A stretch of 32,159 nt of DNA from a virus. Shown piece by piece: positions 1 through 32,159 of this stretch (its first letter is position 1; the number at the start of each line of letters is the position of its first letter). The stretch covers positions 1 to 32,159 of the IMG/VR virus record IMGVR_UViG_3300036846_000419. One strand, given 5' to 3'. The notes below the pieces were generated by a model that saw only the letters and a list, made by a program, of their open reading frames with translations, did no database searches and had not been told where the DNA came from. A program made the translations under genes and the position numbers.

Positions 1-342
1 TACCTGTTCGCCGCGCTCGCGCCACCCGACCCGTGGCAACCCATCCTCCACCTGCCAGGCGTCCGCACCGTGCTCGAAACCTCCTACGGCAAACCCGCCC
101 TCATGCCAGAAGGCGCTGTGGAAGCGCTGGAGGCCGGTCAGGCCGCCCGGCAGCTACCGCAGCCCGACGCCCGCTGGCGCCCTGGAGCCGCCTGTGTGGC
201 CCGCCACGGGGCACTCTCAGGCTTCCCCGCCGTCGTGGTGGCCGTGGACGGTGCCGAGGCCCGCATCAGCGTCATGATCTTCGGCGCCCTCCGCGATGTA
301 CTCGTCCCAACCCACTGCCTCGCCTCGCGGGATGAGACGTGA
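1..342 (+). CDS. NusG/RfaH-type transcription antitermination protein, N-terminus outside window
   Basis: The frame is open from base 1, so the gene starts upstream of the window; 113 residues are visible. The first part (YLFAALAPPDPWQPI, then GV near residue 21) resembles the end of the NusG N-terminal (NGN) domain, which binds RNA polymerase. A linker leads to a KOW-like module at about residues 59-107: WRPGAACVARHGALSGFPAVV, then a VDG turn and an FG near the end. This is the usual KOW pattern in which a short beta-barrel follows 'G..V.V..G.l.G..g.V'. Family knowledge: NusG paralogues carried by phages and plasmids act as operon-specific antiterminators. By inference this one may help polymerase read long phage transcripts. 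Its 3' end is overlapped on the opposite strand by the gene ending at 217. Confidence 0.75.
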   Translation, partial: YLFAALAPPDPWQPILHLPGVRTVLETSYGKPALMPEGAVEALEAGQAARQLPQPDARWRPGAACVARHGALSGFPAVVVAVDGAEARISVMIFGALRDVLVPTHCLASRDET

Positions 343-534
343 CCGCCGGCCATCCGCCTCATACGTCGCCAGCAGCGCCCGCAGCGCCGCCTTCCGCACC
401 TCTGCCCGCGGCGGCGCCGTGATCACCGCCTCCAACGCATCCAGCGCCTCCCGTTGCCGCTCCCGCTTCCGCGCACGGCTCAGCGATTGCCGCTCCGCAG
501 GGGACAGCGGCCGGTCACTCAGCAGCGGCGGCAT
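217..534 (-). CDS. Hypothetical basic/helical protein, antisense to the end of the NusG-like gene
   Basis: This encodes about 105 residues. The first 66 look like real protein: an Arg/Lys-rich helix (SLSRARKRERQREALDALEA) followed by a second amphipathic helix. The last third is low complexity (Asp/His/Gly) and lies antisense to the NusG-like gene, so it may be fortuitous read-through to the next stop. I chose ATG at 534 because AGGGG lies about 6-7 bases upstream; a GTG at 540 is also possible. It overlaps the end of the preceding minus-strand gene (515-751), suggesting one co-transcribed unit from the promoter near 1100. I recognise no family. A nucleic-acid-binding role is only suggested by charge. 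Confidence 0.5.
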   Translation of the reverse strand: MPPLLSDRPLSPAERQSLSRARKRERQREALDALEAVITAPPRAEVRKAALRALLATYEADGRRSRLIPRGEAVGWDEYIAEGAEDHDADAGLGTVHGHHDGGEA

Positions 535-751
535 CGTCACCCCCCTCGAGCTTCGTCACCCGACGCTCCAGCCGCGCATGCCGCGAGTGCATCGCACGAA
601 CCTCGATCGTCAGCGCACCGACCGCGCCCTCCACCCGCATGCAGATCGCCGTCAGGATCGTCAGTTGGTCGCGGAACTCGCCCATCTCGTCCAGCACCTG
701 CACCAGCTTGCGGCCCAGGAACTCCAGCGTCACCGGCTGCTGCTCGCTCAT
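515..751 (-). CDS. Small coiled-coil protein
   Basis: This encodes 78 residues. The middle and C-terminal parts show heptad-like spacing of Leu/Val/Ile with charged residues between (for example RHARLERRVTKLEGGDD), typical of a coiled coil. It ends in an acidic/Ala tail. ATG at 751 has a GGAGG about 8 bases upstream; the ATG at 757 would sit too close to that site. It lies between two other short minus-strand genes and overlaps the next one by about 20 bases, as in an operon. The C-terminal pattern (R.LERRVTKLE) resembles that of the lone minus-strand gene at 9384-9614 (LSRRVTRLEEDM), so the two may be paralogues. Function unknown; self-association is likely. Confidence 0.65.
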   Translation of the reverse strand: MSEQQPVTLEFLGRKLVQVLDEMGEFRDQLTILTAICMRVEGAVGALTIEVRAMHSRHARLERRVTKLEGGDDAAAAE

Positions 752-774
752 CGCCATGCCCTCCCGCGCGGCCC

Positions 775-1053
775 TCAGGCCGCCTCACAGAGGAAGCGGC
801 CCTTGCCGTGGTTCCTGCCGCCGCAGCTGCACTCGCACTGCATCGTCCGGCCCGTCGCGTTCATGCACCGCGCGTCGCACTCGTGATTGCTCGGCATGCT
901 CTTGCGGACCACAACCCGCGTCGCCCGCACCCAACCCGTCGCCTCCGTCCAGATCCGCGGCATCTTGTTGGTGCCCTGATCGTAGTCGGCCCGGTCCACC
1001 GTCATCGCCGTTGCGCCGTCGGCCAGGTCAGCGAGGAAGATCATCTTTGCCAT
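775..1053 (-). CDS. Small Cys/His-rich protein
   Basis: This encodes 92 residues. The C-terminal third holds a cluster of Cys and His (HECDARCMN, then CECSCGGRNHGKG), which could bind zinc or an iron-sulfur centre. The N-terminal half is a compact alpha/beta-looking stretch (MAKMIFLADLADGATA). ATG at 1053 is well set: the leader reads GGAGTGACTGAG-ATG, with GGAG 8 bases upstream, and the same leader precedes the gene starting at 31337. It is the first gene of the minus-strand unit running from the promoter at 1089-1117 towards the NusG-like gene. Similar short 'C..rC....g..C.C.CGG.NHG' proteins occur in phage early regions, from memory; their role is unknown. Confidence 0.7.
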   Translation of the reverse strand: MAKMIFLADLADGATAMTVDRADYDQGTNKMPRIWTEATGWVRATRVVVRKSMPSNHECDARCMNATGRTMQCECSCGGRNHGKGRFLCEAA

Positions 1054-1088
1054 CTCAGTCACTCCGGTGTTGCTCTGTGTGTGACAGG

Positions 1089-1117
1089 AATATAGGTCAC
1101 GACGTGTCACGATGCAA
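1089..1117 (-). promoter_or_regulatory. Sigma70-type promoter for the left minus-strand operon
   Basis: On the minus strand, TTGCAT (1112-1117) and TATATT (1089-1094) are separated by exactly 17 bases, a near-consensus -35/-10 pair. The spacer holds direct repeats of TCACGA (+ strand 1097-1102 and 1107-1112) and short CGTG/CACG palindromes, suggesting an operator. Transcription would start near 1082 and meet the GGAG ribosome site just before 1053. The arrangement closely parallels the promoter at 31365-31393. Confidence 0.7.
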
Positions 1118-1161
1118 GAGGAAAATGTGATGCGGGCGGAAAGTTTTGTGAGGTCTGAGGT

Positions 1162-1488
1162 TTGAGCGACCCCTCACGGCAGGAAACCACCAGGAAACCG
1201 GGAACCTGGCCGAAAGGCGTCTCAGGCAACCCCGGCGGCCGGCCTCGCGGCATCGAGGCCATGGCCCGCGAGCACACGCCCGCCGCCATCGCGGCACTCG
1301 TCGCAGCCCTCGCAGAACCCAGAGAGCGTGTTGCCGCAGCCACCGCACTGCTCGATCGCGGTTGGGGCAAGCCAACCCAAGCCATCACCGGCCCCAACGG
1401 CGATCCTATCGAGATGATTATCACCGGCGTCCGTCGTGCCCTCGAGCAGGACGACGTGCCCGTCATCGACCACGAGGCCGCCGACTAG
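1162..1488 (+). CDS. Terminase small subunit-like protein (DUF5681-type)
   Basis: This encodes 108 residues. The N-terminus carries the WPKGVSGNPGGRPRG signature typical of a DUF5681-like domain often found just before a large terminase gene. It continues with a helical region ending in ALLDRGWGKPTQ, where 'LL.RGWGKP' is a recurrent ending of the conserved core. The start is taken as TTG at 1162, with GTGAGG about 8 bases upstream; no in-frame ATG fits the conserved N-terminus. Small terminases recognise phage DNA and hand it to the motor; assignment rests on the motif plus position 5 bases upstream of the large subunit. It is the first gene of the rightward packaging and head operon. Confidence 0.75.
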   Translation: MSDPSRQETTRKPGTWPKGVSGNPGGRPRGIEAMAREHTPAAIAALVAALAEPRERVAAATALLDRGWGKPTQAITGPNGDPIEMIITGVRRALEQDDVPVIDHEAAD

Positions 1489-1493
1489 CCGCG

Positions 1494-2864
1494 ATGGCTC
1501 TGCATCTCACATCGTTGCAAACGAAACAACCGCCGCAGCCGCAGCCAACACCGCGCCGGCGCATCGACCTCGGCTATATCGCGCGCCCGCAATTCGAGCT
1601 GTTCCACGCACGTCGCGAACGATGGGCGTGCCTCGTCTGTCACCGCCGCGCCGGCAAGACCGTCGCTACGCTGATGGACCTGATTGACGCAGCACTGCGC
1701 TGCAAAAAAACCGATGGGCGCTTCGCCTACATCGCGCCAACCTACGCGCAGGCCAAGGATATCGGCTGGAGCTACCTTAAGAATTACACCGCACCGATCG
1801 ACAGCGTGGAGCAGCGCGAAAGCGACCTCATGGTCATACTGCCGCGCAACGGCGCGCGCGTTCGTCTCTACGGTGCGGAAAATTACGAGCGACTGCGCGG
1901 CACCTACGCCGACGGCATGGTGATCGACGAATACGCCGACATGAGCCCGCGCGCCTGGCCCGAAGTGCTGCGCCCGTCGCTCGCCGATCGCGAAGGCTGG
2001 GCAACCTTCGTCGGCACGCCCAAAGGGCGCAATGACTTCTGGCGGCTGCACGAGCACGCGATGAAAGACCCGTCTTGGTATTCGCTGGTGCTGCGCGCAT
2101 CGCAGACGGGGTTGATCCCCGACCATGAACTGGCCGACATGCGCGCGATGCTGACCGCGGAAGCCTACGCGCAGGAAATGGAATGCAGCTTCGATGCCGC
2201 CATCCTCGGCGCCTATTTCGGCCGCGAGCTGGCCGAGGCCGAGGCGGCAGGACGCATCACGCGCGTGCCGTATGACCCGATGCTCGATGTGCATACCGCG
2301 TGGGACTTGGGCATCGGCGATTCGACCGCCATCTGGTTCTTTCAGGTGTTGCGCGACGAGGTGCGCGTCATCGACCATTACGAAGCGTCGGGCTACGGGC
2401 TGCCGCATTACACCGCGGTGCTCGATGCGCGCGGCTACCGCTACGGCACCGATTACGTGCCGCACGACGCGATGGCGCGGCAACTCGGCACCGGGCGCTC
2501 GATCTGGGAAACGCTGCATTCGCTCACCGGGCGGTTTCCTCGAGTGATCCCGCAGCAGTCGGTCATGGACGGCATCAACGCGGCGCGCGTGACGATGGCG
2601 CGCTGCTGGTTCGATGCCGAGCGATGCTATGACGGGCTTGAGGCGCTGCGCGCGTATCGCGCGAACTACGACGAGCGCAACAAGGTCTTTCAGGACCGCC
2701 CGGCACACAATTGGGCCTCACACAGCGCCGATGCGTTTCGGTATCTGTCGCTGGCCTGGCGCGAGATGGCGCCGGAGAAGCCCAAGCCGCCGCCGTCGGA
2801 TAGTTGGGACCGGGCCTTTGCGCGATCCACCGAGAGCGGCGCTCCGGGCTGGAGGGTGGCATGA
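1494..2864 (+). CDS. terL: Terminase large subunit (DNA packaging ATPase/nuclease)
   Basis: This encodes 456 residues, the normal size. The ATPase half shows the Walker A variant CHRRAGKT (about 49-56), Walker B MVIDEYA (142-148, with Asp145-Glu146) and a coupling motif FVGTPKG (172-178). The RNase H-like nuclease half shows the expected acidic residues: TAWDLGIGDS (Asp271, Asp276), VPHDA (Asp325) and the C-terminal HSADAFRYL (Asp413). Together these support an intact motor that pumps DNA through the portal and cuts concatemers. ATG at 1494 starts 5 bases after the small-subunit stop; a longer upstream reading would run antiparallel to no domain and overlap the small subunit. The stop overlaps the next start (ATGA). 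Confidence 0.95.
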   Translation: MALHLTSLQTKQPPQPQPTPRRRIDLGYIARPQFELFHARRERWACLVCHRRAGKTVATLMDLIDAALRCKKTDGRFAYIAPTYAQAKDIGWSYLKNYTAPIDSVEQRESDLMVILPRNGARVRLYGAENYERLRGTYADGMVIDEYADMSPRAWPEVLRPSLADREGWATFVGTPKGRNDFWRLHEHAMKDPSWYSLVLRASQTGLIPDHELADMRAMLTAEAYAQEMECSFDAAILGAYFGRELAEAEAAGRITRVPYDPMLDVHTAWDLGIGDSTAIWFFQVLRDEVRVIDHYEASGYGLPHYTAVLDARGYRYGTDYVPHDAMARQLGTGRSIWETLHSLTGRFPRVIPQQSVMDGINAARVTMARCWFDAERCYDGLEALRAYRANYDERNKVFQDRPAHNWASHSADAFRYLSLAWREMAPEKPKPPPSDSWDRAFARSTESGAPGWRVA

Positions 2865-3196
2865 GCGACATCCTGCCATCCCCGTCGCCGCTCACCGCGC
2901 GCCTGCGCAACGTGGCGCGGAACGACGGCACAACCGTGGAGCAATTGGCGACCCTGCCGGACTACGAGTTGATGCGCATTCCCAATCTCGGGCCGAAGGC
3001 GATCGAGTTCCTGCGCCAGTTCTATCCGCAGCAAGCGCCGTTCTCAGTCAGGCGGTTCGGGTGGGATGTTGGCATCGTGTGGTTCGATCTCGGCAAGCGG
3101 TGTGCGGCGGTGATTTCAGAGAATGATGCCCGCCAGCTTATGCGCGACCTCAAGGCGGTGCTGGACGATTTAGAGACGAGGCAATCCCTGGGATGA
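2861..3196 (+). CDS. Small helix-hairpin-helix protein
   Basis: This encodes 111 residues. Residues about 24-50 read VEQLATLPDYELMRIPNLGP, then KAIEFLRQF, which matches the helix-hairpin-helix fold seen in the RNA polymerase alpha C-terminal domain and other non-specific DNA binders: 'L..L...L..IpnlG.k...ei'. The rest is a mixed alpha/beta stretch without a recognised family. ATG at 2861 overlaps the terminase stop and has GGAGG just upstream. Its place between terminase and portal suggests a DNA-handling role during packaging, but that is inference. Confidence 0.75.
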   Translation: MSDILPSPSPLTARLRNVARNDGTTVEQLATLPDYELMRIPNLGPKAIEFLRQFYPQQAPFSVRRFGWDVGIVWFDLGKRCAAVISENDARQLMRDLKAVLDDLETRQSLG

Positions 3197-3390
3197 CCGA
3201 CGAACCCCCCATGTCCGGTGCCGAGTTCCAGCGCGCGGTCGGTGCGGAACTCGACTCGTGGACCGACCAGATGATGGCGTCCGCCGCACGCGAGGGCCAC
3301 AAGCTCGAGCGCGAATGGCTGCGCGCGTGGTTGGACGATGTGATGCAGGCGGCGCGCAAGCAGGTGCCGATGATCGCAAGGGAGGACTGA
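3193..3390 (+). CDS. Small helical hypothetical protein
   Basis: This encodes 65 residues, charged and helical: an acidic first half, then EREWLRAWLDDVMQAARKQV. ATG overlaps the previous stop (ATGA), indicating translational coupling. I recognise no family. It is probably a minor packaging or head accessory protein given the tight operon setting. Confidence 0.6.
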   Translation: MTDEPPMSGAEFQRAVGAELDSWTDQMMASAAREGHKLEREWLRAWLDDVMQAARKQVPMIARED

Positions 3391-3391
3391 C

Positions 3392-3586
3392 ATGGCGCGC
3401 ACACCACGTGAGGCAGCGCATCCGTCAAAGCGCATCCCCGGCAGTGCCCCGCCGTCGCGGCCGATCCGCAGCCCCGGGCAGAACGTCGAGCCGGCGTACC
3501 GCACGACGCCCGGTGCGAGCGCGAACAAGTCGGTGAACCGCGAGCCGGCGTTCCGAACGCGGCCAGGCCCGGGCAGCGACGTGTGA
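3392..3586 (+). CDS. Small Pro/Arg-rich protein with an internal repeat
   Basis: This encodes 64 residues, very basic and Pro-rich, likely disordered. An internal repeat is visible: NVEPAYRTTPGAS (about 30-42) and NREPAFRTRPGPG (about 49-61), following the pattern N.EPA[YF]RT.PG. The ATG is one base after the previous stop. The stop is overlapped by the GTG start of the next gene (GTGA). Function unknown; such peptides can bind nucleic acid or a structural partner. Confidence 0.55.
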   Translation: MARTPREAAHPSKRIPGSAPPSRPIRSPGQNVEPAYRTTPGASANKSVNREPAFRTRPGPGSDV

Positions 3587-3756
3587 ACCCGCTCACACTC
3601 ATCGTCGTCGTGCTGGTGGTGCTGCTGCTCGTGGGCGGCGGCTGGGGGTATCGCGGCGGCTACTATGGCGCCTATCCGGCGTACAGCTACGGCATAGGTG
3701 GTCTCGGCCTCGTGGTGCTGATCCTGCTGCTGCTGTTCTTGTTCGGGCGCATCTGA
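3583..3756 (+). CDS. Small two-helix membrane protein, DUF3309-like
   Basis: This encodes 57 residues from a GTG start at 3583. It has two hydrophobic segments: PLTLIVVVLVVLLLVGGG at the N-terminus, and GGLGLVVLILLLLFLF near the C-terminus, ending in GRI. They are separated by an aromatic Gly/Tyr linker (GWGYRGGYYGAYPAYSYG). This two-TM plan with a WGY linker and a GGLGL...GRI ending is what I know from the DUF3309 family of alphaproteobacterial small proteins. It overlaps the preceding gene by 4 bases and lies 6 bases before portal. It may be a host-derived membrane protein or a lysis/exclusion factor; the role is unknown. Confidence 0.7.
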   Translation: MNPLTLIVVVLVVLLLVGGGWGYRGGYYGAYPAYSYGIGGLGLVVLILLLLFLFGRI

Positions 3757-3762
3757 CACGCG

Positions 3763-5970
3763 ATGAGCGAAAGCACCGCGCTCACCACCATCCCCGGACG
3801 CCGCAACGATTGGCCCGTGGCCGTCGCCGAGTATAACGGCGAAGGCTCGGACTTTCCGCGCGACCTCGACGAGCAGCATACACGCCTGATCCGCTGGTTC
3901 GAGGAGGCCGAGCGCGCCAGTATGGACGCCCGCGAGGCGTCGGAGCGATACCGCGCATATGTGAACTCGGAGCAGTGGACCGCCGACGAATTGAGCGTGC
4001 TCAACGCGCGCCACCAGCCGCCCATAACTTTCAACTACTGCCGCCGGAAGGTGGACCTGCTGTGCGGCCTCGAGCGCAAGGCGCGAACCGACCCCAAGGC
4101 CTTTAGTCGCACGCCGACTGAGGACGAGCGCGCTGATGCCGCGACGCAGGCGCTGCGCTACATCGCCGACGACAACGATTTCCAGCCGCTGCGCTCGCAG
4201 GTGTTCAACGAGATGCTCGTGGAGGGCTTCGGTGGCCTCGAGGTCTCGCTTGAGGATGACGGCAAGGGCGGTGCGGAGATCCGCCTCGCGCAGGTGCCGT
4301 GGGACCGCATCTGGTATGACCCGCACAGCCGCCAGGACGACTTTCTCGATGCGCGCTACAAGGGCATCGTCATCTGGATGGACCGGGATCAGCTTTACGA
4401 GCTGTATCCCGACGCAGGCGATGTCGTTGACACCAGTTTCTCGACCTACGATGCGACGCAGTATGACGACCGGCCCGAGTATCTCACATGGACGGACAGC
4501 CAGCGCACGCGGTGCCGCGTGGTGCAGTGCCACTGGTCCGAGCGCGGCACGTGGTGGAGTGCGACATTCACGCGCTCCGGCTATCTGACGCAGCCGCAGC
4601 GGTCGAAGTTCAAGGACCGGCACGGCAAGAGCGCATGCCCATTGATCCTGCAGAGTGCGTATTGCGACCTCGATAACACGCGCTACGGCATGATCCGTGA
4701 CCTGATCTCGCCGCAGGATATGATTAACAAGGCGTTCTCCAAGGCGATCCACCAGATGAGCGTGCATCAGGTGATCGCCGAGCAGGGCGCGGTCAAGGAC
4801 GTGGACGCGGCACGGCGCGAGACGGCGCGGCCGGACGGCTACGTTGAAGTCACGCCGGGCATGAAATTCGAGATAACCGACGGCGCCAACATGGCGCAGG
4901 GCCAGTTCATGCTCTTGCAGCACGCGGTGCAGGAGATGCAGCTCAGCGGGCCGAACGCGGCGATGAGCGGCACCGATCCGCGTGAGTTGAGCGGCCGCGC
5001 GATCCTCGCCCAGCAAGCCGGCGGGGCGACGCAGAACGAACCGCTGGCCGACTCGCTCAGGATGTGGGCCAGAAGGGTCTACGAGATGTGCTGGCAGGCG
5101 GCGAGGGAGTTCTGGACCGCCGGCAAGTGGGTGCGTGTGACCGACGACCTCAACAACACGCGCTGGGTCGGCATCAACCGGCCGATTACGGTGCAGGACA
5201 AACTCGCCGAGATGCCGATGCAGCAGCGCGCCATGGCGATGCAGCAGATGCAGATCCAACCCGGCGATCCGCGGCTGCAGCAGGTGGTCGGGATCGAGAA
5301 CGACATCACCGACCTCGACGTGGATATTACGATCCAGGAAGGCCCGGACATTCCGGCGATGCAGGCCGAGACGTTCCAGACGCTGGTGCAACTCGCGTCC
5401 ATCCAGCCGGGGTTGATACCGGGCGACGTGCTGATTGCGGCGTCGAGCCTGCGCGACAAGGACGCCATCCTCGAGCGCATGAAAGAGCACCAGCAGCAGC
5501 AGGCGCAGATGGGCCAACAGGTTGCGCAGGTGAAAACCCAGCAGGCGCAGGCCGGCATTGCCAAGGACCAGGGCCAGGCCGCGGCAAATATGGCACTGGC
5601 ACAGGAGCGCAAGGTCAATGCCGCGCGCGGTGTGCATGACATCCACGCCGACTTCAGCGCCGATCCCTACGGGCAGCCGAACGTGGCGCCTGACAACCCA
5701 TCCGGGGCGCCCGATCCTGGCGTGCAGATGTCGCCCGATGTCGCGCTGGCTCATCACATCGCCGACCTTGCGCAGAAGCACGCCGCTATTCAGAAGACGC
5801 AGGCGGATACCGCGCTCGCCGCGGCGAAGGTTGGCCAGGTGCCGGTGCAGAACGACGCGACGGCCGCCGGTACGTTCCATACGCTGCACCAGGCGGCCAA
5901 CACGATGGTGACAACGAACAGGCTCGCGCGCACGCCCATTCCACAGCCGGGGCAGACGGCGGGGCCGTAG
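3763..5970 (+). CDS. Portal protein, P22-like
   Basis: This encodes 735 residues, close to the 725 of P22 gp1. The N-terminal half has the usual features of this portal class: an ERYRAYVNSEQW-type helix, ITFNYCRRKVDLLCGLE near residue 87, and a region around 170-200 with RIWYDPHSRQDDFLDARYKG. The C-terminal 200 residues are rich in Gln/Ala and predicted helical (EHQQQQAQMGQQVAQVKTQQ), matching the extended barrel helices of P22-type portals. The portal forms the dodecameric channel at one head vertex, docking with terminase and later the gp4-like adaptor (12828-13472). The stop TAG shares its G with the GTG of the next gene. Confidence 0.9.
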   Translation: MSESTALTTIPGRRNDWPVAVAEYNGEGSDFPRDLDEQHTRLIRWFEEAERASMDAREASERYRAYVNSEQWTADELSVLNARHQPPITFNYCRRKVDLLCGLERKARTDPKAFSRTPTEDERADAATQALRYIADDNDFQPLRSQVFNEMLVEGFGGLEVSLEDDGKGGAEIRLAQVPWDRIWYDPHSRQDDFLDARYKGIVIWMDRDQLYELYPDAGDVVDTSFSTYDATQYDDRPEYLTWTDSQRTRCRVVQCHWSERGTWWSATFTRSGYLTQPQRSKFKDRHGKSACPLILQSAYCDLDNTRYGMIRDLISPQDMINKAFSKAIHQMSVHQVIAEQGAVKDVDAARRETARPDGYVEVTPGMKFEITDGANMAQGQFMLLQHAVQEMQLSGPNAAMSGTDPRELSGRAILAQQAGGATQNEPLADSLRMWARRVYEMCWQAAREFWTAGKWVRVTDDLNNTRWVGINRPITVQDKLAEMPMQQRAMAMQQMQIQPGDPRLQQVVGIENDITDLDVDITIQEGPDIPAMQAETFQTLVQLASIQPGLIPGDVLIAASSLRDKDAILERMKEHQQQQAQMGQQVAQVKTQQAQAGIAKDQGQAAANMALAQERKVNAARGVHDIHADFSADPYGQPNVAPDNPSGAPDPGVQMSPDVALAHHIADLAQKHAAIQKTQADTALAAAKVGQVPVQNDATAAGTFHTLHQAANTMVTTNRLARTPIPQPGQTAGP

Positions 5971-7082
5971 TGTCGGGGACAAACCAGCTATTCCAGCCGT
6001 TGCGGATCGAGCAGCCGGACCCGCAGCAGGTGTCGCTGGCCGATGCGTGGACGGCCAACACGAGGATGCTTGGCGACTATCTGGCACAGCAGCAGGCAGA
6101 GGCGCAGCGGCGCGGCCTGTGGACCGGCGGCCAGGTGTGGGAAGGCGGACACCCGACGGCAGCGGGCGCGACAGACGCGGCGGGGCAGTATGCGCAGGGC
6201 GTGCTGATGGGCACCACGGCGCCGGGATCGCCCGGCTTCACGGCCTACCACGGCAGCCCGCACGACTTCAGCGCGTTCGACACGTCGAAGATCGGCACCG
6301 GCGAGGGCGCGCAGGCTTACGGGCACGGGTTGTATTTTGCCGAGAATGAGGGGGTTGCGCGAGGGTATCGCGATGCGCTGACACAGGACCGTGGCGTTGA
6401 CAGATACTGGACAGATAACACCGGCAAGCGCGTTGACCTCGATGCTTATAGCGGTGGCATTGGCCCACAGGCTGATGCGGTCGGCATGCTAAGGCAAAGC
6501 GGCTCCGTCGATGAGGCGATCCAACTAGCGAAGCAATACGGCCCGAACGCTTTCATCGGCGGTCAGAAGCAGATGGACAGCGTGCTAAGTGGATTACAGA
6601 AGTTCAAGGATGCGGGCCTCACGCAGACAGTGGATCGCGGCCACATGTATGAGGTGAACATCGCCGCCGACCCGGCGCACTTCCTCGACTGGGACAAGCC
6701 GATGCACGAGCAGTCGCCGTATGTGCAGGAGCGGCTGAGCAAGATCCTGGGATACGATGTCAGCCAAGCCCCAACCAGCCCATTCACTGGCAAGCCGCTA
6801 ACAGGCCCATTCAATCCTGGGGCGGCTTGGCAGAACGTAGTCAATGAGCACGGCCTAATCAGAGAGGGCGCCGCTGTGCGGGCCTCTCAGACGTTGCAGG
6901 ACGCCGGCATTCCCGGCATTCGCTATCTGGACGCCGGCTCGCGCGGTGCGGGCACTGGCACCAGCAACCACGTCGTGTTCGACGCCAGCACCATCGACAT
7001 CCTGCGCAAATACGGCATCGCCGGCCTGCTCGCGGGCGGTGGTGCGGCAGCCACAGCCGGGCAATCCCAGCCGCAGCAATGA
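5970..7082 (+). CDS. Phage protein with ADP-ribosyltransferase-like (ART-PolyVal type) domain
   Basis: This encodes 370 residues from a GTG that overlaps the portal stop. After an ~90-residue N-terminal region, the ART-like core begins with TAYHGSPHDFSAFDTSKIG (Tyr93-His94-Gly95), continues with AYGHGLYFAENEGVARGY (Tyr122) and ends with IPGIRYLDAGSRG and NHVVFDASTIDILRKYG (about 314-349). These blocks are typical of ADP-ribosyltransferase domains in phage polyvalent proteins and toxins with an H-Y-(E/Q)-type NAD site. The third catalytic residue cannot be fixed by eye; Asn333 is a candidate. A hydrophobic Ala/Gly tail follows. Placement beside portal suggests a virion-associated protein injected with the DNA to modify a host target. 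Enzymatic activity is inferred. Confidence 0.7.
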   Translation: MSGTNQLFQPLRIEQPDPQQVSLADAWTANTRMLGDYLAQQQAEAQRRGLWTGGQVWEGGHPTAAGATDAAGQYAQGVLMGTTAPGSPGFTAYHGSPHDFSAFDTSKIGTGEGAQAYGHGLYFAENEGVARGYRDALTQDRGVDRYWTDNTGKRVDLDAYSGGIGPQADAVGMLRQSGSVDEAIQLAKQYGPNAFIGGQKQMDSVLSGLQKFKDAGLTQTVDRGHMYEVNIAADPAHFLDWDKPMHEQSPYVQERLSKILGYDVSQAPTSPFTGKPLTGPFNPGAAWQNVVNEHGLIREGAAVRASQTLQDAGIPGIRYLDAGSRGAGTGTSNHVVFDASTIDILRKYGIAGLLAGGGAAATAGQSQPQQ

Positions 7083-7267
7083 CCGCCGCCGAGCGTCGCG
7101 CCGAGATCGAGCGGCTGCGCGCGCTGGTGCGGCACTACCAGGCGCTAGCCGCAGCGCCGCAGCCTGAACAACGAGGTGACACATGCCGCCGCAGATCGAT
7201 CCCGCACACCTCGATCCCGAGACCTCGCCCGACGGTGCGATCATCACCACGCCAACCGGCTGGCTGA
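7079..7267 (+). CDS. Possible small coiled-coil ORF overlapping the GH5-like gene
   Basis: ATG overlaps the ART-gene stop (ATGA). The first ~33 residues look like a real helix (AERRAEIERLRALVRHYQAL), but the remaining ~28 lie in another frame over the start of the next gene and look random (Arg/Pro/Ser). Either a short peptide is made with a run-on tail, or the reading is accidental and the region is only the leader for the gene at 7183. No family recognised. Confidence 0.35.
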   Translation: MTAAERRAEIERLRALVRHYQALAAAPQPEQRGDTCRRRSIPHTSIPRPRPTVRSSPRQPAG

Positions 7268-8475
7268 TCGACGCGCAGGGCAACCGCTTTTCCCTCGTGC
7301 GCAGCGCCGACAAGGGGCTGCAAATCCGCATCAACGCGTTTGTGGATGGCGTCACCGAGAATGTGCGCATGCTGCTCATGGACGGCGGCCGCTGCTATCA
7401 GAACAACCACGCCGGCGACTGGTATGGCTACAACGGACAACCCGGCGCGTGGGAAGGCCCGCTTGCGAGGCCATCGCCGCCCGACCCGCCGAAGCCGCCC
7501 GACACGACGGGTGTGTTCGGCGTGAAGAATGGCCGCATCGTCGATCCCAACGGCGATGTCTGGCACGCCAGAGGCATCAATTTGCGGTTTATGAACTGGC
7601 CGGACAACCAGAACTCGGTCATGCACCACGCGATCGGCGACCGCGACGAATGCACGCCGGTGCTGGCGACGTTCCCCGGCCTCAACTGCATCCGCTTCGA
7701 TGCGTTCGAGAGCATGGCGCAGTTCGGCCAGGCGCAGCCCGATGCCATCTGCCCCTATATCGACAGCCTCGTGGCGCAGGGCGTGGTCGTCGAGGTCGAG
7801 TGCCACGTATTTCCGCAGGTGCTGCAAGGCAGCGATCTCGATCAGGTGTGCGCGTGGTACACCGAGCTTGCCACCCGCTACCTCGACACACCGAACGTCA
7901 TCTGGGGCACGCAGAACGAGCCGGGCGGCCCGCCGGACAACTCGATCCGGCGCATCTACCAGGCGATCCGCGCCACGGGGAACAACAACCTCATTCTGCT
8001 CTGCCCGAACGGCGGCTGGACCTGGCAGGACATGAACCCGGCGAATTACACCGATATGTTCGGCGTCGCGTGGGATTTCCATTTCTACGGCTGGCTGCCG
8101 AATTACTCGCAGGACCAGCACGTCGTCGATCGTAAGCTGCAGGAGATGATCGACACTGGCGCGTCGTTCGTGTCGCAGGACGGCCCGATCCCGAGCGTGG
8201 TTGCTGAGTTCTCGCCCGCCGGCTTCCAGGGCAGCAATGCGATCTTCGTTGAGAACCAGTTCTGGGTCGATCCCAACTGGGTGCAGGTGTTGCAGGCGGT
8301 CTACCGCAGCAAGACGCTGTGCGGCTGGGTGCAGTGGTACTGGAACACACCCGAAACCACGGCCAGCAACGGGATCGGCCACCTGCTCAAGCTCCCCAAC
8401 CTCGACGGCTCGAGCCTGACGCAGCACGGCGGCGACGAATGCCGCAGCGCGATCGCTGCCGGGCCGCCGCAGTAA
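7183..8475 (+). CDS. Glycoside hydrolase family 5-like protein (cellulase/endoglucanase fold)
   Basis: This encodes 430 residues with GAGGTGAC just before the ATG. Residues 1-91 form a small beta module (DGAIITTPTGWLIDAQGNRF to GDWYGYNGQPGAWE), like the sugar-binding-type repeats seen in alphaproteobacterial secreted enzymes. A Pro-rich linker (92-108) leads to a TIM-barrel-type region (~110-420). All main GH5 landmarks are present in order: Arg171 (NCIRFDAF), His208 (VECHVF), the acid/base Glu246 in TQNEPGG, His300/Tyr302 (DFHFYG), the nucleophile Glu342 in VVAEFSP and Trp384/386 near the end (GWVQWYW). No signal peptide is visible. By inference it cuts a beta-linked glycan (cellulose, capsule or exopolysaccharide) as a virion-borne or released depolymerase. 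Its place between portal and scaffold genes is unusual. Confidence 0.85.
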   Translation: MPPQIDPAHLDPETSPDGAIITTPTGWLIDAQGNRFSLVRSADKGLQIRINAFVDGVTENVRMLLMDGGRCYQNNHAGDWYGYNGQPGAWEGPLARPSPPDPPKPPDTTGVFGVKNGRIVDPNGDVWHARGINLRFMNWPDNQNSVMHHAIGDRDECTPVLATFPGLNCIRFDAFESMAQFGQAQPDAICPYIDSLVAQGVVVEVECHVFPQVLQGSDLDQVCAWYTELATRYLDTPNVIWGTQNEPGGPPDNSIRRIYQAIRATGNNNLILLCPNGGWTWQDMNPANYTDMFGVAWDFHFYGWLPNYSQDQHVVDRKLQEMIDTGASFVSQDGPIPSVVAEFSPAGFQGSNAIFVENQFWVDPNWVQVLQAVYRSKTLCGWVQWYWNTPETTASNGIGHLLKLPNLDGSSLTQHGGDECRSAIAAGPPQ

Positions 8476-8490
8476 CAGGACCGACCACAC

Positions 8491-9387
8491 ATGGCAGACA
8501 ACGCAGCACTCGACTCCTTCCTCGCGACTGGCGCGCAGGACGGCGCGCAGCCGGCCCAGGAGCCGCCACAGCCGCCCGAGCCGACGGCGGCACCGGAACC
8601 ACCGCCAGGCGAGCCACAGCCGCCCAGCACCCCGGAGAAGCCCGCGCGCGAGGCCAAGGAAGCGGAGCCGGACGAGGACGAAGCGCTCGCCCAGCACGTC
8701 CAGGGCGGCGACAACCGCACCGTGCCATTCTCCGCGCTCGAGAAGGTGCGCAACGACTGGAAAAGCAAAGCCGCCGCCGAGAAGGCCAAGGCCGACCTGC
8801 TCGCCCAGCAACTCGAGGAGTTCAAGCGCGCCCAGGCCGCGCCACCACCGGCCCCGCCGCCGCAGGTGCAGTACCAGCCGCCGCCCGACCCGTCGGTCGA
8901 TCCCGTCGGCGCGTTCCGCTACATGCAGATGGAGCACCAGCGCCAGATGCTCAACGAGCGGCTGAACATGAGCGAGGCGGTGGTCACCGAGCGCATCGGC
9001 AAGGACGACCTCGACAAGTATGTGCAGGACTTCAAGGCCCACGCCGAGAAAGACCCGACGCTGTGGGGCAAGCTCTACAGCCAGGCGTCGCCCTATGCGT
9101 GGATGACGAAAGAGATCGACCGGCTGCGCGGCGTGGCCGAGATCGGCGACGACCCGGCGGCGTTCAGGGCGCGCGTGATCGCCGAGGAGCGCGCAAAGTG
9201 GGAGGCAGAAGCAGCGCAGTTGCAGCCGGGCAACGGGGCGCAGCGGACCTCCCCGGTGGCCGGCATGGCGCCGTCGCTGGCCAGTGTGCGGAGTGTCGCG
9301 GGCAGGACGACTTCGACCTTTACCGGCCCCCCGCCGCTCGAGGCACTTTTCCCCGGGCACAACAAGCGGCGGGACGCGCGGGGCTAG
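8491..9387 (+). CDS. Head scaffolding protein
   Basis: This encodes 298 residues, hydrophilic and largely helical. The first 65 residues are Pro/Glu/Ala-rich and likely disordered. The core carries VPFSALEKVRNDWKSKAAAE followed by coiled coil, a pattern common to phage scaffolding proteins located just before the coat gene. The C-terminus is basic (PGHNKRRDARG), as expected for the coat-binding end. P22 gp8 has the same length class (about 300), composition and gene order (portal, scaffold, coat). It guides coat assembly and leaves before or during packaging. The stop TAG overlaps the convergent minus-strand gene by 4 bases. Confidence 0.85.
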   Translation: MADNAALDSFLATGAQDGAQPAQEPPQPPEPTAAPEPPPGEPQPPSTPEKPAREAKEAEPDEDEALAQHVQGGDNRTVPFSALEKVRNDWKSKAAAEKAKADLLAQQLEEFKRAQAAPPPAPPPQVQYQPPPDPSVDPVGAFRYMQMEHQRQMLNERLNMSEAVVTERIGKDDLDKYVQDFKAHAEKDPTLWGKLYSQASPYAWMTKEIDRLRGVAEIGDDPAAFRARVIAEERAKWEAEAAQLQPGNGAQRTSPVAGMAPSLASVRSVAGRTTSTFTGPPPLEALFPGHNKRRDARG

Positions 9388-9614
9388 TCCTTGCGAAGCC
9401 GGCGCATATCCTCCTCCAGCCGCGTCACGCGGCGGGACAGCGTCAACCGATCCTCCATGGCGTGGAGCAGGTGCCCGCCCATGGTGTCGACATCGGAGCG
9501 CACACCAGCCATCTGGTCGAGCACGCGCTCAAATTGATCGTTGATCTGGGTCATCATCAACTTCTGCCCCTGCTCGATCCGAGCGAAGGCCTGCTTTAAT
9601 TCTTCATCATCCAT
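9384..9614 (-). CDS. Lone antisense coiled-coil protein
   Basis: This encodes 76 residues, almost wholly helical with heptads: FARIEQGQKLMMTQ, then a middle Met-rich segment, then LSRRVTRLEEDMRRL. It is the only minus-strand gene within the rightward head cluster and is convergent with scaffold, sharing the TAG/CTA stop region. The C-terminal pattern resembles the minus-strand protein at 515-751, so both may belong to one small family expressed early. The upstream side (9615-9849) could hold its promoter, but I see no clean -35/-10. Function unknown; position suggests a moron-like insertion. Confidence 0.7.
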   Translation of the reverse strand: MDDEELKQAFARIEQGQKLMMTQINDQFERVLDQMAGVRSDVDTMGGHLLHAMEDRLTLSRRVTRLEEDMRRLRKD

Positions 9615-9694
9615 GATCTGTGGTTCCTCACAGTGAGTGGTCAGAGGTCCGGCCGCTGTTTGCGCAGCGCCGGGCCTCGCCTAAGTGCCGAAAC

Positions 9695-9806
9695 CCGCCG
9701 CCGGGGTCAACAACGGGCGTTCCGCCAGCACTGAGCGTCATCAGCGCAAGCCGCCGCCGGGCCGCTAATCGGGCGTTTCCTGCCGCCGAGGTCACGGGCG
9801 TTGCCG
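9695..9806 (+). repeat. Three imperfect GC-rich repeats upstream of the major capsid gene
   Basis: The 235-base gap 9615-9849 holds no convincing gene but shows a unit of the form GCCGCCGgG-(spacer)-CGGGCGTT three times. The GGGCGTT cores are at 9715-9721, 9771-9777 and 9796-9802, each preceded by a CCGCCG tract. GCCGAAAC also occurs twice (9687 and 9803 regions). The units are direct repeats, not palindromes. They may be regulator-binding sites or a recombination scar; their place directly before the most highly expressed late gene makes regulation plausible. Confidence 0.5.
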
Positions 9807-9849
9807 AAACGAAACGCAACCCCCCAACCTCAGCGACAGGAATAAAGTC

Positions 9850-10822
9850 ATGGCCGACATGAACGTGACTCCGGCCCGGCAAGGGTTAACCCCCTTAATA
9901 TGGGATTCGGAGTTCTTCAGCGAGTACGTTCGTAGGAATCAATTCCAAAAATATATGGGCACCAGCACCGGGTCGCTCATCCAAGTGCGGGAAGACCTCA
10001 CCCGCAAATCCGGCGACACCGTGGTGTTCCCCGCCATGCGCCGCCTCGTCGGAGCCGGCGTGACTGGCAACACCATCCTCGAGGGCAATGAGGAAATCCT
10101 CAACCTCCGCTCGATGAACCTCACCGTGTCGGCGTTCCGCCACGCCGTCGCGGTCAGCGATTGGGACGAGCAGAAGTCCGTCGTCGATCTCAGGGAGGCA
10201 GCGCGCGAGGCGCTGATGACCTGGGAATTGGAGAAGATGAGGACGGACATCATCTCCAGCCTCGGCGCGATGACCGCCGACGGTAACGTGCAGGTGTCCT
10301 ACGGCGCCGCGACCGCCGCCCAGCGTAACACCTGGATGGTGAACAACGCCGACCGTGTGCTGTTCGGCCACCAGAAGGCCAATGCCGCATCTGGCGTCAT
10401 GGCCACCGCACTGCTCACCCTGGCATCGCCCGGCGACCGCATGACCGCCGCCATCCTCACGCTCGCCAAGCGCATGGCGCGCACGGCAAATCCACGCATC
10501 CGGCCGATCACCGTCAACGACGACGAGGAATGGTTCGTCTGCTTCATGCCGAGCCTGGTGTTTCGTGACCTGCTGCTCGACACCACGATCACCAACGCGC
10601 TGCAATATGCCTGGAACCGTGGCAGCGACAACCCGCTGTTTACCGGCGGCGACTTGATTTACGACGGAATAATAATCCGCGAAATCCCTGAGCTTGGTGT
10701 CATCACCGGGGCCGGCGCCGGTGGCGTCGATGTGGCCGCGTCGTTCCTGTGCGGCGCGCAGGCGCTGGGGTGCGCTTGGGCGCAGCGGATGAAGTCGACG
10801 ACCAATACTCGTGACTACGGGT
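9850..10822 (+). CDS. Major capsid protein, N4-gp56 family, exon 1
   Basis: The gene is split. Exon 1 gives codons 1-324 plus the first base of codon 325; exon 2 is 11094-11230. Joined, they encode 369 residues in one frame. The protein begins MADMNVTPARQGLTPLIWDS and carries hallmarks of N4-gp56-type coat proteins (HK97 fold class): SGDTVVFPAMRRLVGAGVTG, LRSMNLTVSAFRHAVAVSDW, and a late DYG motif right before the break. Read without splicing, the frame runs 7 codons into the intron (SMGPTIH) and stops at 10845, losing the conserved C-terminus. The exon end is placed after T10822 because GGGU pairs with the intron's internal guide and because splicing here to 11094 gives TRDYGYMHGVGIQEI. Confidence 0.85.
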
Positions 10823-11093
10823 CAATGGGCCCCACCATCCATTAATGGGTGGTCGCAAACCGGGTGAACTCAGGGAACCTCTCTCGTAGACAATCCTGAG
10901 CCAAGCCGCCGCAAGGCGGAAGGTGCAACGACCAGAGCGAAAGCTCGTAGGGCCAAGCGGCCCGAAGCGCCCGGCACCCCAAGTGGGTGGTGATATGGTC
11001 TCATCTCACCGGCGACGGTGAGCAGCCCGAAAAGAACGGGCGGTCAGGGCCTCGCGAACCTTGACGAAGAACCGAAACGACCTACATCAGGTG
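10823..11093 (+). ncRNA. Self-splicing group I intron (IA-like) inside the major capsid gene
   Basis: A full group I core can be drawn. P1: exon GGGU|C (10819-10823) pairs with GGCCC (10828-10832), with U10822-G10829 at the splice site. P3: CCGGGT 10860-10865 with GCCCGG 10969-10974. P4: CAGG 10871-10874 with CCTG 10895-10898. P6a: CCGCC-GCAA-GGCGG (10906-10919). P7: GACCA 10930-10934 with TGGTC 10996-11000. P7.1: GAGC-GAAA-GCTC (10935-10946). P7.2: GGGCC-AAGC-GGCCC (10950-10963). P8: CACCC 10975-10979 with GGGTG 10985-10989. P9: 11005-11022. P9.1: 11025-11041. P9.2: GTCAGGG 11043-11049 with CCTTGAC 11059-11065. The P7.1/P7.2 pair marks subgroup IA. The GGGAACCTCTCT and GTAGACAATCC blocks match my memory of the T4 td intron core and its relatives. 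At 271 nt it holds no ORF. The 3' end (G11093) is my best choice; 11090 is possible. Confidence 0.9.
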
Positions 11094-11230
11094 ACATGCA
11101 CGGTGTAGGAATTCAGGAGATACGTTCGATCGGGAAACTGCGCTTCGGCACAGACCCGACGGTCGACACTACAAAGCCAGTCGATAACGGTATTTTCACG
11201 ATCTTTACTACCGCCGTCGCAGACGCCTAA
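11094..11230 (+). CDS. Major capsid protein, exon 2
   Basis: This encodes the C-terminal 45 residues (MHGVGIQEIRSIGKLRFGTD, then a PVDNG turn and FTTAVADA) of the N4-gp56-type coat. It follows the exon 1 DYG motif, as in unsplit homologues where 'DYG..(.)GVGI' is followed by a 'K.RFGTD..VD' stretch. It cannot be translated in frame with exon 1 unless 10823-11093 is removed. No good ribosome site precedes an independent start. A 34-nt hairpin follows the stop. Confidence 0.85.
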
Positions 11231-11238
11231 CAGTAATC

Positions 11239-11272
11239 GAGTGCCGTTGGTGGTGGATCACCAGCGGCACTC
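11239..11272 (+). terminator. Strong hairpin after the capsid gene
   Basis: GAGTGCCGTTGGTG pairs with CACCAGCGGCACTC around a 6-base loop: 14 base pairs with one G-U. There is no T-tract afterwards, so it may act as an mRNA 3'-end stabiliser or partial terminator rather than a full Rho-independent terminator. It separates capsid from the downstream HNH gene. Confidence 0.6.
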
Positions 11273-11302
11273 TAACCACAGCAGACGAAGGAGCCGCCTG
11301 TC

Positions 11303-12025
11303 ATGGCTAACGAATACGTGGCCTACACGGGCCCTGTTGTCACGCGCGACGAGGCTGTCGCCGAGGGCCTGTCCCGCTACTTCACCGGCAAACCCTGCCA
11401 GCGCGGCCACCTCAGCCAACGGCGCACGGTCAATCATGGCTGCAGTGAGTGCGAATGGAAGAAGCTGCGGCGCGACGACCGCAACGCGAGCGAGCGTCGG
11501 GCGCGGGAACTGAATCCTGATATTGAAAGAGCGCGCGTCGCCCGTTACCTCGCAACCGACAAAGCTAAGGCCACGCGCCTCGCTTACTATCTGGCACACG
11601 TCGAGGACATCAAACGACGTGCGAAGGAATGGAAAGAGCAGAACCCAGAGCGGGCGCTGGAGAATAGGCAAAAGCACTACGCCGCGAATAAGGACAAGAT
11701 CGTCCAACGTGTCGCTGCCTGGAACGCCGCCAACCCAGATGGTCCGCGCACAAGAGGCCGGAACTACCGCGCCAAGCTGAATGTGGCAGAAGGCAGCCAC
11801 GCGCGGCAGGAAGTCGCGGCACTATACGAAAAGCAGGGAGGCATCTGCGTCTATTGCGCCAAGCCTCTCGGGACCAAATACCACGCCGACCATATCGTGG
11901 CGCTCAGCAAGGGCGGCTCTAACTGGATCAGCAACATCCAACTGACCTGCGGACCCTGCAACAACCACAAGCGGGCAACTGATCCGGCTGAGTTCGCCCG
12001 CCGCCTGAAGCCCAAAGCCGCATAA
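11303..12025 (+). CDS. Free-standing HNH homing endonuclease next to the capsid intron
   Basis: This encodes 240 residues. The N-terminus has a zinc-ribbon-like module (TGKPCQRGHLSQR, then CSEC; Cys32, His36, Cys47, Cys50) often seen in phage HNH enzymes. A long charged helical linker (~55-160, with NPE/NPD turns) follows. The C-terminal HNH nuclease has CVYC (182-185), HADHIVALSKGG (His194, Asp196, His197), Asn211 and CGPCNNHK (Cys216, Cys219, His222), all needed for metal and zinc binding. ATG at 11303 has AGGAG 9 bases upstream. It lies 72 bases after the capsid stop and its own stop abuts the AGGAG of the next gene, so it has been slipped neatly between two virion genes. By inference it cuts intron-less capsid genes and mobilises itself and the intron. 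Confidence 0.88.
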   Translation: MANEYVAYTGPVVTRDEAVAEGLSRYFTGKPCQRGHLSQRRTVNHGCSECEWKKLRRDDRNASERRARELNPDIERARVARYLATDKAKATRLAYYLAHVEDIKRRAKEWKEQNPERALENRQKHYAANKDKIVQRVAAWNAANPDGPRTRGRNYRAKLNVAEGSHARQEVAALYEKQGGICVYCAKPLGTKYHADHIVALSKGGSNWISNIQLTCGPCNNHKRATDPAEFARRLKPKAA

Positions 12026-12035
12026 GGAGACACCC

Positions 12036-12548
12036 ATGGCACAACAGCCCCACAACCACGACGACCAGCCGCACCACCCGGAGCCGACGTCCGCGCCGGC
12101 ACCCGCACCGAAGCCGCCGTCCGCGGCCGACAAGGCGGCATCCGACAAGGCCAGGGCTGAGCAGCGTGAGGTGCAGGCGTTCGGCAGCATCGGCGCGCAG
12201 ATCATCCTCGACTACAACGGCGATGGCGGCCTCGGTGCGCGCGGCGGCGCTGCCGCGACGATCGAGGAGAACACCGCGGTGCGCGACAGCCACTATGTCG
12301 CACTCGGCCTCGATCCCGTCGCACCGTCCGGGCCGCCGCCGTCGATGGCGGTGCGCAAGGCGCGGGCCGCGGCAGCCGAGGCGCAGGCCAAGGCCAACGA
12401 GCAGGTGCAGGCGGCACACGCAACGCCCGGCGCCGGCGCGGCCTCGCGCGTGTCCAGCCTCGCCGCCGGGCTCATCACCGAGCCGGCCGACGTGCCGATC
12501 CAGCCGCCCGAGAGCATGAGCGGCGGACAGCAGGCGGCGCATAAGTGA
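12036..12548 (+). CDS. Hypothetical Ala/Pro-rich structural-region protein
   Basis: This encodes 170 residues. The N-terminal 45 are His/Pro/Ala-rich and probably disordered. The centre (VQAFGSIGAQIILDYNGDGG) is more ordered, followed by an Ala/Gln-rich helix and a Pro-rich tail. AAGGAG precedes ATG at 12036, placed directly after the HNH stop. Location between coat and head-tail adaptor suggests a minor head or decoration protein, but I recognise no family. Confidence 0.6.
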   Translation: MAQQPHNHDDQPHHPEPTSAPAPAPKPPSAADKAASDKARAEQREVQAFGSIGAQIILDYNGDGGLGARGGAAATIEENTAVRDSHYVALGLDPVAPSGPPPSMAVRKARAAAAEAQAKANEQVQAAHATPGAGAASRVSSLAAGLITEPADVPIQPPESMSGGQQAAHK

Positions 12549-12555
12549 GCGTGTG

Positions 12556-12831
12556 ATGGCGGGTCAGTTCAATCAACTGATGATGCAAGCCGGCCCGCCA
12601 TCGGACCCCTATCAGCAATGGCTGCAACTTGCCGCGCAGCATGCCGGCGTGGCGCCTGATGTGCTGCACGGCATGATGCAGCGCGACCCCGACGCGCCGT
12701 GGGTGCAGAACCTCAAGCGGCTGGTTGATCCGAACGTCGATCCACGAGCGATCACACAGCCGCAGAACCAGAACACCGATCCTGGGCTTAACCGCCTCGG
12801 CCCGCAGATCGGCCCGGAGGTCTGGACGTGA
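12556..12831 (+). CDS. Small hypothetical virion-region protein
   Basis: This encodes 91 residues: an amphipathic helical first half (FNQLMMQAGPPSDPYQQWLQ) and a Pro/Asn-rich second half ending at GPEVWT. ATG at 12556 is preferred; a GTG lies one codon before. The stop overlaps the GTG of the adaptor gene (GTGA), implying coupling. Possibly an accessory of the head-completion complex. No family recognised. Confidence 0.6.
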   Translation: MAGQFNQLMMQAGPPSDPYQQWLQLAAQHAGVAPDVLHGMMQRDPDAPWVQNLKRLVDPNVDPRAITQPQNQNTDPGLNRLGPQIGPEVWT

Positions 12832-13472
12832 CCATCTCCGTTGCGATGCTCGGTGAGCGCGCCCTGCGCCGCCTCGGCGTGGCCGTGGTGCCCGTCGCCG
12901 ACCGCCCGCCGCTCGGTCCTACGATCCCCGCCGCCACGCTCGCCACCAACGTGCTGACCGAACTCGGTGTCATCGCGTCCGACGAAACGCCGCTGCCCAC
13001 CGACCAGGCGCTGGCCCTCGCCAAGGTCAACGCCGCGCACGATAGCCTCGTCGCCAACGCCAACGTGCGCTGGACCGTCGATGCTGTGCCGCAGGCCGTG
13101 TCCGAGGAATACAGTCGCCTCGCCGCGCTGCATGCGGCCTCGAGCTTCGGCAAGCAGGTCGACCCGGCGATGCTCGCGATGCTCGAAGGCCGCGTGCGCA
13201 AAGTCGCAATGATTATGCAGGCGCCTGATGAGGCGTCGGACGCGGTCATGGCGGTCCACAACGACCTCTCGGCGCGCGGGTTGGTGCGGTGGAGCACGCA
13301 GGACATCCCGGACGCTGCGGGCACGGCTTACATGATGCTGGCTGCCAACCTGCTCGCGCCGTCGTTCGGCGGCCAGGCCGATCCCGCCGCGGCGGCCGTC
13401 GCAACCACCTCGCTGGCTCGCATGATCGCGCTCGGCACGTCGGGCGAGCGTGTCACGGCTGAGTATTTCTGA
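12828..13472 (+). CDS. Head-tail adaptor, P22 gp4-like, with duplicated domain
   Basis: This encodes 214 residues from a GTG start. The opening pattern (LATNVLTELGVIASDETPLP, then TDQALALAKVN) matches the gp4-type tail accessory factors that bind the portal after packaging. The protein contains two copies of one ~48-residue unit offset by 73 residues: AAHDSLVANANVRW...VPQAVSEEY...LHAASSFGKQVDP (69-113) and AVHNDLSARGLVRW...IPDAAGTAY...NLLAPSFGGQADP (142-186). P22 gp4 is about 166 residues with one such domain, so this is a longer, duplicated version. Coupled to its neighbours by GTGA and TGATG overlaps. Confidence 0.75.
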   Translation: MTISVAMLGERALRRLGVAVVPVADRPPLGPTIPAATLATNVLTELGVIASDETPLPTDQALALAKVNAAHDSLVANANVRWTVDAVPQAVSEEYSRLAALHAASSFGKQVDPAMLAMLEGRVRKVAMIMQAPDEASDAVMAVHNDLSARGLVRWSTQDIPDAAGTAYMMLAANLLAPSFGGQADPAAAAVATTSLARMIALGTSGERVTAEYF

Positions 13473-15943
13473 TGGCAGCAGACGGTCTCACCTTCGGCAC
13501 AGGCGCGGCGCTCGATCCGGCATCTGACGACGGCCTCGACTTCGACGACTACATCAAGCCGCCCGAGGTGCCGCCGGACCCGATAGGCGACGACTGGCGC
13601 GGGCCTCCGGGGCCTGCTGGGCCGCCGGGCCCTGGCGCCGCACCCTCCGACGCCGTGCCGCTCATGGACGGCGCAGGCGCCCCCGGAACAGCCGCCACGG
13701 CGGCGCGTGGCGATCACCGGCACCCGTCCGATACGTCACGGCTGGCGGTGGCCGGCGGCACGCTGACCGGCGCACTGACGCTCGCGGCCGATCCGGTGTC
13801 GGCGCTGCAGCCGGTGACGCTGCAGTATTACACCGCGCACCTTCCGAGCGGCGGCGGCGCTTCGCTCGCCGTCAGCGACACGCCGCCGGCGTCGCCCACG
13901 CCCGGGATGCTCTGGTGGGATAGCGTCGGCGGTCAGCTTTACCTCTGGTATGTCGATCCCAACACTGCGCAGTGGGTTGCCGCGAGCAACCTGATCGGCG
14001 GCACAGCGGGCGTTGCGTCGTTCAACACCCGCACCGGCGCGGTGACGCTGAGCCTGGCCGACGTGACGGGCGTCGGAGGAGCGCCGCTCGCCTCTCCTGT
14101 GTTCACCGGCGACGCGCGGGCTGTGACGCCGGCAACCGGCGACAACGACACCAGCATCGCGACCACGGCCTTCGTGCAGGGCGTCACGCACGGCCCCGCG
14201 CCGGATACTTCGCTCGATCTCAATTTCCTGTCCGGCGTGCTGGACAGCCGCATCGCCTTCACCCGCGCGAGCACGGCGACCTATTTCGACGCAACCGGCA
14301 CGTTGCAGACGGCGGCGACTAATGTGCCGCGCTTCGACTTCGATCCGGTGACGCACGCGCCGCTCGGGCTGCTGATCGAGGAGGCGCGGACCAATTCGCT
14401 CCTGAACTCTGGGGCGCCGGCGACGCAGACCACGGCATCGCTCGCGACGGGCACCTATACGCTGTGGATCGTTGGCACCGGCAGCGCCACCAGTTCGGCC
14501 GGCACGGCGGTGGGGACTGGCTTCGGCGCAGCGACGGCCGGCACGCCGAATGTCATCACTATTACGACGGCGGGCACCGTCACGGTGACGGTCGCCGGCT
14601 CGCCGACGCGGTTCCAGTTAGAGAATGGCGGGTTTGCCACATCCTACATCCCGACCACGGGGGCGACGGCGACGCGGGCCGCCGATGCGGCGACGATGGC
14701 GCTGCCTCCCGGGTGGGGCGCAACGCTCGGATCATGGGCGGCGGATTTCACGGTGGAAGGATTCAAGGCGGGATCTTTCGGCAGAATTGTAGCTGGTTCC
14801 AATAACCAAGTGGCGCCTATTTACGCCACTGATGTCGGCAGGGGCGGCACCTACGACGGGGCAGTCACGCTGACAACCGCTAATGCTTTTGCCGTCAATA
14901 CGTTGGCAATGATTGCCTCGGCGATCACCGGAACGGCAGGCACGGTATGCCTCAATGGCGGCGCTGTCGTGTCTGGCAGTCTGACTTCCGGTTTTGGTGC
15001 AATAACCAGCATCAAGATCATGGGCGATGCGTCAGGGGCAGAAACTTCCAACGGTCGCATCCGCCGCGTGCGCTACTGGCCGCGCTCGCTGTCGGCCGCC
15101 GAGTTGCAGGGCGTCACCAGCGCGCAGCCGAGCATCAGCAACACGACGATCGACGCCTCGCCGATCGGCATGACCACGCCAGCGCCGGGGGCGTTCACGT
15201 CGCTGTCCGCGTCGGGGCCGCTCGGCGGGCAGCTTGCGGCCATCGCCAACAACGTCGGGCGCAATCGTGTCCACAACGGCCGGTTTCAGGTCAACCAGCG
15301 GGCCTATGCTACCGGCACCGCGCTCGCCGCTGCCGCCTACGGCTTCGACCGTTGGAAGGCGGGAAGCGGCGGCTGCACGTTGACATTCGCTGCATCGCCA
15401 CCGGCAACCACGGTCACCATCACCTCCGGCTCGCTGCAACAGATCGTCGAGGCGCTCAACGTCGAGGGCGGCACCTATACGCTGTCATGGACCGGCACCG
15501 CACAGGGCCGCGTCAACGCCGGCACGTATGCTGTAAGCCCGGTGACGGTGACGGGACTGGCAGCGAATACCGCGATCACCGCCGAGTTCAACGCCGGCAC
15601 GCTCGGTGCGGTGCAACTTGAGGTTGGCTCCGTCGCGACGCCGGTGGAGAAGTTGGAATATGCGGATGATTTAAGGCACTGCCAGCGGTTTTATTGCCTG
15701 GGGCGCGTGTATGCCAGTTTCAACAACCCGGTCGCCGCTTATAGCGTGACAGTGGCAAGCATGCTGCCGGTAACGATGCGGGCACAGCCAACTATCGCCG
15801 TGGCGTTTGGCGGCGGACAGTCTAATTTCAACACGCCTACCAGCACCCCATTAGGACAGCAATACTGGGCGGCCGGCGGCACGTCGCCCGCTGCCGGCTA
15901 CGGGATGCTCGATGTGACATACACTGCAAGCGCGGACTTGTGA
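13472..15943 (+). CDS. Tail fibre/adhesin with collagen-like stretch and LamG-like domain
   Basis: This encodes 823 residues. Order: an acidic N-terminus; a short collagen-like run GPPGPAGPPGPG (44-55); a fibre motif GDHRHPSDTSRLAVAGGTLTG (~80-100); a beta module with GMLWWDSVGGQLYLWYVD; the phage-specific block FTRASTATYFDATGTLQTAA, then EEARTN; a concanavalin/LamG-like region ending RRVRYWPRSLSAAELQG; and a C-terminal receptor-binding-type module (RNRVHNGRFQVNQRAYATG, then VQLEVGSVATP and a CQRFY motif). This modular make-up is typical of host-range-determining fibres. It begins the adhesin island lying between the gp4- and gp10-like genes, where P22-type phages keep few or no genes. Confidence 0.85.
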   Translation: MAADGLTFGTGAALDPASDDGLDFDDYIKPPEVPPDPIGDDWRGPPGPAGPPGPGAAPSDAVPLMDGAGAPGTAATAARGDHRHPSDTSRLAVAGGTLTGALTLAADPVSALQPVTLQYYTAHLPSGGGASLAVSDTPPASPTPGMLWWDSVGGQLYLWYVDPNTAQWVAASNLIGGTAGVASFNTRTGAVTLSLADVTGVGGAPLASPVFTGDARAVTPATGDNDTSIATTAFVQGVTHGPAPDTSLDLNFLSGVLDSRIAFTRASTATYFDATGTLQTAATNVPRFDFDPVTHAPLGLLIEEARTNSLLNSGAPATQTTASLATGTYTLWIVGTGSATSSAGTAVGTGFGAATAGTPNVITITTAGTVTVTVAGSPTRFQLENGGFATSYIPTTGATATRAADAATMALPPGWGATLGSWAADFTVEGFKAGSFGRIVAGSNNQVAPIYATDVGRGGTYDGAVTLTTANAFAVNTLAMIASAITGTAGTVCLNGGAVVSGSLTSGFGAITSIKIMGDASGAETSNGRIRRVRYWPRSLSAAELQGVTSAQPSISNTTIDASPIGMTTPAPGAFTSLSASGPLGGQLAAIANNVGRNRVHNGRFQVNQRAYATGTALAAAAYGFDRWKAGSGGCTLTFAASPPATTVTITSGSLQQIVEALNVEGGTYTLSWTGTAQGRVNAGTYAVSPVTVTGLAANTAITAEFNAGTLGAVQLEVGSVATPVEKLEYADDLRHCQRFYCLGRVYASFNNPVAAYSVTVASMLPVTMRAQPTIAVAFGGGQSNFNTPTSTPLGQQYWAAGGTSPAAGYGMLDVTYTASADL

Positions 15944-15944
15944 C

Positions 15945-16001
15945 ATGGCCAGCGAATATCAGCACATCGCCGGAACCGATGCCGTGTTGCGGTATGTTGT
16001 T
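15945..16001 (+). repeat. Duplicated 5' coding end (copy 1) of the small tail gene
   Basis: The first 19 codons here (MASEYQHIAGTDAVLRYVV) parallel the first codons of the gene at 16633 (MAAEYQYITNYDGVKRYID): eleven positions are identical and several more conservative. Identity is clearer at protein than DNA level, as many shared codons differ synonymously (GAA/GAG, CAG/CAA, CGG/AGA). The two copies flank the HNH gene, so they look like the original and the imported replacement of the target gene's start. Confidence 0.65.
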
Positions 16002-16643
16002 GAGCCTCCATCCCGCATGCTGTATCATTACGGCATGCCAGCTAAAATGTATGATGGTTGCTTCCACCCCGGATGTGAACGCCCGCATATGGCCAAGGGC
16101 CACTGCCGATTGCATTACGAGCGCATCAAGTTCACAGGCGATCCTGAACCTAACCAGCTAGCTCTTTTGCGCGATAAAAGCAGGTCATTGGACGACTGCT
16201 TTATGGTTATGTTCGGAAGGTCGAAAAGGACCGCAGGTGGATGCCTCGTCTGGGCTGGTTCAAAGAACGTAGATCGCTATGGCCGCATGGTGAGGGGCGG
16301 TAAGACATTCTTTGCTCATCGTCTATCCTATGAGCGGTTTGTCGGACCGACACCAAGCGACATGGAGATTTGCCATACCTGCGATAATCCTTCATGCGTT
16401 AACCCAGAGCATCTGTTCCTTGGGACGACGAGGGATAATGCTCTTGATAGAGAGGCGAAGGGCAGAAGCGCGAACCATCTCAAGAGGATCGCGTTCAGGT
16501 TCCGTGATCCTAACGGCAGGATTGTAAGAGGCGTAGGCCTAAGCGGATTCTGCCGTGAGCGGGGGCTGCTCCAGCCAAAGATGAGTCAGGTTCTTAATGG
16601 GAGCAGGCAAAGCCACAAAGGGTGGACGCGCCATGGCCGCTGA
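15945..16643 (+). CDS. HNH homing endonuclease (HNH_3 type) inserted at the head of a tail gene
   Basis: The frame encodes 232 residues. Residues 1-19 (MASEYQHIAGTDAVLRYVV) belong to a tail protein and match the start of the next gene at 16633. The endonuclease proper probably begins at Met31 (16035) or Met35. Its zinc-knuckle start is GCFHPGCERPHMAKGHCRLH (Cys39, Cys44, Cys54, His57). The HNH core spans ~99-175: GCLVWAGSKNVDRYGR, AHRLSYERFVG (His125), CHTCDNPSCVNPEHLFLG (His144, Asn153, His156). A NUMOD-like DNA-binding tail follows (GFCRERGLLQPKMSQVLNGS, then HKGW). The gene is visibly poorer in GC than its neighbours, a sign of transfer. A GCATGC inverted pair (16015-16020/16033-16038) surrounds the Met31 start. 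Confidence 0.88.
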   Translation: MASEYQHIAGTDAVLRYVVEPPSRMLYHYGMPAKMYDGCFHPGCERPHMAKGHCRLHYERIKFTGDPEPNQLALLRDKSRSLDDCFMVMFGRSKRTAGGCLVWAGSKNVDRYGRMVRGGKTFFAHRLSYERFVGPTPSDMEICHTCDNPSCVNPEHLFLGTTRDNALDREAKGRSANHLKRIAFRFRDPNGRIVRGVGLSGFCRERGLLQPKMSQVLNGSRQSHKGWTRHGR

Positions 16644-16998
16644 GTATCAATACATTACCAATTATGATGGTGTGAAAAGATACATCGACGAAGCCACGAT
16701 CCCGCCGGACGAAGCGAACCGGGACTGGCAGGAATTTTTGGCGTGGGACGCGATCGAGGGCAACGATCCCGACCCCGCACCCGTGCCACCCGAGGTCGTG
16801 CCCGTGCCCGATCCGAACGTGCGCCTCGACAGCGGCGTGCAGGCAGCCGTCGAGACCTATAATGCGCCGATAGTTGACCAACAGGGCGGCTCAGGCGGCC
16901 TCTCGGTGGAGGAACGGCTGCTGCGGCTCGAGGAGTCGCTGAAGGCAATGTGCAACGGCCAGATGGCGGATACCGGAGGGACGGCGTTCGGTGCTTGA
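16633..16998 (+). CDS. Small tail/fibre-associated protein
   Basis: This encodes 121 residues. It starts MAAEYQYITNYDGVKRYIDE, followed by the DEANRDWQEFLAWDAIEGND pattern common in small phage tail proteins ('..d..N.dy..flaW...GN.P.P'). A Pro-rich stretch and a C-terminal helix (VEERLLRLEESLKAM) follow. The first ~20 codons are AT-rich like the upstream HNH gene, then composition switches to the GC-rich style of the phage. ATG at 16633 lies inside the last codons of the HNH gene. Possibly a fibre tip, fibre chaperone or connecting protein; exact role unknown. Confidence 0.65.
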   Translation: MAAEYQYITNYDGVKRYIDEATIPPDEANRDWQEFLAWDAIEGNDPDPAPVPPEVVPVPDPNVRLDSGVQAAVETYNAPIVDQQGGSGGLSVEERLLRLEESLKAMCNGQMADTGGTAFGA

Positions 16999-17434
16999 TT
17001 TCCCCGCAACGCCCACGACGGGCGACACGTTCAGCGGCCCGGGCGGCGTCGTCTGGAAGTGGGACTCGACGAAGTGGACGGCGCAAGGCACGCCCGTCAC
17101 GCCGCGCAACGCCGCGCGGATGCAGATCGCGTGGGACAACCCGGCGATCGTGGTCAACGACACCGTTTATTTCTGCTGGGATGCGCCCTACGCCGGCACC
17201 ATCAACGCGATGACCTATTTCACCGGCGCGGGCAGCTTCACCGCCAACGTGCAGATCGCGGGGACCAGCGTCACCGGCCTCGGCGCGGTCGCGGTGAGCA
17301 GCGCCACGCCGGCCACGGCGACAGCGACGGCAGCCAACACCTTCACCGCCGGGCAGCGCATCGGCGTGGTCATCACCGCCGCCACCGGCTCGCCCACCGA
17401 CGCGCTGCTGTCGCTTGCCGTGACGTGGAGTTGA
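16991..17434 (+). CDS. Small tail protein with fibre-type N-terminal motif
   Basis: This encodes 147 residues from a GTG that overlaps the previous gene by 8 bases. The start LDFPATPTTGDTFSGPGGVVWKWDSTKW is a stereotyped N-terminal anchor of phage tail and fibre proteins. The rest is a beta-rich Ala/Thr/Gly segment (INAMTYFTGAGSFTANVQIA, then FTAGQRIGVVITAATG) like an immunoglobulin-type or carbohydrate-binding sandwich. Likely a virion surface protein. Confidence 0.7.
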   Translation: MLDFPATPTTGDTFSGPGGVVWKWDSTKWTAQGTPVTPRNAARMQIAWDNPAIVVNDTVYFCWDAPYAGTINAMTYFTGAGSFTANVQIAGTSVTGLGAVAVSSATPATATATAANTFTAGQRIGVVITAATGSPTDALLSLAVTWS

Positions 17435-17437
17435 GCG

Positions 17438-18037
17438 ATGGCCGGCACAACATGGAACCCAGCCGACCGCACCAACATCACGCTGAGCCTCGGCAATCTG
17501 CGCGCCGCTACGACGGCGGGAGGCGCCAGCGGAGTGCGCGGCATCGCATCCCAGGCCGCCGGCAAGTTTTATTGGGAATACACCTACACGACCGTTAACA
17601 CGAACAGCCTTTGCTGCGGGATCGCATTATCAACGGGCAGTCTGACAGCACCGGGAACAGGTACGGCAGTAGTCACCAGGTTGGCCGGCACCATACAAGT
17701 AAACGCGGTCTCAGTCGGTGGTGCTATTGGCGCAATCCCAGGGGGCGGCGTGGTGGGCATCGCGGTGGATTTCGCCGCGCAATTGATCTGGTTTCGACTC
17801 GGCGCTGCCGGCAACTGGAACGGCAGCGGCACCGCCAATCCGGCGACCGGGGCTGGCGGCGTTAGCATCAGCACCATCAGCAGCGGCCCGCTCTTTCCTC
17901 TGATGAGCGGCAGCACCAGCGATGCACTGACCGCCAACTTCGGCGACAGTGCTTTCAGTGGCGCGGTGCCGTCGGGGTTTGTCGCAGGCTTTCCCGCCGC
18001 GGGCACCGCCGGCCCACGGCAGAGCCTGGTGGCGTGA
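17438..18037 (+). CDS. SPRY/B30.2-like structural protein
   Basis: This encodes 199 residues. After WNPADRTNITLSLGNLRA come elements of the SPRY fold: GKFYWEYTYTT, CCGIALSTG, VVGIAVDFAAQLIWFRLG, NWNGSG and PLMSGSTSDALTANFGDSAF. SPRY-like domains recur in phage surface proteins, probably binding protein or glycan ligands. It starts 3 bases after the previous stop within the adhesin island. Receptor contact or decoration is inferred. Confidence 0.75.
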   Translation: MAGTTWNPADRTNITLSLGNLRAATTAGGASGVRGIASQAAGKFYWEYTYTTVNTNSLCCGIALSTGSLTAPGTGTAVVTRLAGTIQVNAVSVGGAIGAIPGGGVVGIAVDFAAQLIWFRLGAAGNWNGSGTANPATGAGGVSISTISSGPLFPLMSGSTSDALTANFGDSAFSGAVPSGFVAGFPAAGTAGPRQSLVA

Positions 18038-18070
18038 TGGTGCCGTTCGTCATTCTGGCGTGAGGAACTG

Positions 18071-18589
18071 ATGCAGTATTCATTCGTCGTCCCCTATCTG
18101 CGCAGCTCACCGATCCACCTGCCGAGCCGGGACATCGTGGTCGCCGCCTCCGACAGCGTGCTGCTCAGTGTCAGCATCATCGAAAGCGACGACCCGGCAG
18201 CCGAGGCGCTCGTGCTCACCGGCGGCATCGGCGGCCCGACGCTGCGCCTCACCGTATGGCCCGACAGCACTGGCTGGTATTGCGACTACGGCGTGTCGAC
18301 GCCGCAGTGTGGCACCGTGCTATGGTCCGGCGTGGGCACCATCTCCACCACCTCGCGCGGCACGTTCGATGTGCTGATCCCGCTCGCCACGATGGCGAAC
18401 TGGCCGCGCCGGTGCGTCTATGCGCTACAGTTAGACTGGTCGGGCAACACGCGATCCGAGACGCTGGCACAGGGGCACCTCCATGTGCGGCTATTCGCCA
18501 TCAACAGCAGTGTGGCCGGGACGCCGCGACTGAGGACCGACGACTACATCCCCATCGACACCGACGACAACCTGGACCTGTTTGCATGA
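18071..18589 (+). CDS. Beta-rich tail protein of unknown family
   Basis: This encodes 172 residues with alternating hydrophobic beta-strand patterns (IVVAASDSVLLSVSIIESDD, LHVRLFAINSSV). The opening resembles the N-terminal strand region of phage baseplate/fibre connector proteins, in which a short strand domain joins a fibre to the tail; this is a weak resemblance. The stop overlaps the tailspike start (ATGA), so the two are probably made together. It may anchor or fold the tailspike. Confidence 0.55.
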   Translation: MQYSFVVPYLRSSPIHLPSRDIVVAASDSVLLSVSIIESDDPAAEALVLTGGIGGPTLRLTVWPDSTGWYCDYGVSTPQCGTVLWSGVGTISTTSRGTFDVLIPLATMANWPRRCVYALQLDWSGNTRSETLAQGHLHVRLFAINSSVAGTPRLRTDDYIPIDTDDNLDLFA

Positions 18590-20118
18590 GCGATATTCGC
18601 ATCGTCGATATGCCAGACCTCGGCGCCGTCACCGATACCAGTTCGTTTGTCGGCGAACATTCCGGGTCGGGGCGGTTCGCGGCAACCGCCCTGCAGAATT
18701 ATCTGCTCAGCGCCAGCCGCTTCATTTTCGTGCGCAAATACGGCGCCGTCGGAAACGGCACGACCGATGACACCGCGGCGATCAATGCCGCCTTTGCCGC
18801 CGTGCCGGCAACGGGCGGCGTCGTCGTCTTTGATCCGGGCCTGACCTATGCGACCACTAGCCACCTATCGCTGCTCGCATCCAATACCGTCATACAAGGC
18901 AACGGCGCCGCCATCGTCACGAGCCATTTGACCGACGATCTTATCCAGGTCGGCAGTGCCGGCGCCACGCTCTCGCAGTTGGTCGTCAAAGACCTGCGGC
19001 TGTGGGCATCGGTGGTGAAAACCGGCGGCGCCTGCGTGCGGTCAATGGGTATCCTGGAGAACAGCGATTTCGAGAATGTCCAGTTCGGCTCGCTGGAACT
19101 CTGGACGAGCGCCGGGGGAAACAGGCTATGGAACGGCCTCGATCTGACGCAGGGGTTCTATCGCGTGCTGGTGGACGGTGCCAGCGAGGCCGTGGTTGCC
19201 AATCATGGCGTGCGCGGCGCCGGCGCCCAGGCCGCCGCTGCCGAGCTGCAATTGAACCATCGGACGATCTATGCCGCCGTGGCCGTCTATATCGGCGGGT
19301 CAGCAAACGTCTACATGAATGGCGAGATTTCGGCTTGTGGGACCGGCGTGTATATTAATAAGGCAGTCACCGGAGCCGCTAACCGCGAGATCTTCTTTCA
19401 GGAAGGTTCTATCATCGATAGCTGCGCGGACTATGGCCTGCATGTCGCCGCTGATTCGGTGTCGATAATCGACGCGCACGGGTGCTGGTTTACGTCGGCC
19501 GGCAGAGGCCCTCCCGGCGCGGGCGTTGGTGTGTATATCGAGCAGAACGCGGGAGCCACCAACTATTGCACGGCCCTGTTCAACGGCGTCCGGCTGTATA
19601 ACAACACTGCCTCGGGCCTGAATAATTCAGGCGCCATTCTGCTGATGACCGGCTGCCTGGTGTCATCGAATGGCGCTGGCATCATACTCAATGGCCTCGG
19701 CGGCGTTGCTGGCAGCTCGATCTACAGCAACCTGTTCTACGTAAATAGCGGTGTGGCATTGCAGCTCAGCGGCACCGGACTCTCCGGCTATGCCATCGAA
19801 ACGAACAACTTCGTCAGCAATGGCACCGCTATTTCCGGTGTGTCGAGCTGGGGCATCGGGGCGTCGGTGCGCAATAACGTCGGTTTCCCGACCTCCGCCT
19901 CCGGGACCGCCGCTGTTCCCGCCGGTACCAACCCGACGCTGGTGGTGACGCACCATCTGCCGGGGACGCCGGCCAGTATCACGCTCGGCGATACGAACGC
20001 CACGTATCCGGTTTCGGCCATATCGGCGAACGCCACTACGTTTACTATCATCCTCACTGGCACGACACCCGGGCCGATCGCGGTCTACTGGCGCGCCGAC
20101 ATGGGGACCAACAGCTAG
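18586..20118 (+). CDS. Tailspike with right-handed beta-helix (pectate-lyase-3 type)
   Basis: This encodes 510 residues. A ~45-residue N-terminal adaptor (MSDIRIVDMPDLGAVTDTSS) precedes the landmark KYGAVGNGTTDDTAAINAAF (51-70), the entry motif of pectate-lyase-3/GH28-like beta-helices in phage tailspikes. A Gly/Asn-rich helix of rungs follows (VIQGNGAAIVTS, ILLMTGCLVSSNGAGIILN), then a C-terminal beta domain after ~440 (PTLVVTHHLPG to the end). Tailspikes of this type bind and usually cleave host surface polysaccharide. Catalytic residues cannot be assigned by eye. ATG at 18586 overlaps the previous stop; a much longer upstream reading is antiparallel in composition and rejected. Confidence 0.85.
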   Translation: MSDIRIVDMPDLGAVTDTSSFVGEHSGSGRFAATALQNYLLSASRFIFVRKYGAVGNGTTDDTAAINAAFAAVPATGGVVVFDPGLTYATTSHLSLLASNTVIQGNGAAIVTSHLTDDLIQVGSAGATLSQLVVKDLRLWASVVKTGGACVRSMGILENSDFENVQFGSLELWTSAGGNRLWNGLDLTQGFYRVLVDGASEAVVANHGVRGAGAQAAAAELQLNHRTIYAAVAVYIGGSANVYMNGEISACGTGVYINKAVTGAANREIFFQEGSIIDSCADYGLHVAADSVSIIDAHGCWFTSAGRGPPGAGVGVYIEQNAGATNYCTALFNGVRLYNNTASGLNNSGAILLMTGCLVSSNGAGIILNGLGGVAGSSIYSNLFYVNSGVALQLSGTGLSGYAIETNNFVSNGTAISGVSSWGIGASVRNNVGFPTSASGTAAVPAGTNPTLVVTHHLPGTPASITLGDTNATYPVSAISANATTFTIILTGTTPGPIAVYWRADMGTNS

Positions 20119-21552
20119 ATGAGCGGCACTTCCACCCCGAAACCCGGGATGCAGCGGATTCCAATGCCGCTGGAATCCTACCAGCATCCGTCGCCGCCGC
20201 TGGTGTCCAAGCGGCTGATAAACATGATGGTCGAGCAGGCGCCGAACGACGCGCGGACGGAAACGCCGCTGGTGTCCACGCCGACATTGCTGCCATGGAA
20301 CAGCTTCGGCACCGGCCCGATCCTGGCGATGAACGATGATCTGCCGGGGCGCGTTTACCTGGTCAGCGGCACGCACTTTTTCCGGCTGATGTTCCAACCC
20401 GGCGGCAGCGTCACCCATGACGACCTTGGCGATATCGGGACTGCCACCGGCGACGTGCCGCTGGTGACGATCGCCGTCGGACAAACCGCCGCCGTGGTGT
20501 GCGTCTCGCCGAATGCCTTCACCACCGGCCACTCGCCGGGCCAGGCGCTCAACCAGATCACCGATCCCGCATTCCCTGGCGCCCGCTCGGTGACCTTCTG
20601 CGATGGTTATTATGCGTTTTCGTCGGCTGAGAACTCGGCATTGTGGTTCGTCTCGCGGCTTGCTGATCCGACCGCCTTCGATGCACTGGACTTCGTGTTC
20701 TCCGATGCGTCGCCGAATGTCATCCGTCGGCTTATTACCCATCGCGGGCAGATCTGGTCGATGGGCGAGGGCGGCTTCGAAATCTGGTACGATGCCGGCG
20801 CCGCGGATTTCCCGTTCCGCCGTGCGTCCGGCGGCGTGGTGCCGATCGGCACCCTCTCGCCGATGTCGGCCTGCCGCGCCGATCAATCGGTGTGGTGGCT
20901 CGGCGCCGATGGCGTGGTGTATCGGTCGAACGGATACGCCCCGGTGCGGGTCAGCACGCACGCGATCGAAGCCATTATCGGTGTGGGCGGCTATGGCGGC
21001 AGCGGCCTCGATGCCCTGACGCACGCGTACCGGGGGCATTGGTTCTATTGCCTGACGACGCTCGATGGCCGCACGCTTTGTTATGACATCGCCACCCAGC
21101 GGTGGCACGAGCGCTCGACCAGCACTGATTCGAACGGCCCGTGGCGGGGTTACACGGTGGCGCTCAATGGCCTGCTGTATGGTTCGCGAACCGATGGGAC
21201 TGTCCATCAACTCACCATGGGCGCGACCGACGACGGCATCGTGGTGCTACGCCACGCGGCGTTCCCGCCGCTTTGGGCCGGCACACGCCGCGCATTCTGC
21301 GCCCGTTTGGAGGTCGAGATGGAGGTCGGCGGCCCGAATACGCCGGGCGCTGTCATCCTCGACTGGTCCGATGACGGCGGCACTACCTTTGTGCCCGGCC
21401 GGCTGCTGTCGTCCGGCGCGGTGGGCGATCGCCGGCACCGGGTGTATGCCACGCGGCTGGGCAGCTTCCGGCAGCGAATGTTTCGGCTGTCGACGCATGG
21501 GCTAACCCGGTTCTATGCGGTCGACGCAGATATCGTCGGCGGTGCTCACTGA
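20119..21552 (+). CDS. Packaged DNA stabilisation / tail hub protein, P22 gp10-like
   Basis: This encodes 477 residues (P22 gp10 has about 472). The N-terminal SKRLINMMVEQAPNDARTET, followed by PLVSTPTL, is characteristic of the Phage_stabilise family. The repeated beta blades fit the known gp10 fold: VYLVSGTHFFRLMF, TFCDGYYAFSSAENSALWFV, IWSMGEGGFEIWYDAG, VWWLGADGVVYRSNGYAP. In P22 gp10 forms the hexameric hub below gp4 and carries the tailspikes and needle. The ATG follows the tailspike stop directly, and the stop overlaps the next ATG. Confidence 0.9.
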   Translation: MSGTSTPKPGMQRIPMPLESYQHPSPPLVSKRLINMMVEQAPNDARTETPLVSTPTLLPWNSFGTGPILAMNDDLPGRVYLVSGTHFFRLMFQPGGSVTHDDLGDIGTATGDVPLVTIAVGQTAAVVCVSPNAFTTGHSPGQALNQITDPAFPGARSVTFCDGYYAFSSAENSALWFVSRLADPTAFDALDFVFSDASPNVIRRLITHRGQIWSMGEGGFEIWYDAGAADFPFRRASGGVVPIGTLSPMSACRADQSVWWLGADGVVYRSNGYAPVRVSTHAIEAIIGVGGYGGSGLDALTHAYRGHWFYCLTTLDGRTLCYDIATQRWHERSTSTDSNGPWRGYTVALNGLLYGSRTDGTVHQLTMGATDDGIVVLRHAAFPPLWAGTRRAFCARLEVEMEVGGPNTPGAVILDWSDDGGTTFVPGRLLSSGAVGDRRHRVYATRLGSFRQRMFRLSTHGLTRFYAVDADIVGGAH

Positions 21553-22085
21553 TGGCCGATCCGGTCAAGCAGGTCGACCCGCCGGTGACGGTGCCGCCGC
21601 TGATCTCTATCGCCAGCGGCGAGCAGCAGTTTTCCCAGGCCTGGACCGAGCACAACCAGAACATCGCCGATCAGGTCAATAAGTTGCTGGTTAACATGGG
21701 GATAACCGACGGCTCCGACGCCGCGGCGGGGCAGGTCGGTGAATACCTGACGGCGAGCGGCGCCGGCGTGGGATTGGCCAACAACGTGCTGGTGACGGTG
21801 GCGACGCTGAACCTGACGGCGGGCGATTGGGATGTCAGCGGCGGGGTGACGTTCCATCTGACCGGCGTCACGGCGACCGCCTATGGCGCGGGGATCGATG
21901 CGCTGGGGCAGTTGATTGTCGGCAACGCCACGACGACGGCGAGCGGGTTGTGGCTGCTGAGTGCGGGGGCGCCGGTGCGGCGCAACGTGACGGCGGCGAC
22001 GGCGGTCAATCTGGTGGCGCGGGCCGGGTTCAGCGCCGGCACCATCGCGGCGGATGGTGTGGTGCAGGCGCGGCGGGTGCGGTGA
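21552..22085 (+). CDS. Tail needle-position or fibre-type structural protein
   Basis: This encodes 177 residues. The N-terminus is helical (FSQAWTEHNQNIADQVNKLL). It is followed by GEYLTASGAGVGLANNV and the common phage fibre block VATLNLTAGDWDVSGGVTFH, with the C-terminal ending ARAGFSAGTIAADGVVQARR. It occupies the place of the tail needle gene (gp26) after gp10 in P22-type order. A helical N-terminus plus small beta-rich knob fits a needle or short fibre, but sequence alone does not prove it. Overlaps neighbours at both ends. Confidence 0.6.
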   Translation: MADPVKQVDPPVTVPPLISIASGEQQFSQAWTEHNQNIADQVNKLLVNMGITDGSDAAAGQVGEYLTASGAGVGLANNVLVTVATLNLTAGDWDVSGGVTFHLTGVTATAYGAGIDALGQLIVGNATTTASGLWLLSAGAPVRRNVTAATAVNLVARAGFSAGTIAADGVVQARRVR

Positions 22086-22630
22086 GGCGCTTCGTGCAGA
22101 TCGCGTCCGGCATCGAGACGCTGCCGCTGCGGCTGGAACTCGCACGCAACGAGCACCTGTGGGATCAGCGGCCGGATCGGCGGCTCTATCCCGGCACGCC
22201 GCATGCCGCGATGACCGACATCACCGCGCGCTATATGCCGGAAGCTGACCTGACCGACCTCGAGGTGCGGCGGCGCGAACATCGCAACGTGTTCTGGCCG
22301 GCGTGGTATGCGCTGCCGGCGCTGCGGCCGGTGGTGTTCGGGCTGATGGCGCGGGTACAGGCGGTGGAACTCGGCAGCATTTTGCTCACACGCCTGCCAC
22401 CGGGGAAGCAGATCGACCCGCACAGCGACGCGGGCAACTGGGCGCCGTCTTACTACAACTGTAAGGCCCATTGGACAGTGGCGGGATCGGCGCTTGTGAG
22501 GTGCGAGGATGAGGCGTGCGAGTTCCCCACTGGAACGGTTTTCACCTTCGACAACCTGCTGATGCACGCGATCGAGAACACCGGCGACGAGGACAGGATC
22601 TGCGTTATCGTAAGCATGAGGGCCGAATGA
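22082..22630 (+). CDS. 2-oxoglutarate/Fe(II) oxygenase-like protein (aspartyl/asparaginyl hydroxylase type)
   Basis: This encodes 182 residues from GTG at 22082, overlapping the previous stop (GTGA). The core at ~95-180 reads ELGSILLTRLPPGKQIDPHSD, then HWTVAG, FPTGTVFTFDNLLMHAIENTG and DEDRICVIVSM. This gives the facial triad His114-x-Asp116 and His162 of the double-stranded beta-helix oxygenases, plus a downstream Arg172 suited to hold 2-oxoglutarate. That arrangement matches the aspartyl/asparaginyl beta-hydroxylase family. The N-terminal 80 residues include a conserved-looking FWPAWYALPALRPVV. The substrate is unknown; a phage structural protein or host surface component is possible. It is immediately followed by a cupin gene, with which it overlaps. 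Confidence 0.8.
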   Translation: MRRFVQIASGIETLPLRLELARNEHLWDQRPDRRLYPGTPHAAMTDITARYMPEADLTDLEVRRREHRNVFWPAWYALPALRPVVFGLMARVQAVELGSILLTRLPPGKQIDPHSDAGNWAPSYYNCKAHWTVAGSALVRCEDEACEFPTGTVFTFDNLLMHAIENTGDEDRICVIVSMRAE

Positions 22631-22971
22631 AGCGCGCCGAGCATCAGCCGGAGACGGTATCGGTCACGCTCTATGGCGGGATCTACTACAAGCTCTGGCG
22701 CGTGCCCGATGTAGGCACATTGATCCCACAGCACGCCCATGAGTTCGATCACCTGACCGCACTGCTGCAAGGCACGGTGCGCGTGTGGTGCAACGGTGAA
22801 ACGCTGGGCGACTATCGGGCACCTGCGACGCTCAAGATCGCTGCGGGTGACAAGCACGCCTTCATGACGCTCACGCCGGGCGCCGTGCTGGCGTGCATCC
22901 ACAATGCAGATCGACTGGACGACGGCGAGCCGGCGATCCACGCCGAGCATGCCATCGAGATGGAGGACTAA
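22627..22971 (+). CDS. Small single-domain cupin protein
   Basis: This encodes 114 residues. The first cupin motif is visible as IPQHAHEFDHLTALLQGTVR (metal ligands His-x-His and Glu, then a distant His), with strands LKIAAGDKHAFMTL as the second motif. ATG overlaps the oxygenase stop (ATGA), so both proteins are probably made together. Single-domain cupins can be metal-dependent enzymes or sugar/ligand binders; no substrate can be assigned. Similar small cupins appear near tail genes in other alphaproteobacterial phages, from memory. Confidence 0.75.
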   Translation: MKRAEHQPETVSVTLYGGIYYKLWRVPDVGTLIPQHAHEFDHLTALLQGTVRVWCNGETLGDYRAPATLKIAAGDKHAFMTLTPGAVLACIHNADRLDDGEPAIHAEHAIEMED

Positions 22972-22974
22972 GAC

Positions 22975-23670
22975 ATGCCGTTCGGTATCTCAGCGGCAGG
23001 CGCTGCCGCCATCGGCGCCGGGGCGTCTGCCGGTGCCGGCATTCTCGGCGGCATCATGCAGAGCAATTCGCAGGCCAAGGCGCTGGCGCAGCAGAAGGCG
23101 ATATTTGAGGAGCAGCGCAACGACCTCGCACCGTATCGCACGGCCGGCGGGACGACGCTGCAGGACCAGCAGGATCTGCTCGGCCTCAACGGCCAGGACG
23201 CGGCTACGGCGGCGATGGCGAAGTTCCAGCAGTCGCCCGGCTATCAGTGGCAGCTTGGCCAGGGCCTGCGTGCGGTGGATGCGGGTGCTGCGGCCAGCGG
23301 CATGCTGCGCTCGGGGGCGACGCTGAAGGCCGAGCAGACCTATGGCAGCGGCCTCGCCGATCAGGATTTCTCGAATTATTACTCTCGTTTGATGGGAATT
23401 TCCACGTTAGGTGAAAACGCAGCAGCCGGCGGCGCATCGACGGCGAACGCTGCGTCGAGCGCAATTGGCCAAAACGCCAACCAGCAGAGCAGTATCTACG
23501 GAAACGTGGCTTCTGGTCTGGGCAATACGGTTAATTCGCTGTTCAGCAATCCTAACGTGCAGAGTTGGTTGAGTGGTGGGGTAAGCCCGTCATCTGTGTC
23601 AAATAATGCGTTGTATCAGCAGGGCGCGTTTGCCGCAGCCGGTCCTGGCGCATATGGGCCGTTTCAGTAA
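22975..23670 (+). CDS. DNA ejection protein, P22 gp7-like
   Basis: This encodes 231 residues, the size of P22 gp7. It begins with a hydrophobic Ala/Gly segment (AAGAAAIGAGASAGAGILGG). The well-known block follows: KFQQSPGYQWQLGQGLRAVD, then AAASGMLRSGATLKAEQTYG and DQDFSNYYSRLMG. Such proteins ride in the head and pass into the cell ahead of the DNA, forming part of the trans-envelope conduit. The end overlaps the antisense HNH pseudogene by 7 bases. Confidence 0.85.
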   Translation: MPFGISAAGAAAIGAGASAGAGILGGIMQSNSQAKALAQQKAIFEEQRNDLAPYRTAGGTTLQDQQDLLGLNGQDAATAAMAKFQQSPGYQWQLGQGLRAVDAGAAASGMLRSGATLKAEQTYGSGLADQDFSNYYSRLMGISTLGENAAAGGASTANAASSAIGQNANQQSSIYGNVASGLGNTVNSLFSNPNVQSWLSGGVSPSSVSNNALYQQGAFAAAGPGAYGPFQ

Positions 23671-24124
23671 GGCGCCCTCTTTTGTCCATAGGTCGCAAAC
23701 CTTGCGGGCGAAAGGACGACATCAAGCGGGCGGCCCATCTTCAGCCGATACCAGATTGTCCCGCTGGATATGCCCACCCATTCCGCCCAGTCGGCGACCG
23801 TTCCTGATCGGCCATTGTGCGACAGGATGCGTGAATCACGACGATTGCGCTGCTGCTCGCTACGGGTTGTCCAACGGCAATTCGCCTTGCAATAAGGTCC
23901 ATCGTTGTTGATCCGGTCGATCGAATGCCAGGAGGACAGGCGACCATATCGGCCACGAATTGCGCTAAGCCACCAGGACCGCGCCACTCGTCGCAGACGG
24001 TAATGCCGCGCCCTCCATAATCGGCCCATTGCTTGTTGGTCTTGTCATAGCAACGGTCGAGCATGTTGTACCAGCAGTGGTAGAGCGGATGCAGCGGCAT
24101 TCCGATAATGTAAGCAATGGTCAT
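23664..24124 (-). pseudogene. Frameshifted HNH endonuclease gene
   Basis: Two minus-strand frames together rebuild one HNH protein of about 153 residues. Part A (24124 to 23928) reads MTIAYIIGMPLHPLYHCWYN, then YGGRGITVCDEW and ADMVACPPG. Part B (23927 to 23664) continues HSIDRINNDGPYCKANCRWT, then RSEQQRNRRDSR and a C-terminal helix-turn-helix-like tail (VADWAEWVGISSGTIWYRLK). The join CCT-GG-CAT lacks one base at 23927/23928 to keep PPG-HSIDR in frame. The family normally reads these blocks continuously, so this is a recent one-base deletion, an assembly error or, less likely, a recoding site. It sits antisense between two ejection genes, with lower GC than both. Confidence 0.8.
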
Positions 24125-24141
24125 CCGAAGGTAAATCGCTG

Positions 24142-26463
24142 ATGTCAGGCATGGTTTCCCCATTCGGCGATCCCAACGTCCTGCTGCGCACGCTCTCTGG
24201 CCAGCAGACCGCGGACGTTCAGGCGCAGCAGATCGCCAACCAATACGCGCCGGCCAAGAACCAGTTGCTGCTCGAGCAGGGGCAGCAGCAGGTCGGCCAG
24301 AACGAGGCCGAGATGATGTCGCGCGCCGCCGCCGGCGTGCTGGGATTGCCCGCCGAGCAGCGGCCGGCGGCCTATTCAGCGGCGGTCGGCAACCTGCAGC
24401 GGTACGGCTTCGCGAAGAACGCGCCGAGCATCTATCCGGGGGATGCGACACTTCAGAGCGTCGCCAACATGGGCGTCCCGATTGCCGACCAATACAAGCT
24501 CGGCATCGTCACCGCGCCCGGCTTGCAGCAGCAGATCGACCGCATTCTTGGCCCAGGCCAGACGCCGGCGCCGAGCACGGGCGGTGGCGGTGGAACCAGC
24601 GAGTTCAACTTCGGCAACATCCGGCCGCAAGGCGGGACGGGCTTCAACACCTATGCCACGCCGCAGGAAGGCATCGCCGCCATGGCGTCCAACCTCGCGG
24701 CTTACAAGAATGAGCATGGCATCAACACGCTGAACGGTCTGACTGCCAGATGGGCGCCGAAGGGCGACGGTGCCAACGACCCGGTTGCCTATGCAAAGCG
24801 GCTTGGCGCCACGCTCGGCATTGACCCCGATGCAGAGATCAACCTGGCAGATCCCCTGCTGCAGATGCGCCTCATTCCAGCCATGGCTGCCGTCGAGAAG
24901 GGGCGGCCGCTCAATCAGCCGGCCGATGTGCTTACGGCTGGCATCAAGGCTGGTCTCGGTGGCCCAGGCGGCCCGCCAGCGCCCTCCACACAGGCTGCGC
25001 GTCTGGGGGGTGTCGCAGCAGCGGGACCGGCCGCAGGAGCGCCAGCAGGCTCCACAGCGCCGCCTGTGGCCGCGCCAGCGGCGGGTGCGGCCGACCTCAA
25101 CGGCCCGCGTCCGCTGCCACCGGTCGGGCCGGGATCGCCCACGCCGCCGACGCCGACGCAGCTCGCCAACACGCCGATGCCGCAGGCCCCGGTAAACGGC
25201 CTCACGCCACCGCCAGCAGCCGTCCCGGCACCAGCACCGGCGGCCGCAGCGCCACAGGCACAGCCGCAGGGAGCGCCCGCGCAGCCACCACCGTCAGCCG
25301 CACCGGCAGCCGCGCAGCCGCAGTTGCCGCCGAGCGGGGTCAACTCGCAGCAATACCAGCAAGCCATGGACCTGCAGCGCAAGGCGCTGGCACTCGACGC
25401 GATAGCCGATCCGACCGGCCGCACCAAACTGCTTGCCGCCGGGCTGCGCCAGCAGGCGCAACTGCTGCTGCAGACCGATAGCGTCGTGCAGTTGCCGGAC
25501 GGCAGGCAGTTCCATCCGCTCACCGGGGCAGTTACCAGCGCGGGCGCGCCCAATCCCCACTATGTCTGGGATGAGAAGCAGGGGTCTTTCATAGACACCA
25601 CGGGCACGCATCCTCCGGTCACGCCGCCATCGCCGCGGCTGACCAACGTCGAAGGCGTCGGCGTCGTGCAGTCGAAGCCCGGCGGCGGTGCTGAGGTCGT
25701 GGTTCCGATGAACCCCGCTGGCATGACCACGCAGAAGGCCGCCGAGGCGGCGGGCACCCAGGCGGGAACGGCGGCCGGAAAGCTGACAACAGAACTGGCC
25801 GCACAGGGCCAGAACGCCACACAGGCGATTGGCAATATCGACTATGGCATCGGCCAGTTGCGCAAGGCCGCTGCCGGCGGCATTCCAACGGGTTACTTCT
25901 CCAATGCACTAGCGGAAGCGGCGGCGATGGCGAAGTCGCTTGGCATCGACACGTCCGCGCTAGGCGTCAACCCGGAGGCAGTGGGCAACATCCAGAGCGC
26001 GCAAAAGACACTGGCCGTTGTCGCGGGCGCTATCTTGCAGCAGGCGATCGGCAAAGGCAGTCAGATCACCGATGCGAAGATCGAGCATTTCATCCACGCG
26101 CAGCCGGATATTCAGACCGACCCGCACGCGGTAGAGCGAGTGCTGAACTGGGCGCGTTCGCAGTTCGTCTATGAGCGGGAAATGGCCGCGCAGGGAATGA
26201 AGGATGCGAGTGACACCGGGGTTCTGCCTGCGAACTGGAAACCCAATTACTACGACAAGCACGGTTTCGCGCCGATCTACAATCCTGGCACCGGCGAGAT
26301 GCAGCAGCCGGACGGCAGCGCACCCGGACGCGAGCCGCCGGCCGCCACGCCGGTGACGACGGCGCCTGTCAATCCAGCCGCGCGCACCGTTGGCACGACA
26401 TATCAGACGCCCAAAGGCCCGATGACGTGGGACGGGAAACTTTGGCAGACACCGAGCAAATAG
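24142..26463 (+). CDS. Ejection protein with muralytic-type domain (gp20 position)
   Basis: This encodes 773 residues. A helical Gln-rich N-terminus (1-135) is followed at ~155-255 by a domain reading FNFGNIRPQGGTGFNTYATP, then a tyrosine-rich helix, TLNGLTARWAPKGDGANDPV and LADPLLQMRLIPAM. This resembles the virion-associated lytic transglycosylase/muramidase-like domains that open peptidoglycan for DNA entry. Residues ~265-400 are Pro/Ala-rich and disordered; the rest is long helices (IGNIDYGIGQLRKAAAGGIP). Position between gp7-like and gp16-like genes equates it to gp20 of P22, enlarged by the enzyme domain. The ATG lies 17 bases beyond the start of the antisense HNH pseudogene. Confidence 0.8.
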   Translation: MSGMVSPFGDPNVLLRTLSGQQTADVQAQQIANQYAPAKNQLLLEQGQQQVGQNEAEMMSRAAAGVLGLPAEQRPAAYSAAVGNLQRYGFAKNAPSIYPGDATLQSVANMGVPIADQYKLGIVTAPGLQQQIDRILGPGQTPAPSTGGGGGTSEFNFGNIRPQGGTGFNTYATPQEGIAAMASNLAAYKNEHGINTLNGLTARWAPKGDGANDPVAYAKRLGATLGIDPDAEINLADPLLQMRLIPAMAAVEKGRPLNQPADVLTAGIKAGLGGPGGPPAPSTQAARLGGVAAAGPAAGAPAGSTAPPVAAPAAGAADLNGPRPLPPVGPGSPTPPTPTQLANTPMPQAPVNGLTPPPAAVPAPAPAAAAPQAQPQGAPAQPPPSAAPAAAQPQLPPSGVNSQQYQQAMDLQRKALALDAIADPTGRTKLLAAGLRQQAQLLLQTDSVVQLPDGRQFHPLTGAVTSAGAPNPHYVWDEKQGSFIDTTGTHPPVTPPSPRLTNVEGVGVVQSKPGGGAEVVVPMNPAGMTTQKAAEAAGTQAGTAAGKLTTELAAQGQNATQAIGNIDYGIGQLRKAAAGGIPTGYFSNALAEAAAMAKSLGIDTSALGVNPEAVGNIQSAQKTLAVVAGAILQQAIGKGSQITDAKIEHFIHAQPDIQTDPHAVERVLNWARSQFVYEREMAAQGMKDASDTGVLPANWKPNYYDKHGFAPIYNPGTGEMQQPDGSAPGREPPAATPVTTAPVNPAARTVGTTYQTPKGPMTWDGKLWQTPSK

Positions 26464-26464
26464 C

Positions 26465-28390
26465 ATGGCTGAAGGTCTCACAGACGCGCAGGTATTCGGC
26501 ACGAGCGGGGGCATGACGGATGAACAGGTGTTTGGTTCGCCGCCGCCTCAGCCGTCGGTTGGGCGCAGCCTTGGGCTGGGAACGCGCGACGTTGTCCAGG
26601 GCGCGGCCAGCCTGCCGACTGCCTTGCTCGATGTCGTGACGTGGCCGGCGCGAGCGTTACAGCGAGCGGCAGGCATTCCAACAACTGCGCCATCTGATCT
26701 GGTGACGGCGGGATTGGATGCCACGGGGTTGCCGCAGCCCCAGACGCCGGGGGAAGGGGCACGGTCAACGATCATCCAGGGAGCCGCCGCGACGCTGCCA
26801 ACAATGGGCGCAGCCGCTGCCCCCGGCCTGGTCGCAAAACTCCCGGGCGCGCTCCCGAGTGTGATGAACGCCCTGGCCGGCGATACCTCGTCGCTGGGGC
26901 AGGTGGCGACGCAGGGCGGCATGGGGGGCACGGGGGCTCTTGTCGGGCAGGCGGTAAACGATCTCGCGCCGGACTGGGCGAAGCCCTACGCCCAATTTGT
27001 TGGGAGCGCCCTGGGGGCTTACGGGGCGGGGAGGATAGCGGCTGGCGTCGGCAAGGTTGCCAACGCCGTGACCGGCGAGACCTCGCCTGTCCTAGCTGCT
27101 TATGATCGGCTTGGCATTAAGACCCGCCTCGTCGGCGACGTAGGCGGCGGCGCCACGGGGCAGGCTTTGCAAAGTTATGCCTCGGCGGCGCCGGTGAGTT
27201 CCGCGGTAGTGGCCCCGGTGGAGCGTGCTGCCATCAGGGAGTTCTCGGATGCCGTCGAAGGCACAGCAGGAATGCTCGGAAAGTCGCAGAATGCGCAAGC
27301 GGCTGGAGACGTGTTGCAAAACGAAGCCCGCAACTGGAAGGATGTCGTGTTTCCCCAACGGCAGGCCGCAGCCTGGGCGCCGGTCGATCAGGCAATGGCG
27401 GATGCAACCGTGGATCCGTCAGGCTACCGCGGAGCCCTGACGACGTTGACCGGCAAGCTGGCGGCGCTCCCCGAAACCCAGAAGGCGCTGCTGCCGCCGC
27501 GCGTCCAGACCATGCTTGATGCGATCAATGCCGACGTGCCGGAAGGTGCCACTATGTCGTGGCAGCAGGCACAGCAATTGCGCTCGGCAATCGGCAACAT
27601 TATGGGCGTACCAGAGATCGTCCAGTCGGTGGGCAAGGACCAGCTCAAAGCGGCCTATGGCGGCATCTCTGGGGATATGAAGGCTGCCGCTGAGGCGCAT
27701 GGCGCGGGCGAGTTGTTCAACAACGCCAACCAAGTCTCGACCGACGGGCACGCTTTCATCGACAATACGCTGTCGAAGATCATCCGGGCCAATAATCCGG
27801 CGCAGGAAAGCATCACACCGGAGCGCGCAGCCAAGACTGTTTTGGGAAGCGGCGACACGACATTGCAGGCGATCCGGCAGGAAATGCCGGCCGCGGCCGA
27901 TGAGTTGGCTGCCCACAAGCTACGCGATATGGCCATGGCAACGCCCGGCAAGGCCGGAGCGAGCGGGGCGGATACGTCGGTTTCTACCTTCCTGACCGAA
28001 CTCAACCGGCTGCGGCAATCGTCTCCGAACGGCTACGATGCACTGTTTTCCACCCCGGACGTGGCGCAGAGGATCCGCGACCTATCGACGGTCGCCGGCA
28101 GCATGCGGGAGACCGCTTCGCGCGCCAACGTATCGCGGACGGGGCCGTATCTTGGCCTCGCCGCTCTTGGGCCGCTAGCTTTCGAGGGTTATCAATATGG
28201 TGGCCTCAAGGGCATGGCCGGCGCCGTTGCAGCTCCGCTCATCGGCAACCGCGCGCTCGCCGCAGGAGTTACCAATCCGCTGATTGCCCGATTCGCGGCA
28301 ACACCTACTCCGCCAGCCCCGATTAATCCGCTGCTTTCAGGGGCGATCTCGGATATCCCCGGCTATCTCCGCCGTCAGCAAGGGGGCTAG
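26465..28390 (+). CDS. DNA ejection protein, P22 gp16-like position
   Basis: This encodes 641 residues (P22 gp16 about 609). It opens with a repeated short motif, LTDAQVFGTSGG / MTDEQVFGSPPP, as in many ejection proteins. Helical and amphipathic stretches follow, including Ala/Gly-rich segments able to insert in membranes (PYAQFVGSALGAYGAGRIAA), and a long helical core (~280-540). It starts one base after the gp20-like stop (TAGC-ATG). The family enters the cell with the DNA and helps it cross the inner membrane. It is the last rightward structural gene; a 324-base region with little coding follows. Confidence 0.8.
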   Translation: MAEGLTDAQVFGTSGGMTDEQVFGSPPPQPSVGRSLGLGTRDVVQGAASLPTALLDVVTWPARALQRAAGIPTTAPSDLVTAGLDATGLPQPQTPGEGARSTIIQGAAATLPTMGAAAAPGLVAKLPGALPSVMNALAGDTSSLGQVATQGGMGGTGALVGQAVNDLAPDWAKPYAQFVGSALGAYGAGRIAAGVGKVANAVTGETSPVLAAYDRLGIKTRLVGDVGGGATGQALQSYASAAPVSSAVVAPVERAAIREFSDAVEGTAGMLGKSQNAQAAGDVLQNEARNWKDVVFPQRQAAAWAPVDQAMADATVDPSGYRGALTTLTGKLAALPETQKALLPPRVQTMLDAINADVPEGATMSWQQAQQLRSAIGNIMGVPEIVQSVGKDQLKAAYGGISGDMKAAAEAHGAGELFNNANQVSTDGHAFIDNTLSKIIRANNPAQESITPERAAKTVLGSGDTTLQAIRQEMPAAADELAAHKLRDMAMATPGKAGASGADTSVSTFLTELNRLRQSSPNGYDALFSTPDVAQRIRDLSTVAGSMRETASRANVSRTGPYLGLAALGPLAFEGYQYGGLKGMAGAVAAPLIGNRALAAGVTNPLIARFAATPTPPAPINPLLSGAISDIPGYLRRQQGG

Positions 28391-28494
28391 CAACGGCTGG
28401 ATGACGCCACCACTGGAATGAGTATCCACAACAGCACGCCGACCGGACTGTGTGTGATGATCGTCAGCAACAGGCCAAGCAGAAATAAGACCAT
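28387..28494 (-). CDS. Possible 35-residue hydrophobic membrane peptide
   Basis: On the minus strand, ATG at 28494 opens MVLFLLGLLLTIITHSPVGV followed by LLWILIPVV and a short polar tail, stopping at 28387: two short hydrophobic halves around a polar HSP turn. No good Shine-Dalgarno is visible, and it converges with the ejection gene, overlapping by 4 bases. Strong hydrophobicity makes chance unlikely but not excluded. Could be a lysis or exclusion peptide. Confidence 0.35.
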   Translation of the reverse strand: MVLFLLGLLLTIITHSPVGVLLWILIPVVASSSRC

Positions 28495-28714
28495 GGGTTA
28501 CACCGTTGCCAGAATCATGGGGTTGTGCGCCAATGCGGGTTGGAGATGAATCGATGACATAGAACGCAGAACGCCGACCACGAGGGCCGGCGCACTGGAT
28601 GATGGAACTGATCTGACAATCACCATCATCCGCCATCGCGACGTTTCGTGCAACCCCTCTTTGGGGGCGCGGTGGTGTGCCGCCTGACGGTCGGCCCTCT
28701 GCATAGGGGGACCA
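28391..28714 (+). other. Intergenic region after the structural operon
   Basis: These 324 bases carry no convincing + strand gene. Near the right end are short stem-loops: CCCC-TCTTT-GGGG (28654-28666), and CCCT (28695-28698) pairing with AGGG (28705-28708). The second includes the AGGGGG ribosome site of the gene at 28715, so translation of that gene may be structure-controlled. I found no tRNA-like cloverleaf and no clear promoter. Confidence 0.4.
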
Positions 28715-29194
28715 GTGCTGACAGACGAGCAGGCTTTCCTGTGGCGCCAGCGGCTTCGCGAGGAGCGCGCCATCCGCAACATCACCGACACCCACGTCAG
28801 GATCTTGGAGTTCACCCAGGGCGCCATCGAGGCGGGGGCCGACGAGATGAGCCACGCCGAGGTGGCCGAGGCCCTGGGATATGGCGTGCGGACCATAGGA
28901 GACGCCTACAGGCGGGCGAAGGGGATCGGGCTGCTGGAATGGGCGGCGCAGTTCCGCGACGCTGGCGGCGTCCGCAGGCGCACCACGAACCGCTACCGGC
29001 TCACCATGCCGATGGCCACGCCGGAACCGCGGCCCGACCTGCGCCGGCATCGCAAGCCGCCTCTTGTTCTTAAGCCTTCTTCTTGCTCGGCACACTCCAC
29101 CGAGCCGTTCATGGGCTTCGAGGCCCGATTCGCGGCGAAGCTGGCAGAGGAAAGGCGGGTGAGGGTGGCGCATCTGGCGCGGCTTCGGATCTAA
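28715..29194 (+). CDS. Winged-helix DNA-binding protein
   Basis: This encodes 159 residues from GTG with AGGGGG upstream. The N-terminal half reads as a winged helix: HVRILEFTQGAIEAGADEMS, then HAEVAEALGYGVRTIGDAYR (recognition helix) and a wing ending NRYRLTMP. The Cys-poor basic linker and C-terminal helix (RFAAKLAEERRVRVAHLARL) have no known match. Such proteins in phages and plasmids of Alphaproteobacteria act as regulators or replication initiators; which applies here is unknown. It stands alone on the + strand facing the minus-strand small-gene cluster, sharing a bidirectional terminator at 29202-29223. Confidence 0.7.
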   Translation: MLTDEQAFLWRQRLREERAIRNITDTHVRILEFTQGAIEAGADEMSHAEVAEALGYGVRTIGDAYRRAKGIGLLEWAAQFRDAGGVRRRTTNRYRLTMPMATPEPRPDLRRHRKPPLVLKPSSCSAHSTEPFMGFEARFAAKLAEERRVRVAHLARLRI

Positions 29195-29201
29195 AGCGGT
29201 G

Positions 29202-29223
29202 GACGCCGGCCGAAGCCGGCGCC
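29202..29223. terminator. Shared hairpin between convergent genes
   Basis: GCCGGC-CGAA-GCCGGC (29205-29220) is perfect on both strands; on the minus strand the loop is the very stable UUCG tetraloop closed by C-G, with extra C-G, G-U and G-C pairs below. It lies between the stops of the winged-helix gene and the Cys-rich peptide gene, so it probably ends transcripts from both sides. T-tracts are weak. Confidence 0.65.
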
Positions 29224-29229
29224 GTTCCG

Positions 29230-29373
29230 TCAGAAGCAACTGGTGGTGCAGGTTCGGCTGTTGCCGTAGCCGTAGCAGTTCGTGGTGCAGGTGTAGGCGT
29301 TCGCCTTCACCGCGAGGGCGCCGGCGCCGATTAACGCCATCAGCGTGAGGGTTGCTAGGGTTCTAATAGCCAT
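29230..29373 (-). CDS. Small secreted Cys-rich peptide
   Basis: This encodes 47 residues. The signal peptide is clear: MAIRTLATLTLMALIGAGAL then AVKANA, with cleavage likely after Ala26. The mature part is only about 21 residues, YTCTTNCYGYGNSRTCTTSC plus Phe, with a twofold pattern CTTxC...CTTxC. GAAAGGAG lies about 10 bases before ATG at 29373, a strong ribosome site. I have seen similar 'YTCTT.C' peptides in alphaproteobacterial genomes, with no known function. It could be a periplasmic effector, or a host gene picked up as a moron. Confidence 0.8.
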   Translation of the reverse strand: MAIRTLATLTLMALIGAGALAVKANAYTCTTNCYGYGNSRTCTTSCF

Positions 29374-29409
29374 TGCTCGTGTGCTCCTTTCGCACGGGGG
29401 TGGTCAGGG

Positions 29410-29436
29410 CTGCCGCGTGTTCACGCACGTCGGCAG
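29410..29436 (-). terminator. Hairpin upstream of the Cys-rich peptide gene
   Basis: Read on the minus strand, CTGCCG-A-CGTG pairs with CACG-CGGCAG around CGTGAA: 10 base pairs with one bulge. It follows the stop of the small TM gene at 29481 and precedes the leader of the Cys-rich peptide, so it may attenuate or process the transcript. No T-tract is present. Confidence 0.45.
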
Positions 29437-29480
29437 TCCGCATTTGGCCCAGGGTCGGTCATAGCGCGCGGGCCGTGGCG

Positions 29481-29618
29481 CTAGGTGTGAAAAGTAACGA
29501 ACCTGCCGAGGATGATGCCGACGCCCAGGCAGGTGACGATGCCGACCACGAGCAGCACGGCGAACCAGCGGTTCTCTCTGCGGGTTTCCTGTCGCAGTTG
29601 CTCACGGGCGTCGGTCAC
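29481..29618 (-). CDS. 45-residue single-TM protein
   Basis: GTG at 29618 overlaps the stop of the preceding minus-strand gene (GTGA). The protein has a charged N-terminus (TDAREQLRQETRRENRW), one transmembrane helix (FAVLLVVGIVTCLGVGIILG) and a short tail RFVTFHT. Topology is likely N-in. It follows another single-TM gene, so the two may form a membrane pair; lysis (holin/antiholin-like) or superinfection exclusion are guesses. Confidence 0.65.
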   Translation of the reverse strand: MTDAREQLRQETRRENRWFAVLLVVGIVTCLGVGIILGRFVTFHT

Positions 29619-29851
29619 TTAGCAGGCGTGGTGATGGTGGTGCCGGGCGGCAGTTGGATGAACGTCGTGGGCGTGTCCTTCTGGCCGATCTTGTAACCGA
29701 GGATGCCCGCGCCGGCCGCCGTGATGGCAACGGCGGTGCCGATGATGATTGAGAGGTTCCGGGGCGTTTCCCAAAATGCCTGTCTCTGCTTCAGCTTGAG
29801 ATCGGCCTGCATCAGTTGCCTCTTGAGTTCGCGTTCCTCGTCGTCCGTCAC
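29615..29851 (-). CDS. 78-residue single-TM protein
   Basis: From GTG at 29851, overlapping the RHH gene stop. A charged helical N-terminus (MTDDEERELKRQLMQADLKL) is followed by a TM segment (LSIIIGTAVAITAAGAGILG) and a Pro/Thr-rich C-terminus. This plan (charged coiled coil, TM, short periplasmic tail) recurs in small phage membrane proteins of Rhizobiales and Rhodospirillales, from memory. Translationally coupled to genes on both sides. A holin- or spanin-like lysis function is possible but unproven. Confidence 0.65.
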   Translation of the reverse strand: MTDDEERELKRQLMQADLKLKQRQAFWETPRNLSIIIGTAVAITAAGAGILGYKIGQKDTPTTFIQLPPGTTITTPAK

Positions 29852-30051
29852 GCTGACCGCTTCACGCGGGACAGGTTAATCCGCAGTTCGCCCTTGCTCA
29901 CCAGGCCGAGCCGGTCGGCGGTCGCGGCCACGCCCAGCATCTGCCGGAGCGCCTCGCTGCGGTTGGGGACGCGGTTGGCGTGCTGCCAGTCCTCGGCAGC
30001 GGTCAGCAGTTCGTCGGACAGGTGAAGGAGGATGCGGTGCATGGGCATCAT
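29848..30051 (-). CDS. Ribbon-helix-helix-type regulator
   Basis: This encodes up to 67 residues. MHRILLHLSDELLTAAEDWQ is the strand plus first helix, and NRVPNRSEALRQMLGVAATA the turn and second helix, of a ribbon-helix-helix DNA binder such as CopG/Arc types. ATG codons at 30051, 30048 and 30042 are all possible; MHRIL at 30042 gives the classic domain start. No ribosome site is visible, but a promoter-like -10 sits right at the first ATG, so the mRNA may be leaderless. It heads the leftward small-membrane-gene operon and may repress it. Confidence 0.7.
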   Translation of the reverse strand: MMPMHRILLHLSDELLTAAEDWQHANRVPNRSEALRQMLGVAATADRLGLVSKGELRINLSRVKRSA

Positions 30052-30081
30052 ATATAACTGATGCCGTCGCTATTCCAGCAA
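30052..30081 (-). promoter_or_regulatory. Promoter for the RHH/small membrane protein operon
   Basis: On the minus strand TTGCTG (30076-30081) and TTATAT (30052-30057) are 18 bases apart. The predicted start falls at or just before the ATGATG of the RHH gene, so the transcript would have almost no leader. A divergent + strand lipoprotein gene starts at 30095. Confidence 0.5.
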
Positions 30082-30094
30082 TATCGAGGGCGTC

Positions 30095-30253
30095 ATGCGA
30101 TCTGTCGGCGTGCTTGCGGTGCTGCTGCTGCTCGCCGGCTGTGCCACGCGGCGGATCGAGAGTTGCCTGGTCGGGCTGACGATGCTCGGGCCGGGCAGCG
30201 TGGTAATCGACTGCCGGCCGCCGCTCGGCGCGGCTACGGATCAGGATCAGTGA
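30095..30253 (+). CDS. Small lipoprotein
   Basis: This encodes 52 residues, with GAGGG before ATG at 30095. A short hydrophobic signal ends in a lipobox, VLLLLAGC, with lipidated Cys16, and the mature part is only ~37 residues (ATRRIESCLVGLTMLGPGSV, then a CRPPLG turn). Two further Cys (24 and 41) could pair. Tiny Pro-containing phage lipoproteins can be outer-membrane spanins (Rz1-like), which fuse membranes at lysis; a matching inner-membrane partner is not evident nearby. Could also be an exclusion or conversion lipoprotein. Confidence 0.7.
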   Translation: MRSVGVLAVLLLLAGCATRRIESCLVGLTMLGPGSVVIDCRPPLGAATDQDQ

Positions 30254-30329
30254 GCGCGCCGTAGACCGCGTAGCCGAGCACGGTGCAGAAGCCGGCCAGG
30301 TAGCCGGCGGCGAATCCGATCCAAAACAT
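30234..30329 (-). CDS. Possible 31-residue membrane peptide
   Basis: ATG at 30329 opens MFWIGFAAGYLAGFCTVLGY then AVYGALTDPDP, a single TM helix with small-residue faces (GxxxG-like AAGYLAG). It overlaps the 3' end of the divergent lipoprotein gene by 20 bases in antisense. The ribosome site is weak. The composition looks real rather than shadow, but no family can be named. Confidence 0.45.
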   Translation of the reverse strand: MFWIGFAAGYLAGFCTVLGYAVYGALTDPDP

Positions 30330-30440
30330 TTCAACAGCTTAGCACGATTGCGGCGGCAAATAAGGCACGAGGTTAAAAGGCGCGGTAAGCAAAGCGGGCC
30401 GCTCACAAACCCGTGTGAATTCGGGGTCAGGTTCCGTCCG

Positions 30441-30632
30441 CTAATCGCCCTTTGCGGACCCGACCACCGGCAGGCTGTGAACTTCGAGCAGTTGCTTGCC
30501 GCAATAGCAGCAGAATCGCATCCGGTTTTGATAGGGCGAGCCGTCGCCCATGTTGAACGACCGGCCGCAGCCCGTCTCCCAAGTGCCGTCGTCGGCGACA
30601 GCGCGGCTCCAGCCACACATCACGTCAGGCAT
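30441..30632 (-). CDS. Small zinc-ribbon-like protein
   Basis: This encodes 63 residues. One Cys sits at the start (DVMCGW), another in the middle (TGCGRSF), and a CCYCG ribbon (MRFCCYCGKQLLEV) near the end, like the treble-clef or zinc-ribbon phage proteins ending 'FCpyCG..L'. AGGGA precedes ATG at 30632, and the start overlaps the end of the gene 30620-30838. Role unknown. Confidence 0.65.
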   Translation of the reverse strand: MPDVMCGWSRAVADDGTWETGCGRSFNMGDGSPYQNRMRFCCYCGKQLLEVHSLPVVGSAKGD

Positions 30633-30838
30633 TTGGTTCCGTCCCTATCGGACGATACTGGCGGCGTGAGCAGCGCGCGCTCCGCGATCTTGCGGGCCTG
30701 GCCGATCGAGGTCGCGTCGTCGCGCACGTAGAGGAGAGCGAGGAGCGCGACCTTCAGGCGGTGAGCCTCCTGCTCGCGCCGCCGGGCTGACCGCTCGGTG
30801 GCGGTCATCGGGGCCTCGCCTATGCGGCGGCGAGGCAT
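30620..30838 (-). CDS. Small basic helical protein
   Basis: This encodes 72 residues from ATG at 30838, which overlaps the stop of the preceding gene (TGATG); an internal ATG at 30808 with GAGG upstream is an alternative. Features: a basic N-terminus (TERSARRREQEAHRLKVALL) and a second helix (ATSIGQARKIAERALL). No family recognised. Part of the leftward operon from the promoter at 31365-31393. Confidence 0.55.
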   Translation of the reverse strand: MPRRRIGEAPMTATERSARRREQEAHRLKVALLALLYVRDDATSIGQARKIAERALLTPPVSSDRDGTKCLT

Positions 30839-31050
30839 CAGCCCCGCGCGCCTAGCGTCAGGTTCCACCGCCCTAGCACCGCCTCGGCCGTGTGCTGCCG
30901 GATATTTCCCAGCAGGAAGTCGTTGGCGCCCTCGGCCCCGTCAGGCAGCGCCTCAAGCGCCAGCGCCAGGTCGTGGTGGAACTCGTTGTTCATCGCCGCA
31001 AGCTGCGCAGCCGTGAAACCCTCGGTGTTGTCAGTCGTGAACTCGCTCAT
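30838..31050 (-). CDS. Small acidic hypothetical protein
   Basis: This encodes 70 residues. ATG at 31050 with AGGAG 8 bases upstream. Its leader, GGAGTGAGTGAG, is nearly identical to those before 31337 and 1053. The sequence begins MSEFTTDNTEGFTAAQLAAM and ends with RQHTAEAVLGRWNLTL, acidic and helical. It follows the gene at 31086-31337 by 35 bases. Possibly an early anti-host or regulatory protein; no family known. Confidence 0.6.
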   Translation of the reverse strand: MSEFTTDNTEGFTAAQLAAMNNEFHHDLALALEALPDGAEGANDFLLGNIRQHTAEAVLGRWNLTLGARG

Positions 31051-31085
31051 CTCACTCACTCCTATGGCTCGGCGGGGCGTCGCTC

Positions 31086-31337
31086 TCAGCGCACCCGCTG
31101 GTAGGCGTTGCCGGCACCGATGACACGAGCCACAAAAGCCCGGTCGTGCCCGGCTGCCTCCGCTGCGTCGGCATAGCCGCGCGCGACGTGGTAGGCGCCG
31201 GCAACCATTGATGCACGGTTGGCGTAGTGGCTCTGTGCCAGCGTCTGCTCGATCGTCCGGCCGCGCGCGAAGGCGGCACGGCCCTCCCCAGAAGCCGGGC
31301 CAGCCGAGGTCTGCGAAACAGGGGTAGGATTGGTCAT
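31086..31337 (-). CDS. Small Ala-rich hypothetical protein
   Basis: This encodes 83 residues. ATG at 31337 has GGAG 8 bases upstream in the leader GGAGTGACTGAG, identical to that of the Cys/His-rich gene at 1053. A disordered Thr/Ser/Pro N-terminus is followed by helices (MVAGAYHVARGYADAAEAAG). First gene of the right-hand minus-strand operon. Function unknown. Confidence 0.6.
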   Translation of the reverse strand: MTNPTPVSQTSAGPASGEGRAAFARGRTIEQTLAQSHYANRASMVAGAYHVARGYADAAEAAGHDRAFVARVIGAGNAYQRVR

Positions 31338-31364
31338 CTCAGTCACTCCGTGTTTGGTGACTGG

Positions 31365-31421
31365 TATATGGCATATCGTGCGGCACGATACAAGGGGCAG
31401 AGAAAGGAAAAGTGCGGCACG
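31365..31421 (-). promoter_or_regulatory. Promoter with palindromic operator and second half-like site
   Basis: On the minus strand TTGTAT (31388-31393) and CATATA (31365-31370) lie 17 bases apart. The spacer and -35 contain a perfect 17-bp palindrome TATCGTGCGGCACGATA (31374-31390, single central base). The core GTGCGGCACG recurs at 31412-31421, 34 bp upstream of the first (31378-31387). Promoter-embedded palindrome plus upstream copy is the layout of a repressor with two operators. The whole leader down to GGAGTGACTGAG-ATG resembles the one at 1054-1130. Confidence 0.7.
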
Positions 31422-31427
31422 CTCTAA

Positions 31428-31649
31428 TTATTCCGTCCGTATATTCCCGATTGCGGACATAGCCTCCTGATCGTCCAGCCACGCATCAAACGCCGCGGTA
31501 GACGGGAACGGCCCGGCGACAGCGATGCCGTCGCGCACTGCCCACCATCGGATACCAGGGCCAAACATGAAGCCGTCGTAGCCGAGCGCCTGAAGCCGCC
31601 TGAGCATCCGCGCCTGCCACTCCCCAGGACCGTCCATTGGCCACTCCAT
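31428..31649 (-). CDS. Small hypothetical phage protein
   Basis: This encodes about 73 residues from ATG at 31649; ATG at 31637 with GGAG upstream, or a GTG at 31712, are alternatives. The protein reads MEWPMDGPGEWQARMLRRLQ then ALGYDG, GPGIRWWAVRDG and AAFDAWLDDQEA. It has an alpha/beta look, with repeated Trp/Gly motifs that resemble short phage proteins fitted around a substrate or nucleic acid. Divergent from the gene at 31713. No family recognised. Confidence 0.55.
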   Translation of the reverse strand: MEWPMDGPGEWQARMLRRLQALGYDGFMFGPGIRWWAVRDGIAVAGPFPSTAAFDAWLDDQEAMSAIGNIRTE

Positions 31650-31712
31650 CAAACGAGCGTTTGCTGGCCCTCTATTAGTCTGTAAATTCCGTGGCGCCAT
31701 CAAGGGACGCAC

Positions 31713-31943
31713 ATGAGCGAAGCGAAAGAACCGCAGCCATTCCAGGTGGGCGATAAGGTCCGCGCTGTGCTGGTTGGCGGCCCTCCGTGGATCGATGACT
31801 GGCGTGACGTAGAGATGTGGGTGTCCGGCATCCGCTTCAGTGTGTCATCCGGCGGGTGGGATATCGATATCTCCGACAGGTGGCCACCGACGCGAGGCAG
31901 CATCACGGACGGATGGACTGATTTGGACCTTGCGAAAGACTGA
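31713..31943 (+). CDS. Small beta-rich hypothetical protein
   Basis: This encodes 76 residues, with AAGGGA before ATG. It begins MSEAKEPQPFQVGDKVRAVL, an SH3/KOW-like strand opening ('F..GD.V.a'), then VEMWVSGIRFSVSSGGWDID and a Trp-rich end. Probably a small beta-barrel; no named family. It is the only + strand gene in the right-hand end and is convergent with the partial gene at 31958. Confidence 0.6.
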   Translation: MSEAKEPQPFQVGDKVRAVLVGGPPWIDDWRDVEMWVSGIRFSVSSGGWDIDISDRWPPTRGSITDGWTDLDLAKD

Positions 31944-31957
31944 ACGCAAACCCCGGT

Positions 31958-32159
31958 TTATCCCACCGTCTCTGCCTGCCGCGCCAGTTCAGCGTAGTTC
32001 GCCTCTCGGGCAATGCGGCTATCCCGGTAGAACTGAAACGCGCGGTCGCCGAGGGCCTTGAGCGCCTCCCATTGATCCTCGGTCATCTGTACCGAGTGAA
32101 CGTCGGAGCCTACCGGGGCGAGGATGATGGTATGGGCGGCGGGCTTCCAATAGCCGTCG
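31958..32159 (-). CDS. Hypothetical protein, 5' end outside window
   Basis: The minus-strand frame is open from the window end to TAA at 31958-31960. The visible C-terminal 66 residues read DGYWKPAAHTIILAPVGSDV, then MTEDQWEALKALGDRAFQFY and a helical tail. No family recognised. The start lies beyond 32159. Confidence 0.6.
   Translation of the reverse strand, partial: DGYWKPAAHTIILAPVGSDVHSVQMTEDQWEALKALGDRAFQFYRDSRIAREANYAELARQAETVG

Follow-up and report, generated by a model that had tools for sequence, protein, structure and literature searches.

The major capsid gene of this virus is broken into two pieces, which raises the question of whether the break is removed from the RNA and how it came to be there. 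The window, that is, the whole 32,159-nt stretch of DNA that was analysed, is a virus record in which the terminase, P22-type portal and capsid genes follow one another in the usual order. Based on its match to PF13252 (Phage_capsid_3; E = 1.5e-45, 156.2 bits, cut-off 23) and its place in the head-gene order downstream of terminase and portal, the open reading frame (ORF) at 9850-10845 is a capsid gene; it also matches PHROG 334, major head protein (E = 1e-62). This ORF stops 7 codons past a DYG motif (DYGSMGPTIH, then the stop codon), and the conserved capsid C-terminus lies in a different frame, in the ORF at 11018-11230. The original prediction, made from the sequence by itself, had described this arrangement correctly and explained it by a complete group I intron at 10823-11093. 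Between the portal and capsid genes lies a glycosyl hydrolase family 5 gene (7183-8475; cellulase type, PF00150, E = 1.3e-11).

When 9850-10822 is joined directly to 11094-11230, the translation has exactly 369 residues, with the C-terminal end RDYGYMHGVGIQEIRSIGKLRFGTD...VADA, the product length that had been predicted. The interruption is thus as claimed, but its length is 271 nt rather than the approximately 250 bases first given. We collected capsid relatives from IMG/VR (at least 80 fetched, then at least 80 rows by a second query), which after clustering gave 101 non-redundant capsid clusters among the matches listed, 84 of them intronless and 17 intron-bearing. Most relatives are continuous across the junction; the best among the matches listed, L002, is 96% identical in protein sequence over 369 aa and runs through the junction in one frame. 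These many natural empty alleles support the spliced reading. An AlphaFold model of L002, meant for placing the insertion sites, had a mean pLDDT of 56 and was set aside. A host assignment through a prophage search was rejected, as the Variovorax and Achromobacter capsids found are only 48-51% identical and lack the intron. The coordinates are collected in Table 1.

Table 1 The interrupted capsid gene, its intron and the adjacent endonuclease gene in the window, with the intron insertion sites found among capsid genes
Feature	Position	Strand	Basis or remarks
Exon 1, major capsid gene	9850..10822	+	Residues 1-324 and base 1 of codon 325; last base U; junction set by intronless relatives
P1: exon GGGU(C) with internal guide sequence (G)GCCC	10819..10832	+	U10822-G10829 wobble, 5' splice site; fold; exon/guide table of 17 introns
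Group I intron, 271 nt, ORF-less, last base G	10823..11093	+	RF00028; boundaries; covariation
In-frame stop TAA	10843..10845	+	P2 loop, 21 nt into the intron; unspliced product would be 331 aa
Catalytic core P3-P8, 138 nt	10864..11001	+	137/138 identical to L026, 136/138 to L001
P9, P9.1 and P9.2 hairpins	11004..11066 (limits approximate)	+	Fold; covariation
Exon 2, capsid gene	11094..11230	+	Remainder of codon 325 to residue 369 and stop; C-terminus conserved in 20 intronless relatives
Free-standing HNH endonuclease gene, proposed homing partner	11303..12025	+	72 nt past the capsid stop; PF14279 E = 1e-11, PF01844 E = 7e-10; PHROG 1035/2118
Insertion site A	After base 1 of codon 325		Window and most other introns
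Insertion site B	13 nt downstream of site A		L001, L109
Insertion site C	After codon 28		L026
Insertion site D (tentative)	Codon 24		L285:3066-3334, L286; with U...G boundaries, both contigs are one base out of frame

A cmscan search of the window gave a single Rfam match, to RF00028 (group I), at 10803-11022 on the plus strand, with 60.6 bits (gathering cut-off 50), E = 3.4e-13 and the full model (1-253) covered. The family assignment had been drawn from known group I architecture and td-intron core blocks, and a covariance-model search had been proposed as its check; it now rests on this match above the gathering cut-off. The predicted fold of the intron RNA has a free energy of -126.5 kcal/mol (z = -3.5 relative to shuffled sequences) and shows P1, P2, P3, P4 and hairpins of the P6a to P9.2 type. 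Across 66 homologous introns, 95.0% of the cells of 40 named core pairs (P3, P4, P5, P6a, P7, P7.1, P7.2 and P8) are paired, 28 of the 40 pairs have changed on both sides, and the core covariation score is 0.524, compared with 0.154 after shuffling and no more than 0.10 when the pairings are slid. The pseudoknot helices P3 and P7 are paired in 100% of cells of the same 66 introns, with compensatory changes; P7 occurs as GACCA/UGGUC, GAUCA/UGAUC and GACUA/UAGUC. For P2, P9, P9.1 and P9.2, compared among the 17 capsid introns, pairing is 97.2% and covariation 0.521 (0.216 shuffled). Hairpins at the group IA-type positions P7.1/P7.2 (between P7 and P3) and P9.1/P9.2 are paired and covarying in this general pairing and covariation analysis. 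Fold and covariation bear out the helices named in the original prediction, although its list fell short of completeness, P2 and P5 having been left out. The description of the intron as complete holds for the ribozyme; an endonuclease ORF is absent from the intron, and an HNH gene lies just outside the host gene.

An exon U before the intron, an intron-final G and a U-G pair in P1 (U10822-G10829 in the window, as foreseen) occur in 17/17 capsid introns as delimited, and the U...G boundaries restore the capsid frame in 16 of the 17. Exon and guide change together: GGGU/GCCC, GACU/GGUC (L094) and GCGU/GCGC (L026, L109). Of the intron-bearing clusters, 13/13 use GGG for the glycine codon preceding site A, compared with 15/77 of those without an intron (p = 2e-8). 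A guide that requires GGGU would lead to this pattern, but so would an intron able to enter GGGU alleles only, or one that carries the codon along. In many site-A introns, of the window, L015 and L028 types, about 20 extra bases lie between P9.2 and the 3' splice site (11067-11093 in the window); other introns lack them. We conclude that the assignment to group I, both splice sites, the U-G pair in P1, a product of 369 aa and the identification as a capsid gene all have independent backing from tool results. The splicing reaction we infer from identity, boundaries and structure.

We therefore favour, with a probability of roughly 0.88, an explanation in which a group I ribozyme in the capsid gene is excised to give the 369-aa coat protein and is itself a recent, mobile, mosaic element, most likely spread by an HNH enzyme. 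The ribozyme splits codon 325 of the gene behind its first base. The guide GCCC would pair in the pre-mRNA with the GGGU that ends exon 1, guanosine would attack at U10822, and the exons would then join after G11093, releasing 271 nt. On RNA that is left unspliced, ribosomes would halt at the TAA in P2, ahead of the core. The intron would be a recent arrival that moves horizontally: the HNH enzyme would cut the intronless gene, and repair would copy the intron-bearing allele, as in collaborative homing.

The source is a metagenomic virus record without an isolate, and the interruption could accordingly reflect a frameshift, gene decay or faulty assembly, with no working intron. This is barely credible given that distinct intron sequences preserve their pairing through compensatory changes and that in 16/17 introns removal at U...G boundaries restores the reading frame. 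A core shared between introns could be confused during short-read assembly, yet each intron agrees with its own site at both ends, and the cores show differences at 1-2 positions. Since the window intron fits site A at its two ends, no mis-join through the shared core is needed. It is also very improbable that the unspliced mRNA is used as well, with the 331-aa product serving as a functional minor coat protein and splicing as a regulatory switch. The presence of an in-frame stop within intron nt 1-27 in 17/17 capsid introns would suit such a switch, but an early stop is usual in group I introns, where it is thought to bar ribosomes from the core (PMC3073962). Relatives with as little as 52% identity conserve the 45 residues that the short product would lack, and the solved homologous coat protein 9vye, which aligns to residues 4-365 of the query, contains this C-terminal region. 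Nor is the stop tied to the exon frame more widely: a frame-specific pre-core stop as a selected trait of the whole intron family was considered and rejected, because among 57 wider introns 49 have such a stop in the exon frame and 40 and 47 in the two other frames.

If the intron is spliced from a 369-residue gene, how did it reach its site? On the capsid-gene tree, intron presence changes at least 12 times, which indicates frequent gain or loss. Introns occur at three sites in the gene and tentatively at a fourth, and Rfam confirms those at sites A-D as group I. The spacing is about 13 nt both between sites A and B and between sites C and D, possibly by chance. The window core is 99% identical to those of L026 (site C) and L001 (site B), and exon 1 is only 85-86% identical. 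Compared with the site-A introns L015 and L028, by contrast, the cores are 83% and 75% identical and the exons 82% and 77%. The ends follow a different pattern. The window P1-P2 region is identical at 38/41 positions to that of L094 (site A) and 58-67% identical to those of L001 and L026, and its 3' end is closest to those of L015 and L028 (73%, compared with 55-57%). As the core is shared with sites B and C and the ends are of the site-A type, the window intron is a mosaic, with site-A ends around a recently moved core. In each intron the guide sequence matches its own insertion site, the last four exon bases being GGGU in the window (site A) and L001 (site B), and GCGU in L109 (site B) and L026 (site C).

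Such a mosaic may have come from recombination between resident introns, or from transposition followed by rapid change of the ends. Movement at the RNA level without endonuclease homing, by reverse splicing into GGGU or GCGU, reverse transcription and recombination, would account for near-identical cores at three sites that have in common only the last four exon bases pairing with the guide, the same signature as proposed for reverse splicing in rDNA (PMC1299323). We consider it unlikely, as the P1-P2 regions and 3' ends diverge between sites (55-67% identity) and those of the window resemble the ends of other site-A introns; exchange of cores between residents fits this better than one recent jump. 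A broader reading is that a single group I lineage roams this one essential phage gene, its core exchanged or jumping between sites as little as 13 nt apart and its 4-base guide retuned, in step with the free-standing nuclease beside the gene. We hold this tentatively, at somewhat less than even odds; if true, it would amount to contemporary site-switching by an intron in a protein gene.

The neighbouring HNH gene bears on the mode of spread. The locus has the arrangement of collaborative homing, an ORF-less intron with an adjacent free-standing endonuclease gene, and an HNH homologue lies beside the capsid gene in 13/17 intron-bearing but only 17/84 intronless clusters (odds ratio 12.8, p = 1.6e-5). 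Based on this enrichment, collaborative homing with the neighbouring enzyme is the likeliest, though unproven, means by which the intron spreads. Once relatedness is controlled for, the association is borderline (7.3 vs 1.6 independent pairs, median p = 0.11); with sites C and D excluded, a step chosen post hoc, it is 7.7 vs 1.1 pairs (median p = 0.039). The HNH gene could instead be an unrelated free-standing homing gene that favours the same locus, the intron having moved by other means or being now immobile. That fits the borderline test, the absence of the gene next to the introns at sites C and D and in two of the site-A clusters, and the related HNH genes that adjoin intronless capsid genes, the closest of which (L006, 75%) comes from an intronless phage. 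Against it stand the raw enrichment and the recent sharing of cores, which marks an element still moving, so that we think this alternative doubtful while giving it appreciable weight. A comparison by eye for a resistant target in the intronless phages that carry the HNH gene gave no consistent difference at site A. A second HNH endonuclease gene (15945-16643; HNH_3, PF13392) is found among the structural genes of the window.

The intron belongs to a family that is common in phage capsid and DNA-polymerase genes. We scanned IMG/VR with core patterns and annotated 73 upstream ORFs. Among the matches listed, at least 21 of these are SU10-type capsid and at least 13 DNA polymerase A; three further capsid families, the window included, account for at least 12 in all, and there are others besides. 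As the set was selected by pattern and some genes give more than one ORF, these counts are not frequencies. Some SU10-type capsid contigs carry three or four family introns matching RF00028 (L113:148-1763, L095:4037-5727 and L082:1647-3028, all on the minus strand). DNA searches for the whole intron in named phages found only parts of it, mostly core fragments. In EBPR siphovirus 1 (JF412302.1, L302:2001-2834), an intron-core-like sequence directly follows the head protein gene gp47 and is followed by the HNH gene gp48; this sequence has no Rfam match at the cut-off.

Capsid-gene introns were previously known from single cases. With 17 intron-bearing and 84 intronless clusters and the same core at three or four sites, this gene offers a natural test bed for intron movement, in which three routes of site change can be set against one another: reverse splicing, repair driven by an endonuclease, and recombination of resident introns. 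For virus catalogues, unannotated introns may split capsid genes, so that coat proteins are truncated or missed. Phage C72C1 (OQ984150.1) is an example. As in the window, a group I intron (L303:1934-2174; RF00028, 81.8 bits) splits the major head protein gene, and its core is 70% identical over 98% of the window core. C72C1 is a different phage, and its record carries no recognition of the intron, which separates two CDSs both named 'major head protein', with small hypothetical ORFs annotated on and beside it.

Since capsid-gene group I introns are already known, the window is a further case of a known type. In the major capsid gene of mycobacteriophage LittleE, a group I intron was proven by RT-PCR and N-terminal sequencing, in a paper that also cites Tuc2009 (PMC3706429). 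It shares with the window the intron type and gene, the exon-end U, the intron-end G and the existence of intronless relatives. However, LittleE belongs to a different phage group, its intron is about 820 nt long with an internal endonuclease ORF, whereas that of the window is 271 nt and ORF-less with the HNH gene outside, and splicing was shown there and is deduced here from sequence. Collaborative homing, in which a free-standing endonuclease acts with an ORF-less intron, is described for cyanophage psbA, T7-like phages and the ICP1 terminase (PMC3984707, PMC10448857). The window likewise pairs a group I intron that lacks an ORF with an adjacent, free-standing endonuclease gene of homing type, but collaborative homing is defined by cleavage at the insertion site and the window is known by its gene arrangement, with HNH genes also beside intronless genes. 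For group I introns in rDNA, spread by reverse splicing has been proposed, and related introns occupy several sites (PMC1299323). The window family resembles them in using several sites in one gene that have in common only the 4-8 exon bases pairing with the guide. What sets it apart is that the host is a protein gene of a DNA phage, the cores are 99% identical and the ends are mosaic; it is uncommon for a single protein gene to harbour nearly the same core at several sites, with a guide fitted to each.
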